A stretch of DNA of 64,000 nucleotides from Deltaproteobacteria bacterium (GTDB lineage Bacteria; Bdellovibrionota; JACOXK01), in the NCBI GenBank assembly GCA_016186995.1, contig JACPKQ010000022.1, positions 78,556 to 142,555 of the forward strand. Reading direction: 5' to 3'. The notes beneath the pieces were generated by a model that searched no databases, was not told the origin of the DNA, and saw nothing but the letters and a program-made list of their open reading frames with translations. Positions 1 to 64,000 of this stretch are shown piece after piece; within the stretch, counting starts at the first letter, position 1, and every line of letters begins with the position of its first letter. Made by a program: the position numbers and the translations under genes.

Positions 1-1
1 A

Positions 2-1552
2 CTAATCATTTTTTTTAGGGATTTGTACAGTTGTTAAAAACTTGGTGTACAGCCCTCTTTGAACTCTGAAGAAATAAGTTTCTCCTTCCTTAAATTGAGA
101 AACCATTTTTTCGACATCTTTGACAGTACGCACTTCTTTTTTATCAATATCAAGAATAATGTCTTTCTTTTGAAGATTGGCTGCTTCTGCAGGAGAACCT
201 GATTCAATAGCTGTGATGACAACGCCTTCTGATTTTGGAAGTTCAAGTTCATTGGCTAATTGTTTTGTAATTTGTGCAACAGAAATACCGACTAGGTTTT
301 CGGTTTTTTTGCTTTCTGATTTTTGAGCCAAGCGTTCATCTTTTCTTTCTTCGGTGACGACTTTAAATGTTTTCAATTTTCCGTCTCGGAGTACTTTAAC
401 ATTAACTGTTATATTTGTACCCAGGCTTCCTACAAGTCGGATAAGATCACGGGTTGTTTTAATTTTATGATCGTTCACTTCAACAATAATATCCCATGCT
501 TTAATTCCTGCTTTATCTGCAGGGTCTCCCTCAAAAATTTGGGTGACAACAACCCCATCTTGGTTTTCTGGAATATTAAACTTTTTTCTCATTTCATCTG
601 TGATTTCTTGAATACCCACACCCAACCAACCACGAATGACTTTTCCCTCTTGAAGTTGGGGAAGAAGATCTTTAGCAATATTAATAGGAGTCGCAAAACC
701 AATGCTTTGAGCATTTCTTAAAATAGCAGTATTAATGCCAACCACTTCTCCATGGGTGTTAATGAGTGGGCCACCACTATTGCCGGGGTTAATGGCTGCA
801 TCTGTTTGAATAAATGTATTGTAAGGGTGCTGAATGCCTTGATCGTCCAAAATTCTTCCTTTTGAACTCACAATACCTGCGGTGACGGTGTGACTAAAGC
901 CAAAAGGATTGCCAATAGCCAAAACCCACTCTCCCTTTTCCAGCTTATCAGAGTCGCCTAGGGGTAAAAAATGAAGTTTTTTCTTGGGCTCTATTTTAAT
1001 CAAAGCAATATCTGTTTGCTCATCTTTTCCGATAACTTTAGCATCGTATTCTTTATCATCTTTCTCGCCATTATCTTTGACTAAACGCACTTTAATTTCA
1101 TCGGCTTCGGAGACAACGTGATTATTAGTGATGATATAACCTTCTTCATTAATAACAAAACCAGAGCCTAAACTTTTTTGTTTAAATTCTTTAAAGCGAG
1201 GTTGTCTTTCGCGATCTTGACGTGGTGTTCGTGGAACACCAAAGAAATCATCATTATTAAAAAAATCACCAAAAAAATCCCACGGTGAAATAAATTGTTG
1301 TTTCACCGTTGTTGTAGTGTAGATGTTCACAACAGCAGGTTCCAAATTTTTTGTAAGATTTTTAAAGAGATGCAGAAATTCTGAAACATGGGCTGATTTT
1401 TCTAAGCTACTTGTCTCTTCTTGTTTTTCTGTCCAGAGAGGTTTTTTAGTGGATTCTGCTTTTTGTGGAAACTCAACTTTGCAAGAAGCAATCACCAAAA
1501 ATAGAGAAACGGCAATAAACAAAAAGGCAGGCATCCATTTTTTATATTTCAT
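2..1552 (-). CDS. degP: DegP/HtrA-family (Do) periplasmic serine protease with two PDZ domains
   Basis: Trypsin-like motifs (TNNHVV, DIALIKI, GNSGGPL) and two PDZ-like C-terminal domains; lipoprotein-like N-terminus (FLVIASC). Confidence 0.93.
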   Translation of the reverse strand: MKYKKWMPAFLFIAVSLFLVIASCKVEFPQKAESTKKPLWTEKQEETSSLEKSAHVSEFLHLFKNLTKNLEPAVVNIYTTTTVKQQFISPWDFFGDFFNNDDFFGVPRTPRQDRERQPRFKEFKQKSLGSGFVINEEGYIITNNHVVSEADEIKVRLVKDNGEKDDKEYDAKVIGKDEQTDIALIKIEPKKKLHFLPLGDSDKLEKGEWVLAIGNPFGFSHTVTAGIVSSKGRILDDQGIQHPYNTFIQTDAAINPGNSGGPLINTHGEVVGINTAILRNAQSIGFATPINIAKDLLPQLQEGKVIRGWLGVGIQEITDEMRKKFNIPENQDGVVVTQIFEGDPADKAGIKAWDIIVEVNDHKIKTTRDLIRLVGSLGTNITVNVKVLRDGKLKTFKVVTEERKDERLAQKSESKKTENLVGISVAQITKQLANELELPKSEGVVITAIESGSPAEAANLQKKDIILDIDKKEVRTVKDVEKMVSQFKEGETYFFRVQRGLYTKFLTTVQIPKKND

Positions 1553-1974
1553 TGATTTTCTCCTTTAGTAGCATCGACATAACGCATTCTTAAATCGTAA
1601 AGAAAATTATCTAAAAGTTTTTCTTCATCTCTTGTGAGGTTACCTTTTGTTTTTTGTTTGATAAGGGCTAAAAGATCGATGTTTTGTTTAGCAGCGGGTA
1701 AATTTTTCTGATGTTTCCCTGTTGTAGGGTTGGGGGCTGCACCTAGTTCAACTAAAGCTGCGGAACCGAGAGAAAAAACAAAAGTTGCAAAGTTAATTTC
1801 TCCACCACTTTGTTCATCTTGTGGGCTTCCTTGAGGCTCTCCGAAGTGCATATCTTCTTTATTTTCTGTGTGGGAGTCGGGGACCCCTTCTCGAATATTG
1901 CCTTTGGAATCAAACCGTCTTTTATCATGAATTTTAACTTCTTCGTTTTCTTCTTTAGTTTTTTTATCAGTCAT
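1549..1974 (-). CDS. DUF1844 domain-containing protein
   Basis: INFATFVFSLGSAALVELG ... DLLALIKQKTKGNLTRDEEKLLDNFLYDLRMRYV resembles DUF1844. Confidence 0.75.
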   Translation of the reverse strand: MTDKKTKEENEEVKIHDKRRFDSKGNIREGVPDSHTENKEDMHFGEPQGSPQDEQSGGEINFATFVFSLGSAALVELGAAPNPTTGKHQKNLPAAKQNIDLLALIKQKTKGNLTRDEEKLLDNFLYDLRMRYVDATKGENQ

Positions 1975-1987
1975 AAAATCTCCTTTG

Positions 1988-2815
1988 CTAGAAACGCATA
2001 TTTTCTAAACGTTTAATTCTTTCTTCTGTAGATGGATGTGTACTAAAAAGATGAATTACACCCTTGCCTTTAAGAGGGTTTGAAATAAACAAATGCGCTG
2101 TTTGAGGGGATGCAGGAAGAGTAGCCTCTCTACTTATTTTTCGAAGAGCATTTGCAAGAGCATAAGGGTTGTGTGTTGTTTTAGCGCTTGCTTCATCAGC
2201 CAAAAATTCACGTGATCTTGAAACCGCTAATTGAATGAGCATAGCAGCAAGAGGCGCAATAATAGCTGTGAGAATGAGGGCAAAAGGATGAGGTCTGTCT
2301 CTATCTCCTCCTCCAACGCCAAAAATGGCTGACCATTTAGCAATATTAGCAATCATCATAATGGCTCCTGCTAAAGAGGCAGCAATCGTACTTACGAGAA
2401 TGTCTCTGTTTTCAACATGGCCTAACTCATGCGCAAGGACACCCTCAAGTTCTTCTTCTGAAAGTGCTTCTTCAATGCCTTGTGTGACGGCAACAGCTGC
2501 GTTTTGTGGATTTCTTCCTGTTGCAAAAGCATTCAAGGCACGGGAAGGAATACGGTAAACTTTTGGCATAGGAAGATTTTTGATGTGAGCTAACTTTTGT
2601 ACAACTTCGTAAGTTTTTTCAGAAGGGTCTATAGGTGTTGCTTTATAAAGTTTTAAAACAATTTTGTCAGAGTACCAGTAACTAAAAAGATTCATGAGAA
2701 GAGAGATGACGAAAAAGAGAATCATGCCATTTTGACCGCCTACTATGCCACCAATGGCGATAAGAAGACAGGTCAAGCTTGCTAAAAGAAGTGTTGTTTT
2801 TAATGTGTTATTCAT
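1988..2815 (-). CDS. htpX: HtpX-like membrane zinc metalloprotease (M48)
   Basis: HELGHVENRD zinc motif, NAFATGRNPQNAAVAVTQG, membrane helices. Confidence 0.95.
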   Translation of the reverse strand: MNNTLKTTLLLASLTCLLIAIGGIVGGQNGMILFFVISLLMNLFSYWYSDKIVLKLYKATPIDPSEKTYEVVQKLAHIKNLPMPKVYRIPSRALNAFATGRNPQNAAVAVTQGIEEALSEEELEGVLAHELGHVENRDILVSTIAASLAGAIMMIANIAKWSAIFGVGGGDRDRPHPFALILTAIIAPLAAMLIQLAVSRSREFLADEASAKTTHNPYALANALRKISREATLPASPQTAHLFISNPLKGKGVIHLFSTHPSTEERIKRLENMRF

Positions 2816-2917
2816 AAAACTCCTTAAATTTTATACGTTTGTAAAAAGAAACGGGTTTACGAGCCCTTACTAATATAGGTATGCCTGCATCCCAAGTCAA
2901 TGGATAGGAAGTCGCCT

Positions 2918-5386
2918 TCAAATGCTATCAGTGCTTCCTATGTAGAATTTGTCTGGGTGTAAGTACTCTTCAATCAGTTTTAAGGTTTCAGAATAAGAAA
3001 GAAGTTGAGTATATTTTTCTGGATTTAATGGAAGATCAAAAAGAACAGCTTTGCTCAAGAACAGGGGGCGTTTAAGAGAATTTGAAAACATATATTCTTT
3101 TTTGGTTAAAAACCTATTTTTAATCCATGTCCATTCTTTTTGTGGCAATTTTTTATTATAAAGATTTTTAATTGTGTTTTGAAATTGTTTAAGAACAGTT
3201 TTTTTTAATACTTCTGAAGAAATAAATTCAAAGGCAAAGAGTGAATCTTCAGGATAATCAAAAAAATAAGAATTAAGAAAATGAGGGTGATTTTGTTCTA
3301 GCTCATGCGTTAGGTACCCAAAAAGAGGAGCACTACTTGGGTTTTTAACACTTACAGGAAACCCAGCTGATAAATGTAAGTAGCGAGCGCCACTGTGCTC
3401 AGAGCTTTCTCGAATGAGTAAAGGAGGTGAGGGTGGGAAAAAGCTTTCTTTTTGAGAAACATTTTGTGACATTTTTTGAAAGTATTCCTCAATATGGGAT
3501 TTGGCTTTAAGACTTGTCATATTTCCTGTGAAACAAACGAGCGTGTTTTGTGCAAAAATATTTTTTTCATAAAAACCAGCAAAGTCTTTTTCATCAAAAT
3601 TTTCTTCAACTTTGATTTTTGAAAAACTCATTTCATGAAGAAGTGAAGAGGGTTTTGAAATAAAATAACTATTTGTTGCTTCAAAATATTTTTTTGCATT
3701 TTCAACATTTTGCTTTGTGAAATGAGGATGAAGAAAAATATCCGAGAGAAGAAAAATAAACTCTTTAATGTTATTTTCCGGTAAAGAAAAAGAATAACCT
3801 AAGTATTGTGGGTGAATAACGGGTTTAAGGGTTACATGAAGCCGAGTTAATTCTTCCTGAAGCGTGTGGGCATCAAATGTTTTTGTACTCTGAGTTAAAG
3901 TCAGTAGGAAGGTTTTTAAAAAATTTTGTGAAACATGGGTTGAAAGATTTTTAAAAAGAATTGTTCCATAAGTATAATCTAGACTTTTTTCTGTGAGAAT
4001 AACGAGTTTTAATTGGTTTGAAAGTGTAAACTGCTCAACATTAATTTTTTCTTGGTTTTTATGGTTTTTAAAACGTATAAAATTTTTTGTGGAAGGAGTA
4101 AAAGCAGTTTCACTGTCTAGTTTAAGATTTGTTTTTTCAACTTGAGTTTGAATTGTGCTTTCAATGAGAGAATAAGAGGGGATTGTGTTTTTAATATGAA
4201 AATAAGTTTCATATAATTTTTTAAAATCCTCACTGGGCGTTTTAAAAACATCTTTTATATTTTGAAAATTTTCTTTTGTAGCCGAAAGAAGAGCTATTTC
4301 ACGTGCTTGGGTCGTATAAGAAGAACCTAAACTTTCATATTCTTTTAGAAAACTTTCTAAGCCCCCGTCATAAATAGATTGAGGGATTGCTTTTTTAAGT
4401 TGTTCTATCGTTGCAAAAAGAAGAACGTGTGCCTTCAAAACATCTTCACCATTGAGGCCAAATTGAAATCCATAAAGAGTGTTGTTTCCTAAAGGAAGTT
4501 CAAAAGTATTTGTTTCAATCGCAATATCTGTTTTAGAGAGATTTTTCAAAAATGCTTGTTTCAAAATGTGTAAAGCAAGACTTGTTTTCAGTTTCAAAAC
4601 TTTTTCGGGGCCTATGAAAGATATAATAAGCTCTGCATGCTTAGGTGTGATTTGTGCTTGCGCTTTGATGTTGGAAGATGAAGAAGGTGACCCAAGCAGG
4701 GGCGCCTCGCCTTGTTGAAGATGAGTGGCACGCTTTTCAATAAAACGAAGTAATCTTTTTGCATTAAAATCGCCTACAAAAGAAAGCGTGATGTTTTTTG
4801 AAGTAAATTTTTCTTTATAAAATTCAGTCAGGTTTTGTAAATTGATATTTTCAATTTCTTTATCAGAATAACGTTCTTTTCCAAGAAAAACTTTTTCTGT
4901 GAATGAAAAAAAATCATTATAATTTTTTATTTTAATATTGTGAGTCACTTTGTTTATTTTAGTTGGGTCAAGATATGGTTTTGAAAGAAGATCAAAAAGT
5001 ATTTCCACGGCTACTTCTTTTTTAGAACTAGGACCTTCTAAATCTATTGTGAGATAATTTCCAAAGAGAGAGGTTTGAAGGGTGAGTTTATGACTATCCA
5101 TATAATAGGGATCACTTCCTCTTAAAAGAAGCTTTTGAAAAGTTTTTGCATAGAGAAGTTCTTTGGCAGTTGGGGTAGAAGCACTTATTGGAATAAGAGT
5201 TGAAATACCTATTCTTGGTTTCAGACGATCTTCTTTAAGAAAAACTGTGAGTCCATTGGGAAGACGTACTTTCGAAACACCTTCTCCATTTTGTGGAAGG
5301 TGAAACCACGTGCAGGAAGAAAAAATCAAGACACATACTAGAAGCAGAATTTTGAAGGAAATCTTGAACATAGCCGTCTTTTCCAT
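2918..5386 (-). CDS. M16 (insulinase-like) family protein with degenerate catalytic motif, predicted lipoprotein/secreted
   Basis: LPNGLTVFLKEDRLKPRIGIS start typical of M16; internal FYKEKFTSKNITLSFVGDF; HxxEH absent; lipobox-like VLIFSSC. Confidence 0.75.
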   Translation of the reverse strand: MEKTAMFKISFKILLLVCVLIFSSCTWFHLPQNGEGVSKVRLPNGLTVFLKEDRLKPRIGISTLIPISASTPTAKELLYAKTFQKLLLRGSDPYYMDSHKLTLQTSLFGNYLTIDLEGPSSKKEVAVEILFDLLSKPYLDPTKINKVTHNIKIKNYNDFFSFTEKVFLGKERYSDKEIENINLQNLTEFYKEKFTSKNITLSFVGDFNAKRLLRFIEKRATHLQQGEAPLLGSPSSSSNIKAQAQITPKHAELIISFIGPEKVLKLKTSLALHILKQAFLKNLSKTDIAIETNTFELPLGNNTLYGFQFGLNGEDVLKAHVLLFATIEQLKKAIPQSIYDGGLESFLKEYESLGSSYTTQAREIALLSATKENFQNIKDVFKTPSEDFKKLYETYFHIKNTIPSYSLIESTIQTQVEKTNLKLDSETAFTPSTKNFIRFKNHKNQEKINVEQFTLSNQLKLVILTEKSLDYTYGTILFKNLSTHVSQNFLKTFLLTLTQSTKTFDAHTLQEELTRLHVTLKPVIHPQYLGYSFSLPENNIKEFIFLLSDIFLHPHFTKQNVENAKKYFEATNSYFISKPSSLLHEMSFSKIKVEENFDEKDFAGFYEKNIFAQNTLVCFTGNMTSLKAKSHIEEYFQKMSQNVSQKESFFPPSPPLLIRESSEHSGARYLHLSAGFPVSVKNPSSAPLFGYLTHELEQNHPHFLNSYFFDYPEDSLFAFEFISSEVLKKTVLKQFQNTIKNLYNKKLPQKEWTWIKNRFLTKKEYMFSNSLKRPLFLSKAVLFDLPLNPEKYTQLLSYSETLKLIEEYLHPDKFYIGSTDSI

Positions 5387-5465
5387 TCATAGTAAGTGAT
5401 CAAAAATGCCTTGTCGAGTTTATGTCACACGCATTATATCTTTCACTTCATGGTTCGCGATTTAG

Positions 5466-5647
5466 GCTCTTAAAATGGTTACTATCTTTCGCTTCATGGC
5501 TCGCTGTAGTTGCCATATCGAATTCTTCATTATCCCGTAAGTGCTAAAGCACTGTCCGGGATGCACAGTTTTGAATATTTACAAATCGTGGGCTGCGCTT
5601 TATTTCCGCTCCAGATAGTAACCATTTTCTCACATAAACTCGAATGC
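5466..5647. repeat. Palindromic composite repeat E1 (conserved ends, 16-bp perfect closing stem)
   Basis: aaaatggttactatct (5472-5487) is the exact reverse complement of agatagtaaccatttt (5613-5628); flanks gctcttaaaatgg and ccattttctcacataaactcgaatgc recur elsewhere. Confidence 0.8.
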
Positions 5648-5687
5648 AACATAAAGTTACCTAGTATGTTTTGAAGGCACATATAAT

Positions 5688-5843
5688 CAAAAGATAGGGA
5701 TAGTGCTTACAGAGGGTCGTGTCGGAAGGCAAGCTGGCTTGGTCCACATAGAATATGTGGCAGATTGACTGAGACGCGAGGCGCACTTTTTCGCAGGAAA
5801 AAAGTGACGCCGTACCCGAGGGAAGTACTATCCCTATCTTTTG
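5688..5843. repeat. Structured repeat E2, ~156 nt with predicted three-way-junction fold; second copy at 47195-47348
   Basis: 21-bp terminal stem caaaagatagggatagtgctt/aagtactatccctatcttttg; inner hairpins ccacata-gaa-tatgtgg and ggcgcacttttt/aaaaaagtgacgcc; core nearly identical to the 47195 copy. Confidence 0.85.
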
Positions 5844-6034
5844 TGCCCATTTTAAGAACCTAAGAACGAGCTATGGTGTGAAATATTAAGTGTTATCAAG
5901 TGGTTAGAAGTCATTGATAAGTTCTCACACAGTTTGTTCTGGCGATTTCATTGACGCTTATACCCTAAGATGCTAAAATTATTAGCATAGGGGTTGTGTT
6001 GGATTTTCCGTCCTTGAAGGAGTCCTAACATTTT

Positions 6035-6958
6035 ATGAATACATTAGTTTTAGCCTTACTGGCACTCGGTGTGGGTGTGTTTTGGGCTAGCCTTCAATTT
6101 TTTAAGAAGGATGAGCTTGAAATTTACTCAGAAGAAAAGCTGGGTGAAGAGAAAACAAGAAAGACGCCTTCTCTTGTTTTTAAATTAGCCTTGCCTGTGA
6201 TGAGCCGGTTCATGGTGCCATGGGTAAGAAATCTTAAAATTGATAATTTTAGAAAGAAAGCCAAAAGAGACATTATCTCTGCTGGAATGGAAGAAGAAAT
6301 TGACCCAGATGAACTTTTTTCTTTTAAAATTCTTTTAGCACTTCTTTTTCCTACAGTTATTGGTTTTGTGAGTATTTCGTATGGTTATGGTTTTTCTCCT
6401 TTGGCACTCATTGTTGTTGCTTTTTACGGGTATATTTTTCCTTATCTCTGGATAAAATCAAGAATCAAACAACGCCATCAAGATATTCGTAGAGCCATGC
6501 CTTTTGTTGTTGATCTTCTTACTCTTTCAACAGAGGCAGGGCTTGATTTTATGGGTTCGATTGCTCGTGTTGTTGAAAAATCAAAACCAGGTGCTTTTGT
6601 TGATGAGTTGCGACGTGCTTTACATGAAATTCAATTAGGAACATCTCGAGCTGATGCTCTCCGAAAAATGTCATGGAGAATTGACATGAGTGAGGTGTCT
6701 TCTTTTGTGGCCGTGCTTGTCAGTGCAGATCAAATGGGGGCCAGCATCGGTCGTGTTTTAAGGGCTCAAGCAGATCAAATTCGAAATGAGAGATTTGTGA
6801 GGGCTGAAAAAATGGGAGCAGCAGCCGCCCAAAAAGTTTTATTGCCGCTTTTTTTCTTTATTTTGCCAGCGGTATTTCTCGTTATTTTTGGACCACTCGT
6901 TTTAAGAGTACTTCCAGATATTGGTGCTATTTTGGGTGGAGCAACTATTGGTGGTTAA
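6035..6958 (+). CDS. tadC: Tad system inner-membrane platform protein, T2SF domain (TadC-like)
   Basis: Membrane helices and T2SF motif (RAMPFVVDLLTLSTEAGLDFMGSIARVVEKS ... ADQMGASIGRVLRAQADQIRNER). Confidence 0.88.
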   Translation: MNTLVLALLALGVGVFWASLQFFKKDELEIYSEEKLGEEKTRKTPSLVFKLALPVMSRFMVPWVRNLKIDNFRKKAKRDIISAGMEEEIDPDELFSFKILLALLFPTVIGFVSISYGYGFSPLALIVVAFYGYIFPYLWIKSRIKQRHQDIRRAMPFVVDLLTLSTEAGLDFMGSIARVVEKSKPGAFVDELRRALHEIQLGTSRADALRKMSWRIDMSEVSSFVAVLVSADQMGASIGRVLRAQADQIRNERFVRAEKMGAAAAQKVLLPLFFFILPAVFLVIFGPLVLRVLPDIGAILGGATIGG

Positions 6959-7311
6959 TGTTTTTTCGAATCGAAAATAAAAAAGAGGGGAAGATTGTGG
7001 CCGAGAAAGCAATGTTAGCCGATACTTTTTTTTCAAGATTGAAAGGACTTTTAGGTACAAAAAAACTAGATAAAGGGGAAGCACTTATTTTAGAGCCATG
7101 CCAAAGTGTGCACACTTTTTTTATGAAATATGATTTAGATATTATTTTTTTAAATAAAGAAAACATTGTTATTGGAGTGGCTGAACATCTTAAACCCAAC
7201 AGACTTTCTGCATTTTACAGGCACGCATCCAAGGCTGTTGAACTTCCTTCTGGGAGTATTGTCGAGGGGAGAGTCACTGTTGGAGAAAAGTTGGAGTTTA
7301 TACAAATATGA
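6958..7311 (+). CDS. DUF192 family protein
   Basis: RLKGLLGTKKLDKGEALILEPCQSVHTFFMKYDLDIIFLNKENIVIGV is a DUF192 signature. Confidence 0.85.
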   Translation: MFFRIENKKEGKIVAEKAMLADTFFSRLKGLLGTKKLDKGEALILEPCQSVHTFFMKYDLDIIFLNKENIVIGVAEHLKPNRLSAFYRHASKAVELPSGSIVEGRVTVGEKLEFIQI

Positions 7312-8885
7312 TAAGACTTATTGTAAGAGAGGGTTTTTTAGAAAAAAAAGAGTTTTCTCTTCAAGATGGTACTTACATTTTAGGAAGAGATCCAACATGT
7401 GATCTTGTTTTACACGCCAACGGTGTTTCAAGACGACACGCAAAGATTGAAGTAAAAGGGCAGTATGTTGCTGTTTCTGATTTGGGAAGTTCTAATGGTG
7501 TTTTTATTAATGGACTTCAAGTACAAGAAAAAGAGCTTCACCAAGGGGATATTATTTCTTTTGCTAATGTTGCTTTAGAAGTGTCTTTACAACCTGTTTT
7601 TGTTCCTTCTCACGATTTAAGTAGCCCTCCTATAGGCCCCTATACAACCCCACCTGCACAAAAGAGTTTTCAATCAAAATTTAAAAAATGGTTTCATGAA
7701 AATGCTGAACGAGAGTTCAATCAACTTCTTCACAATGTTCATTTGAGTGTTATTTATGGAGGACTTTTTTTAGGTTTTGTAGTTGTTAATCTATTTTTTA
7801 CTTTAGGGCCTTCTATTTCAGAGAGCCAACAATTTATTAAAAATGAAGCACATAAAAGAGGAAGTTTTCTTGTTTCACGACTTGTTGATTTAAATGAACA
7901 GGCTATCATTCATAATGATATTTCAAGAATTGATGTGAGCAACATTGACGAACTAGAAGGAGTTGTTTCAGCTGTGATTGTTCGTCCCTTTGTTGATTAT
8001 GAAGGTAAACTCAGAGCTGAAATCATAGCCCCTATTCACAGAGCTGCTGCAATGGATATGGGTGAGCCTTGGCAGAAGAAATCACTTGGAAAAATTAAAG
8101 AGATCGTCGATACCGATGGAAATAAGAAAAAGATTGTTACACAAGATCAAAGCTTTTATGTGCATGAAATTGATGATCAAAAAATTCTTTTTTCAAAACC
8201 TATTTTTGAAACTGTGAGTGGGGAACAAAGCGTTGCTGCTCTAGCACAAGTTACATTAGGTGTTCCAGGGCTTAAGATAAACTCAACAACTTATTGGACG
8301 ATGTTTACAAAAGCACTTCTTGCAGCTTTATTTTTAAGTTTTATTTTTCTTCTTCTTTTACAAAAATTAACAAAACATCACTTAAGCCTTCTTTATAAAA
8401 ATATTTCTTCACCACAAGCTTTGGAGGGTGGAGTTATTAAATCACCCGTTAAGTTTGAACCTATACAAAAAATTGTAAATGCTATGAATGAGGCTTTAGA
8501 TACTATTAAAAATAAAGCATCTTTAACAACAGAAAGCTTAACAGAAGACTATAACCAAGAAAAAATTGAAGCCCTTCTTAAAGCATCTCACGAAGGGATG
8601 GCCATTCTTGATTTTTCAAATAGGATTGTTGCTTTAAATCCACAATTTGAAAATTTTTTTCTCATTCCAGAAGGAAGTGCTCATTACCAAAATATTATGG
8701 ATGTGATGGAAGATACTTCTTTAGTAGAGAGTATTTTAGAATTGGTGAAAAACCAAATTATCAAAGGTGAAAGGCTTACACGTCGTGATGGGCATGTGGT
8801 TGATGTTCAAGTTCAGTTTGTAAGAAATCAAAGAGGAAGTATCGAGTATTCTATTTTATCTGTGAGAGAGGTATTGGTGGCATGA
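7308..8885 (+). CDS. FHA domain - transmembrane - PAS domain protein
   Basis: FHA motif (LGRDPTCDLVLHANGVSRRHAKI ... SDLGSSNGVFING), TM helices, C-terminal PAS-like HEGMAILDFSNRIVALNPQFENFF. Confidence 0.85.
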   Translation: MIRLIVREGFLEKKEFSLQDGTYILGRDPTCDLVLHANGVSRRHAKIEVKGQYVAVSDLGSSNGVFINGLQVQEKELHQGDIISFANVALEVSLQPVFVPSHDLSSPPIGPYTTPPAQKSFQSKFKKWFHENAEREFNQLLHNVHLSVIYGGLFLGFVVVNLFFTLGPSISESQQFIKNEAHKRGSFLVSRLVDLNEQAIIHNDISRIDVSNIDELEGVVSAVIVRPFVDYEGKLRAEIIAPIHRAAAMDMGEPWQKKSLGKIKEIVDTDGNKKKIVTQDQSFYVHEIDDQKILFSKPIFETVSGEQSVAALAQVTLGVPGLKINSTTYWTMFTKALLAALFLSFIFLLLLQKLTKHHLSLLYKNISSPQALEGGVIKSPVKFEPIQKIVNAMNEALDTIKNKASLTTESLTEDYNQEKIEALLKASHEGMAILDFSNRIVALNPQFENFFLIPEGSAHYQNIMDVMEDTSLVESILELVKNQIIKGERLTRRDGHVVDVQVQFVRNQRGSIEYSILSVREVLVA

Positions 8886-9841
8886 GCCAAGTTGTAAAGT
8901 TTGAAAAATCACAATTGCTTCGAGAGCCTTCAGGTCATGAGGTACGTTTACACCTTGTTTCAGGACCTGAAGAAGGAACAGTTTATAAAATTACAGGGAA
9001 AAGTGTAAAGTTTGGAAGACATTCAGACAATGATATTATTCTTCAGGATTTGAAAGCTTCTCGATTTCATGCAGAGATGACGCTTATAGGGCATAGATAT
9101 GTATTGCGTGATTTGAAAAGTCAGAATGGGGTTTTTGTAAACAATCAGAAGATTCTTGAATCAGAAGTGCGATCAGGAGATTTTTTAAGTATTGGAAACA
9201 CTGTTTTTAAGTTTGTCGAGCATCTTCCATTGCCTATTCATAATGATGTCATGATTCACTTTGATGCTTCTAAGAGAAAGGAAGATAAAGTCCAGTTTAA
9301 AACCATTGCTGTCGTGGGTGGGTTCCTTATTTTAACTATTATCTTTATTAAAGTTTATTTTTCAGGGTCGCACATGAGAGAACCTTCAAGTATTGTAGAG
9401 CCGCAAGTCGTTTATGAACCCTCCATTTTTGAAACACCCACTCGGTTTGAGAGAGATGCTCAAACGTCCGATAAGAATGAAGAACAAGCAGAAATTCTCT
9501 ATCACCAAGGATATCGAGAGTATTTTGCGGGCAATTATGAGCGGGCTATTGATTATTTTCAAAGTTCTCTAGCTTTGATGAAAAATCATCGCCTTGCGAA
9601 TATTTATTTAAAAAATAGTTATAAAAAACTAGAGGATGAGGTGAAGTACAGATTTGAGGTAGGAAATACGTTTCTTGCAGCTCTTCAATTTAAAGAAGCA
9701 GAACGTGAGTTTGAAAGAATTATAGAGGTTTTAAATTTTTATCCTGAATCGAAGGTTTACCAAACGTACTATTTCAAATCGAAAGAATATTTAAAAAACA
9801 TTGAGAGTCGTTTGGCTTTAGAAAAAAAGGGTTATTATTAA
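8882..9841 (+). CDS. FHA domain - TM - TPR protein
   Basis: FGRHSDNDIILQDLKASRFHAEM ... LRDLKSQNGVFVNN; TM; TPR-like C-terminus. Confidence 0.85.
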   Translation: MSQVVKFEKSQLLREPSGHEVRLHLVSGPEEGTVYKITGKSVKFGRHSDNDIILQDLKASRFHAEMTLIGHRYVLRDLKSQNGVFVNNQKILESEVRSGDFLSIGNTVFKFVEHLPLPIHNDVMIHFDASKRKEDKVQFKTIAVVGGFLILTIIFIKVYFSGSHMREPSSIVEPQVVYEPSIFETPTRFERDAQTSDKNEEQAEILYHQGYREYFAGNYERAIDYFQSSLALMKNHRLANIYLKNSYKKLEDEVKYRFEVGNTFLAALQFKEAEREFERIIEVLNFYPESKVYQTYYFKSKEYLKNIESRLALEKKGYY

Positions 9842-9842
9842 A

Positions 9843-11759
9843 ATGAAAATCATTGTTTTTAAAAATGATGAAATTGTTTTAGAAAAAGTTTTTGATGGGG
9901 AAAGTGTGTCTCTAGGACGCGCTTCCGATAACGATATTGTTTTAGAAGCACCTCATATTTCAAGGCATCAAGTTACAATTACTTTTAAAAATGGAGAGTT
10001 TCTAGTTGAAAATAGAAGCTCTGTAAAAAAACTTATTTTTGAAGGAAAAGGTTTTGAAACCTTAAAACTTAAATCAAAAGAAAGTTTTAAAATTTCTCCT
10101 TATGAAATTCAGCTTATTCAAAAAGATGTTATTACACATCCTCTTGAACGGAATGATTCCCGCGAAGAGAGTCAAGAAACTTTGCCTGTTGGATTTAATG
10201 ATGCTGGCTCTGAGCATACACATATTAGTGAAACAAGTTTAATGGGTGTTTTAGAGCCCGTTTTTGGCAGTCCTGTTTCAAAAAAACAAGAATTGCGTTC
10301 TCAAGATGTTTTTACTATTGGAAGAGCTTCTTCAAATATATTACACATAGAAGACCCGCAACTTTCTCGCCACCATGCACAGATTGTTTTCGAGCATGGA
10401 AAGTTTTATATCGAAGATTTAGTAAGTGAAAATGGCACATTGGTTAATGGAACGCGCATTACTAAACATGAACTTCATACAGGAGATGTTATTAAATTAG
10501 GGGATGCAGAGTTTCAATTTAAAATGATTGATAAAAGATTTTATGGTGTGCCAGCTCCTTCTCATTACCTCCCCCCACAACCTTATGAAATGGTAGGATT
10601 GAGAAAACCCCAAAAAAAATCGAGAAAAGTAGCTCTCACAGCGCTTTTCTCTCTTTTAGTGCTTTGTATTTTATATCTTTTTCTTGGTCCAGAAAAGAAA
10701 GAGCAAGGTCCTCAACCTGCATCTGAAATACATTCCCAAGGTGTAAAATTTGAAAATCTGGCTCATGAAGAAAAAACAAAAATAACAGAATCGATCACAG
10801 AAGCTTTACGGCTTATGAACGAAGGTGATTTTTTAGGGGCTATTAACATTTTAGAAAAGATTCGTGCTCGAGTTCCTGCTTATGAAAAATCAAATGCTCT
10901 TTTAGCTCAAGCAAAAAAATTCTATCAAGAAAGAAGAGTCGAGGAGAGCAAACAGAAAGAAAACTTGACTCAAGCTCTTCTTCAAGCAAAAGAGGGGATT
11001 TCTTTCGAGGTTTCTACAGCCATTCAAAACTATAGAAGAAGGCAGTTTCAAGAGGCTTTAGAATCCATTGATAAAGCATTGGAACAAGACCCACAAGGTG
11101 AGATTGCACCACAAGAGATTGCTCAAGCAAAAGAGCTTAAAAAGATTATTCTTCAAGAACAAAGCAGAAAAGAAGAGATAAAAAATCAAAAAGAAGAACT
11201 CAAAAAACAAGAAGCACAAATTAAAAGTTATATGAATAGGGGAAGCGTGAGGTATGCACAAGGTGACTATGTTAAAGCGATTGCATACTGGCAAAAGGTA
11301 ACAAATTATAAAGAGCCTTCTTTTAAAAAATATGTTTCTCAGGCTGAAAAAAATATTAAAGAATCTGCGTCGCATATTTTAGGAAGTTTTATAATGATGA
11401 CTCAAAGCTTAGATCAAGAATTTGAGACACTTTTTCCACGTGGAAGAGCTTTGGCAGAGGCCCCAACTGTTGATCAATTATCTGAATTGCGTCGTAAATA
11501 CGTAGATGTGCACGAAAAAGTTCCTGAAGTGACAGCTGATTTACGTCTTCAAAAAAGAAAAATAGAAGAAAAACTAGAAATATTAAATAAAGAACTGAAT
11601 GCTCACGCACAGAACCAGTATTACCAATCACTTCTTTTCCAAAGCCAAGGCAATATGGGAGAGGCGGTTCGAGTATGGAAAGAAATTGTAACTCGCTATG
11701 ATATCAAAAGTGAGTATGTCAAAAAAGCAGAAGAAAAATTAAGGAAGTATGGAAAATGA
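9843..11759 (+). CDS. Double FHA domain - TM - TPR protein
   Basis: Two FHA motifs (LGRASDNDIVLEAPHISRHQV; IGRASSNILHIEDPQLSRHHAQI), TM helix, TPR-like repeats. Confidence 0.87.
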   Translation: MKIIVFKNDEIVLEKVFDGESVSLGRASDNDIVLEAPHISRHQVTITFKNGEFLVENRSSVKKLIFEGKGFETLKLKSKESFKISPYEIQLIQKDVITHPLERNDSREESQETLPVGFNDAGSEHTHISETSLMGVLEPVFGSPVSKKQELRSQDVFTIGRASSNILHIEDPQLSRHHAQIVFEHGKFYIEDLVSENGTLVNGTRITKHELHTGDVIKLGDAEFQFKMIDKRFYGVPAPSHYLPPQPYEMVGLRKPQKKSRKVALTALFSLLVLCILYLFLGPEKKEQGPQPASEIHSQGVKFENLAHEEKTKITESITEALRLMNEGDFLGAINILEKIRARVPAYEKSNALLAQAKKFYQERRVEESKQKENLTQALLQAKEGISFEVSTAIQNYRRRQFQEALESIDKALEQDPQGEIAPQEIAQAKELKKIILQEQSRKEEIKNQKEELKKQEAQIKSYMNRGSVRYAQGDYVKAIAYWQKVTNYKEPSFKKYVSQAEKNIKESASHILGSFIMMTQSLDQEFETLFPRGRALAEAPTVDQLSELRRKYVDVHEKVPEVTADLRLQKRKIEEKLEILNKELNAHAQNQYYQSLLFQSQGNMGEAVRVWKEIVTRYDIKSEYVKKAEEKLRKYGK

Positions 11760-12496
11760 AAATACTCTGGTCAGCACATACAGTAGAAGGAAAAAGAAAG
11801 TTTAATGAAGATGCTTATTATGCAGACTCTGAAAAAGGGCTTTTTATGCTTTTAGATGGTATGGGTGGCCCTGGCTTTGGGGAAGAGGCAACAAGAAGGG
11901 TTTCTTTTTATGTAGCTGAATTTCTAGAATCTATGATGGAAAATGAAGAGGCTACTTGGCCTTATGAGCGGTTAGAGAAGTTAACACTACAGGAAAATAT
12001 TTTAAGAGTGGGTTTTCTTTCGGCTAATGAAAGGCTTTATAAGGAAGCACTACAAGAATATCAAAAAGAGGTGATGGGCACTTCTCTTCTTATTGCTCAA
12101 GTTAAAGGAAGAAAACTTATTTTAGGGCATGCGGGTACTTGTCATGCCTATCTTTTAAGAGATGGATATTTATCTGAGCTTACGGAGGATCATTCTTACG
12201 CAGCAGAAAAACGGATTGTTCCTTTACGAAGCGAAAAAAATATTTCACTTTCTGTTTTAGGCTTGCAAGAAAAACTACCCAAAGCTCAGTTTAAAGAAAA
12301 AACTCTTAAAAAAGGTGATCGAATTCTTTTAGTAAGCGATGGAGTGTCGTTAGTTGTGAGCAATCAAGAACTTCAGAGGATTCTTAATAAAAATTCTCAT
12401 GATCTTCATGCTTTTTGTGAAGAGATGACTTCTTTAGCCGAATCTCGAGATACTTCCGACAACGCCACTGCCTTCATCCTTGAAGTAGGGGATTAA
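11756..12496 (+). CDS. PP2C-family Ser/Thr protein phosphatase
   Basis: NEDAYYAD, LLDGMGG, LVSDGV, SDNATAFIL motifs. Confidence 0.92.
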   Translation: MKILWSAHTVEGKRKFNEDAYYADSEKGLFMLLDGMGGPGFGEEATRRVSFYVAEFLESMMENEEATWPYERLEKLTLQENILRVGFLSANERLYKEALQEYQKEVMGTSLLIAQVKGRKLILGHAGTCHAYLLRDGYLSELTEDHSYAAEKRIVPLRSEKNISLSVLGLQEKLPKAQFKEKTLKKGDRILLVSDGVSLVVSNQELQRILNKNSHDLHAFCEEMTSLAESRDTSDNATAFILEVGD

Positions 12497-13251
12497 AGAA
12501 TCATTTTTATAAAATGCCCAATAGCATAGGCAAGAGTGGCAGCACCCCCACCTAAGAAGAGAGTTTCGAAACCAGAAATAAGAGGTGGATGACCTAAGTC
12601 TAAATACCTTCCTTTGAAATAACCTAAAAGATAAAAAGTAATGAATGTCATAACAGCACTCACTGTGTAAATTTTTGGAATTTCTATAAAATAAGAAGCA
12701 AGAAGTGGGAGAAGGGGAATAACCCCCACAAAACAAAAAGAAATAAATGTTGCTAATGCTGATTTAAGTGGATGTGGGTTTTCGATTCTTAATCCAAGTT
12801 CTTCAACAAGCATGGTATCAATCCATCTTTTTTCATCTGAAGTAATTGTTTTAACAATGTTATCAAGTGTTACACCTTCAAACCCTTTTGCTTTGAAAAT
12901 TTGACGCACTTCTTCTTTTTCACCTTCAGGGATAAGCTCGATATGTTTTTTTTCCATTTGTCTGGCTTTTTCTATGATTTCTTGATCTGACTTAGAGCGA
13001 AAGAAGTTGCTTACTGCCATACTAAAACCATCTGCTACAAGGTTTGCCACCCCTAAGATAAGAGCTACTTCAAGTTGTAATCTGGCCCCTACAACCCCAG
13101 CGATAACAGCAAAGGTTGTGACAAGGCCATCAATAGACCCAAGCATAAAATCGCCAAGATAACTGGGTTGTGCTTTTTCAGAAAGTCTTTTTTGGATAGC
13201 ATGATGGGTATGCTCATGCATAAGCTCTTTATCTTTCATTTTTTCTGACAT
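12493..13251 (-). CDS. VIT1/CCC1 family iron/manganese transporter-like protein
   Basis: DFMLGSIDGLVTTFAVIAGVVGA ... NLVADGFSMAVSNF typical of VIT1/CCC1. Confidence 0.88.
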   Translation of the reverse strand: MSEKMKDKELMHEHTHHAIQKRLSEKAQPSYLGDFMLGSIDGLVTTFAVIAGVVGARLQLEVALILGVANLVADGFSMAVSNFFRSKSDQEIIEKARQMEKKHIELIPEGEKEEVRQIFKAKGFEGVTLDNIVKTITSDEKRWIDTMLVEELGLRIENPHPLKSALATFISFCFVGVIPLLPLLASYFIEIPKIYTVSAVMTFITFYLLGYFKGRYLDLGHPPLISGFETLFLGGGAATLAYAIGHFIKMIL

Positions 13252-13299
13252 CCCACTCGCTCCTATTTTTGAAGTATAGCATATTATAAGAGGCCCACA

Positions 13300-14118
13300 T
13301 TAATCTAAAAAAAGATCTGGTTGAAGTGGGTTTTGAGGATTCACAGCGTATTTTGAAAAATCTTTGACACCTTCTTTTTTTAAAACGTCTTCATCTAAAA
13401 AGAAGTTGCCAGTGCATTCTTTTGAGTTTTTTGTAAGTATGGCATAGGCAGCGTCTGCAACTATTTCTGGTGTTCTTGAGCATTGTACCATTTCTTCTCC
13501 ACCCAAAAGGTTTTGAACGGCTGCTGTTGCAATCGTTGTTTTTGGCCACAGAGCATTAACCGCAATTTTAAAAACTTTAAACTCTTTTGCCATTCCTAAT
13601 ACACACTCGCTCATTCCATACTTGCTCATCGTGTAAGCAAGGTGAGAGGAAAACCAATGTGGCATAAGATTAAGGGGAGGAGAAAGATTAAGAATATGTG
13701 GATTCTCACTTTTTTTAAGATGGGGGATGCATTTTTGAGAGCAAAGATATGTGCCTCTGACATTCACTGCAAACATAAGATCAAATTTTTTCATAGGTGT
13801 GTTGAGGGTGTTTGTAAGATTGATAGCGCTGGCATTGTTTACAAGAATATCTATTTTTCCAAAGGTAGTAAAAGTTTTTTGAACGGCCAGCTCTACTTCT
13901 TCTTCAAAGCGAATATCGCAAGCTAGCGGAAGTGCGGTACCCCCTCTATTTTCAATTTCTTCAGCAGCTGTAAAAATAGTACCTGGTAGTTTTGGGTGTG
14001 GGTCTTTTGTTTTTCCAATAACTACAATTTTAGCTCCGTCACGGGCTGCTTTAAGGGCTATGGCAAGGCCTATGCCACGGCTTGAACCTGTAATAAAAAG
14101 TACTTTGTCCTTTAACAT
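13300..14118 (-). CDS. Short-chain dehydrogenase/reductase
   Basis: TGSSRGIGLAIA, NNAS, YTMSKYGMSE motifs. Confidence 0.92.
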   Translation of the reverse strand: MLKDKVLFITGSSRGIGLAIALKAARDGAKIVVIGKTKDPHPKLPGTIFTAAEEIENRGGTALPLACDIRFEEEVELAVQKTFTTFGKIDILVNNASAINLTNTLNTPMKKFDLMFAVNVRGTYLCSQKCIPHLKKSENPHILNLSPPLNLMPHWFSSHLAYTMSKYGMSECVLGMAKEFKVFKIAVNALWPKTTIATAAVQNLLGGEEMVQCSRTPEIVADAAYAILTKNSKECTGNFFLDEDVLKKEGVKDFSKYAVNPQNPLQPDLFLD

Positions 14119-16685
14119 TTGATATGCCTGATGTTAAAAGTTCTTTCATCTTCTTGTAGTTTTATAAGAAGTATTTTTTTAACAATAGGTAAAAGATTTT
14201 TTTTATTTTTTGAGATGAAAGTTTTTAATTTTTGAATTGTTTCTTTGGTTCCATAGGTAGGCGTTAAATTGAGTGTATAACTTTGCATGAATTCATTACT
14301 TTTATTGTGAGATAAAGGAACAATGTTTTTAAAAATGTCATCTGCACATTGAAGGTGAGTTTCTTCAATAGCTTCGCCACGAAAGAGATGTTCCATAATG
14401 ACTTTTTCTTCCGCTAATTTAAGATTAGAGTTTTGATTAAGCAATCTTTCAAAATACTTCTTCTTGTTGCTGAGAAGGGGAAGGGATGCTTTAGCCCCCA
14501 GAACACTTTGTTTTCCCCGTTCGGATGGGTCTTTGAGCTCTTCTTTTTTTCTTAACTCTTCAGCGTTTTTCCAATTTTCTTTGTGGAGTTGTGTTATAAG
14601 CCCCCAACGTCTGTCTTGGTCTATTTCATAATTTTTAAGTTTGAGGGCGCCTTCAAGTAAGTGTTCAAGCTTCTCTTGTGAGGTTAAAGTTTTTGCGCTT
14701 GCACAAAAACGATCCAGCCACAGTTTTTGAAAATCAGAACCATCTTCTGCTTTTTCAAGGTTTTCCCACAAAAAGTGTTCAATTTTTTCTCTATAAATGT
14801 TTCGTTCTTCTTCTTTTTTGGGAAGATAATGATAACAAGAAGAAATTTTTTGAGAAACTTTTGTTGCAATCTTAATATCTTTTTCCTTTCCAAGGTTTAG
14901 AAGCACAAGATCTAAAAACTCTTGAGGTGAAAAAAGGGCGTCTCTTACCATTTCCCAAAGGGATTGCCAGAACATCATGCGGGTTTGCACATCTTCAATT
15001 TTTGAAAGATGGTTTTTTGCGTTGTGAACGGTTGTTTTATCAAGTTTAATTTTTATAAAATCACAATCTCCATAATTTGGATAAATCATGAGAGGTTGTT
15101 TTTGTCCTTTAAGTGCAGAAATCACAGTTCTTTTTTTATTATAGGTGAGAGGTAGGGCTTTTCTTAAAACAACACTTCCTTTTTTAAGATCATAGAGTCC
15201 TATTTGTGTTTTGTGCGTTCGAAGTGTTCTATATTTTTGTGGTGCTGATTGAATAAGTTCAAAAGAACTGATTTTTCCCTTTCTGTTTGTAGAATATTTT
15301 ACTTCAATCGTATTAAGACTTGCTTTTTTAAGCCATTTTTTTGTCCATCTTTTAAGATCTTTTCCGGAGGCTTTGGCTAAGGATGAAATAAAATCACGCA
15401 TCATTGTGTTTTTGAAAGCATATTTTTTGAAGTAAGCACGTAGTCCATTTCTAAATTTTGTAGGGCCTAAGTAAAAAGCAAGTTGTTTTAAAACAGAAGC
15501 CCCTTTGCCATAGGTAATGCCATCAAAGTTTGCAAACGCTTGTTGGGTGTCAGAGGCATTTGTCACAATAGGATGTGTTGTCACCCACTGATCTTCAAGA
15601 TAAGCCCACTCTTTAATGCGGGCATAAAAATCTTTCCATGCATGTTTAAACTCAGTTCCTTCTCCTGCACACAAAAAAGAAATATAAGTAGCAAAGCTTT
15701 CGTTGAGCCAAAGATCATCCCACCACTTCATAGTGACAAGGTTTCCAAACCACATGTGTGCCATTTCATGAAGAAGAGTTTCTGCTAAACTTTCTCTTTG
15801 TTGATAAGTGAGTTCCCCTCTTGAAAGATAAGCTTCGTTGAAGGTAACGGCTGCAACGTTTTCCATAGCTCCCATATTGTAATCAGGACAAATAATTTGA
15901 TCGTATTTGTGAAAAGGATAAGGATAATCAAAATATTTTTGAAAGAATTCAAACCCTTGTTGAGTCAGTTTAAACCAGTCTTGAACAGGTACATAGTTTG
16001 ACATAGAGTGCCTGGCAAAAAGTCTTAAAGGAATTTTTCCTGCTTCGTCTTTCCACATTTTGTAAGGGCCTGCATGGAGAGAGAAAATATAGGTGCTAAA
16101 CTTTTCTGATTTCGGAAATTTCCAAAGTTTTTTATTTTTTGAACTTTTTGTGACAGATTTTTCTGTAGTTGAGGAAATAACATGCCACTCTTCGGGTGCG
16201 TCAACGTAGAGAGAATAAGTTGCTTTAAGATCAGGTTGATCAAAGCATGGAAACATGTGATTGGCTTCAAAGGGTTCAAAATCAGAATAAACATAAACTT
16301 TTTGGTCTTCTGGGTCTTGAAAACGATAAAGCCCGTTTCCTGTTTTGCTGTAATCTCTTTGAAACTGAATAGAAATAATGTTGTGTCTGTAAACGAGAGG
16401 TTTGGACGGAATTTCAATGTAAAAATTATTGTAAGTAGGTTTTAAAATTTCTTCATCGTTTACAAAAAGTCGAAGTACTTTTCCGTTATCAAAATCAACG
16501 GTTAAAGGATAGGTGCCATCTTTAAGAAAAAAGTGAATATCAACACGGCCTGAAAAGTATGGCTTTTTTTCGTCCAAACTCATATCAAGGTCGTAATGAA
16601 CGTTTGAGATAAGAGATGAACGAAAAAGGGCGTGATCTTGAGTCATGTAAGGCCCCGGTTTTCTTTTGATTTTTAATCTACCCAT
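14112..16685 (-). CDS. M1 family aminopeptidase
   Basis: GAMENVAAVTFNE and HEMAHMWFGNLVTMKWWDDLWLNES. Confidence 0.95.
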   Translation of the reverse strand: MGRLKIKRKPGPYMTQDHALFRSSLISNVHYDLDMSLDEKKPYFSGRVDIHFFLKDGTYPLTVDFDNGKVLRLFVNDEEILKPTYNNFYIEIPSKPLVYRHNIISIQFQRDYSKTGNGLYRFQDPEDQKVYVYSDFEPFEANHMFPCFDQPDLKATYSLYVDAPEEWHVISSTTEKSVTKSSKNKKLWKFPKSEKFSTYIFSLHAGPYKMWKDEAGKIPLRLFARHSMSNYVPVQDWFKLTQQGFEFFQKYFDYPYPFHKYDQIICPDYNMGAMENVAAVTFNEAYLSRGELTYQQRESLAETLLHEMAHMWFGNLVTMKWWDDLWLNESFATYISFLCAGEGTEFKHAWKDFYARIKEWAYLEDQWVTTHPIVTNASDTQQAFANFDGITYGKGASVLKQLAFYLGPTKFRNGLRAYFKKYAFKNTMMRDFISSLAKASGKDLKRWTKKWLKKASLNTIEVKYSTNRKGKISSFELIQSAPQKYRTLRTHKTQIGLYDLKKGSVVLRKALPLTYNKKRTVISALKGQKQPLMIYPNYGDCDFIKIKLDKTTVHNAKNHLSKIEDVQTRMMFWQSLWEMVRDALFSPQEFLDLVLLNLGKEKDIKIATKVSQKISSCYHYLPKKEEERNIYREKIEHFLWENLEKAEDGSDFQKLWLDRFCASAKTLTSQEKLEHLLEGALKLKNYEIDQDRRWGLITQLHKENWKNAEELRKKEELKDPSERGKQSVLGAKASLPLLSNKKKYFERLLNQNSNLKLAEEKVIMEHLFRGEAIEETHLQCADDIFKNIVPLSHNKSNEFMQSYTLNLTPTYGTKETIQKLKTFISKNKKNLLPIVKKILLIKLQEDERTFNIRHIKC

Positions 16686-16905
16686 AACCTATTGTAAATA
16701 CTTGTGAATTTTACTCAAGTCAATGCCTTGCCATTGACTAGATTTTAGTTTTGTTAAGTATTTAACCAAAAATGCACAACCTGCTGAAAACACATGTAAA
16801 AATAATGAAATCACGAGTATTTTGTCTATTTTTTAAACAAATGTCAGTGTTTTAGTCCCAGGTTAAAATAGAAGAATATCTATTAATTTTAATGAGTTAG
16901 CTTTA

Positions 16906-16921
16906 TGGCATAGAGCTTGCT
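16906..16921 (+). promoter_or_regulatory. Sigma54 (-24/-12) promoter upstream of Flp pilin operon
   Basis: tggcatagagcttgct: GG-N10-GC spacing, close to TGGCACN5TTGCW. Confidence 0.85.
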
Positions 16922-17064
16922 CTTTAAATAAGTGAAGCAATACAAGGCCACCATAAAGGGGGGCCAGATTGGAGAAAAACCAAGAAATTTGGTATACTTA
17001 GGTAAGAAGATTGGGGAGTTCCTCTCAAGAATCCTTGTCTGTATCTAAGTTAAAAAAACAGAGG

Positions 17065-17108
17065 TCCCTGTTTCAAGCAGGGATGATAGGAAATAAAGGG
17101 AGGCTATC
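17065..17108 (+). promoter_or_regulatory. Structured 5' leader of pilin gene (two adjacent hairpins, SD in loop)
   Basis: tccctg/caggga hairpin (17065-17083) followed by gatag (17085-17089)/ctatc (17104-17108) enclosing the aaagggagg Shine-Dalgarno. Confidence 0.4.
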
Positions 17109-17111
17109 GTT

Positions 17112-17303
17112 ATGTTAAAAAGATTTTTCACAGAAGAAAAAGGTCAATCAGCTACTGAATATATCTTGATCGTTTCTGTTATTGTCGGTGTTGTTCTTGT
17201 TGTAGGACGAGTTTTTAAAGACCAGCTTCAACAGATTGTCGGAAACGTTATGGGTCAAGTTCAAAAAAGCGCCCAATCATTTATGGGTGGCGGCGGTCAA
17301 TAA
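17112..17303 (+). CDS. Flp/Fap-type pilin-like protein
   Basis: Short; EEKGQSATEYILIVSVIVGVVLVV class-III prepilin-like motif. Confidence 0.85.
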   Translation: MLKRFFTEEKGQSATEYILIVSVIVGVVLVVGRVFKDQLQQIVGNVMGQVQKSAQSFMGGGGQ

Positions 17304-17397
17304 TTATTTTTTGAAGGTCGAAAATCAAAAAGTAAGTTAAGGAAAAAGGAAGAGTCCACATAAAAAGGGCGCTTCCTTTTTCTAGGGTTTTGTTCAT

Positions 17398-17595
17398 ATG
17401 GTACGTTTGTGGAAACAATTCCTAAAAGATGAAAGTGGTCAAACGGCCACAGAATACATTCTTGTCATCGCTATTCTCTCGCTTTTTATTATTAAAGCGC
17501 TCGGTTTTTTTCGCGAAATTTTTTTAGAAGCAACACCTCAATTTGCAGACATCATTGAAGATGATTTGAAAACAGGAAGGGGGTTTGGAGAATAA
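17398..17595 (+). CDS. Flp/Fap-type pilin-like protein
   Basis: DESGQTATEYILVIAILSLF motif; directly downstream of first pilin. Confidence 0.82.
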   Translation: MVRLWKQFLKDESGQTATEYILVIAILSLFIIKALGFFREIFLEATPQFADIIEDDLKTGRGFGE

Positions 17596-18143
17596 TGGTT
17601 TTTGATATTCCGAGTTCTGTAGGCATTATTCTTCTAGCTACTACTTTGTTTTGCGTTATTACAGATTTTGTCAACGGAAAAATTTATAACTCTGTGACTT
17701 TTTCTATTATAGGTGTGGGTCTTTTATACCACAGCTTTTTTGCACAAGGTCATGGTTTTCAATTTTCAATTTTGGGCGTTGCGCTTGGTTTTGCTCTCTT
17801 TTTTTCATTTTTTGCTTTGCAAGCTATGGGGGCAGGAGATGTTAAACTTCTTATGGCTATAGGAGCTTTAACAGGGTGGCGCTTTACTTTAGGGGTAGCC
17901 ATCCTTTCATTTTTAGCAGGGGGGGTGATCTCAATCTTCCTTCTTATAAAACATGAAAGGTTTAAAAAAACTTTGAAATCAATAGGAACACTTTTGTGGA
18001 CGATGGTTGTTCCAGAAATGAAAATGCAAACACCAAAGATTGAAGATTGTCTTTTGTCTCCTTTTGCTTTGCCACTTTTTATTGGAGTGGTTCTTCAATA
18101 TTTTAAATTTATCGATATCGTTTCTCTTATGTGGAAGTTTTAA
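17595..18143 (+). CDS. cpaA: A24 prepilin peptidase (TadV/CpaA-like)
   Basis: Polytopic; VITDFVNGKIYNSVT and GAGDVKLLMAIGALTG aspartyl motifs. Confidence 0.92.
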   Translation: MVFDIPSSVGIILLATTLFCVITDFVNGKIYNSVTFSIIGVGLLYHSFFAQGHGFQFSILGVALGFALFFSFFALQAMGAGDVKLLMAIGALTGWRFTLGVAILSFLAGGVISIFLLIKHERFKKTLKSIGTLLWTMVVPEMKMQTPKIEDCLLSPFALPLFIGVVLQYFKFIDIVSLMWKF

Positions 18144-18388
18144 AAATGAATGAAAAAGGCCAAACCATTGTTGAGTATGTTCTTGTGTTGGCGATGAGCA
18201 CAATGATTATTGTCATAGTTTCAACCTATTTTCAAAAACCCCTTGGGCAGATTTTAGGTTTCTATCAAACAAGTATAGAATCGCTTGTTCGTTCTGGAGA
18301 TCTTAAATATGGAACACCCAGTGGGGATAAAGAAAAGCAAGAAGCTCCTCGGTTGAGGCATCAAGCTTTTAAGGAGTTTGCGAAATGA
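18131..18388 (+). CDS. Class-III prepilin-like protein
   Basis: MNEKGQTIVEYVLVLAMSTMIIVIVS. Confidence 0.75.
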   Translation: MEVLKMNEKGQTIVEYVLVLAMSTMIIVIVSTYFQKPLGQILGFYQTSIESLVRSGDLKYGTPSGDKEKQEAPRLRHQAFKEFAK

Positions 18389-18990
18389 AATTGTTGCGAA
18401 GCTTAAGTTCTTGGAATGGCATAATAACAACTTTGGTTCTGAGTAGGGAGGGTATTTACCCAATCCCTACTCTCTCATGGATACGTGTCATTGCGAGTGC
18501 AGCGAAGCAATCCCCTAGAATTCTTAAAAGAATTCTAGGAGATCACCACGGTTCATTTCATGAACCTCGTGATGACAGAAAAGCTGAAAAGGGGCAGGCG
18601 TTGACTGAATTTTTGCTTATTTTTATTTTACTTCTTTTTTTAATTCTTCTTCACTTTCAAGCTTCCATGAGTTTTGTTTCAAGTTCCTATATGAACTATG
18701 TTTCTTTCATGGGGGCTCGTACCAATATGGTGAGTGGAGAAGATCGTGCCCGGGCTGTTATTGAAAACATGTTAGGGCCATCTGAAGCAGGTTATCTAAG
18801 CCCTTTTGCTAGAGCAGAAGAAGCTCGGGTTACAGAAGGTGGGGTGGGTATTCCTTATAAATCCTATCTTTATATTCCTATTTTAAGATTTCAGGGACAA
18901 AAGGAAATGAATTTAGAAGCTACAACCCCTATGCGAAGAGAACCTGATTCTAATGCCTGTGGAAATCTGGAGCATGACAATGGGTGCTAA
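18385..18990 (+). CDS. TadE-like pseudopilin with repeat-derived N-terminal extension
   Basis: ATGA overlap with upstream gene; EKGQALTEFLLIFILLLFLILLHF; residues ~6-67 derive from repeat DNA. Confidence 0.75.
   Translation: MKLLRSLSSWNGIITTLVLSREGIYPIPTLSWIRVIASAAKQSPRILKRILGDHHGSFHEPRDDRKAEKGQALTEFLLIFILLLFLILLHFQASMSFVSSSYMNYVSFMGARTNMVSGEDRARAVIENMLGPSEAGYLSPFARAEEARVTEGGVGIPYKSYLYIPILRFQGQKEMNLEATTPMRREPDSNACGNLEHDNGC
18402..18590. repeat. Composite palindromic repeat (boundary + swapped-stem module + 'gtcattgcgag' REP-like unit) in frame in TadE-like gene
   Basis: cttaagttcttggaatgg boundary; gagtagggagggt/accc..tccctactc hairpin (18441-18472); gtcattgcgag...gcgaagcaatcccctagaattc...gaattctagg...ctcgtgatgacag. 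Confidence 0.8.
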
Positions 18991-19531
18991 CAATCTTTAT
19001 CTTTTTGTGAAATACGCCGATAAGCTCTCGGGATGTATTATTATGAAGTTTCGAAGTTATGTAAAGAAATGGTCTAGCATGTCCATGAGCACGGGGCAGT
19101 CGGCTATTGAATTTGTCTTTGTTGTTCCTGTTTTATTCCTATTGCTGTTATGGACGTTTCAATTTTTTTACGCGATCCACACATCAAATGTGAACCAAAA
19201 ATATGCGAGAGAAGAGCTTATGAAACAAATAAATCACCACAGGGATTTAAGAAACTCATCGGCTCCCGGGGTTGCACAATATGATTTTGAAAATGATGGG
19301 TACTTCCTCTCTGAGAGAATGCCGCATATGGAAAAAGATATTTATAGAAATCGTTTTTCAAACGGAAAAACTTTTTTTGCAGTGAGTGTGACAGGTACAC
19401 CTGAAGGAAGCGATGTACCGCAAAGAATTGTAGGAGAACCGAAGGTCAACGAAAAAGGTGAAATGGATCAAAAAAATATTTTAAAAGTTTATACGACGGT
19501 CGGAATTTGTCGTGATGAGGAATGTAAGTAA
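18980..19531 (+). CDS. TadE-like pseudopilin
   Basis: TGQSAIEFVFVVPVLFLLLLWTFQFFYAIHTSNVNQKYAREEL; start uncertain (18953, 18980 or 19043). Confidence 0.72.
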   Translation: MGANNLYLFVKYADKLSGCIIMKFRSYVKKWSSMSMSTGQSAIEFVFVVPVLFLLLLWTFQFFYAIHTSNVNQKYAREELMKQINHHRDLRNSSAPGVAQYDFENDGYFLSERMPHMEKDIYRNRFSNGKTFFAVSVTGTPEGSDVPQRIVGEPKVNEKGEMDQKNILKVYTTVGICRDEECK

Positions 19532-19548
19532 AGGGGAAGGTTAAATAC

Positions 19549-20364
19549 ATGAAAAATTCAAAAGCTGTTATTATTTCAGGTTTATTAGCTGCAGTTTCAG
19601 TAGGGTTGCTTTATCTATGGGTTCAGCAAAAAACGGGCCCAAGCCTTGGAGAAACAGCAGAAGTTTATGTTATGGCAGGAGATGTAGGAGAGCTTGTTTC
19701 TATTGATGAAACGATGGTGCGAAAAGTGGCGTTACCTAAAAAATATATTCAACCAGGTGCGCTTGATAATTTAAATGTGATTATTGGAAGTATTGCTCGT
19801 GCCCCAATACAAAAGGGTGAACAAGTTCTTTTTACAAAGCTTTATTTAAAAGGGCAGCAAAATATTAATCTTTCCAGGCGTGTTTCAAAAAACAGCCGTG
19901 CTATTACGATTCCTGTTTCAGATGTTCATGGGGTCGCTAAGCTTATTCAACCCGGAGATCGAGTTGATGTTGTTGTTTCTGTTGATTACGGCGAGGGAGA
20001 TCGTGAAGTGCGCGAAGTAAAAACAGCTATGCAGGATGTTCTTGTTTTAGCAACAGGGCAATACATTGATTCAAACATTCCTTTAGAAAGACATGTTGAT
20101 GAAGTTACAGGTGCTATTAAAAGACAAGATTTAAGGCAAGAAAGGTACCGAAGTGTCACTTTAGAAGCAAACCCTGAACAAGTTCAAAAACTTGTTTTTA
20201 TGATGACGGCAGGGGAAGGGCTTATTTTCCTTTCTTTAAGAAACCCGTTGGATCGAGATTTTACAAGCATGGGAACAGCAGATCATGACACAGTATTGGG
20301 GCCAACGAGTAAAAGAGGGTCTCGAATTCGAATGCAGCGTCGACCTTTATGGCAGGAGTTTTAA
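19549..20364 (+). CDS. cpaB: Flp pilus assembly protein CpaB (SAF domain)
   Basis: N-terminal TM, SAF-like VRKVALPKKYIQPGAL...GSIARAPIQKGEQVLFTKL, RPGDRVDVVVSVDY-like segment. Confidence 0.88.
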   Translation: MKNSKAVIISGLLAAVSVGLLYLWVQQKTGPSLGETAEVYVMAGDVGELVSIDETMVRKVALPKKYIQPGALDNLNVIIGSIARAPIQKGEQVLFTKLYLKGQQNINLSRRVSKNSRAITIPVSDVHGVAKLIQPGDRVDVVVSVDYGEGDREVREVKTAMQDVLVLATGQYIDSNIPLERHVDEVTGAIKRQDLRQERYRSVTLEANPEQVQKLVFMMTAGEGLIFLSLRNPLDRDFTSMGTADHDTVLGPTSKRGSRIRMQRRPLWQEF

Positions 20365-20378
20365 AAAAGGATATTTTC

Positions 20379-22202
20379 ATGAGAACTTATAAAATAAATA
20401 ACACAGTTAAGTTCTTGAAATGGCTAGTTTACATAAACACGAGCTTAAGCAAGCACACTATTCGTGACTATGTGAAGAAATGGTCAGTGTTTGGAGCGGA
20501 AGTAAAGCGCAGCCCACGGTTCGTAATAAAAAGAATATCGATCCTTTGGCTGAAGCCTCTGGATGACAAACTACAGCGAGCCATGAAGCGGAAAACACTG
20601 CCATTTCAAGAACCTAAGCTGCAAAATACATTATTGCTGTTGATAACCTTTTTTTTACTAAGCATCTCAAGTATGAATACCGCTTTTTCGAAGACGGAAG
20701 AGAAGGTGGATATTCCTACTGTTTATCTTAATTTTACAAACAATATTCCAAAGTTTCGCCGTGTTGATTTTTCCATTGGTAGAGTTGTTCCAGCAGATAG
20801 AAATATTGCAAATGGGCTGATTCCACCAGGGCAAAAAGTGCCAAGTCTTATTCACTTTATTCCTAAAACACCCGGGCTTACAAGTATTACTGTTTACGAT
20901 ACCAAAAATAACCCACGTATTGTTTACCAAATTACAGTTCTCTCCAAAGATCAGGGGGCTATTATTTCTGAACTCAATCAACTCTTAGGAGAAGTCGAGG
21001 GTATTCAGATAAGCCCAGTAGGTACTAAGGTCGCTATTGGTGGAGAAATTATTTTGCCTCGTGATTTAAGAAAAATTATTTCTGTTATAGGTCAAGTTGA
21101 TAAAGATAAAGATTATAAAGGTAAAATTATTTTAACTGCAGCTCTTTCAGATCTTTCAAAACAACTGATTGCTAACATGATTATGAGAGAAATTTCAGAA
21201 AATGAAGCTCTTAAATCTGTAGCCGCCAAGGTTTATGTAAAACCTATTAAAAATAATTTTCAACTCGTAGGTATTGTTGATACCGATGATCAAAGAAAAA
21301 AAATAGAAACCATTGCTTTTGAATTCATTCCCGATTTTTATAGAGAGCCTTCTCAATTTAAAGAATTTGAAATTCAAATGCCCTTACCACGAATTGTAAA
21401 CTTGATCGATTTAGCGCCTGAAAAGAAAGAAGCACCTAAAGCGCCCACACTTTATAAGATTACAGCTCGTTATGTTGAGATGAATAAAAACTATCTTCGT
21501 CAGTTTGGTATTGATTGGGGACCAGGGTTTGTGGATACCTCAAAGCTTGAGGTCGATTCTGAAAAGGTAGGTGTTATTGGAGCTGTCACAGGAACAATAA
21601 ATAGCCTCATTCCAAAATTAAAAACGGCCAAGGAATTAGGTTTAGCGCGCGAACTTCAAGCTTTTGAAATTCTTATAACTGAAGGAGAAAACGGCATTAT
21701 TTCTAATGTAACGAATATTCCTTTTCCTGTGATTGGCGAAAGAGGGCAAGAGGGCACCGAGTTTGCTCCGACAGGTTTAGATGCAGTCGTCAAACCAAAT
21801 GCTATTGGAGATAAAGCCAATAATGTTAAATTAGCACTTAAGTTCAGTCTTAAAACATTAGCTGGTTTCGTCAATGCTAGACCTTCTATTACTGAAAACA
21901 AAATGGATACAACCATTACTCTTAAACCAGATCAAAGTGCTGCTATTGGTGGTTTAGTGACGGCAAGTTTAGGAAAAGAGTTTAATAGAATGCCTAAAGC
22001 AACACAGGAAATATCAGATCCTATTTTTAGATTACTTCGTTCTAAAGCGTTTCGAGATAATAAGTCTCAATTTGTTATTTTCGTGACTCCTCAGATCATG
22101 ACAGATGTCAAAGTGAATGCTGAGGCTTCTACTGTTGGAGATAAGTTTAACATCAAGTTACCTGAGGCTATTAAAGATGATCCGGGGTTAACGGAGAATT
22201 AA
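20379..22202 (+). CDS. cpaC: Tad/T2SS-type secretin (CpaC/RcpA-like), N-terminus contains repeat-derived sequence
   Basis: BON/secretin-like C-terminus (AIGGLVTASLGKEFNRMP ... FVIFVTPQIM); signal peptide core LLLLITFFLLSISS lies downstream of repeat; ATG at 20379 has an upstream SD. Confidence 0.82.
   Translation: MRTYKINNTVKFLKWLVYINTSLSKHTIRDYVKKWSVFGAEVKRSPRFVIKRISILWLKPLDDKLQRAMKRKTLPFQEPKLQNTLLLLITFFLLSISSMNTAFSKTEEKVDIPTVYLNFTNNIPKFRRVDFSIGRVVPADRNIANGLIPPGQKVPSLIHFIPKTPGLTSITVYDTKNNPRIVYQITVLSKDQGAIISELNQLLGEVEGIQISPVGTKVAIGGEIILPRDLRKIISVIGQVDKDKDYKGKIILTAALSDLSKQLIANMIMREISENEALKSVAAKVYVKPIKNNFQLVGIVDTDDQRKKIETIAFEFIPDFYREPSQFKEFEIQMPLPRIVNLIDLAPEKKEAPKAPTLYKITARYVEMNKNYLRQFGIDWGPGFVDTSKLEVDSEKVGVIGAVTGTINSLIPKLKTAKELGLARELQAFEILITEGENGIISNVTNIPFPVIGERGQEGTEFAPTGLDAVVKPNAIGDKANNVKLALKFSLKTLAGFVNARPSITENKMDTTITLKPDQSAAIGGLVTASLGKEFNRMPKATQEISDPIFRLLRSKAFRDNKSQFVIFVTPQIMTDVKVNAEASTVGDKFNIKLPEAIKDDPGLTEN
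20405..20625. repeat. Composite palindromic repeat E5 inside cpaC N-terminus
   Basis: gaaatggtcagtgttt (20477-20492) pairs with aaaacactgccatttc (20592-20607); ends match repeats at 5466 and 42148. Confidence 0.85.
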
Positions 22203-22300
22203 TTCTGGATCCCCGCCTTCGCGGGAATGACAGAGGTTGTCAGTGAAGATCGCCACGGGTTCTTTCCAAGAACCCTCGCGATGACAGAGAGGATTTACGG
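22200..22300. repeat. REP-like fragments (tggatccccgccttcgcgggaatgacag; gatcgccacgggttctttccaagaaccctcgcgatgacag)
   Basis: Direct sequence match to other copies in the window. Confidence 0.8.
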
Positions 22301-22308
22301 GAGTAACG

Positions 22309-24459
22309 GTGGCCATGAAGCATATTGTTAGTATTTTTGGGGGGAAAGATGGCGTTGGCAAATCTGTTTTTGCCGCCAACTATGCGTGTACCTTTTTAAA
22401 TAATCAAAGAAAAAGAACACTTCTTATTGATCTTGATGCAGAGCGCTGTGGTGATCAAGGGCTTATTTTTGCAACAGCTTTTCCTAAAACTCTAGCACAA
22501 TATTCAAGTGGAGAGCGTGCAGATCTTCAAGCTATTCAAGGTTGTATTGTAAAACATTCGGGGGGTGTAGAGATCATTCAGGCTTTCCGGGATCAATATG
22601 AAAAGGCTCAGTTAAGTCCTGCTTTTTTCGATAAAATTTTAAGAGAACTTCATCGTCATTATGATCTTATTGTCATTGATGGGGGTGCTCAGTTTGATCC
22701 TCTTGTTATTAAAGCATTTGAAGTTTCTACAGCACTTTTCCTTGTGACAAATCCAGATGTGCTCACACTTTCTCAAACTAAAAAAACATTAGAAAAACTT
22801 CACTCACTTCTTTTTCCAAAAGAAATGATTAAAATTATTTTGAACAAGTACAGCAGTGAAGCACTTATCTCGCCTCAGATGGTTCAAAAAAATTTAGGCT
22901 ACCCTTTGTTTGCTGCCATTCAACAAGACGACAGAACGTGTTCCTATGCTCTTGCCAAAGGGCAACCCTTTGCTCTTTATCAAACTCGTACAGGGGTTGC
23001 GCAATCATTTATTCAATTTGATCAGGTGCTTTCTCAAAGAAAAGTTTTAGAAGGGTTGCAATCTCTGAAAAAGCCAAGGGCTTCTTTTCAGATTCAAGAG
23101 AACATGGAAGAACTTAAAGCAACAGGTACTGAAGGCAGACAAGTTTATCAAAGAGGTTCACGAAGAAAAGTGTCCCAAGATCCGCGAACACTTTTAAAGC
23201 TTCAGATTCATGAACAACTTGTTGAAACGCTTAATTTAAAAAAAATGGATACAGCTGAAGTTGAAGCAGACCCACATAAAAAAGAACAGCTTCGTGAAAA
23301 AACAAAAAAGGCTGTTTTAGAGTTGATCGATAAACATGATTTATCGTCCTATACACACGAAGATAAAAAGACTTTGGTTGGGGAGATTTTAGATGAAGCT
23401 TTGGGTTTGGGACCTCTTGAAAAACTTCTTCAAGATGAGGAGGTGAATGAGATCATGGTCAATTCCAGAGATCAAATTTATGTTGAAAAGGGTGGAAACA
23501 TTACTTTAACAGATCTTTCTTTTACCTCCGACAATCAGTTACTTACAGTTATTGAAAGAATTGTAGCTCCTTTAGGAAGACGTATTGATGAACAAACTCC
23601 TTACTGTGATGCGAGATTACCTGACGGCTCTCGTGTGCATGCTATTATTCCACCACTTTCTATTCAAGGGCCTATGATTACTATTCGTAAATTTTCCAAA
23701 ATACCACTTCAGGTGAAAGATTTGATTCGCTTTGATTCTTTTACAGAAGATATGGCTGCTTTTTTTAAGGCGTGTATTGAAGCACGTCTTAATATTGTCA
23801 TTTCAGGGGGTACAGGAACTGGTAAGACGACACTTCTCAATGTTCTTTCTTCTTTTATTCCACAGCGAGAAAGAATTATTACCATCGAAGACTCAGCTGA
23901 GTTGCAGTTAAAACAACCTCATGTAGCGCGTCTTGAAGCCCGACCTCCTAATATTGAAGGAAAAGGGGCTGTGACGATTCGCGATCTTGTTAAAAACACT
24001 TTGAGAATGCGCCCTGACCGTATCGTTGTTGGAGAGTGCCGAAGTGGAGAAGCACTCGACATGCTTCAAGCGATGAATACAGGTCATGATGGGTCACTCA
24101 CAACAATTCACGCGAACTCGCCCAGGGATTGTCTTTCACGTTTGGAAACCCTTGTTATGATGGCTGGAATGGATCTTCCAAGCCGTGCTATTCGTGAACA
24201 AATTACTTCTGCCATTGATATTATTGTTCAAATTTCGCGTCTTTCTGATGGGTCTAGGAAGATTACAAAAGTAACTGAAGTGACGGGTATGGAAGGGGAT
24301 GTGATTACCCTTCAAGATATTTTTGTTTTTAAGCAAACGGGGCTTTCAGCAGACAGAAAAGTACAAGGTGTTTTCACAACAACAGGTTTTGTGCCCCGTT
24401 TTGTTGAAGAACTTAAACAAAAAGGAGTTCATTTACCAGAGGGGTTATTTAATAAATAA
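22309..24459 (+). CDS. Fused CpaE-like (MinD/ParA ATPase) and CpaF-like (type II/IV secretion ATPase) protein
   Basis: N-terminal deviant Walker A GGKDGVGKS + LLIDLDAERCGDQG; C-terminal GGTGTGKTTLLNVLSSFIP, RMRPDRIVVGECRSGEALDMLQAMNTGHDGSLTTIHAN. Confidence 0.92.
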   Translation: MAMKHIVSIFGGKDGVGKSVFAANYACTFLNNQRKRTLLIDLDAERCGDQGLIFATAFPKTLAQYSSGERADLQAIQGCIVKHSGGVEIIQAFRDQYEKAQLSPAFFDKILRELHRHYDLIVIDGGAQFDPLVIKAFEVSTALFLVTNPDVLTLSQTKKTLEKLHSLLFPKEMIKIILNKYSSEALISPQMVQKNLGYPLFAAIQQDDRTCSYALAKGQPFALYQTRTGVAQSFIQFDQVLSQRKVLEGLQSLKKPRASFQIQENMEELKATGTEGRQVYQRGSRRKVSQDPRTLLKLQIHEQLVETLNLKKMDTAEVEADPHKKEQLREKTKKAVLELIDKHDLSSYTHEDKKTLVGEILDEALGLGPLEKLLQDEEVNEIMVNSRDQIYVEKGGNITLTDLSFTSDNQLLTVIERIVAPLGRRIDEQTPYCDARLPDGSRVHAIIPPLSIQGPMITIRKFSKIPLQVKDLIRFDSFTEDMAAFFKACIEARLNIVISGGTGTGKTTLLNVLSSFIPQRERIITIEDSAELQLKQPHVARLEARPPNIEGKGAVTIRDLVKNTLRMRPDRIVVGECRSGEALDMLQAMNTGHDGSLTTIHANSPRDCLSRLETLVMMAGMDLPSRAIREQITSAIDIIVQISRLSDGSRKITKVTEVTGMEGDVITLQDIFVFKQTGLSADRKVQGVFTTTGFVPRFVEELKQKGVHLPEGLFNK

Positions 24460-24471
24460 TTATACTCAAGG

Positions 24472-24548
24472 TCATCCCCGCGAAGGCGGGGATCCAGGAT
24501 TTCTAGATTCCCGCTTGTGCGCTGAGCGCTAGTGCGGGAATGACAGAA
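24472..24548. repeat. REP-like 'VIPAKAGIQ'-type palindromic repeat
   Basis: gtcatccccgcgaaggcggggatccag...gattcccgcttgtgcgctgagcgctagtgcgggaatgacag. Confidence 0.85.
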
Positions 24549-24556
24549 GGGGACTT

Positions 24557-25417
24557 ATGGAACTTGTCATAGCTCTCATATTTGGACTGGCTGTTTTTTG
24601 GTTTATCTTTTCCAACTTTGAAGCGTTGGAAAAGAAATTTTCCTTTTCTCTTTCAGAAACGGTTGATCAAACAGTTTCTGAGCTTGATACACTTTTTATT
24701 GAGATGAAGCCTCGACAAGTTTTTTGGTTTTATGTTTTAACGGGAAGCATTGGTTTTTTATTTTTCTTTTCAATGCTTTTACCCCATTGGATAATAGGCT
24801 TCATTGTAGGTTTCATGTGGGTTTTTTTTTCATTTCGTCTTCCCAAAATTGTGATTCATATTTTAGTTCGTAGGCGTGTTTCAAAGTTTAACTCACAAAT
24901 GATCGATGGGCTTACTCTTTTATCAAATGCTTTAAAATCAGGGCTTTCGATTGTGCAAGGTATTCAGGTTGTGGTGGATGAAATGCCCAATCCTTTTTCA
25001 GAAGAATTTAATCTTGTTCTTTCTCAACAAAAGGTGGGTGTTCCGCTGGACGAGTGCTTTACGAAATTAGCTGAAAGAGTTCCTTCTGAAGACGTTGAGA
25101 TGTTTGTCACAGCTATTGTTATTTTAAGAGAAACAGGGGGTAATCTTTCTGAAACATTTGATACGGTTGTTCACACCATTCGAGAAAGAATTAAGGTTGA
25201 GAAAAAAATTGGTTCCATGGTTTTTATGGGTGTTATGCAGGGTGTGATTGTGACAGCTATTCCTTTTTTTCTTTTGGTTTTACTTTATGTCATTGACCCA
25301 CAGCATGTGACTATTCTTTTCACTAATGTATGGGGGTATGTCATTTTGGGAATCATGCTCTTTATGCAGCTTATAGGTGGGTTAATGATTAAGAAAATTG
25401 TGACGATAAGAGTATGA
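24557..25417 (+). CDS. tadB: Tad platform protein TadB-like (T2SF)
   Basis: T2SF motif (FNSQMIDGLTLLSNALKSGLSIVQGIQVVVDEMPNPFSEEFNLVLSQQKVGVPLDECFTKLAERVPSEDVEMFVTAIVILRETGGNLSETFDTV). Confidence 0.92.
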   Translation: MELVIALIFGLAVFWFIFSNFEALEKKFSFSLSETVDQTVSELDTLFIEMKPRQVFWFYVLTGSIGFLFFFSMLLPHWIIGFIVGFMWVFFSFRLPKIVIHILVRRRVSKFNSQMIDGLTLLSNALKSGLSIVQGIQVVVDEMPNPFSEEFNLVLSQQKVGVPLDECFTKLAERVPSEDVEMFVTAIVILRETGGNLSETFDTVVHTIRERIKVEKKIGSMVFMGVMQGVIVTAIPFFLLVLLYVIDPQHVTILFTNVWGYVILGIMLFMQLIGGLMIKKIVTIRV

Positions 25418-25452
25418 GCCTCTCGCAATGAAGGGTTTATGGGGGAGAAGAT

Positions 25453-27306
25453 ATGAAGAAATATCTAATATTATTAAGTTTTTTAATTTTAAATGCAACG
25501 CACGTTTTTGGAGGCAGTGTCAACCCTGAAACAGGTGGGTACACACTTGCCCTTCAAGATTTTAAAATAGAAGACACAGTTTATGATTTGGAACTGAACC
25601 GTACTTATAACAGTCTTTCTCTTCACAAAAGCCTTTTTGGGTTTAAGTGGAGAAGCACTTTAAGGCCTTCTTTTGAAGTGATGCCTAATGGGTATATTCA
25701 AATTGTAGATGGCCATGGTTTTCACACCGTTTTTAAACCCAAAACGATTTCTTCACAATCTAAAATAGATCTTGCGCGCAATGTTTTTAATAAATTAGAA
25801 GAATCAGAAAAAACAGAAGCCGTTAAGAAAAAACTAGAAACAGATGAGAAGTTTCTTGAAACAAAAATGAATGAGGTTGTTATAGCCGAAATTGTTAGAA
25901 AATTTCCTAAAGCCAAACAAGTACAAATGAAATCTTTGATAGAAAAAAATTCTTTTTTAAGAGAAAGATGGGCGCAAAGTTTTAATGTGCATCTTTTTAA
26001 ATATTCAGAAGGATCTGTTTTTGAAACCCATGACAGAGGCCCTGAGCTTTTAGAATATAAAAGATTTCAAGTTCAGGAAAAAAATATTTTAAAAAATGAA
26101 TTAGGTTACGTAAGAACTTATCTTTTAACAGGTAAAAAAGAGTTTTATGATCGTTATCATAGAATCGTGCGGTCTTTAGACCCATCTGGAAATTTTCTTG
26201 AGTATGAATATGTTGATAATAGTGAAAACAAATATCAACTTAAACAAATTAAAAATAAATCAGGTCAGTATATTAGGTTTACATACAATAAAAAAGGTTT
26301 TGTGGTACAAGCTCAAAGTTCAAAGGGTGATATAAGAACATATCAGTATAACGATAAAGATCTTTTAATGGAAGTTCTCAATCAAAAGGGTGGTAAAGAA
26401 ATTTATAAATATGGTAAAAATAGCCTTTTAGAAAGCGTCCAGCGTAGTGACAAAGAAGAGTTGCTTTCTTATTATCCTGATAATCGTGTTAAAACCTATG
26501 GCCTTAAAGGCACTACTTTAACAACACATTATGCTTATGAGCCTGAAACCTATGCTTCACACTCACTTCATAATAAAACAAGTATTAAGCGTGTTTATGA
26601 AACAACAAAAGATAAGAGTTTCAGTAGTGTTGTATCAACAGAACGTTGGTATGGTTTAAGAGATAATCACACACGTTTTCTTAAAAAAGAAAAAATTGAG
26701 CGAGGCAATGAAAGCACTGAAACGGAATATAGCGAGTGTTGTGGCAAGCCTTTAAAAATTATAGAAACAGTGAAAGACCCTAGTGGAAGAACACCGACCA
26801 GTATTCGTAAAGCAAGTTTTACTTATGATGTTCAAGGAAGGCTTACTGAAAAAGTGGAGCCTAATGGGCAAGTAGTTAAACGAGAATATTATGAAGGGGC
26901 CCTATCCCATAAAATTAAAAGAGTGTTGCGTGGTAATTTAGATCTCAATTTTGAATACAATAAAGAGGGCGATGTTAAAAAAGCCATAAAAAAAGAAAAA
27001 TTAGGGGATGCTACAGAAGTAACAACCGTGTTTATCGATTATGACAATCGAGGAAGGGTTAAAACCATGACTGATAAAAACCCTAAAGGTGAAGTCAGAA
27101 TTGTTACTTTTGAACATAATAGAAGTGGAAATCCTATTACGATTGGTATTAAGGGTTTGGGCACTATTCATGTGAAGTATAATAGTGAAGGTAAGATCGT
27201 TGATATTCAATCTCAAAAGGGCCAAGAGGTGGCTGTGCAGGTAACAGAGGCTTTTAATAAGCTTCTTAACATCTTAGAGCCTGCTGGGGTTAATTTAAGT
27301 TTGTAG
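25453..27306 (+). CDS. RHS/YD-repeat protein with DUF6531-like N-terminal domain, secreted
   Basis: Signal peptide; GSVNPETGGYTLALQDFKI...NRTYNSLSLHKSLFGFKWRS; YD-like repeats (FTYDVQGRLTEKVEPNGQVVKREYYEG). Confidence 0.82.
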   Translation: MKKYLILLSFLILNATHVFGGSVNPETGGYTLALQDFKIEDTVYDLELNRTYNSLSLHKSLFGFKWRSTLRPSFEVMPNGYIQIVDGHGFHTVFKPKTISSQSKIDLARNVFNKLEESEKTEAVKKKLETDEKFLETKMNEVVIAEIVRKFPKAKQVQMKSLIEKNSFLRERWAQSFNVHLFKYSEGSVFETHDRGPELLEYKRFQVQEKNILKNELGYVRTYLLTGKKEFYDRYHRIVRSLDPSGNFLEYEYVDNSENKYQLKQIKNKSGQYIRFTYNKKGFVVQAQSSKGDIRTYQYNDKDLLMEVLNQKGGKEIYKYGKNSLLESVQRSDKEELLSYYPDNRVKTYGLKGTTLTTHYAYEPETYASHSLHNKTSIKRVYETTKDKSFSSVVSTERWYGLRDNHTRFLKKEKIERGNESTETEYSECCGKPLKIIETVKDPSGRTPTSIRKASFTYDVQGRLTEKVEPNGQVVKREYYEGALSHKIKRVLRGNLDLNFEYNKEGDVKKAIKKEKLGDATEVTTVFIDYDNRGRVKTMTDKNPKGEVRIVTFEHNRSGNPITIGIKGLGTIHVKYNSEGKIVDIQSQKGQEVAVQVTEAFNKLLNILEPAGVNLSL

Positions 27307-27482
27307 AGATATTGGGCAGGCAAGCTGTATAGAAGGTATACAAAATAAGTTATTGATTTTATTAGTTATTTTTTTAGATCACGTAGATTTAAGAGTGGAT
27401 GTGGACAGTCGAATTTCAAAAGGGTTTGAAAGATTAATGGTAAGTATTTGAAACTACTTATAAAATATAAGAGCCTTCGTAT

Positions 27483-27498
27483 TGGCACCTCACTTGCA
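27483..27498 (+). promoter_or_regulatory. Sigma54 (-24/-12) promoter
   Basis: tggcacctcacttgca (TGGCAC-N5-TTGCA), GG-N10-GC spacing; upstream of 27537 gene. Confidence 0.9.
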
Positions 27499-27536
27499 AA
27501 CTTAAGATGTGAGAATCTATACGAGGAGGAGTCTAA

Positions 27537-27752
27537 ATGAAGAAGTTATTTGTTCTTTTAGCTGTTTTAGGAGTGCTCTCTATTCATGGAGTTTCTTTTG
27601 CCGATCATGATCATGGAAAAGAAACAACTAAAGTTTCTAGCGAAATTGAAGATCCATGTGGTGATGAGCTTGCTGCCTTAGGTGTTTCTGAAACTGTTGT
27701 TAGAGACGTTGAAGAAGCAGAAGATGCAGGCGATGCTGGTGAAACTGACTAA
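27537..27752 (+). CDS. Small secreted acidic protein (71 aa)
   Basis: Signal peptide MKKLFVLLAVLGVLSIHGVSFA, mature part acidic; SD gaggag upstream; own sigma54 promoter. Confidence 0.75.
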   Translation: MKKLFVLLAVLGVLSIHGVSFADHDHGKETTKVSSEIEDPCGDELAALGVSETVVRDVEEAEDAGDAGETD

Positions 27753-27795
27753 TCACTATTGAGTGGGCCCTAATTCAGTAGATTAAAATACGTAT

Positions 27796-27838
27796 AAAAA
27801 AAGGATGTGATTCTAACGAATCACATCCTTTTTTTATT
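27796..27838. terminator. Bidirectional Rho-independent terminator
   Basis: aaaaaaaggatgtgatt ctaacg aatcacatccttttttt. Confidence 0.9.
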
Positions 27839-27841
27839 TTA

Positions 27842-28057
27842 CTAATTCGTTTCTACACTATTTTCAAACCACTTTTCAGAAAGCTCATTCCACGTATTTT
27901 CTATCCACTCTCTCATATTGAAAATCATGAACCTAGCTTCTTGAAGTGGAAGTACTTGGTAGAGTTTTCGATCTCTTCCGATAGGCATGATAGCAATGGC
28001 ATAAAGTGCTACTCCTACAAACAATATTTTTAAAAGCTTTCTCAACATCGGGCCCAT
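27842..28057 (-). CDS. Small single-TM hypothetical protein
   Basis: MGPMLRKLLKILFVGVALYAIAIMPIG...; ORF track start at 28114 overlaps the upstream permease, internal start more likely. Confidence 0.55.
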   Translation of the reverse strand: MGPMLRKLLKILFVGVALYAIAIMPIGRDRKLYQVLPLQEARFMIFNMREWIENTWNELSEKWFENSVETN

Positions 28058-28064
28058 CCTAACA

Positions 28065-29030
28065 TTATTTCTTACCCATGACAAAGCGTGGGTCAAAGGC
28101 ATCACGAAGGCCATCGCCTATGAAATTAAACGAAACAACAGTCATCAAAATAAGAAACCCTGGATAAAAAGCTAAAAGAGGTGCAGTCCGCATATACTCT
28201 TGAGAATTAGTCAGCATATTTCCCCAAGAAGGAATGGGCGGTTGAATACCCAAGCCTAAAAAACTTAAAACAGATTCATAAAGAATATTACCACCCACCG
28301 CAAGTGTGGAGGCAACAATAATAGGGGCTACACAATTTGGAACAATATGCCTTAAAATAATTTTTCTATTTGAAACTCCTACCGCGTTAGCTGCCAGAAC
28401 AAATTCTCTTTCTTTTAAAGAAAGAGTACTTCCTCGGACAAGACGGGCTACAGACATCCAACCAAAGAACACAATAATAATCATTATTTTAAACATGCTC
28501 GCTTCGTTACCACTCACAAAAGCATGGGGTAAAAAAGGCAATGCTTTTTCAAGATCGACCGCAGCAAGAAGAATCATAAGAGGAAGCGTTGGCAAAGAAA
28601 GCATGGCGTCTGTAAAACGCATCAGAACAGTATCCCACGCGCCCCCAAAATAGCCAGCGCTTGCCCCTATGAGAGTGCCTATAAGCGCTGACATCAAAGC
28701 TGAAATAATTCCAACTGTTAAAGAAATTTGACCGCCATAAAGAAGACGTGCCAGCATATCTCGCCCCACATCATCTGTTCCTAAAAGATGTTTTAAGGAA
28801 GGTGGCAAAAGTTTTACTGCACTCGTATCATGAAATGAAACACCTAAAATCTGCGTTAACCAGGGGGCACAAAGAGCAGAAAGAACAAGAACAAAAAGGA
28901 GCCCCATACTGATCCTAGCTAATCTATGTTTGAGAAAACGACGCCATGCTAAAGCAAGCGGGCCATCTGATTTTTCTCTAACTTCTGTTTTATTTTCCAC
29001 CATGTCGAATCCTTGGGTCCACAACAGCAT
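28065..29030 (-). CDS. Peptide ABC transporter permease (OppC/DppC family)
   Basis: LGTDDVGRDMLARLLYGGQISL; AANAVGVSNRKIILRHIVPN; LSFLGLGIQPPIPSWGNML. Confidence 0.95.
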   Translation of the reverse strand: MLLWTQGFDMVENKTEVREKSDGPLALAWRRFLKHRLARISMGLLFVLVLSALCAPWLTQILGVSFHDTSAVKLLPPSLKHLLGTDDVGRDMLARLLYGGQISLTVGIISALMSALIGTLIGASAGYFGGAWDTVLMRFTDAMLSLPTLPLMILLAAVDLEKALPFLPHAFVSGNEASMFKIMIIIVFFGWMSVARLVRGSTLSLKEREFVLAANAVGVSNRKIILRHIVPNCVAPIIVASTLAVGGNILYESVLSFLGLGIQPPIPSWGNMLTNSQEYMRTAPLLAFYPGFLILMTVVSFNFIGDGLRDAFDPRFVMGKK

Positions 29031-29955
29031 AAAGAATATCCGCTAAGAAATTTGCAATCATTGTTAGAAAAGCTAAAAACAAAAAACTAATCATTGCTAC
29101 ATAATAATCAACGCCAATAATAGAATCATAAAGAAGTTTTCCCATTCCTGGCCAAGAAAAAACAGTTTCAGTAATGGTTGCCCCACCGACAAGCCCCGGA
29201 AGAGAAAGAGCAATAATAGTCACGACAGGAATCAGTGCGTTTTTTAAGGCGTGTTTAAAAAGAATAGTATCTTCATCAACCCCTTTAGCCCGTGCAGTTC
29301 GAATATAATCGCGCTTCACGACTTCGAGCATACTTGACCTCATATATCGAACCCAACCCCCAATTTGCTGTACAGAAAGGGCTATGACAGGTAACACCAT
29401 GTAGCGCATCTTATCCACAAAATCAGAATAGCCTGGGGTTTGCATACCCGAAGCTGGAAACACCTGTAGTTTTTCTGCAAAAATAATAATGAGCATGAGC
29501 CCCAACCAAAAAGAAGGTATGGATATCCCCACAAAAGAAGCAAAATTAGCAATATAATCAAAAGTGGAATACTGCTTCATTGCAGAATACACTCCTATGG
29601 GAACAGCTATGAGCAAACTTAAAAGAAGAGAAGCAAGCATGAGTTTTAAAGAATTAGGAATACGGTCTTTGATAAGATCATAAGTACGAACACCTTTATA
29701 GGTTCGTGAATAGCCCAGATCTCCTTTAAGAGTTACTTGTTTCAACCATTTAAAATAACGAATGTGAATAGGCTGATCAAGCCCATAGACTTTTTTAAGT
29801 CGCGCCTCATCTTGAGGCTTCATATTAGGGATACTTGTAATAAGAAGCTCTATAGGGTCGCCAGGCATCAGCCCTAAACTGTAATAAACAGCAAAGGAAA
29901 GTGCAAAAAGCACAATGAGTGTTTGAAGCGCCCTCTTAACGAAGTAACCCATCAT
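28990..29955 (-). CDS. Peptide ABC transporter permease (OppB/DppB family)
   Basis: MPGDP, YGLDQPIHIRYFKWLKQVTLKGDLGYS, YIRTARAKGVDE. Confidence 0.95.
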   Translation of the reverse strand: MMGYFVKRALQTLIVLFALSFAVYYSLGLMPGDPIELLITSIPNMKPQDEARLKKVYGLDQPIHIRYFKWLKQVTLKGDLGYSRTYKGVRTYDLIKDRIPNSLKLMLASLLLSLLIAVPIGVYSAMKQYSTFDYIANFASFVGISIPSFWLGLMLIIIFAEKLQVFPASGMQTPGYSDFVDKMRYMVLPVIALSVQQIGGWVRYMRSSMLEVVKRDYIRTARAKGVDEDTILFKHALKNALIPVVTIIALSLPGLVGGATITETVFSWPGMGKLLYDSIIGVDYYVAMISFLFLAFLTMIANFLADILYAVVDPRIRHGGK

Positions 29956-29961
29956 AAGCTA

Positions 29962-31626
29962 TTAAAGCATCTTATATTTCCAGCTCTCAGCATTCCACGT
30001 CACCGGTGTGTCTGTACCCGTTGGTTTCCAATTTTCAAGCTCCTTATCTGTGACAGAAATATCGACTCTCCAGAAAAGTGGAAGGGCTGGAAGATCTTCA
30101 ACCCAAATTTCTTGTTCTTTACTCAAAAGTTCCTTTCTTTTTGATTCTTCGAGAGTGACAGGAACCTGTATATCAATTTTATTTGCTTCTTCATTTCTCC
30201 ATCCAGGATTATTTTGCCCCTGCCAATTATTTTCCTTACTTGGAATATTTTTAATTGTCCAAAGACTTTCTCCATCGGATTGAGGGCTATTCACCCATGC
30301 ATACATTGCAAAATGTTGAAATTTTCTTTCGTGAACTGTTTCACCAAAAAAAACTTTTGCGGGTTGGTTTTTAATTTCAAGCTTGACTCCAATTTTTCTC
30401 CAATCTGCTTGAATCAACTGCTGCACATCCGAACGCGCTTTATTATCGGCTGTGGTCATAATGGTAAACTCAAGTTTTTTTCCATCTTTTTCACGCACAC
30501 CACTACTTCCCATCTTCCAACCTAAATCTTCAAGAATTTGTTCGGCTTTGAGAGGATCATAAGGATATTTTTTGACATTGGGGTTGTATCCATAATGTTT
30601 TGGAGGAAGCCACGAGTGTGATACTGCTTGCTTTCCAGAAAAAAGCTTTTCAACCATACCCACACGATTCATTCCATAAAGAAGTGCTTGTCTCACACCC
30701 CTTTCTTTAAGAATCGGATCGTCCAAATTGACATCAACGTGTTCCCACACCATGCCATCAATATAATAAAAATTAAAATCATTTCTTTTTCTTTCTTCAA
30801 AGCCAAGTGCCTGAGGAAGATTAAGCCCTACTGTTGAAATTGCTTTAATTTTTCCAGAAACAAGCTCTGATTCTAAGGTGTTACCCCCTGTAACAACATT
30901 GTAAATAACATGATTGATACTAGGTTTTTCACCAAAATAATTTGGATTTGAGGAAAAAGACAAATAAGAACCCGGCTTCCATTCATTAAGAACATAAGCG
31001 CCATTTCCTAGCGGTTTTCTATTATATTCACTTTGATCCATTTTGTCTGGGGCTTCTTTAAAGTCTTTTTCCAAAACATGCTTAGGTAAAAAAGAATGCC
31101 CTAAATAATAATAAGCATAAGGTTGCTTCCACGTAACAACAAAGGTTCTGTCATCTTTTGCTTCTATTTTTTGGATGCGTTCGTCACGATCACGCGATAC
31201 TACAGGCACCCGATTATCCATAATGACTTCATGAGCAAAAACAAAATCATGAGCTGTCAAAGGCCATCCATCACTCCATTTAAGTCCTTCTTTAAGCTTC
31301 CATGTTGTTCTCATGCGATTGCCTGAGAGTTTTTCAACTCCCCCCTTTTCAAGACTTGGAATGCTTTCAGCCAAGCGGGGATAAAGCTTCCAGTTGTTGT
31401 CATATTCAACAAGATCTTCAAAAAGAAGCGCATACATCTCGGTTGAAACCGCCATTTGTTGAAACAGCGGATGTAAGCTATCGGGCTCTTGTGCAAACCC
31501 AACAACAATTTGATCTTTTGAGTTTAAAGATGAGTTTTTTTGAAGCGCTAGAAAAACAGCAAAAATAAAAACGACAACAAAAATACCTAAAAAAATAAAA
31601 CCTTTTTTACTTCTCTTCTTAGCCAT
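29962..31626 (-). CDS. Peptide ABC transporter substrate-binding protein (SBP_bac_5)
   Basis: EPDSLHPLFQQ...; WSDGWPLTAHDFVFAHEVI; Opp/Dpp SBP family. Confidence 0.93.
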   Translation of the reverse strand: MAKKRSKKGFIFLGIFVVVFIFAVFLALQKNSSLNSKDQIVVGFAQEPDSLHPLFQQMAVSTEMYALLFEDLVEYDNNWKLYPRLAESIPSLEKGGVEKLSGNRMRTTWKLKEGLKWSDGWPLTAHDFVFAHEVIMDNRVPVVSRDRDERIQKIEAKDDRTFVVTWKQPYAYYYLGHSFLPKHVLEKDFKEAPDKMDQSEYNRKPLGNGAYVLNEWKPGSYLSFSSNPNYFGEKPSINHVIYNVVTGGNTLESELVSGKIKAISTVGLNLPQALGFEERKRNDFNFYYIDGMVWEHVDVNLDDPILKERGVRQALLYGMNRVGMVEKLFSGKQAVSHSWLPPKHYGYNPNVKKYPYDPLKAEQILEDLGWKMGSSGVREKDGKKLEFTIMTTADNKARSDVQQLIQADWRKIGVKLEIKNQPAKVFFGETVHERKFQHFAMYAWVNSPQSDGESLWTIKNIPSKENNWQGQNNPGWRNEEANKIDIQVPVTLEESKRKELLSKEQEIWVEDLPALPLFWRVDISVTDKELENWKPTGTDTPVTWNAESWKYKML

Positions 31627-31705
31627 AAAACACCTCCCACATAAAACAGATGTGAATACGATTAGTTAACACGCACAGGTTAAGAAATCAAATAGATACA
31701 ATAGA

Positions 31706-32422
31706 TTATTTTCCAAGTTCTTTGAGGAAAAGATTTCGAATTTCTTCAATTTTTTGATCTAAATTATCTTTATTCCAGTCTTGGGTAATGATGGGTTCTA
31801 AAACCTTCACTCGAATAGTTCCAGTTTTAATTCTTAAAGAGCCTTTCTTCATGGCTTCAAATGCATTGTAGATAATAATAGGAACAAGTGGAATGTGTTC
31901 TTGCATGGCTAAGTAAAAAGCACCTTTTTTAAAAGGAAGAAGCTTTCCATCTGTTGTTCTTGTACCTTCAGGGCAAAAGAAAGCAGAGACTTTTTCATGC
32001 ACCACTCTTGTTTGAATCTTTTTCATGCTTCGCATGGCTTTTTGATGATCTTCTCTATCAATAGGAATTTGTCCTACAAGGCGGAACACCCATCCCATCA
32101 AGGGGTAATTAAAAATTTCTTTTTTCCCGATGAAAAAAACTCCTTTGGGCAAGAAAGAAGGAAAAAGAAAAATATCAAGCAAACTTTGATGATTTCCTAC
32201 AAAAACAACAGGTTTGTATTGAGTCAGAAAATGTTTGTTTTCGAGGGCTACTTTAATTCCTGAAATCCACAACATGGCTTTGCCATAAGGGCCTTTCAGG
32301 AGATCTGTTGTTTTAATTGGATTCCAAGTGATGAGATAAACAACAATACCTAAGATGCTAAACAGAAGGATAAGAAGTAATCCTAAGAAAATCGAGATAA
32401 TATTTCTTAAAAGAGCCATCAT
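31706..32422 (-). CDS. plsC: 1-acyl-sn-glycerol-3-phosphate acyltransferase
   Basis: VGNHQSLLDIF (HX4D-like) and FCPEGTRT motifs. Confidence 0.92.
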   Translation of the reverse strand: MMALLRNIISIFLGLLLILLFSILGIVVYLITWNPIKTTDLLKGPYGKAMLWISGIKVALENKHFLTQYKPVVFVGNHQSLLDIFLFPSFLPKGVFFIGKKEIFNYPLMGWVFRLVGQIPIDREDHQKAMRSMKKIQTRVVHEKVSAFFCPEGTRTTDGKLLPFKKGAFYLAMQEHIPLVPIIIYNAFEAMKKGSLRIKTGTIRVKVLEPIITQDWNKDNLDQKIEEIRNLFLKELGK

Positions 32423-33576
32423 TGTGCATGGAGTGCTTGATTGAGGTCTTCTACGAGATCATCAATATGTTCAAGCCCCACAGATAGTCTAATCAAACAA
32501 TCTGAAATGCCAAGACTTTCTCTCATCTTTTTTGGAATAGAAGCATGGGTCATAATGGCTGGGTGTTCGATGAGAGATTCAACTCCACCTAAACTTTCAG
32601 CAAGAGAAAATATTTTGACTTTTTCTAGAAATTTTTTTGCTTTGAGAAGATTGCCTTTGATGACAAAAGAAATCATACCTCCAAAACCTCGCATTTGTTT
32701 TTGAGCTAACTCATGTTGTGGATGTGAAGGAAGGCCCGGATAAATAACCTTTTCTACTTTCGAATGATTTTCTAAAAAAAGAGCTATTTTTTTTGCATTT
32801 TCTTCATGACGTGTCATTCGAACGGCCAATGTTTTTAAACCTCTTAAAACAAGAAAACAATCAAAGGGGCTGGGAATAGCACCTATAGCATTTTGAAGAA
32901 AGTAAAGTTTTTCTGCTAATTTTTGCTCATTTGTAACAACTGCGCCACCCACCACGTCACTATGACCATTTATAAATTTGGTGGTGGAGTGAACTACAAG
33001 TGAGGCTCCACACTGAAGTGGATTCTGAAAATAAGGGCTCATAAAAGTGTTATCTACAATAGAAATCAATTTTTGGTTACGTGCTACACCAATTGTTTTT
33101 TTAAGATCAATCAATTTTAAAAGTGGGTTCGTAGGTGTTTCAATCCACACTGCTTTTGTATTTTTTCGAATTGATTTTTTAAGATTATGAGCATCACAAA
33201 GATCAATAAAAGAAAACTCTAAACCCATTTCTTTGATCACTTTATCAAAAAGACGATAGGTTCCCCCATATACGTCATCAGCGCAGATGATGTGATCTCC
33301 AGATTTAAAAAGGTGCATGAGAGTTGTTGTTGCAGCACACCCCGAGGCAAAAGCGAGTCCAAACTTGCCCCCTTCAAGTGCGGCTATATTTTCTTCAAGA
33401 ACTTTGCGTGTTGGGTTGCCTGTACGTGAGTACTCAAAGCCCTTATGTTTGCCTGGGCTTGTTTGCACGTAAGTACTTGTTTGGAAAATAGGGGTCATGA
33501 TAGCACCTGTAGAAGGGTCTGGATGAATACCGGCATGGATGAGTTTTGTCTCAAATTTTGTATCTAATTTTTTCAT
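32419..33576 (-). CDS. Cystathionine gamma-lyase/synthase family PLP enzyme
   Basis: Cys/Met metabolism PLP family: YSRTGNPTRKVLEENIAALEGG, STTKFINGHSDVVGG, SLGGVESLIEHPAIMTHA. Confidence 0.92.
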   Translation of the reverse strand: MKKLDTKFETKLIHAGIHPDPSTGAIMTPIFQTSTYVQTSPGKHKGFEYSRTGNPTRKVLEENIAALEGGKFGLAFASGCAATTTLMHLFKSGDHIICADDVYGGTYRLFDKVIKEMGLEFSFIDLCDAHNLKKSIRKNTKAVWIETPTNPLLKLIDLKKTIGVARNQKLISIVDNTFMSPYFQNPLQCGASLVVHSTTKFINGHSDVVGGAVVTNEQKLAEKLYFLQNAIGAIPSPFDCFLVLRGLKTLAVRMTRHEENAKKIALFLENHSKVEKVIYPGLPSHPQHELAQKQMRGFGGMISFVIKGNLLKAKKFLEKVKIFSLAESLGGVESLIEHPAIMTHASIPKKMRESLGISDCLIRLSVGLEHIDDLVEDLNQALHAQ

Positions 33577-33581
33577 ACTTT

Positions 33582-34961
33582 TTAAGGATGAAGTTTATTT
33601 TTATAATGAGTGATGAGGTCTATTTTTGTAATAATGCCTTTACACTTTCCACCTTCGTAAACAACAACAACTTTGCCATTATGTATTTCATGAGAGATTT
33701 TTTCAATAGGCTCATCGAGGGAACACTGAACAATATTTTTTGTAATAAGATGCTCGATTGAGTCTTTTGTAGAAGCATTTTTGTTGTGAGCCAAATATCT
33801 TAAAAGTGGTGTTTCTTCAATAACTCCAACAAGATTCGCTCCAGCAAAAACAGGAAGTTGTGAAATATTAAACTCTTTCATGAGGTCAATAATAGTAAAA
33901 GGACTGTCATCTTTCTTTGCAGTTTTGACTTCTTTGTCTTTCTTTTCATTAATAATATCTCTGGCAGTTCCAAAAGCTTCACCCCCGTCAAGACACCCAT
34001 TTTCTTTCATCCATGTATCATTAAAAATTTTACTTAAATATCTATCGGCTGAATCTGGCAGAAGAACAACGATATTTTTAGGTACGTTGAGTTTTTCGGC
34101 TACTTGAATAGCCCCTTGAACAGCAAAACCACTTGAGCCACCTGCAAAAATACCTTCTTCTTTGACAAGGCGCCGTGTCATAAGGAAGGATTCTTTATCA
34201 GTCACCTGAACAATATCATCAAGAATTGAAAAATCCATGTTTTCAGGCAAAATATCTTCTCCAACACCTTCTACAAGATAAGTTTTGGCTTCACCTACCT
34301 TTTTGGTTTTAAAATATTCATAAAAAATGGAGCCAATAGGATCAACTCCTATTATCTTAATATTTGGATTTTGTTCTTTTAAATATTTTCCAGCACCCGA
34401 GATGGTACCTCCTGTTCCCATACCAGCAACAAATATATCAATTTTACCTTGTGTTTGTTCCCAAATTTCAGGTCCTGTTGTTTGGTAATGTGTTTCTCGA
34501 TTGGAAAGATTGGCATACTGGTTAGCAAAGAAAGAATGTGGGGTTTCTTCCGCAATTTTTCTTGAAACGCTATAATAAGAGCGTGGATCATCTGGCTCTA
34601 CAGCGGTTGGGGTAATAATAACTTTGGCGCCAAAAGCACGAAGGTTTCTTATTTTTTCTTCGCTCATTTTGTCAGGCATGACAAAAATGGTTTTATAACC
34701 CTTTACGTTGGCAGCAATGGCAAGCCCCACCCCTGTGTTACCACTTGTGCCTTCAACAATAGTACCTCCTGGTTTGAGAAGCCCTTTTTTTTCAGCATCT
34801 TCAATCATATGAATCCCAATTCGGTCTTTGACCGACCCACCTGGGTTCATAAACTCACATTTGACATAAAGAGAAGAGTTAAGATGCTGAGCGATAGAGT
34901 TAAGTTTAACTATAGGTGTGTTTCCAATAGCCTCAAGAATGTTTTGACATAATTTTTTCAA
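33582..34961 (-). CDS. Cystathionine beta-synthase with C-terminal CBS domains
   Basis: GNTPIVKLN, NPGGSVKDRIGIHMIEDAE, EGTSGNTGVGLA, tandem CBS domains. Confidence 0.93.
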   Translation of the reverse strand: MKKLCQNILEAIGNTPIVKLNSIAQHLNSSLYVKCEFMNPGGSVKDRIGIHMIEDAEKKGLLKPGGTIVEGTSGNTGVGLAIAANVKGYKTIFVMPDKMSEEKIRNLRAFGAKVIITPTAVEPDDPRSYYSVSRKIAEETPHSFFANQYANLSNRETHYQTTGPEIWEQTQGKIDIFVAGMGTGGTISGAGKYLKEQNPNIKIIGVDPIGSIFYEYFKTKKVGEAKTYLVEGVGEDILPENMDFSILDDIVQVTDKESFLMTRRLVKEEGIFAGGSSGFAVQGAIQVAEKLNVPKNIVVLLPDSADRYLSKIFNDTWMKENGCLDGGEAFGTARDIINEKKDKEVKTAKKDDSPFTIIDLMKEFNISQLPVFAGANLVGVIEETPLLRYLAHNKNASTKDSIEHLITKNIVQCSLDEPIEKISHEIHNGKVVVVYEGGKCKGIITKIDLITHYKNKLHP

Positions 34962-35143
34962 TCCAAGATCTCCTCAAATCTATGAAGCCTTTTTAAAATT
35001 TCGTTTGTGACTAAGAAAGGATCTTCATTTTCAGGAATGCCTACTTTTTGAAGAAGGCGAGAGACTTTTTTCTTATTAGGCTTTGTTTTTGTAAGTTCTT
35101 CGCTTAAAGCCAAAAGATCTTGTTTTTGAGTGCTATACGCCAT
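34958..35143 (-). CDS. Small hypothetical protein
   Basis: 61 aa ORF overlapping the downstream CBS gene by 4 nt. Confidence 0.55.
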   Translation of the reverse strand: MAYSTQKQDLLALSEELTKTKPNKKKVSRLLQKVGIPENEDPFLVTNEILKRLHRFEEILD

Positions 35144-35174
35144 GCCGGCGTTTTAACATGGAACACAACTTCTG

Positions 35175-35460
35175 TCATCCCTGCATCCCTCTTTGTCATC
35201 CCTGCGTAGGCAGGGATCCAGTATTTTTCTTTTTACAATCCTGGTTCTGAGTAGCTTATGTTCTTGATGACCTGAAGAATCTTTCAGTGCCCCTCCGCCC
35301 GGTGTGGATCCTCCCTGAAAGACTCTTCAGGTCATCTTCACATAGACTCGAATGCTGTCATTCTGAGCGTATGCGAAGAATATAATTCGTATTATACCCT
35401 TCACTACGTTCAGGGTGACAGAGAAAGCACTCGGGATGACAGAGGGGTTCGTGGGGATGA
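35175..35460. repeat. Intergenic repeat cluster including palindromic element E6 (stem 35266-35287 / 35315-35336)
   Basis: gatgacctgaagaatctttcag pairs with ctgaaagactcttcaggtcatc (22 bp, one G.T); flanking ttcttgatg and catcttcacatagactcgaatgc; REP-like gtcatccctgcgtaggcagggatccag. Confidence 0.85.
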
Positions 35461-35509
35461 CGAAAAAAGAGGCTTGCCAAAAGTTTTTGAGTTTATATAG
35501 AAAGACTGC

Positions 35510-36667
35510 ATGCACGCAATTGGAAGATACTCTATTTTAGAAAAAATTGCCTCGGGTGGAATGTCTCAAATCTATAAAGGCATTTTAAAAGGGCCCCAGG
35601 GCTTTAAAAAAGAAGTTGTTTTAAAAAATATTACAGAGCTTCACAGCTTTTCAAAACATCTTATACACGAAGCTAAAATTCTAAGTTCCTTTCAGCATCC
35701 TAATGTTGTTTCAGTTTATGAATTGGTCGAGGAGAAAAAAAACTTTTTCCTTGTTATGGAATATATTCAGGGTCAAGATTTAGATGAACTCAATTCTTCA
35801 AAAATGTGTCTTTCAGAAAAAGTTCATTTTTATCTTGTTTCAGAGATTTTAAAGGGGCTCGAATACATTCATGAAAAAGGTTTTATTCATCAAGATTTAT
35901 CTCCTTCTAATATTCTCATTTCTTACGATGGTTATGTGAAAATAACTGATTTTGGATTAGCTGTAAAAAAGAATGAAAGAACAACGCGATCTCTTTATGG
36001 AAAGTGTTCTTATCTTTCACCTGAGCAGGTTAGGGGAGAAAATATTACTTTTCAGACAGATCTTTTTTCTTTAGGGCTTATTTTGTATGAAATGTTAAGG
36101 GGTAAGAAATTTTTTGAAGGAAAAACAGATTTTGAAATTTTAGAAAAAATTAGAAAATTTAAAACAATAGAAGAGAAAATAAATTCACAAGTCGATAGTT
36201 TTTTAAAAAATTTATTACAACAAAGCCCTTGTAAAAGATTTCAAAGTGCTCAAGAATGCCTTGAATTTATTCAAGGACATTTTCAGATAGCTTCAAGAGA
36301 AGAATTTTTGAAAGAAATACAAGAAGGTCCCCAAAAAACACATAAACTGAGTTTTGTGAGGGATATGCCTCAGAAAAATGCTTTTTTAAAACATTACGTT
36401 ATCGGTGTATGTATTTTTTTTATACTTCTTGGTGGGGTGTCTTTTCACTATTTCTATAATTCAGGAAGTGGTTTTTTAAGTATTCAAACTGAACCTTGGA
36501 GCTATGTAACGATTCAAGGTGAAAAGCTTATGACTCCACTTTACCACTATAAAATAAAATCTGGACGAGTGAGTGTTATTTTTGAAAACCCACATTTGAA
36601 TCAAAAAAAAAGTAAAACTGTATGGGTGCGAAGAAATGGCAATACTTTGATTTTGGATAAATTTTAA
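35510..36667 (+). CDS. Ser/Thr protein kinase with C-terminal TM and PEGA domain
   Basis: IASGGMSQIYKG, HQDLSPSNILIS, ITDFGLA, SYLSPEQVRGE; TM; PEGA-like SIQTEPWSYVTIQGEKLMTP. Confidence 0.92.
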   Translation: MHAIGRYSILEKIASGGMSQIYKGILKGPQGFKKEVVLKNITELHSFSKHLIHEAKILSSFQHPNVVSVYELVEEKKNFFLVMEYIQGQDLDELNSSKMCLSEKVHFYLVSEILKGLEYIHEKGFIHQDLSPSNILISYDGYVKITDFGLAVKKNERTTRSLYGKCSYLSPEQVRGENITFQTDLFSLGLILYEMLRGKKFFEGKTDFEILEKIRKFKTIEEKINSQVDSFLKNLLQQSPCKRFQSAQECLEFIQGHFQIASREEFLKEIQEGPQKTHKLSFVRDMPQKNAFLKHYVIGVCIFFILLGGVSFHYFYNSGSGFLSIQTEPWSYVTIQGEKLMTPLYHYKIKSGRVSVIFENPHLNQKKSKTVWVRRNGNTLILDKF

Positions 36668-37734
36668 AATAAACTCATTTTAAAGTGAAGGAAGAGGGGT
36701 GAGAGAATGACAAGAAAAACAGAGGGAAGGATGAAGAGAAAAAGAGGAATGAGTAATTTAAAATAAAGATTTTGTTTTTTTTTCTCAAGTTCTTGTGTTT
36801 TTTCAAAATAAAGATCTTCACTTAAGTTTTTAATGGGTGAGCTTAAACTACAACCTTTATGGAGGGTTTGAAGAAGAATGAAAAGAAAGCGTTCAATATG
36901 AGGATTTTCTTCTTTTTTTAAAAAATCTTCTAAAGTTTTCTTTCTGCTTGGGCTGTTAAGAATTTTGTGGAGAAGATTTTTAAACTTATTCTGTAAAGAT
37001 GAAGAAAGGGTAGGAAGTAAATAATGAAAAGCTTGTATCCATGATTGCCCTGTTTCGATAATAAGTGCAAGTGAATCTAGAAACCAAGGAAACTCAGTTA
37101 AAATGGGTGGGTGAGATATCCATCTTTTAATAAGAAAGAAACCCAGAATATTAAGTCCTAAAGCCAATAAATAAATTTTTTGTGTAAGGGGGGTTAAGAA
37201 AGAGTTTTTTACAAGTTCAGGTTCAAAAAAGGAAAATCCTAAAAGAGTCAACCAGGGAAGAAGTACACAGAGAAGAGCTTGTATTGAAATATGCCTTGAT
37301 TGTGTTTTCATTTTTTCTTGAAATTCTAATTGGGTTTTAAATTGTGTTTCTAATTTTCTTAAAAAAGGTGAAATCTCACTTCCATTTTTAAGCAAAATAG
37401 GCATAGTGAGAGAAAAAGTGTGAAATTGGGGTACTAACTTGTTTATTTTTAATTTAACCAAAGAAGCTTCTAGAGTGCAGCCTGCATGAATATATTCAAG
37501 AAATGGTTGTAATTCTTCTTTAAGAGGTTGTGGAAGGATAGGAATTATGTTTTCAAGAGATTTTACAAAGGAATGCCCAGCAATCATGCTATGTCTTAAT
37601 TGTTCAAGAAAAAGTGGAAAAGAGGTTTTAAGTTTTTTGATCTTATGTTGCTTTTTGAAAAAATGAATTAAGAAATAGAATAGGTTAAGAAGAAAGAAGA
37701 TGCTTACAATATGACACAAAAACCCAAGAATCAT
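36664..37734 (-). CDS. Tad-like platform protein (T2SF, TadB/TadC-like)
   Basis: FPLFLEQLRHSMIAGHSFVKSLENI...; C-terminal LLIPLFLFILPSVFLVILSPLFL matches TadC C-terminus style. Confidence 0.8.
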   Translation of the reverse strand: MILGFLCHIVSIFFLLNLFYFLIHFFKKQHKIKKLKTSFPLFLEQLRHSMIAGHSFVKSLENIIPILPQPLKEELQPFLEYIHAGCTLEASLVKLKINKLVPQFHTFSLTMPILLKNGSEISPFLRKLETQFKTQLEFQEKMKTQSRHISIQALLCVLLPWLTLLGFSFFEPELVKNSFLTPLTQKIYLLALGLNILGFFLIKRWISHPPILTEFPWFLDSLALIIETGQSWIQAFHYLLPTLSSSLQNKFKNLLHKILNSPSRKKTLEDFLKKEENPHIERFLFILLQTLHKGCSLSSPIKNLSEDLYFEKTQELEKKKQNLYFKLLIPLFLFILPSVFLVILSPLFLHFKMSLF

Positions 37735-37747
37735 TGTTAAGGGTTAA

Positions 37748-37763
37748 AGCAAATCCTGTGCCA
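37748..37763 (-). promoter_or_regulatory. Sigma54 (-24/-12) promoter
   Basis: Reverse complement tggcacaggatttgct (TGGCAC-N5-TTGCT); immediately upstream of the 36664-37734 gene. Confidence 0.88.
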
Positions 37764-37794
37764 ATTTTGTTGAGGCCAGGCCAGCTCAGCGGGG

Positions 37795-38151
37795 TCAGTT
37801 AAAAGAGGGGGGAATGTGGCGGATGACATTCACCTTATTGGAAGAAGGGAAAAGAAAAATCTTTTTTCTTAAAAGTAAAAGACTTACAGCCAAAAGACTC
37901 AAAAAAGCATTTGTAGTGCCATAGGTTTTTAAATATTTTTCAAGAAAGTTATTTTTAAGTTCTACCCACTGGGTTTCTTGAGCTGCTTGATCATAAAAGC
38001 CTTGTTTAATAAGAGATTGCACCTTTTTCTCATGTTGCCCAAGGCTTGCACTTAAAGATGCAGAGATGAAAACAAAAAGAATAGATGTAAAAATAAATAT
38101 TTTTCCTAGTTTTCTCATGACATTTATAGACATATCCAAAATTGATGCCAA
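37795..38151 (-). CDS. Small membrane protein in the second Tad-like cluster
   Basis: Two hydrophobic segments; location between cpaF-like and tadC-like genes; start may be internal (MRKLGKIF). Confidence 0.55.
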   Translation of the reverse strand: MASILDMSINVMRKLGKIFIFTSILFVFISASLSASLGQHEKKVQSLIKQGFYDQAAQETQWVELKNNFLEKYLKTYGTTNAFLSLLAVSLLLLRKKIFLFPSSNKVNVIRHIPPSFN

Positions 38152-38217
38152 GTTTTTAAAATAAATAACTTAGTAATTTCAATATCTTAGGTTTTTATCG
38201 AGGAAGTCAAGACTGCC

Positions 38218-39204
38218 TTAATTTGTCATTGGGGTGTTATTTTTCCACCCTTCACTGAAGGAGGAAAAAACATCATGAAGAATAATAGTATCCCCCTCTA
38301 GACCACATATTTGGGTAATATGAGATATTTTTCTAACCCCCACCTCCGTTTTTTCTAGGTGGATGATGAGATCTACCGCTGACTCAATATGTTGTCTTAA
38401 AGCTTTAATAGGAAAATCACACCCGCTTAAGAGCATAAGCATTTCAAGTCGTCTCAAGGCATCGCGTGGAGAGTTTGCATGAAGGGTTGTGAGGGAACCT
38501 TTGTGTCCGATATTCATGGCTTGAAGCATATCGAGAGTTTCTTCCCCTCGGCATTCCCCAACAATGATACGATCAGGTCTCATCCTTAAAGCATTTTGAA
38601 GAAGTTGTCTTAAAGTAATTTCACCTTTGTTTTCAATATTGGGTTTTTTAGACTCAAGTGAAATGACATGTTCTTGAAGAAGGTGAAGCTCTGCCACATC
38701 TTCAATGGTAATAATACGCTCTTCTTTATGGATAAAAGAAGAAAGAATATTAAGAAGAGTTGTTTTACCAGTGCTTGTTCCTCCTGAGATCAGAATATTT
38801 TTCTTTTCTTGTATTTGAGTTTTTAAAAAAAGAAGCATTTCTTGATTGAGTGTCTTGTACTCGATCAATTTTTCCTGATTTACAAAAGTGGGTAAAAACT
38901 TTCTAATTGTGAGAATAGGGCCTTGCAAAGAGAGAGGTGGGATAATGGCATGAAGTCGCATGCCATTATGAAGTCTTGCATCAACGAAAGGGCATGCTTC
39001 ATCAAGTCGTCTGTGAGTCTGAAGCAAAAGGTTTTGAGCAAGGTTTAAAACTTCATCGTGGGTTTCAAAACAAAGTGAAGTTTTAATGACTTGTCCCTGT
39101 TTTTCAATATAAACAGGGGAGATCCCGTTAATCATAATTTCATTTATTTCTGGATCTTCAATGAAAGGAAGAATTTTTCCAAAAGGTGCTTTTAAAAAAT
39201 TCAT
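38218..39204 (-). CDS. CpaF-like secretion ATPase (second copy)
   Basis: GGTSTGKTTLLNILSSFI, RMRPDRIIVGECRGEETLDMLQAMNIGHKGSLTTLHAN. Confidence 0.93.
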   Translation of the reverse strand: MNFLKAPFGKILPFIEDPEINEIMINGISPVYIEKQGQVIKTSLCFETHDEVLNLAQNLLLQTHRRLDEACPFVDARLHNGMRLHAIIPPLSLQGPILTIRKFLPTFVNQEKLIEYKTLNQEMLLFLKTQIQEKKNILISGGTSTGKTTLLNILSSFIHKEERIITIEDVAELHLLQEHVISLESKKPNIENKGEITLRQLLQNALRMRPDRIIVGECRGEETLDMLQAMNIGHKGSLTTLHANSPRDALRRLEMLMLLSGCDFPIKALRQHIESAVDLIIHLEKTEVGVRKISHITQICGLEGDTIILHDVFSSFSEGWKNNTPMTN

Positions 39205-40568
39205 GGCTTGTGAATCTTTTTGAATTTTGAAATCAAATTTGTAAATTGTGTTTTTGTGTGAAGGTGTGGGGTGACTAAAATGATGAGCTCTTTTTTATTT
39301 TGAAGAGAACCTTGTGTTTTTAACAAATTTCCTAACAGAGGGATGTCGCTTAAAAAAGGAACGCCACTTTCAGATTGAGATGATTCATAGGTTTCAAGCC
39401 CAGAAAGAATAATTGTTTCTCCGTTGTGAACATTAAGTGATGTTTCTACTTTTCGGCTTAAAATACCTGGGATGCCATCTGTTGTGTGAGCTGGGTCAAG
39501 AGAAGAAAGCTCAGCATTCAGTGTTGTAAAAATTCTATTTTGAGAATCAATAAAGGGTTTAATTTTGAGAATAATGCCGTAAGAGCGCCAGGTAATTTGA
39601 GAGGTCACCCTTGAAATAATTCTAATGGGTATTTCACCCCCTACTAAAAACTGGGCTTCTTCTCCATTTCGACACACAAGTTTTGGATTTGAAAGAATTT
39701 TTCCAAAACCCTTTTCAGATAAAAGATGAAGAAAAACATCAAGTGCTTCGTGGGAGGAGGTGTTGGAAAATCGTCTTAAGAGGTTGTTTAAAGAAAAAAT
39801 ACGGATTTGATCAGGGTAATCAAAGCCAACTTGTGTGCTTTTGCTTTTGGCTATTTCAAGAATTTTGACATCAACAAGAATCATCTTTTCAAATTTCTGC
39901 TGAGTTGAAATATTATTAATAAACTGTGGATAAACATGCATTGTGAGGGATGAAATCAATTCGTACTCTTTTTGAGATTCTACTTTACCCTCAAGGTAAA
40001 GAGTTTCTTCTTGAGCCAGTACTTGGATGTGAAGAAAGCCTTTTTCTTTTAGGATAGAACTTATTTTTAAAGCAAGGTTTGAAAGAAGTGTAGAACGGAT
40101 ATGTGTCATATCAAGAATGTTTTTTTGTTCTTTAAGGGGGAGGATGAGTTTGAGTGTTTTTTCATCGCTGATCCATCCAGAAATAAGAATTTTCTTATTA
40201 AAATAATGAATGTGAATATCTTCTGTGTGTTTAAAAAGCTTTTCTACTTCATTTTTAAGTTGAGCCATTTCATAAGAGTAGATAGAAACCGAAATTTCAT
40301 TTTTATTGTTTTCTGTCCACAGGGTGAGCGTTGTTCCCCCCTCTTTAAGGGCCTGGACAATGATTTCGTTGCCCGGCGGAAGAACTTGCACTTGAGCGAT
40401 TTGTGTATTTGAAAGAGCCACTCTTTTTAAATGGGGAATGATAAAAGTTTTTTGTTCCCCTTTTCCAAGAGTTATACTTTGTGGAAGTTCTAAAGTATTG
40501 TTTTGAAGCGCTTCTACTAAAGTTATTTTGATTAAAGCAACAAAGAAAACAAAAAAAATATTTTTCAT
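39201..40568 (-). CDS. Secretin (CpaC/RcpA-like, second copy)
   Basis: N-terminal STN/BON-like; LVGGEIPIRI...; SGVPFLSDIPLLGNLLKTQGSLQNKKELIILVTPHL. Confidence 0.93.
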   Translation of the reverse strand: MKNIFFVFFVALIKITLVEALQNNTLELPQSITLGKGEQKTFIIPHLKRVALSNTQIAQVQVLPPGNEIIVQALKEGGTTLTLWTENNKNEISVSIYSYEMAQLKNEVEKLFKHTEDIHIHYFNKKILISGWISDEKTLKLILPLKEQKNILDMTHIRSTLLSNLALKISSILKEKGFLHIQVLAQEETLYLEGKVESQKEYELISSLTMHVYPQFINNISTQQKFEKMILVDVKILEIAKSKSTQVGFDYPDQIRIFSLNNLLRRFSNTSSHEALDVFLHLLSEKGFGKILSNPKLVCRNGEEAQFLVGGEIPIRIISRVTSQITWRSYGIILKIKPFIDSQNRIFTTLNAELSSLDPAHTTDGIPGILSRKVETSLNVHNGETIILSGLETYESSQSESGVPFLSDIPLLGNLLKTQGSLQNKKELIILVTPHLHTKTQFTNLISKFKKIHKP

Positions 40569-40582
40569 TATTTAAGGTTCAT

Positions 40583-40598
40583 AGCAAATGTTGTGCCA
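40583..40598 (-). promoter_or_regulatory. Sigma54 (-24/-12) promoter
   Basis: Reverse complement tggcacaacatttgct (TGGCAC-N5-TTGCT); 15 nt upstream of the secretin start codon. Confidence 0.88.
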
Positions 40599-40631
40599 AT
40601 TTTTTACAAATGAGACAGTTTTTCACTTCCT

Positions 40632-40712
40632 GTCATTGCGAGTGAAACGAAGCAATCTCATCGCTACCGCGATGGGATCGCCACGGTCGTTACACTCCCT
40701 CGCGATGACATG
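40632..40712. repeat. REP-like 'gtcattgcgag' repeat
   Basis: gtcattgcgagtgaaacgaagcaatctcatcgctaccgcgatgggatcgccacgg...ctcgcgatgacatg. Confidence 0.85.
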
Positions 40713-40719
40713 TCCTTTT

Positions 40720-41796
40720 TTAGAAAATAATCACTGTTTGAAAGGTTTTATCTTTTTTATGAAAAGAAAGCGTGCCTGAGAGGGTTTTAACTATAAGCCC
40801 AGAAAGAGGCAGTCCTAAGCCTAAACCACCTTGGTGGTATTTCATATCTTTCGGGTTATTAAGATCTCCAAAAATATTTTTAAATTCTTTTTGAGAAAGG
40901 TTTTGGGTCTTGTTTTCTATAAGAATTTTAACATTTTTTTGTATTCTCTCACTCTCTATTTTAAGCGTGCCCTTATCCTCATTATAAATAAGAGCATTTT
41001 CAATAAGGTGGTAGAAGAGAGATTCAAGCAGTTTGGGGTCTCCTTTTATCTTGAGAGAGGGGATCGCAAGAGTAACTTGTATTTTTTGTTTTTGAATAAG
41101 TGTGTCAAAATGGGACAGTGTTTTTTCGATGACACACTTTAAATCTATGTTTTCGGTTTTGATTTTGTGAGTTTGTGTTTTAAGGGTAGTTAAAAGAATC
41201 ACATCTTCTGCCATGCGTAGAAGTTTTTGGGCAGCTTTATGAATATATTCTAAAGCTGTTTTGTCAGTGTTGTCATTCCCGCGAAGGCGGGAATCCAGAT
41301 TTTTGCCTTCAAGAAGAGTTTCTGTAAACCCTAAAATAGTCGTAAGAGGTGTTCTTAAAGCATGAGAAATAACGTTTAGAAAAGATGTTTTGGCTTGGTC
41401 AAGAGTTTTTAGTTTTACTTCTGCAAGTTTAAGTTTTAATCCTTTTTCTACAATGTTTTTAAGTCTATGACTATCCCACGGTTTTGTTTCAAAATGATAA
41501 ATTTTGCCTTCATTAATAGCCGAAATAATAGATTCGATATCGGCATAAGCTGTGATGAGGATACGAACGGCATCAGGGTTCAATGCAATCGATTTTTCAA
41601 GCATGTGGGCACCTGTCATTTCAGGCATTCTTTGATCGCAAATAATAACTGAGACAGGTTTTTCAACGAGGAGTTTTAAGCCCTCTTTGGCTGAAAGGGC
41701 TGTGAGTACATCATAATCCTTCCAAAACACCCTTTTTAAAGCATCGAGGGTGTCTTGATCGTCATCTACTATCAGGATTTTATGCTTCTCGCTCAT
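40720..41796 (-). CDS. Receiver - HisKA - HATPase hybrid sensor kinase
   Basis: Receiver (VDDDQDTLDAL...IICDQRMPEMTG), HisKA (SHALRTPLTTILGF), HATPase (GGLGLGLPLS); contains repeat-derived NLDSRLRGNDN. Confidence 0.9.
   Translation of the reverse strand: MSEKHKILIVDDDQDTLDALKRVFWKDYDVLTALSAKEGLKLLVEKPVSVIICDQRMPEMTGAHMLEKSIALNPDAVRILITAYADIESIISAINEGKIYHFETKPWDSHRLKNIVEKGLKLKLAEVKLKTLDQAKTSFLNVISHALRTPLTTILGFTETLLEGKNLDSRLRGNDNTDKTALEYIHKAAQKLLRMAEDVILLTTLKTQTHKIKTENIDLKCVIEKTLSHFDTLIQKQKIQVTLAIPSLKIKGDPKLLESLFYHLIENALIYNEDKGTLKIESERIQKNVKILIENKTQNLSQKEFKNIFGDLNNPKDMKYHQGGLGLGLPLSGLIVKTLSGTLSFHKKDKTFQTVIIF
41269..41300. repeat. REP-like repeat inserted in frame in the histidine kinase HisKA domain
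   Basis: ttgtcattcccgcgaaggcgggaatccagatt. Confidence 0.9.
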
Positions 41797-41819
41797 ATCC
41801 CCCTTATCGGAATATTACG

Positions 41820-42275
41820 TGTCATCCTGAGCCGCTTCATGGCTCGTGTTCAAAAATCCTTCAACTTTAAGTTCTTAAAAATGGCCACAAAAGACAGGGA
41901 TAGTGCTTCCCTCGATATATTACATCGGTGGGACTGTATTTCTCAAAAACACGCTATCAAAATTCCCTGCGAGAATTTTGCGCTCTCTCTCGGCCGCGAG
42001 AAGGTTTTTTTGAAACACAGTTCCACCTCTTTATATCTTTTGCCCTATAACTTTATTCTCGAGTTTATGTGAAGATGGGCTGAATTTCGAGTCCATGAGA
42101 GAGTAGGGACTGGGTAAACACCCTCCCTACTCAGAACCAAAGTTGTAATTATGTGAGGAAATGGTCAGTGTCTGGAGCGGAAGTAAAGCGGAGCTCTATG
42201 AGGCCTTGCCGAATAAAGAGCGAGCCATGAAGCGGAAGACACTGCCATTTCAAGAACTTAAGTTCGAATAAACCC
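41820..42275. repeat. Composite palindromic repeat block (E3 + swapped-stem module + E4 + REP-like)
   Basis: Boundary aagttcttaaaaatgg (41869-41884); stem gtgggactgtatttc/gaaacacagttccac (41928-41942/42012-42026); module 42092-42151 is the reverse complement of 18427-18481; stem gaaatggtcagtgtct/agacactgccatttc (42158-42173/42237-42251). Confidence 0.85.
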
Positions 42276-42325
42276 TGGATTCCCGCCTTCGCGGGAATGA
42301 CAGAGGGGGATCCCGGGAATGACAA
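42273..42325. repeat. REP-like repeat
   Basis: ctggattcccgccttcgcgggaatgacagagggggatcccgggaatgacaatgg. Confidence 0.85.
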
Positions 42326-42550
42326 TGGAGAACTGGCTTGGCTTCGTGGAAAAGAGTGTTTAAGAAGTGAACAGCGGACTAAAAAACAAATCAGTGGTCT
42401 TAAGTATATAAAATTATTAAACTAATACAACTCTATGACTTGTTTTTAGTCACTCAAAGACGGTATGACAACGGTTTTTGCTTTTTCGAGAAAAAAGCTC
42501 TAAGAATGCTAAGTATTCAATATTACTTAATAAATCTATTTTTCCTGTTC

Positions 42551-42566
42551 TGGCATGGGGCTTGCT
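42551..42566 (+). promoter_or_regulatory. Sigma54 (-24/-12) promoter
   Basis: tggcatggggcttgct, GG-N10-GC spacing; upstream of secreted protein gene. Confidence 0.87.
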
Positions 42567-42680
42567 CATAAGTAAAGTACGAGGAGTCTCATTTTCATGT
42601 TGAGATTTGTGCGAAGGCAAAAAAAGAAAATGATGAAAAATAAGATGAATTTCATGTTGAAAGTAGAGGAGAAAAAGACA

Positions 42681-44147
42681 ATGAAGACCCAAAAAATGTA
42701 CTCAGTGCTCATTTCAGTTTTAAGCTTTTTTGTATTGTGCGCTTATACCCCACAAGTATTTGCAGTCGATAGAACAGAAGCTCTTAAAGCAGAGTTTAAG
42801 AAATCTAACAAGGAATTAGCAGATACTGTGAAAGATACAAAAAGTTATATTGGTTCATTTGATGAACATGATGATTGGTTTATAAATTCTTCTATTGGTG
42901 AACTTATTGATGATCTTGATAACGATCGAGATATTTCTTATGATCGTATTCAAGAAGTCAAAAGCGAGCTTGAAGAAGATGTTAAACCTCGCAAAGATAG
43001 AATTGTAAAACTTCATCGCAAAACACAACGTCTACATGAGCGTTTAACAAGTTTTGGAGTTACTGATTTTAATTTTGATACTGATGTTGAAAATCATTTA
43101 TCTCAAGCGGGTTTTATAAAAGTAGGTGAAAAATATTTACCTCGAGCAGCTTGGTATAGAATTTTAGACTTAGGTTATGCAAATGATCTTAATTTTGAAA
43201 CTCTTAACGGGCTTGAGAGAGAAGTTTTAAAACGCGATCATAAAGCTCGCAAAAAAATAGCAGAAGAAAATCCTATTATTAAATATTATCGTATTGGTAA
43301 GCAAGTTTATAAAGTTAATTGTACAACCGGTGAAGTAGAGCGTGTTGATGCCAATAGAAAAATTGAGAAAACACAAAGTGGTTGGTCACAAGTAGGGAAT
43401 GCTTTAAAAGAAATAGGAAGAGGTCTTTTAACAACCGCTGTGGTGGGTGCAGAATTATACCGTCCTTATCTTCAAAATAAGCAAAGCAAAGAAGCATGGA
43501 AATCTTGGAGAGACAGTGCTGTGTTTGCTCAAAACTATGGTTATCCTGTGCCTCCAACTCCATTGTTACCCCCAATTGCACCTATCAACCTCACATCTAT
43601 GTTTGATCTTTTAGGTGTCGGTCCGCAGCCTACAAAGTTTGAAAGAATGTTTATGTCTATGAACGGTCAAGGGCAAGGATCCATGAATCCATGGCAACAA
43701 CAAAATCTTCTTTATAATATGCAGCTTATGCAAAGAAATGGAATGAACCCAATGACAGGACAACCTATGTTTAACAATAGTGGCGATCCTATGGCTAATA
43801 TGATGCAACAACTTAATGGAATTATGAGTGCATTACCACAACAACTTTCAACTATCGAGCAAGCAACTCAAAGTATGAATGAACGACTCACCATTGAAAG
43901 AGAAGCTTTATCAAATCAACTTCAAACATTTGAAGCAGCACAAGCAGCACTTTCAGGCCTTCAAAGATTATCTCCTGATCTTCAAGGTGCTATGAATCAG
44001 TTTAGAACAGGATTACAAAATTATAATAGAGCTTTAAACAGACATACAAATGCTTCACAAAGTTATAATCAGCGAGTTACTTATGATGCAAACGGAAGTG
44101 GAAGTTTTGGTGGCCGATTTGGTGGTGGTGGATTTCCTCAGCAGTAA
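42681..44147 (+). CDS. Secreted protein of unknown function (coiled N-terminal region, Met/Gln/Asn-rich C-terminal part)
   Basis: Signal peptide MKTQKMYSVLISVLSFFVLCAYTPQVFA preceded by SD agaggagaa; ORF track start 42597 is probably too early. Confidence 0.75.
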   Translation: MKTQKMYSVLISVLSFFVLCAYTPQVFAVDRTEALKAEFKKSNKELADTVKDTKSYIGSFDEHDDWFINSSIGELIDDLDNDRDISYDRIQEVKSELEEDVKPRKDRIVKLHRKTQRLHERLTSFGVTDFNFDTDVENHLSQAGFIKVGEKYLPRAAWYRILDLGYANDLNFETLNGLEREVLKRDHKARKKIAEENPIIKYYRIGKQVYKVNCTTGEVERVDANRKIEKTQSGWSQVGNALKEIGRGLLTTAVVGAELYRPYLQNKQSKEAWKSWRDSAVFAQNYGYPVPPTPLLPPIAPINLTSMFDLLGVGPQPTKFERMFMSMNGQGQGSMNPWQQQNLLYNMQLMQRNGMNPMTGQPMFNNSGDPMANMMQQLNGIMSALPQQLSTIEQATQSMNERLTIEREALSNQLQTFEAAQAALSGLQRLSPDLQGAMNQFRTGLQNYNRALNRHTNASQSYNQRVTYDANGSGSFGGRFGGGGFPQQ

Positions 44148-44311
44148 GAGAAATTTATAAAGTACTTGAGGGTGAGAGTCCTCAGGTGGTCGACGTGAGA
44201 GCTGAGTAGGACGTACAGATCACTTTCGTAAGCGCTGAAGTTGAAGTAGAAGTTCTTGAAGTTGTCGTTCAAAAAAGAGAGTTGTTTTAAGAAACTTACG
44301 GAAGTCAAAAG

Positions 44312-44346
44312 AAATACCTGGGGCCCTTGCCCCGGGTATTTTTTTG
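44312..44346 (+). terminator. Rho-independent terminator
   Basis: aaatacctggggcccttgccccgggtattttttt. Confidence 0.85.
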
Positions 44347-44362
44347 TCTTATAAATAGGTTC

Positions 44363-46921
44363 ATGAATCTATCTCACACCCCCATGATTGAGCAGTACTT
44401 ACGGCTTAAAAAACAATACCAAGATTGCATTCTTTTTTTTAGATTGGGTGATTTTTATGAGATGTTTTTTGAAGATGCCAGAGCTGCTTCAAAAATCCTC
44501 AACCTCACTTTAACTTCCCGTTATAAAAAGACAGATCACGAAGTTCCTATGTGTGGAGTGCCCCACCATGCAGCTGGCTCTTATATTAAAAAGCTCACTC
44601 ACAAGGGCTATCGTGTTGCTATTTGTGAGCAAACAGAAGAACCGCAACCTGGAAAAAATATTGTTGATCGCGATGTGGTTCAAATAGTAACACCTGCGCT
44701 TCCCTTTAATGAAGATGATCTTTTAGGAGAAGAAAACTATTATCTTATGGCAGTGTGTCCAACTTCACCTGTCATTGCGAGTGAAACGAAGCAATCCCAT
44801 CGCGGTAGCGATGAGATCACCACGCCCTCTGTCATCCCGGAAACGCGGAGCGTTATCCGGGATCCAGGGATCCAGAATTCAGAACTCCTGGATTCCCGCT
44901 TTCGCGGGAATGACAATAAAATTTTCAATGTTGCCTACATGTCTATTGTGACAGGAGAGTTTTATACTTTTTCCTGCGCCTCTCAAGAAGAGCTTATTTC
45001 AGAGTTGACTCGAATTGACCCTAAGGAAGTTTTAGTAGAAGAATCTTTCAAAAACGCAGAATGGGTGCAGTCTTTAAAACGAGAAAATTTTTATATTTAT
45101 TTTATTGCTTCCGCTCGTCATTGCGAGGAGTCAAAGACGACGCGGCAATCCCATCGCGGTAGCGATGAGATCACCACGCCCTACGGGCTCGTGATGACAC
45201 CCTGTTATTCTGCACAAGACATTTTATTTGAATATTTAAAACTCACAAAACATTATAAAACTACACTTTCTCCAGATTCAAACCTTCATCAAAACATGGT
45301 TTTAGATGGTAAAACTTTAAAAAACCTTGATGTTGTCCATCCATGGGGAGAAGAAAAACAATCTCTTTTTAAAACGCTTAACTTCACAAAATCAGCTTGT
45401 GGCGGAAGGCTTCTTAAAAAGTGGCTTAAATTTCCTCTTCTCAAAAGAAATCTCATTGAAGAGCGTCTCCACATTGTAAAAAAACTTTTTGATGTTCAGT
45501 ATTTAAGAGAATCTCTTCAAAAAAAATTAAATAACGTTTACGATTTAGAAAGAATTTGTTCCAAACTAGAGAGAAACCGCGCCCACCCGAAAGATTTAAA
45601 ACAACTTTTAGTAACCTTGGAGGTGGCCGTGGGGCTTCAGGCTGATGCGGCCCCCCTGTCATTGCGAACGAATGTGAAGCAATCCCCTAGAATAAACTCT
45701 TTAGTTGAAGATCCTCCTTTAAGTTTTTATGAAGGGGGTGTTTTTAAAAAGGGCTATTCCAAAGAGCTTGATGAGCTTATTGATTTAACTCACAATTATA
45801 AAACATGGGTTTTGCGTTATGAGGAAGAAGAAAAATCAAAAACAGGGATTTCTAGTCTTAAAGTAAAATATAATTCTATTTTTGGTTATTATATCGAAGT
45901 TCGAAAAACAAATTTAGATAAAGTACCTGAAACCTATCACAGAAAACAAACTCTTGTTCAAGCAGAAAGGTATACAACAGAAGAACTCAAAGATTTTGAA
46001 TCAAGAATTCTTTCCGCAGAAGTAAAAAGAAAAAAACTAGAAACTCAACTTTTTGAAAAACTGAGAGAAGATTTAAAAAGTTCTCTTTACCTTTTTATGA
46101 AAATAGGTACGGCTTTAGCAGAGCTTGATGTTTTTTGTGCACTTTCAGAAGCAGCGAATCGTTATCATTATGTCATGCCTCATATTGTAGAAGATCAAAG
46201 TTTAAAACTTTTTCAAAGTCGTCATCCAGTTGTGGAACAGGGTCACGATTTTATCCCCAACGATATTGTTATAGAAAAAGGGCATCTCCATCTTATTACG
46301 GGGCCTAATATGGGTGGAAAATCAACTGTGATGCGGCAGGTGGCTCTTTCACTTCTGATGATGCAGATGGGGAGTTTTGTGCCTGCAGAAAAAGCTTTTC
46401 TTCCTATCGTTGATCGCATTTTTACCCGAATTGGGGCTTCTGATGATATTGCTCAAGGAGAGAGTACTTTTATGGTTGAGATGAAAGAAACTTCACATAT
46501 TTTAGCATCTGCGACACATCAAAGCTTTATTATACTTGATGAGGTGGGGCGTGGCACAAGTACATTTGATGGATTGAGTTTAGCGTGGTCTATTGCTGAG
46601 TGGATTGTAGAAGAAATAAGGTGTCTGACGCTGTTTGCAACGCACTATCATGAATTGACTGTTCTTTCTCAAAAATATGAAAATATTAAAAATGAGCATA
46701 TGGCAGCTCTTAAAAAAGGAAATGAGATTGTTTTTCAAAGAAAACTGAAACCAGGTGCTTTAAGTGCAAGTTTTGGAATTGAAGTGGGGCGTTTGGCAGG
46801 TCTTCCTGTGCAACTTTTAGAAAGGGCCCAAGAAGTGTTAAAAGGGCTTACCTTGCAGTCTCGTGAAAGCAAACCATCGTCTCTCAAACCCTCACCTTCC
46901 ACCCAAAAACTCCTCTTTTAA
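44363..46921 (+). CDS. mutS: DNA mismatch repair protein MutS, carrying three repeat-derived in-frame insertions
   Basis: FFRLGDFYEMFFEDA, TGPNMGGKST, DEVGRGTSTFDGLSLAW, FATHYHELT; ORF start (44327) precedes the likely ATG at 44363. Confidence 0.95.
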   Translation: MNLSHTPMIEQYLRLKKQYQDCILFFRLGDFYEMFFEDARAASKILNLTLTSRYKKTDHEVPMCGVPHHAAGSYIKKLTHKGYRVAICEQTEEPQPGKNIVDRDVVQIVTPALPFNEDDLLGEENYYLMAVCPTSPVIASETKQSHRGSDEITTPSVIPETRSVIRDPGIQNSELLDSRFRGNDNKIFNVAYMSIVTGEFYTFSCASQEELISELTRIDPKEVLVEESFKNAEWVQSLKRENFYIYFIASARHCEESKTTRQSHRGSDEITTPYGLVMTPCYSAQDILFEYLKLTKHYKTTLSPDSNLHQNMVLDGKTLKNLDVVHPWGEEKQSLFKTLNFTKSACGGRLLKKWLKFPLLKRNLIEERLHIVKKLFDVQYLRESLQKKLNNVYDLERICSKLERNRAHPKDLKQLLVTLEVAVGLQADAAPLSLRTNVKQSPRINSLVEDPPLSFYEGGVFKKGYSKELDELIDLTHNYKTWVLRYEEEEKSKTGISSLKVKYNSIFGYYIEVRKTNLDKVPETYHRKQTLVQAERYTTEELKDFESRILSAEVKRKKLETQLFEKLREDLKSSLYLFMKIGTALAELDVFCALSEAANRYHYVMPHIVEDQSLKLFQSRHPVVEQGHDFIPNDIVIEKGHLHLITGPNMGGKSTVMRQVALSLLMMQMGSFVPAEKAFLPIVDRIFTRIGASDDIAQGESTFMVEMKETSHILASATHQSFIILDEVGRGTSTFDGLSLAWSIAEWIVEEIRCLTLFATHYHELTVLSQKYENIKNEHMAALKKGNEIVFQRKLKPGALSASFGIEVGRLAGLPVQLLERAQEVLKGLTLQSRESKPSSLKPSPSTQKLLF
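44764..44922. repeat. Two adjacent REP-like repeats inside mutS
   Basis: gtcattgcgagtgaaacgaagcaatcccatcgcggtagcgatgagatcaccacg + gtcatcccggaaacgcggagcgttatccgggatccaggg...ctggattcccgctttcgcgggaatgacaa. Confidence 0.92.
45115..45200. repeat. REP-like repeat inside mutS (second site)
   Basis: cgtcattgcgaggagtcaaagacgacgcggcaatcccatcgcggtagcgatgagatcaccacgccctacgggctcgtgatgacacc. Confidence 0.92.
45656..45695. repeat. Partial REP-like repeat inside mutS (third site)
   Basis: ctgtcattgcgaacgaatgtgaagcaatcccctagaat. Confidence 0.8.
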
Positions 46922-46935
46922 AATTCTTCAGCAAC

Positions 46936-47165
46936 TTTAGGTTCTTGATAGCCTCAATGGCCCTCATGAACAACCTTGGTTCTGAATTGGGGCACACACA
47001 GCCAATTCTCTCATGGATACGTGTCATTGCGAGCGTAGCGAAGCAATCTCCTAGAATTGCTTTAGCAATTCTAGGACAACACTTGCGTGTTGAGATCGCC
47101 ACGGGTTCTTTAAGAACCCTCGCGATGACAGCCAGACCATTTCTTCACATGGTCACGAATAATTG
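46936..47165. repeat. Composite repeat: swapped-stem module plus REP-like unit
   Basis: ttaggttcttgatagcc boundary; gaattgg/ccaattc stem (46984-46990/47002-47008) in the same flanks as 18427; gtcattgcgagcgtagcgaagcaatc...cctcgcgatgacag; accatttcttcacatgg boundary. Confidence 0.85.
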
Positions 47166-47194
47166 ATGCGAAAAATAAAAACTAAAGCTTATGT

Positions 47195-47348
47195 AAAAAA
47201 CAGGGGGAGTGCTTGCAGAGGGTCGTGTCGGAAGGAAATCTGGCTTGGTCCACATAGAATATGTGGCAGATTGACTGAGACGCGAGGCGCACTTTTTCGC
47301 AGGAAAAAAAGTGACGCCGTACCCGATGGAAGCACTCTCCCTGTTTTT
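47195..47348. repeat. Structured repeat E2 (second copy)
   Basis: Core nearly identical to 5709-5822; terminal stem aaaaaacagggggagtgctt/aagcactctccctgttttt differs from copy 1 but is self-complementary. Confidence 0.88.
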
Positions 47349-47421
47349 GTTACCATTTCAAGAACTTAAGTACCGTTCTGAGATGACAGGGATGGAGTTT
47401 TTTGTTAGGTTTTCAAAGATT

Positions 47422-48882
47422 ATGGACCAATATTATAAACTCCGTTTAGAAAAGCTCGAGACTTTAGCCAAAAAGCGCAACCCTTATCCTAACGATTTTA
47501 AACCACAAAATCTTGCATTGGAGCTTGCTCAAAAGTTCAAGGATCAAGAAACACAAGAACTTGAAAAGCTCAAAGAAAAGTTTTCCCTAGCAGGTCGTAT
47601 CATGGCCAATCGAAGTTTTGGTAAAGCAGGGTTTTTAAAACTTCAAGATCGCTCTGGGTCTCTTCAGATTTACATAGGAAAGCAATTTTTAACAGGCGAA
47701 GATTTTGAAGAAACAAAACTTCTTGATATTGGAGATATTATAGGGGTTCAGGGCTCTATTTTTAGAACTCATAAGGGTGAGCTTTCTCTTAAAGCAGAAA
47801 GTTTTAAAATTTTAGTTAAAACTCTTCATACTCTTCCAGAAAAGTTTCATGGTTTAACAGATATAGAGCGGCGTTATCGAGAGCGCTATGTCGATCTTAT
47901 TATGAATCCGGAAGTAAAAGAAAAGTTTAAAGTTCGCGCGCACATGGTTTCTTATATAAGAAAATTTTTTACTGAAAGAGATTTCATGGAAGTGGAAACC
48001 CCTATGATGCAGCCTTTGTGTGGAGGGGCTACTGCTAAACCTTTCACAACACATCATAATGCACTCAATATGAAGCTTTACTTAAGAGTAGCTCCTGAAC
48101 TTTATTTAAAACGCCTTGTTGTAGGCGGTTTAGAAAGGGTTTTTGAGCTTAATCGGAATTTTAGAAATGAAGGGCTTTCCGCAAAACACAATCCTGAGTT
48201 CACCATGCTTGAGTTTTATCAATCTTATGCCACGTATGAAGATCTCATGAAATTAACAGAAGAACTTCTTTCAAACCTTGTAAAGCATCTTTTTAATTCT
48301 CATGAAGTTACTTTTGAAGAACGAAAAATTTCTTTTAAAACGCCTTTTGAAAAAATGACAGTGAAAGAAGCTATTCATAAGTATGTGGGTCTGTCAGAAA
48401 AAGATTTAAATGATGAAAAAAAACTTCAAGAGTTTTTAACTCAGAAAAAGATTCATTCAAGTGTAGAGAGTCCCCACATAGGAGATCTTCTCATGGATAT
48501 TTTTGACACTCAAGTTGAAGAAAAACTTGTACAACCTACTTTTATTACCCAATATCCACTTTCTGTCTCACCTCTTTCAAGAAGAAATGATAGCAATCCA
48601 GAATTTGTCGATCGTTTTGAGCTTTACATTTGCCAGCGTGAGATTGTCAACGCCTTTTCTGAGCTCAATGATCCTTTAGATCAGAAGAAAAGGTTTGAAG
48701 AGCAGGTTGAGCAAAATCGCGAAGGGGCTCAAATTGATGAAGATTATGTACGAGCTTTGGAATATGGACTTCCTCCAACAGGAGGTGAAGGAATAGGTAT
48801 TGATAGATTGGCTATGATTTTAACTGATTCTCATAATATTCGAGATGTTATTTTATTTCCTCACCTACGGCACGAACCTTGA
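47422..48882 (+). CDS. lysS: Lysyl-tRNA synthetase (class II)
   Basis: RIMANRSFGKAGFLKLQD, ERRYRERYVDLIMNPEVKEKF, RNFRNEGLSAKHNPEFTMLEFYQ, GGEGIGIDRLAMILT; start at MDQYYKLRLEKLETL; upstream part of the 47311 ORF is repeat DNA. Confidence 0.95.
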   Translation: MDQYYKLRLEKLETLAKKRNPYPNDFKPQNLALELAQKFKDQETQELEKLKEKFSLAGRIMANRSFGKAGFLKLQDRSGSLQIYIGKQFLTGEDFEETKLLDIGDIIGVQGSIFRTHKGELSLKAESFKILVKTLHTLPEKFHGLTDIERRYRERYVDLIMNPEVKEKFKVRAHMVSYIRKFFTERDFMEVETPMMQPLCGGATAKPFTTHHNALNMKLYLRVAPELYLKRLVVGGLERVFELNRNFRNEGLSAKHNPEFTMLEFYQSYATYEDLMKLTEELLSNLVKHLFNSHEVTFEERKISFKTPFEKMTVKEAIHKYVGLSEKDLNDEKKLQEFLTQKKIHSSVESPHIGDLLMDIFDTQVEEKLVQPTFITQYPLSVSPLSRRNDSNPEFVDRFELYICQREIVNAFSELNDPLDQKKRFEEQVEQNREGAQIDEDYVRALEYGLPPTGGEGIGIDRLAMILTDSHNIRDVILFPHLRHEP

Positions 48883-50120
48883 TTTCACTCACACTTGCAC
48901 GACGCTTTTTAAGACCGCAACAAAAAGATTCTTTTTTTTCATCTTTAGGTTTCATTACAATGTTAGGGGTGCTTATGGGTGTGACAACGCTGATTGTTGT
49001 TTACTCTGTTTTTTTAGGATTTGAGAAAAAACTTAAAAGTATTATTATGGATTCTTATCCCCATGTTCTCCTGGAAAAGCGTTTTGAGGGGAGTGACAAG
49101 CCGCTTCTTGATTTTTTGAAAAAAGATGACAAGGTTCAGGGGGTTTCACCTCTACTTTCTTATCAGGGATTACTTTCTCACAAGGGACAAGTAAAAGGGG
49201 TAGGACTTTATGGGATTGAATTAAACTCGTTTAAAAAGGTTGTTTCCATCAATAAATTTCTCATTCAAAACAACTCTGTCATTCCCGCCAAAAGCCCTGG
49301 GCACAAGCGGGAATCTAGAAAGCGTAGCCACCTCATAGATCTCAAAAACAATGAAATTATTTTAGGAGATAAACTTGCACATTTTTTAAATGTTTCCGAA
49401 AATGAAAAAGTAAAATTTGTCTATGTTGATGATGAAGGTGGCACCCATATTGAAGAGCTTAAAGTTAAAGCTGTATTTCACATTGGACGCTTTGAACAGG
49501 ATTTTAAAACAGCTTATGTTTCTTTCAATTGGCTTAAAGAAAAACTCAATGAAAAAAGTCTTGTTTCTTTTGGAATCAGTTTAAAAAATCCATATAAAGT
49601 AGAAGAATTTATCCACAATTTAGAAAGTAGATTTCTTTTCTCTTATAATATTCAAACATGGAAGAATGTTGATAGACTTTTTCTCCGATCTATTGTTGTA
49701 GAACGTAGAATGATGATTGTTATTTTGGCTATTATTATTCTTGTAGCAAGTTTTAACATTATGAGTCTTCTTCTCATTATTGCAAAAAAACGCATGAAAG
49801 AAGTGGGTATTCTTTTAGCTATGGGAGCACAACCCAAACTTTTAAGACGGGTTTTTTTATGGATGGGAATTCTTGTTTGTAGCGGAGGGATTATTGGGGG
49901 TGTATTAGGTGCCTTCGGGGTTGCTTTTATTTTAAAAAACTATCCTCTTCTAGAGCTTCCTTCCGATGTCTATCAACTTTCTTATCTTCCTATTTATATA
50001 GACCCAATTTTTGTTATTTTCGTTATAAGTTTAAGTATTATTATTTGTTTGTTGAGTGTTCTCGTTCCAAGTATTACAGTTTCAAAAGTGAACCCCATTC
50101 AAGGGATACAGTATGAGTGA
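48879..50120 (+). CDS. lolC: Lipoprotein-releasing system permease (LolC/LolE family)
   Basis: MacB/FtsX-type topology; ARRFLRPQQKDSFFSSLGFITMLGVLMGV; followed by lolD. Confidence 0.92.
   Translation: MISLTLARRFLRPQQKDSFFSSLGFITMLGVLMGVTTLIVVYSVFLGFEKKLKSIIMDSYPHVLLEKRFEGSDKPLLDFLKKDDKVQGVSPLLSYQGLLSHKGQVKGVGLYGIELNSFKKVVSINKFLIQNNSVIPAKSPGHKRESRKRSHLIDLKNNEIILGDKLAHFLNVSENEKVKFVYVDDEGGTHIEELKVKAVFHIGRFEQDFKTAYVSFNWLKEKLNEKSLVSFGISLKNPYKVEEFIHNLESRFLFSYNIQTWKNVDRLFLRSIVVERRMMIVILAIIILVASFNIMSLLLIIAKKRMKEVGILLAMGAQPKLLRRVFLWMGILVCSGGIIGGVLGAFGVAFILKNYPLLELPSDVYQLSYLPIYIDPIFVIFVISLSIIICLLSVLVPSITVSKVNPIQGIQYE
49275..49322. repeat. REP-like repeat inserted in frame in lolC
   Basis: tgtcattcccgccaaaagccctgggcacaagcgggaatctagaaagcg encodes SVIPAKSPGHKRESRKR. 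Confidence 0.88.
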
Positions 50121-50802
50121 AATTTTAAAAGCAATTCAGATATGTAAATCGTTTCATATACAGGGTGAAGAGAAATTAGAGGTGCTTAAAAACCTCAATT
50201 TTTCAATGAACCAAGGTGAGACGGTTTGTATTAAAGGTACCTCTGGAAGTGGCAAAAGTACTTTACTTCATATTTTAGGAACACTGGATAGGCCTCATAC
50301 AGGAAAAGTTTTATTTAAAGGTCAAGAACTTGTTTACGGTAACACTTATGAAACAGCTCTTTTTAGGAATGAAAACCTTGGGTTTATTTTTCAGTTTCAC
50401 CATCTTTTGCCTGAATTTACTGCTTTAGAAAATGTTCTCATGCCAGTTTTGGTAAGCTCTCACAAAGTAAAAAATCAGAAAAAAAGAGCTGAAGAACTTT
50501 TGGAGTTTGTAGAACTTAAAGAAAGAATGCGCCATAAACCGTATGAGCTTTCCGGTGGGGAACAACAAAGAGTTGCTCTAGCACGGGCACTCATTCAAAA
50601 ACCAGCTCTTATTTTGGCTGATGAGCCCACTGGAAATTTAGACAGTCATAATGCCCATAATGTTTTTAGTTTATTGAAAGATTCTATCAAGGAATTTCAG
50701 ACGTCTCTTCTTTTTGTGACACACAATGAAGAGCTTATTTCTTATGCAGATCAAACTTACACGCTTAAAGAAGGTATTCTTGAGGCTTTGGGGTTGTCAT
50801 AA
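50113..50802 (+). CDS. lolD: Lipoprotein-releasing system ATPase LolD
   Basis: GTSGSGKSTLLHILGTLDRP, LSGGEQQRVALARALIQKPALILADEPTGNLD. Confidence 0.95.
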   Translation: MSEILKAIQICKSFHIQGEEKLEVLKNLNFSMNQGETVCIKGTSGSGKSTLLHILGTLDRPHTGKVLFKGQELVYGNTYETALFRNENLGFIFQFHHLLPEFTALENVLMPVLVSSHKVKNQKKRAEELLEFVELKERMRHKPYELSGGEQQRVALARALIQKPALILADEPTGNLDSHNAHNVFSLLKDSIKEFQTSLLFVTHNEELISYADQTYTLKEGILEALGLS

Positions 50803-50851
50803 ATCTTTCTTGAGGATAGAAATATCTTTGGTGTAAAAAAGACATAATTGT

Positions 50852-53099
50852 ATGGTTTTAATGAGAAAGAAAATTATTTTTAGTTTTGTTTTTTCTTTGG
50901 TGTGCTTGTCTTCTGCTGGAGCACAAACTATTACTTCTATTCGTATTGTAGGTACACATAAGATTGAAAAAGCGGTTATTTACAAGAACTTAACATCTAA
51001 GAAGGGTGAGGTTTATACTTCTTCTTCTGTGCGTCGGGATATTAAAAAGCTTTATGAACTGGGTTATTTTGAAAATATCAGTGTTTATAAGAAGGACGTA
51101 TCTCAAGGTGTTGAACTTTCCTATGTGATCGAAGAAAAACCTATTATAAAGGATATTCTTACCCATGGTTTTCATGAAATTGATAAAGAAGATATCGAAG
51201 CTCTTATATCTCTTAAGAAGTATTCTTTCTTAAATATTTCCGATGTGAAGCGAGTTCAAGAGGCTATTCTTAATCTTTACACAGAAAAGGGATTTACGCT
51301 TTCTGATGTTCGTTACGAGATTTCTCAAAAAGATAAAAATAATCAAATTGAGGTTCATTTTTATATTTCAGAGGTAGCCAAAGTTGCTATCAAAAAAATT
51401 ACGTTTGTGGGTAATCATGCCTTGAGTTCTGAAGAACTTAAAAGCAAAATGTTCACAAAAGAAAAAGACATTTGGTATTGGATAACAGATAGTGGGGTTT
51501 TTAAAGAAGAAATTTTTCAAAGAGATGTGAGCCAAGGGCTTGTTTATTATTATCTTATGAATGGTTATGTTGATATTAAAATAAGTGAACCACAGATAAC
51601 TCTTTCTCACATGGCTTTATTTAACAGTTACACTTCAAGAGGGCGAAAAGCATCATTTTGGAAAAGTAGATTTTTCTAAAGGGTTTATTAAATCACAAGG
51701 AGAGTTAAGTAAAGAATCAAAAATTAAGACGGGAGAAATTTACAACCATGATCTTATGCGACAAGAAATAGAAAGGCTTACAAATCTTTATAAAGATGAA
51801 GGCTTTGCCTATGCTAATATTATTCCACGTACCAACATTAATAGAGAAAAAAAAACTGTAGATTTGTACTTTGATTTTGAAAAAGGAGAGCAGATTTATA
51901 TTGGTGAAATTAATGTACAAGGTAATATAAAAACGAGAGATAAAGTTATTCGGAGAGAGCTTCGTATTAAAGAGGGTGAGCTTTATAATGAAACAAATAT
52001 TCAAACAAGCTTGAGCAGACTCCATCGTCTCGGGTTTTTTGAGGAAATAGATCTTCAAAAGAAAGAATATCAACAGGGTAAAATAGATCTTGTTTTTAAA
52101 GTTAAAGAAAAACCAACTGGAAGTTTCAACTTTGGCGCTGGATTTAGTAGTGCCAAAAATATTTTTCTTCAGGGTTCTGTTGCCCAAAATAATCTTTTTG
52201 GTCGTGGACATGTGCTTAATTTTTCTACTTCTATTAATGCAGAAGATCAGCTTTTTGATTTAGGTTTTAACGAGCCTTATCTTTTTGATACCTTGTGGAA
52301 TACAGGTGTGAATGCTTTTAGAAGTAACCTTCAACAAGAAGCCTATACTCAGTTTCAACAAGGAGGTGTTTTACAATTAGGCCATTCTTTTTGGGATTAT
52401 GGGAATGTAAGTCTTTCTTATAAGCTTCAGAAGATTGAGCTTACCATTCCCACTGAAAACACAAATATTATTTCTGCAAGCCTTAATAATGGGATTGAAA
52501 GTTCGCTTACAACCAACGTTTCTTTTGATGTGAGGAATAATGTGTTATCACCCACAAAAGGATCTTTTCATAGTTTGAGTGTCGGAGGGGCAGGTTTGGG
52601 TGGAGATCATAAATATTTAAAAACAGATTTTGATTCAAGATGGTATTTTCCTTTGCTTTGGAATAATATTTTACGCTTACGTGTAGATGCAGGGGCCATA
52701 GAGCCCTATGCAGGTAGAGATGCTCCTCATTATATACGTTATGTTTTAGGGGGGCCTCGTTCTTTAAGAGGTTTTGATCCTCTAACCATAGGGCCTAAGG
52801 CTTTGAATAATGCAACCCCCCCTCGAAAAATGGTGGTAGGGGGCCGCTATCAAGTGCTTTTTAACGCGGAATACGAAATTCCAGTTCTTAAAGAATTACA
52901 GCTCAAAAGTGTATTGTTTTTTGATTATGGAAATGCTTTTAATAGTTTTGACTTAAGTGATTTTAGAGGAGATGTTGGTTTTGGTTTTAGATGGGTTTCT
53001 CCCATGGGGCCTCTACGGCTTGAATGGGGGTTTCCTCTCGCTAAAAAAGAAGGGGAGAGGAGCCCAGTATTTAATTTTGTTATTGCTCCTGCTTTTTAA
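50852..53099 (+). pseudogene. bamA: BamA (Omp85) split by an apparent +1 frameshift near 51620-51640 (ORFs 50852-51679 and 51756-53099)
   Basis: First ORF has signal peptide + POTRA repeats; the +1 frame continues LTVTLQEGEKHHFGKVDFSKGFIKSQGELSKESKIKTGEIYNHDLMRQEIERL into the POTRA/barrel ORF. Confidence 0.88.
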
Positions 53100-53124
53100 G
53101 GGGAGAGTATAGAAGGGGTTAAAA

Positions 53125-53628
53125 ATGAAAAGGTTTTTTTTATTTTTGGGTGTTTTAGTTTTTTTTTCAAGCCAAGGTGCTGCAGCTCAAAAGATAGGGT
53201 TTATTGATTTAGATCGTATTTTATCTGAATCTTCTCAAGGGAAAAATGCCAAAGCTCAATTTGATAAGTTAGCTAAACCCAAACAAGAAGAAATTCAGAA
53301 ACGCCAAGAAAGTGTTAAGAAAAAAATTGAAGAATTTCAAAAAAAGAAGTTTGCTTTGACGGAAGAAGGACAAAAGCAGGAAGAGCAAAAACTTCAGATG
53401 GAAGTGATGGAGGTACAACAAGTTTCTCAAGCTTGGTTTCAAGAAATGCAAAAGAAAGAACAAGAGCTTCTCCAACCACTTGTAGAAAAGGTAAGATCTC
53501 TTATTCAAGAGATTGCTAAAGCTGAAAAATATAAACTTGTGGTAGATAAGAAAGCTCCTTTTCTTCTTTATTCAGATGATAGTGATCAATTAACAGAAAA
53601 AGTTCTTAAGAGGTTAAATAAAAAATAG
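53125..53628 (+). CDS. skp: OmpH/Skp family periplasmic chaperone
   Basis: Signal peptide, AQKIGFIDLDRILSESSQGKNAKAQF, coiled-coil, VVDKKAPFLLYSDDSDQLTEKVLKRLN. Confidence 0.92.
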   Translation: MKRFFLFLGVLVFFSSQGAAAQKIGFIDLDRILSESSQGKNAKAQFDKLAKPKQEEIQKRQESVKKKIEEFQKKKFALTEEGQKQEEQKLQMEVMEVQQVSQAWFQEMQKKEQELLQPLVEKVRSLIQEIAKAEKYKLVVDKKAPFLLYSDDSDQLTEKVLKRLNKK

Positions 53629-53630
53629 TT

Positions 53631-54116
53631 GTGGGAGAAGTAAAAAATATTGCTATTCGTTCTCTTATTCCTCATCGAGAACCCTTTCTTTTTGTAGATG
53701 AGATTACAGAAGTTTGTTTTCCAGATAAAAAAACAATGTTAGATAGTTTTGTGAAGGGATATAAAAATCTTTCTAAAGATGAATGGTTCTTTAAAGGGCA
53801 TTTTCCTGGAATGCCCGTTATGCCCGGGGTTCTTATTGTAGAGGCTGTGGCACAGCTTGCCTGTTGTGCTTTTACACTTCATCCATTAAAGATGTTTGAT
53901 GTAGAAAAAGATCTTGTTGTTTTAACTGCTATACAAGGTTTTAAATTTAAGAGAAGGGTCGTTCCTTGTGAGAGGCTTGAAATGCAAGCTCGTTTTTTAA
54001 AAGGAAGAAAAAATAATAAGTTTTTGGTTGTAGAAGGAACTGCCTTTGTAGGTGGAGAACTTGTAGTCCAAGGAACCCTTTCTTGTTATTTTGTAAAAGG
54101 TGGGCGTCTTTCATGA
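53631..54116 (+). CDS. fabZ: 3-hydroxyacyl-ACP dehydratase FabZ
   Basis: LIPHREPFLFVDEI, FKGHFPGMPVMPGVLIVEAVAQLA. Confidence 0.95.
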   Translation: MGEVKNIAIRSLIPHREPFLFVDEITEVCFPDKKTMLDSFVKGYKNLSKDEWFFKGHFPGMPVMPGVLIVEAVAQLACCAFTLHPLKMFDVEKDLVVLTAIQGFKFKRRVVPCERLEMQARFLKGRKNNKFLVVEGTAFVGGELVVQGTLSCYFVKGGRLS

Positions 54117-54886
54117 TTCATAAAACGGCCATGGTTCATCCACATGCTTCTATTCATAGCGAGGTTAACATTGGGCCTTATTGTGTTATCGGGGAAGGAG
54201 TTCATATTGATTCAGGATGCGAGCTTAAATCACATGTAGTCGTCCAAGGGCCAACACATTTAGGAAAAAATAATAAAATTTATTCTTTTGTAAGTCTGGG
54301 TGAGGCTCCTCAAGATTTGAAATTCAAAGGAGAAAACTCAGAACTTATCATAGGAGAAAATAATACTATTCGAGAATATGTGAGTATTCATAGGGGAACT
54401 CAAAAGGGTGAAGGAAAAACGGTTATTGGGAATAATAATTTGCTTATGACCTCTGTTCATATTGGTCATAATTGTATTTTAGGAGATGATATTATTATTG
54501 CTACAGGAAGTGGGGTTGCAGGACACGCTGTTGTTGAAGATAGGGTTGTTTTTGCAGGAATGGTCGGTGTTGCTCCTTTTATACATGTAGGAAGAAATTC
54601 TTATATTACAGGTTTTTCTGTTATCGACAAAGATGTACCCCCTTTTTCTATTTGTTCAGGGCGAGGAGAGTTTAAAATTCGAGGAGTGAATGTGATTGGT
54701 CTTAAGAGAAATAATTTTTCTATAGAGGATATTCAGATTTTAAGAAAAAGTTTTAAACATTTATTTACACATATAAATCCCTTAAGTATACAAATAGATA
54801 ATATTGAGAGAGATTGGAAACAAAATGTTCATGTTCAGTATCTTCTCAATTTTCTTCTAAATTCAAAAAATAGTAAAAATAGATGA
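54113..54886 (+). CDS. lpxA: UDP-N-acetylglucosamine (or GlcNAc3N) acyltransferase LpxA
   Basis: Left-handed beta-helix hexapeptide repeats; IHKTAMVHPHASIHSEVNIGPYCVIGEGV; GLKRNNFS. Confidence 0.94.
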   Translation: MIHKTAMVHPHASIHSEVNIGPYCVIGEGVHIDSGCELKSHVVVQGPTHLGKNNKIYSFVSLGEAPQDLKFKGENSELIIGENNTIREYVSIHRGTQKGEGKTVIGNNNLLMTSVHIGHNCILGDDIIIATGSGVAGHAVVEDRVVFAGMVGVAPFIHVGRNSYITGFSVIDKDVPPFSICSGRGEFKIRGVNVIGLKRNNFSIEDIQILRKSFKHLFTHINPLSIQIDNIERDWKQNVHVQYLLNFLLNSKNSKNR

Positions 54887-56007
54887 AAGTTCCTCTTCTT
54901 GATTTAAAAGAGCAGTACAGTTTTATTAAAAATGATGTTCTGCGTTCTATAAATCAGGTTTTAGAAGATGGGCATTATATTTTAGGCCCTCATGTTGAGG
55001 AATTTGAAGAAAAGATTTCAAAGTATTGTGGTGGATATTATGCATTGGGTGTTTCTTCGGGAACTGATGCTTTGCTTTTAGCGCTGTTGAGTATTGGAAT
55101 AGAACCAGATGATGAGGTAATAACAACGCCATTTTCTTTTTTTGCAACATCTGAAGTCATTTCTTTTTTAAAAGCAAAACCTGTTTTTGTGGACATTGAT
55201 CCTAAAACCTACTGCCTTAACCCAGAAAAAGTTGAGCGAGCTCTCTCTCATAAAACAAAGGCTATTATTCCAGTGCATCTTTTTGGTCAATGCGCAGATA
55301 TGGATCCTCTTGTGGATATAGCTCAAAAACATAATCTTCATATTATTGAGGATGCATGCCAAGCTTTAGGGGCTACTTATCGAAATAAGCAAGCGGGTAC
55401 TTTTGGGGCTTTTTCTTGTTTTAGTTTTTATCCTTCAAAAAACCTAGGTACCTATTGTGATGCAGGACTTTTATTGGTCAAAGATTATGAATACTATCTT
55501 TTGGCAAGAGATTATAGAAGTCATGGGGAGTACCAAAAAAACTTTAATCATAAAAGAATCGGAATGAATGCAAGAATGTCAGCTCTTGCTGCATCAATAC
55601 TCAATGTGAAATTTAAATATTTAGATGAGTGGAATGAAAAGAGAAGAGAAAAAGCAGAAGTGTACAATAGTTTACTTTGTGAATATAAACTCGATCAAAA
55701 ATTAACGCTTCCCTTTACGCATAATAAAAACACTCATATTTTTCATCAGTATGTTATTTTGACTCAGTATAAAGACAAACTTCGTTCTTTTTTAGAGTCT
55801 AAAGATATTCAAACAGGAAATTTTTATCCCATTCCTTTGCCTTTTCTTCCTTGTTATAAAGACTTTAACTTTAAGAAGGATGATTTTCCTCAAGCCATGG
55901 AAACCTCTCAAAAAAGTGTTGCTTTGCCACTATATCCAGAAATAACTCTTGAACAACAAAAGTATGTCGTTTCTCACATAAATGATTTTTTTCGTTACCA
56001 AATATGA
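54883..56007 (+). CDS. gnnB: DegT/DnrJ/EryC1 PLP aminotransferase, GnnB-like
   Basis: GTDALLLALLSIGIEPDDEVITTPFSFFATSEVI, EDACQALGATY, FSFYPSKNLGTYCDAG; located between lpxA and lpxB. Confidence 0.88.
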   Translation: MKVPLLDLKEQYSFIKNDVLRSINQVLEDGHYILGPHVEEFEEKISKYCGGYYALGVSSGTDALLLALLSIGIEPDDEVITTPFSFFATSEVISFLKAKPVFVDIDPKTYCLNPEKVERALSHKTKAIIPVHLFGQCADMDPLVDIAQKHNLHIIEDACQALGATYRNKQAGTFGAFSCFSFYPSKNLGTYCDAGLLLVKDYEYYLLARDYRSHGEYQKNFNHKRIGMNARMSALAASILNVKFKYLDEWNEKRREKAEVYNSLLCEYKLDQKLTLPFTHNKNTHIFHQYVILTQYKDKLRSFLESKDIQTGNFYPIPLPFLPCYKDFNFKKDDFPQAMETSQKSVALPLYPEITLEQQKYVVSHINDFFRYQI

Positions 56008-57002
56008 ATAAAAAAGGACTGAAAGTGCTTCTTATTGGGCTTGGACATATGGGGGAGTTCCATTTGAAAAAAATATTGAGTACCCCACAAGTATCAAAAA
56101 TAGTGGGTGTTGATAGCAGCAAAGAAAGACTTAATATAATAAAAAATACCTACCCTATTGAAACTTCCGAAAATTATGAAACTCTTTTAAAAACGAAACC
56201 GTTTGATGTTGCTTTTATAGCAACCCCTTCAGTCACTCATTTTAAAATTGCTAAAGCCTGTTTATCTTTTGGTTTAGATATTTTTATTGAAAAACCAGCT
56301 GTGACAAATATGAGTGAAGCAGAGGAGCTTTTAAGGCTTTCTAAAAAAAATGATTGTTTGATTCAAGTTGGTTTTTTGGAAAGGTTTAACCCAACCTTTA
56401 AAAAATGTTATGAATTTTTTAAAAACCCTCTTTTTTTTGAGGCTCATCGACTGGGGACTTTAAAGAGGAGAAGTTTAGATATTGATGTTGTTCATGATCT
56501 TATGGTGCATGATTTAGATCTTATTTTAGCTATAAATCCTTATCCTGTTGAGTCTGTTGATGCACTTGGAGTTTCTATTATTAGTCACCAAGTGGATTTA
56601 GCTAACGCTAGGATTCATTTTTCTAATTCTTCAATTGCAAATTTAACAGCAAGTCGAGTTTCTATGAAAGAAATGAGAAAGATGAGATTATTCCAAATAG
56701 GAGCTTATATTTCTTTAGACTTTGTAGAAAAATCTGCCCAAGTTGTAAGGCTTGATAAGAAAGAAGGTTTTAAATTAGAAAATATAGTAAGTGAGGGTGA
56801 GCCTGATGCGCTTCAATCCCAAACAAAAGCTTTTTTTGAGGCTGTTCAAAATAGAACTCAACCTCAAGTAACAATGTATGATGCGATGAGAACCATGGAG
56901 GTGATTGACCACATTAACTCTTCTATTGCAAATAATCTTAAAAAAATCAAAAAGGCGAACAAATTAAGTAACCCCAATGAAGTTTTATTTTCTGGATTAT
57001 GA
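56004..57002 (+). CDS. gnnA: Gfo/Idh/MocA oxidoreductase, GnnA-like
   Basis: LLIGLGHMGEFHLKKI Rossmann motif, EKPAVTNMSEAEEL; neighbours lpxA/gnnB/lpxB. Confidence 0.88.
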   Translation: MNKKGLKVLLIGLGHMGEFHLKKILSTPQVSKIVGVDSSKERLNIIKNTYPIETSENYETLLKTKPFDVAFIATPSVTHFKIAKACLSFGLDIFIEKPAVTNMSEAEELLRLSKKNDCLIQVGFLERFNPTFKKCYEFFKNPLFFEAHRLGTLKRRSLDIDVVHDLMVHDLDLILAINPYPVESVDALGVSIISHQVDLANARIHFSNSSIANLTASRVSMKEMRKMRLFQIGAYISLDFVEKSAQVVRLDKKEGFKLENIVSEGEPDALQSQTKAFFEAVQNRTQPQVTMYDAMRTMEVIDHINSSIANNLKKIKKANKLSNPNEVLFSGL

Positions 57003-58078
57003 GTTTAAATAAAAATATTTTTATCGTTAGTGGAGAGAGTTCAGGAGATTTTTATGGATTCGAGCTCATGGAAAAGCTTAAGGCTCACAATTCCAATATT
57101 TCCTTCTTGGGCATGGGAGGAGGTGAAATGCACTCTCTTGCTTCGAATCTTCTTTCAAACTCTGATATTTCAGTGACAGGACTTTGGGAAGCTGTTTCAA
57201 AATTTAAATTATATGTAGATAAAATTAAAAAACTTAAACGGATTGTTGAATATCATAAGATTGACTTAGCTATTCTTATAGATTTTCCAGGTTGTAATTT
57301 TCGGTTATTTAAAATTTTATCAAAACACAAAATTCCCATTCTTTATTATATAAGTCCTCAACTATGGGCGTGGCGGAAAAATAGGGTCAAAAAAATTAGA
57401 AAATATGTAGATGAAATGTGTGTTATTTTTCCATTTGAAGTAGATTTTTATAAAAAACATGGAGTTGGTGCTCGATATGTAGGACACCCGTTAGTTGAAG
57501 AAGTTCAAAGTATAGAGCTACCTCAGAGAAGGTTAGGCGGTATTCCAAAAATAGGAATATTTCCAGGAAGCAGGCTTAATGAAGTTCATCGTTTGATGCC
57601 TACCCTTGTAGAAACAATATGTTTATTGCAAAAAAAAGGAAATTTCCAGTTTTTTCTTTTTAAAGCCCCTTCTATTGATCGTGAAATATTGTCTTTTTAT
57701 GTGAATGATATGCAAGGAGTGGAGATTGTTGAAAGAAAGCACATCTCTCAATATAAAGATTTAGATTTTGCCCTTGCCTGTTCAGGAACTTTAACTTTTG
57801 AGTTAGGGCTTTTAAAAGTTCCTATGATTATTTTATATAAAACCTCAATGTTTACTTACGTTGTTGTAAAAACTTTTTTTAGAAAAATTAAAAATATTGG
57901 AATGGTGAATATTATTTTAGAAAAACCCTATTTTCCTGAGCTTATTCAAAATCAAATGACCCCTCAGAATATAGTTGGAGCAACACTTGGTTTTTTGAAT
58001 AATAATTCTCGATATAAAGAGGCTCTTTCTCATCTTGATAATTTTAGAAAAAAATGGAGGCTCACAAGTCTCAAATAA
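56999..58078 (+). CDS. lpxB: Lipid-A-disaccharide synthase LpxB
   Basis: SGESSGDFYG, IDFPGCNFRLFK, YYISPQLWAWRKNRVKKI, YVGHPLVEEV, FPGSRLNEV. Confidence 0.95.
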   Translation: MSLNKNIFIVSGESSGDFYGFELMEKLKAHNSNISFLGMGGGEMHSLASNLLSNSDISVTGLWEAVSKFKLYVDKIKKLKRIVEYHKIDLAILIDFPGCNFRLFKILSKHKIPILYYISPQLWAWRKNRVKKIRKYVDEMCVIFPFEVDFYKKHGVGARYVGHPLVEEVQSIELPQRRLGGIPKIGIFPGSRLNEVHRLMPTLVETICLLQKKGNFQFFLFKAPSIDREILSFYVNDMQGVEIVERKHISQYKDLDFALACSGTLTFELGLLKVPMIILYKTSMFTYVVVKTFFRKIKNIGMVNIILEKPYFPELIQNQMTPQNIVGATLGFLNNNSRYKEALSHLDNFRKKWRLTSLK

Positions 58079-58109
58079 ATTTAGAAGAAATCATTTTACA
58101 AAGGTTACA

Positions 58110-59171
58110 ATGATAAAAGCTTTAGGGGCTGATCTTTTCAAGTTGGGTGGCTCACTTCACAGGCACTTTTATTCCAAAAAGATAAAACATGAGCTTTCTT
58201 TACCGGCTCCTGTCATATCAGTTGGAAATATGACTTTAGGTGGAAGTGGAAAAACCCCTTTTGTTATTTATGTAAGCCAAAAATTAAAAAAAATGGGTAA
58301 ACGTGTGATTGTTTTGTCACGTGGTTATAAAGGAAAAGCAACTCAAAAAGGAGGTGTTGTAACCGATGGTAATAGGATTTTACTGAGTGCTTATGATGCA
58401 GGTGATGAACCTTATCTTATGGCACATAGACTAGAAGACACTCCTATTTTTGTAGGTAAAAAGAGATTGTGCAATGCTTTAAAGGCTGCCACGGTTTTTA
58501 AACCGGATTTTTTTATTTTAGATGATGGTTTCCAACATTTTAAAATGAAGTCTGATATGAACATTTTACTGATTAATGCTTTAGATCCTTTTGGTGGAGA
58601 AGAGCTCTTTCCAGTTGGGCGTCTAAGAGAACCACTTCAAGGAATGGAAAGGGCTCACGTTATTGTTCTTACAAGTGCTTCTTTAATTGACTCTACTTCG
58701 AAAGATAAAATAGTTGAAAAAATAAAAAAATATAATCATAAAGCTCCTATTTATGAAGTAGTAACAAAGTTAGAGGGTGTTTTAAGACAAGATCGAAAAG
58801 AAGAACTTACTTTAGAAGAACTTAGAACTAAAAAAGTATTTTTGTTTTGTGCATTAGGTTGTCCTCAAAAATTTAAAATGGAGATTGAAAAAAATGATGT
58901 TACAGTAGTTGGAGAGTTATTTTTCAAAGATCATCATGCTTATACAAAATCTGATATTGTGAGACTTATTCAATTGGCTGTCCAAAAAAATGCTGATATA
59001 CTTTTAACAACAGAAAAAGATATTGTGAAGTTAAAAAGTTTTCATGAAATAATATATTATTTGAAAATCAGTACTGAAATTGTTCAGGATGAGAACCCAT
59101 TCTTTTCTTTACTTACGAAGCTTCGTCACTGTCGTTGCGAGGAGCAAAGCGACGTGGCAAACTTACCTTAA
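58110..59171 (+). CDS. lpxK: Tetraacyldisaccharide 4'-kinase LpxK (repeat-derived C-terminus)
   Basis: PVISVGNMTLGGSGKTPFVIY, LSRGYKG, DAGDEPYLMAHRL, LDDGFQH; last residues RHCRCEEQSDVANLP are repeat-derived. Confidence 0.94.
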   Translation: MIKALGADLFKLGGSLHRHFYSKKIKHELSLPAPVISVGNMTLGGSGKTPFVIYVSQKLKKMGKRVIVLSRGYKGKATQKGGVVTDGNRILLSAYDAGDEPYLMAHRLEDTPIFVGKKRLCNALKAATVFKPDFFILDDGFQHFKMKSDMNILLINALDPFGGEELFPVGRLREPLQGMERAHVIVLTSASLIDSTSKDKIVEKIKKYNHKAPIYEVVTKLEGVLRQDRKEELTLEELRTKKVFLFCALGCPQKFKMEIEKNDVTVVGELFFKDHHAYTKSDIVRLIQLAVQKNADILLTTEKDIVKLKSFHEIIYYLKISTEIVQDENPFFSLLTKLRHCRCEEQSDVANLP

Positions 59172-60069
59172 GTTTTTTGTTTTATCCTTTTTTATTGTAA
59201 GTTGTACTTCTCTTAAGAGGGATATACCTCAGGAGGTTCCTGACCAAAGACCTAAAAAAATCATTAAAAAAATTAAAGTTGAAAAAGTTTTGCCCCCCCC
59301 ACAAAAACCTCAATTAGAGGAAAAAGCTTACAAACAAGAAAAGCCCTTACCTCAATACCCGTTTCAAGTGGGTGAGAAACTTACCTATTTAGCAAGTTGG
59401 AGCTTGTTTTCGGTGGGTACTATCGATTCTGAGATTATGCCGCTTGTGAGTGTTAATGATGAGTTGAGTTACCACATTAAAGGGGTTGCTAAAACAAACG
59501 AGTTTTTTTCAGCTATTTATAATGCGCAAGAAGATTTTGAAACTTTTTTTAACGCCAGAGATTTTAGGCCGTATAAATTTGAACTTCAGGCAAGAGAAAC
59601 AAAATGGACACGTCAGCATATTACGGCTTTTGATTATGAAAGCGGGGAAGTTTATTATTGGAAGAAAAGCGTTCATGTAGAAAACCCACAAAAGATAAAA
59701 ACTAAAGAAGCTAGTTATAAGATTAAAACCAAACTCTTTGATGCTTTAACCCCTATTTATTATATGAGAACACTGCCTCTTAAAATCAATACAAAAGCTG
59801 TTTTTAAAGTAGTTGAAAATGCCGAGATTCTTCAAATTTCTTGCGAGATTCTTAAAGAAGAAAATATTAAAATAATGGAAGTAAACCAGCCAGCCTTTTA
59901 TTTTGAATGTCAGCTCAAAAAAATCGAATCAAAAGGAAAAATTAAAGAAAATCAAAAAGATAGCAATTTTTTGGGGTGGGTCGCTAAAAACTCACCCCAC
60001 GAGCTTTTAAAAACTCAGGCTGAAGCTAAAATTGGCTCTATATCCATAGAACTCATTAAAAAACAATAG
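59080..60069 (+). CDS. DUF3108 domain lipoprotein, overlapping lpxK; repeat-derived n-region
   Basis: Lipobox LSFFIVSC; FQVGEKLTYLASWSLFSVGTIDSEI typical of DUF3108. Confidence 0.78.
   Translation: MFRMRTHSFLYLRSFVTVVARSKATWQTYLKFFVLSFFIVSCTSLKRDIPQEVPDQRPKKIIKKIKVEKVLPPPQKPQLEEKAYKQEKPLPQYPFQVGEKLTYLASWSLFSVGTIDSEIMPLVSVNDELSYHIKGVAKTNEFFSAIYNAQEDFETFFNARDFRPYKFELQARETKWTRQHITAFDYESGEVYYWKKSVHVENPQKIKTKEASYKIKTKLFDALTPIYYMRTLPLKINTKAVFKVVENAEILQISCEILKEENIKIMEVNQPAFYFECQLKKIESKGKIKENQKDSNFLGWVAKNSPHELLKTQAEAKIGSISIELIKKQ
59127..59163. repeat. Partial REP-like repeat at lpxK/DUF3108 overlap
   Basis: cactgtcgttgcgaggagcaaagcgacgtggcaaact. Confidence 0.85.
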
Positions 60070-60130
60070 CATAGACATAAATTTTCAATTATTATAAGCT
60101 GTTAGATAGGGAGGAGCCTCATTTTAAGTC

Positions 60131-63100
60131 ATGCGAGTTAAGAAGCTTGAAATAGCTGGTTTTAAGTCTTTTGCCAGACGCACATCTGTTCTTTTTGATG
60201 GTGAAGGGGGTAACGAGCGCCCTAAAATCATTGGTATTGTAGGCCCTAATGGTTGTGGAAAAAGTAATGTTGTTGACGCTCTTTTATGGATTTTAGGGGA
60301 ACAAAGCTATAAAGAACTTCGTGGAAAAACAAAAGACGATATCATTTTTAGTGGTACCGATATTGAGCCCGCGCATTCCTTTGCAGAAGTTTCTATTACT
60401 CTTGATTTAGATGCAGGGGAAGCGGAAAAAATCTCTCTAGATTATAAAGATTTACGAGAGGTGACGCTCACTCGCCGAATTTATCGTTCTGGTGAAAGTG
60501 AATTTTTTCTAAATAAAACTCCTTGTCGTTTACAAGATATCTCTGCTTTCTTTTTAGATACAGGTGCTGGTCGTGGTGTCTATTCTATCATTTCTCAAGG
60601 GCAAATTGATTCTCTCATTCAAAGTAAACCAGAAGAAAAAAGACTTTTGATTGAAGAAGCCAGTGGCATTTCTGCATTTAGAATGCAAAGAAGAAGAGCG
60701 CATAACAAACTTATTTCTACCGAAGAAAATATTTCACGTTTGACTGATATTATTAAAGAGGTTGGAGATCAACTTAAATCGCTTAAAAAATATGCAGAGC
60801 GTGCTAAGCGTTATAAAGAAGCCCGTGAAGAATTGAGAGATATTGATTTAGCATTAGCAGCCAAAACTTATGCTGAACTTAAAGAACAAAAAGAGGATTT
60901 TGAAGAAATACTTAAATCTTATGATCACAAAGTAGAGGAATTAACACTACAGTTTAATGAAACGACTAAAAATATTTATGAAAAAGAAGCACTCATGGCT
61001 GAAGAAAGAGAAAAACATGAAGAGCACCAGAAAGAACTTTTAGAAAAATCAACACTTTTAGAAAAGAAAAAAGGCCAGATCCATTTTTATCAAAACAAGC
61101 TTAATGAAATTTCTAAGCGAGGTGAAAAACTGGCTCTCGATTATCGAAAAATAGACGAAAAGAAAAAATCTTTTTTAGAACAAAAAGAAAAAGCTCACAG
61201 AGAGCTTTCTGAAATACAAAAACAACTTAGTATTATGAAAGAAGCACTTCATATGGATTCGGATGAAGAAAATGACACATTAGCAGTTAAAATTAGAAAG
61301 AAGAAAGAAGAGATACAAAAGCTTCGAGAAAAAAACCTTGAAGAACAGCTTAAATTAAACTCACTAGAATCAAATTTTGGAAATCTTCAAGAAAGAAAGG
61401 GACAATTAGAAAAAGATCAAGAAGGAGTATTGGAAGAGCTTCATAAATGTGAAGAATCTTGTGAAACTGTGCTAAGCAATCTTCAAGAACAGAATAGAAA
61501 TTATGAAGGGCAGAAAAATGAATATGGGTTTTTAAATACACAATATGAAGAACTTGAAAGTGAAATAGAAAATTTAAAAGAAACCCTTTTTCAAAAAGAA
61601 GAAACCTATCGCTCAAATAACGAGAAACTTAACCAAACTAAACTGTCTTTACAGATGCTCTCCCGATTTAATGTTGATGGAGATGCAGTCAATGATGGCA
61701 AATACACCTATTTACACGAGCTTTTTGAAATTCCTGAAAAATATGAAAACCTTGTTTCTCTTGCTTTAAGAGGGCTTTTAAAGGGTATTGTGCTGGAAAC
61801 GAGAAAGGACGTTGAAGAGTTTCTTCTAAAAGAGAATAAACCTTCTCGATTTGTTTTGATCCCTTCAGATATTAAAAAGCAAGAACAGAAAAATCTTTTT
61901 GTATCTCATCTTTCAAAAGATCAAAAGCTTGGCTTTTATATTAAAGCAAAAAAAGGTTATGAAAAGTTAAGAGATTTCTTTTTTGGTAATTGTTACATAG
62001 CCTCTGACATTCAATCAGCACTTTCAAACTGGCAAGAAGGTCTTATTTATATTACAGATGATGGCTATTACGTTTCTCATGAAGGTATTATTTATTCGGA
62101 TAGAACATCTCAGGCTAACATTCTTCAACAGAAAAGAAAGTTTGAAGAAGAATTAAAAACTTATGGAGAAGAAAGTAGTATTCTTGCGTCTCACATCAAA
62201 GAGTTAAAAGAAAAACTTGTTTCGCAAGAACTTGAGTTAGAAGAATCCCAAGAGAACTTGGAAAGTTTTAGAGAAAGTTTGCTTAATTTGGAACATGAAA
62301 ACAAATATAACCAAGAAAAAGCCCACGAAGTAGAGAAAAATATTGAAAAGGTGAAACAACGTCAAGTAACTTTGACTGAAGATATTAAAAATAGTGTAGA
62401 AAAAACCTATCTTCAAAAAGAAAATATTCAAAACACTCAAAAGCAAATTGAAAAAACTGGGCAAGATTTAAGTTCTTGTGAAAAAGAATTGGGTATTCTT
62501 GAAGAGTGTGAACAAGATTTAGATCTTGCACAAAAACAAGAAAAGCTTCAATTTCTAAAAGAAAAAGAAGGAACCTTGCTCAAGAATCTTCAGTTTTTTG
62601 AAGTAGAGCTCCAAGAAGCTCTCCTTGGTTTAGGTGATAGCTCCAAAACTTTCGAATTACTTAAAGAAGAAAGTGATCAATCAACAGAGTTTATTTCAGA
62701 GTTACAGAAAGAAATTGATGTATTGAACCAAGAATGTTCACTTCTTCACCAAAAAATCCAAGAATTCTCAAGTGTTCATAAAACCAAATTAGCTGAAATT
62801 ACTTCTTTCAAAGAGCAAAACAGAGAAAGAGAAAGAAAGATATTAACTATTAAAGATGATAAGCACCAAACTACCCTTCAACTTCAAGAGGTTGATTTAA
62901 AAATTAAGTACTGTGTTGATGAAATAAGAGAAAACTATGTTTTAGAATTGCAAGATTACTATCAACAAATCAATATTGATTTCAAAATAACTGACCACAG
63001 ACAAAAACAAAAAGCTTTGAGGGCTGAGCTTAAGAGTATTGGTGAAATTCCACTTTCTGTTATTTCAGAATATGAAGAAAAACAAAGCCGTTTTGACTTT

Positions 63101-63685
63101 TTAGAAGCCCAAAAGAATGATTTACAATCTTCCATGGGCAACCTTCACAAAACAATTACAAAATTGGATAAACTTTCAAAGGATAAATTTAAGGAAACTT
63201 TTGATAAGGTAAACCGTGAGTTTCAAAAGGTTTTTCCAGTGCTTTTTCAAGGTGGAATGGCAAAACTCATTTTAACTGATGAAGAAAACCTCCTTGAAAC
63301 AGGGGTTGATATTTTAGCAAGGCCTCCTGGGAAAAAACTTCAAAACCTCAATCTTCTTTCAGGTGGAGAAAAGGCTATGACAGCTATTGGGCTTATTTTT
63401 GCTCTTTTTATGATTCGTCCAAGTCCATTCTGTGTTCTTGATGAAGTGGATGCTCCATTGGATGACACCAATACAGATCGTTATCTTCAGCTGATTCAGG
63501 AACTTTCCGAAAGAACACAATTTATTGTTGTAACCCATAATAAGAGAACCATGTCAAAAGCAGATATTTTATATGGCGTTACAATGCAAGATCCTGGTAT
63601 TTCAAAACTAGTTGGTGTTCAATTTTCAAGCTCTTTCGTTCAAAACTTAAAATCCCCAGAATCAAAACCTGAAATAACCGTTTAA
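60131..63685 (+). CDS. smc: Chromosome segregation protein SMC
   Basis: GPNGCGKSNVVDALLWILGEQS, long coiled coils, hinge, LSGGEKAMTAIGLIFALF, FCVLDEVDAPLDD. Confidence 0.96.
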   Translation: MRVKKLEIAGFKSFARRTSVLFDGEGGNERPKIIGIVGPNGCGKSNVVDALLWILGEQSYKELRGKTKDDIIFSGTDIEPAHSFAEVSITLDLDAGEAEKISLDYKDLREVTLTRRIYRSGESEFFLNKTPCRLQDISAFFLDTGAGRGVYSIISQGQIDSLIQSKPEEKRLLIEEASGISAFRMQRRRAHNKLISTEENISRLTDIIKEVGDQLKSLKKYAERAKRYKEAREELRDIDLALAAKTYAELKEQKEDFEEILKSYDHKVEELTLQFNETTKNIYEKEALMAEEREKHEEHQKELLEKSTLLEKKKGQIHFYQNKLNEISKRGEKLALDYRKIDEKKKSFLEQKEKAHRELSEIQKQLSIMKEALHMDSDEENDTLAVKIRKKKEEIQKLREKNLEEQLKLNSLESNFGNLQERKGQLEKDQEGVLEELHKCEESCETVLSNLQEQNRNYEGQKNEYGFLNTQYEELESEIENLKETLFQKEETYRSNNEKLNQTKLSLQMLSRFNVDGDAVNDGKYTYLHELFEIPEKYENLVSLALRGLLKGIVLETRKDVEEFLLKENKPSRFVLIPSDIKKQEQKNLFVSHLSKDQKLGFYIKAKKGYEKLRDFFFGNCYIASDIQSALSNWQEGLIYITDDGYYVSHEGIIYSDRTSQANILQQKRKFEEELKTYGEESSILASHIKELKEKLVSQELELEESQENLESFRESLLNLEHENKYNQEKAHEVEKNIEKVKQRQVTLTEDIKNSVEKTYLQKENIQNTQKQIEKTGQDLSSCEKELGILEECEQDLDLAQKQEKLQFLKEKEGTLLKNLQFFEVELQEALLGLGDSSKTFELLKEESDQSTEFISELQKEIDVLNQECSLLHQKIQEFSSVHKTKLAEITSFKEQNRERERKILTIKDDKHQTTLQLQEVDLKIKYCVDEIRENYVLELQDYYQQINIDFKITDHRQKQKALRAELKSIGEIPLSVISEYEEKQSRFDFLEAQKNDLQSSMGNLHKTITKLDKLSKDKFKETFDKVNREFQKVFPVLFQGGMAKLILTDEENLLETGVDILARPPGKKLQNLNLLSGGEKAMTAIGLIFALFMIRPSPFCVLDEVDAPLDDTNTDRYLQLIQELSERTQFIVVTHNKRTMSKADILYGVTMQDPGISKLVGVQFSSSFVQNLKSPESKPEITV

Positions 63686-63690
63686 ATAAA

Positions 63691-63739
63691 TAATTCAGGG
63701 GACACAATACTTAATTAAATAATTGTGTCCCCTGAATTA
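63691..63739. repeat. 18-bp perfect inverted repeat downstream of smc
   Basis: taattcaggggacacaat (63691-63708) / attgtgtcccctgaatta (63722-63739). Confidence 0.9.
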
Positions 63740-63819
63740 CGATATGGATTTTGATCAAGAAACCGTGGAATTTAATTTAGTGATTCGATTTTAACTAGAG
63801 CTAGACAAATTTAAAGCCT

Positions 63820-63945
63820 GAGATTCTTCGCTTCGCTCAGACAAAGCTGTAATTCATGCTGTAATCCACACCTCGTCATTGCGATTGTTCTCTCTGTCAT
63901 TGCGAGCGAATGAAATGAGACCCGGGGATCCAGTATTTTCTCTTT
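63820..63945. repeat. REP-like repeat fragments
   Basis: gagattcttcgcttcgctcagac; cgtcattgcgattg; ctgtcattgcgagcgaatg...ggggatccagtatt. Confidence 0.75.
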
Positions 63946-64000
63946 CTGGTAGTTATCAGCTATTCCCTCTCCCTTGATGGGAGAGGGCTAGGGAGAGGGT

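Follow-up and report, generated by a model that had tools for sequence, protein, structure and literature searches.

An uncatalogued family of folding DNA elements with a common core and site-specific outer stems in one small bacterial class

The repeat described here belongs to a previously uncatalogued family of folding DNA elements of ~150 bases which, among the genomes searched, occurs in one small bacterial class only. Copies in all eight genomes of that class have one homologous, strand-asymmetric three-way-junction fold, with a core that is common to them and an outer stem that is specific to the site, and they are tolerated both between genes and in the linkers of protein genes. They are probably class-specific, non-autonomous mobile elements that behave like the Rickettsia palindromic elements (RPE), with a core that is recognised, stems that are rebuilt and cores that are inverted by template switching.

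Copies in the window and in its genome

The window, that is, the whole stretch of DNA that was analysed, spans 64,000 nt of a Deltaproteobacteria genome (G000 below; its seven relatives are G001 to G007). As the original prediction had it, two copies lie at 5688-5843 and 47195-47348, with near-identical cores of ~105 nt and with closing stems that differ between the copies and are each self-complementary. The proposed three-way junction with two hairpins was likewise borne out, the minimum free energy (MFE) fold of a sister copy (L011) having the same architecture. The features are as follows; R2 is the relatives-trained covariance model described in the next section.

5688..5843, + strand: element copy 1, whole, type A, with terminal stem, three-way junction and two hairpins (R2 match 5703-5828, E 4.2e-22); it lies between an M16-peptidase-like gene (2918-5386, - strand) and a T2SSF/Tad-like gene (6035-6958, + strand)
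5688..5707, + strand: copy 1, P1a 5' arm of the terminal stem, partner 5824-5843
5714..5717, + strand: copy 1, P1b 5' strand GGGT, partner 5814-5817
5718..5726, + strand: copy 1, P2a 5' strand CGTGTC and internal loop GGA, in which the middle base is G or C and the other two are conserved to at least 99%
5737..5743, + strand: copy 1, near-invariant 5' bulge GCTTGGT, the counterpart of GGGCAYGG in the relatives
5744..5760, + strand: copy 1, P2c hairpin, with compensatory CG/UA and GC/AU changes among copies
5771..5778, + strand: copy 1, invariant internal loop GA and P2a 3' strand GACGCG
5780..5811, + strand: copy 1, P3 hairpin with a 3' bulged A and loop CGCAGG
5824..5843, + strand: copy 1, P1a 3' arm
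5472..5863, no strand assigned: mosaic intergenic repeat enclosing copy 1, with flanking modules common to many other intergenic sites
41883..42044, - strand: third window copy, degenerate; a core of type B, shortened by a deletion, is joined to a 3' terminal arm of type A (R2 match 41936-42018, E 5.7e-12)
47195..47348, + strand: element copy 2, type A (R2 match 47209-47335, E 3e-22), with mutS (44327-46921) on one side and a lysyl-tRNA-synthetase-like gene, starting near 47419, on the other

The flanks of the two type A copies differ, so that they do not derive from one segmental duplication, and this origin was rejected. Nor does the genome hold exactly two copies: a genome-wide count, which the original prediction had proposed, gave far more. 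A similarity search with a 171-nt element query gave 40 matches in G000 (1.68 Mb), ~26 of them full or nearly full copies and the rest variants and fragments, including one internal duplication; the relatives-trained covariance model counted ~48. One 228-nt variant in the same genome has part of its P3 hairpin exchanged for another hairpin module. All type A copies, which are scattered over dozens of sites, carry one terminal stem of ~20 bp, and three more element types (B, C, and D) have the same architecture with terminal stems unrelated to each other and to that of type A.

The copies of G000 sit within mosaic intergenic repeats, and their flanks are themselves repeats; no clean recent empty site was seen. 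The orientation of family copies relative to the neighboring genes follows no rule (15 anti/anti, 9 same/same, and 11 mixed). Of 37 copies of G000 that were examined, none falls within a gene; hence, the in-frame behavior described below belongs to the relatives and not to the window copies. The mosaic repeats of the window (5472-5863, 18433-18499, 20407-20614, 41866-42264, and 46964-47371) have inverted copies of CTTAAGTTCTTGAAATGG as borders and several palindromic modules inside. Other dispersed palindromes, of the TCATTCCCGCGAAGGCGGGAATCCAG and TCATTGCGAGCGNAGCGAAGCAATC types, occur at 22196-22236, 24471-24502, 41270-41303, 47007-47076, and 63872-63908.

The family and its fold

Homology among the types and among the genomes is carried by two covariance models. 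The first, R1, for which only the interiors of types D and B were used, recovers types A and C with E values of 1e-11 to 1e-21. The second, R2, was built from aligned copies of the seven relatives (alignment A5), with G000 never in training, and nevertheless finds the two window copies at the E values given above. At E ≤ 0.01, R2 recovers 121 copies in all eight genomes of the class, the relatives being draft genomes (48 in G000, 12 in G001, 8 in G002, 24 in G003, 8 each in G004 and G005, 7 in G006, and 6 in G007), and none in 366 other genomes of the phylum. Similarly, among 190 genomes of the phylum scanned with R1, all 8 of the class match and none of the other 182 does. DNA similarity searches with a window copy returned nothing outside its own genome, from which the repeat might be read as genome private; we reject this reading, since the covariance model, and this alone, reveals the relatives in the class. 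Plasmid and phage collections gave no match to the element, and a single sequence-pattern match in other genome contigs was a chance one with no element around it. In Rfam, a check that the original prediction had put forward, no known family matched: nothing scored above the gathering threshold for the element, and relaxed thresholds gave only weak matches far below gathering scores. The view that the repeat is not a known family thus stands.

The MFE fold of the sister copy (-88.1 kcal/mol; z = -11.4; none of 200 shuffles as stable) consists of a long terminal stem, a CGUGUC/GACGCG stem with a bulged hairpin, and a second hairpin, joined in a three-way junction. From the outside inward, the elements of the family run from the outer stem P1a over a small purine loop (often GA/GA) and P1b (~4 bp) to the junction. 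There, one branch comprises P2a, an internal loop GNA/GA, P2b, a large 5' bulge (GGGCAYGG, or GCTTGG in type A), and the P2c hairpin, and the other is the P3 hairpin, which is bulged on its 3' side and has a short loop of the GCW type. In 21 copies of G000, 96.8% of the pair cells are standard, and 14 pairs are changed on both sides, compared with 5 or fewer in controls with a slid partner. In an alignment of 80 distinct copies (A7), 93.2% of the pair cells are paired versus at most 47% in slid controls, covariation is 0.689 versus at most 0.144, and 45 of the 48 base pairs show two-sided, compensatory changes, although the alignments A4 to A7 were fitted to the structure and are to that extent biased in its favor.

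Cells with G.U far outnumber those with A.C (60:12, 112:3, and 45:4), which identifies the named strand as the folding strand. Moreover, the unpaired columns of the core have a conservation of 0.85, above the 0.71 of the paired columns, and the loop bases G23, A25, G127, and A128 as well as the bulge bases G37, C38, G41, and G42 are 99 to 100% conserved. Covariation alone could be produced by template switching, but conserved unpaired bases and strand asymmetry are hard to obtain in that way, and we infer that selection acts on the folded single strand.

A three-way junction with conserved internal loops would be a plausible geometry for a ribozyme. A self-cleaving or self-splicing RNA repeat, of which the original prediction had named the first as one possibility, is nonetheless extremely improbable: no Rfam ribozyme or intron family matches, even at relaxed thresholds, and copies that lie inverted in genes within uninterrupted reading frames need no RNA processing.

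Outer stems, orthologous sites, and in-frame copies

In contrast to the core, the outer stem is a property of the site. The two arms agree at 17.5 of 20 positions within a copy but at 6.35 of 20 between loci, and in the relatives nearly every locus has a terminal stem of its own. Arms at orthologous sites agree at 8 to 16 of 20 positions between genomes and at 17 to 20 of 20 within a genome. Within one genome, core identity is far above stem identity; thus, the copies in a protein kinase gene and in purL of G002 are 99% identical in their cores and differ in the outer parts of their stems.

These patterns bear on the original prediction of a "mobile ncRNA-like or MITE-like unit." Dispersal and structure were confirmed, and the MITE analogy did not hold up: in the relatives it is the interior that is conserved and not the terminal inverted repeats (6.4/20). 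The uniform stem of the G000 type A copies is what one would expect of a conventional MITE, mobilized by a transposase acting in trans on conserved terminal inverted repeats with the fold being incidental. Yet the stems of types A to D are unrelated, those of the relatives are nearly all their own, conservation lies in interior loops instead of termini, and Y1 transposases are absent from G000 and G003. We therefore regard the conventional MITE as very unlikely and, for the class as a whole, as largely refuted.

Comparison of orthologous sites, which rests on a few diverged linkers, reveals empty, filled, decayed, and inverted states. In the TrpE linker, the core is present in the + orientation in G005 and inverted between homologous arms in G002, while the site is empty in G003, G000, and G001 and holds other inserts in G007 and G004. 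The latter inserts (L116 in G007 and L118 in G004) are of similar length, were missed by the models, and are perhaps decayed copies or members of other element families. The PurL linker is full in G007, inverted in G002, reduced to decayed remnants in G005 and G006, and without an element in G004. The linker between LpxB and LpxK, which form one fused open reading frame (ORF) in all six f2-family genomes (L147-L151 and L153; G002 to G007), is full in G003, G005, G006, and G007, in both orientations, carries a scar in G002, and is unfilled in G004. By manual count, the net added length in the LpxB-LpxK and PurL linkers is ~105 to 108 nt, which implies that the arms occupy former linker sequence.

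Twelve of the 90 copy records examined, all in relatives, run in frame through ORFs, defined by at least 60 codons upstream and at least 40 downstream of the copy. The host genes encode LpxB-LpxK fusions, LpxB (in G004), TrpE, PurL, CtaA, a penicillin-binding protein (PBP), and a protein kinase. In 8 of 10 hosts scanned with Pfam, the copy lies between recognized domains: LpxB and LpxK (three genomes), TrpE N and chorismate-binding (two), PBP transpeptidase and PASTA, and PurL AIRS_C and AIRS (two). Seven of the 12 have the same orientation as the gene and five the opposite. In G003 (L136; ORF of 818 aa), the same PurL linker holds an in-frame palindrome of another kind (CTCTGATGCGGCATTGCAATTCGAGCATCAGAG... 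and ...CTGTGGCGGCATTGCAATTCGAGCCACAG), which suggests a second family of such inserts.

A structured RNA functional for the host, be it a cis-regulatory element, a terminator, an sRNA, or an element for mRNA stability, the usefulness of which led it to multiply, would account for the strong covariation, the conserved unpaired bases, and the strand asymmetry. It is quite unlikely, however, given the lack of a fixed orientation to the neighboring genes, the occurrence in coding linkers and in both orientations within ORFs, and the presence, absence, and decay at orthologous sites. Alternatively, insertion itself might make the arms, if folded single-stranded DNA (ssDNA) or RNA without ends of its own were primed into a replication fork and the target flank duplicated in inverted form. 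The two G002 copies with almost identical cores and different outer stems fit this proposal. On the other hand, the length added to the two linkers is about one core and not a core plus one arm, and the arms at orthologous sites go on changing together, so that a process acting after insertion is needed anyway. We consider formation of the arms by insertion unlikely.

Movement, template switching, and related systems

In the explanation that we favor, a mobile core with stems rebuilt by template switching, the unit that is moved and recognized would be the ~105-nt core (P1b, P2, and P3, with the invariant GNA/GA loop and the GGGCAYGG bulge), which may act as a folded single strand, either RNA or ssDNA. 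After insertion, template switching by DNA polymerase across the base of the hairpin would copy one flank onto the other, generating a perfect, locus-specific outer stem and keeping it perfect as mutations arise; the same process could invert the core. Copies without stop codons and of length 3n would be tolerated in linkers, allowing the element to persist even in essential genes. Sequence similarity shows that whole units of G000, each a core with its own type of fixed outer stem (A to D), have also spread within the mosaic intergenic repeats.

Inversions of at least 100 nt by template switching are less documented than short ones, and homologous recombination between the arms could be an alternative route to the inverted cores. 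The patterns above nevertheless point to template switching as the process that rewrites the stems and inverts the cores. It has been reported to yield both arm homogenization and spacer inversion in quasi-palindromes (PMC8604942), as we see here; perfect stems are likewise reported to be formed and preserved by it (PMC8794818). The class family differs in that its spacer is a conserved mobile core of ~105 nt and that the process would act at dozens of unrelated loci.

As to the mobilizer, we saw no transposition event and no mobilizing protein, Y1 transposases being the family searched for. These are absent from G000, G003, G005, and G007, and we reject them as mobilizers since G000 and G003 are the copy-richest genomes. 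Whole-element searches gave no copy obviously bracketing a gene, as a candidate autonomous transposon would. More tentatively, and on balance doubtfully, this could be a mobile element without ends of its own, the folded single-stranded core of which enters DNA via template switching at the replication fork, builds its terminal stem from the target, and flips inside essential genes. If so, flipping in place would provide alternative linker peptides.

To our knowledge, palindromic elements of the in-frame kind are on record for Rickettsia and Wolbachia, and they raise the question of how such elements move and why essential genes tolerate them. RPEs are short palindromic repeats of 105 to 146 bp with stable stem-loops, found between genes and in frame in conserved protein genes, with no known mobilizer (PMC2229807). 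The class family resembles them and the Wolbachia elements as a short palindrome (~105 to 150 bp) with a stable fold and many copies, and also in having intergenic and in-frame copies, the latter seen in the relatives and not in G000. Unlike them, it apparently belongs to a different bacterial group, has one three-way-junction core with loop bases invariant across the whole class, and, as far as seen, has site-specific outer stems and cores inverted at orthologous sites; the comparison with RPEs is by description. It would thus appear to be an independent case of in-frame palindromic elements, spanning a whole class.

The defining feature of MITEs is conservation of the terminal inverted repeats, usually with a target site duplication, whereas the class family has varying termini (6.35/20 between loci; four unrelated stems in G000) and a conserved interior. 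It shares with the bacterial MITEs Correia/NEMIS, ERIC/RU-1, and RUP, which are dispersed, non-coding, base-paired elements of 100 to 200 bp, some of them fused to ORFs (PMC2229807), its small size, dispersal, base pairing, and occasional ORF fusions. Likewise, it has intergenic palindromes in many copies in common with the REP/RAYT (REPIN) system. REPs are tied to Y1 (HUH) transposases, which are absent from G000, G003, G005, and G007. They measure 20 to 40 bp (PMC3733652).

With ~120 copies, the family adds an uncatalogued structured nucleic acid to those described and offers a natural system in which to watch template switching build and maintain long stems. Since empty, filled, decayed, and inverted orthologous sites are at hand, the origin, decay, and protein effect of such elements become testable.

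Two smaller observations concern G000. A mini-element (TTTTATGAATCATTTTTTAGTTTCACAAAAATGATTCATAAAA plus a conserved tail) occurs in four type A copies (L030, L031, L032, and L035) and one type D copy (L059), where it takes the place of one arm, the 5' one, of a T/A-rich hairpin; the structural position differs, being P3 in type A and P2c in type D. Finally, a minimal scar, AAGAGATAGGGAAGTACTATCCCTATCTCTT (L040; C19:105712-105735), has kept the type A stem and lost the entire core.
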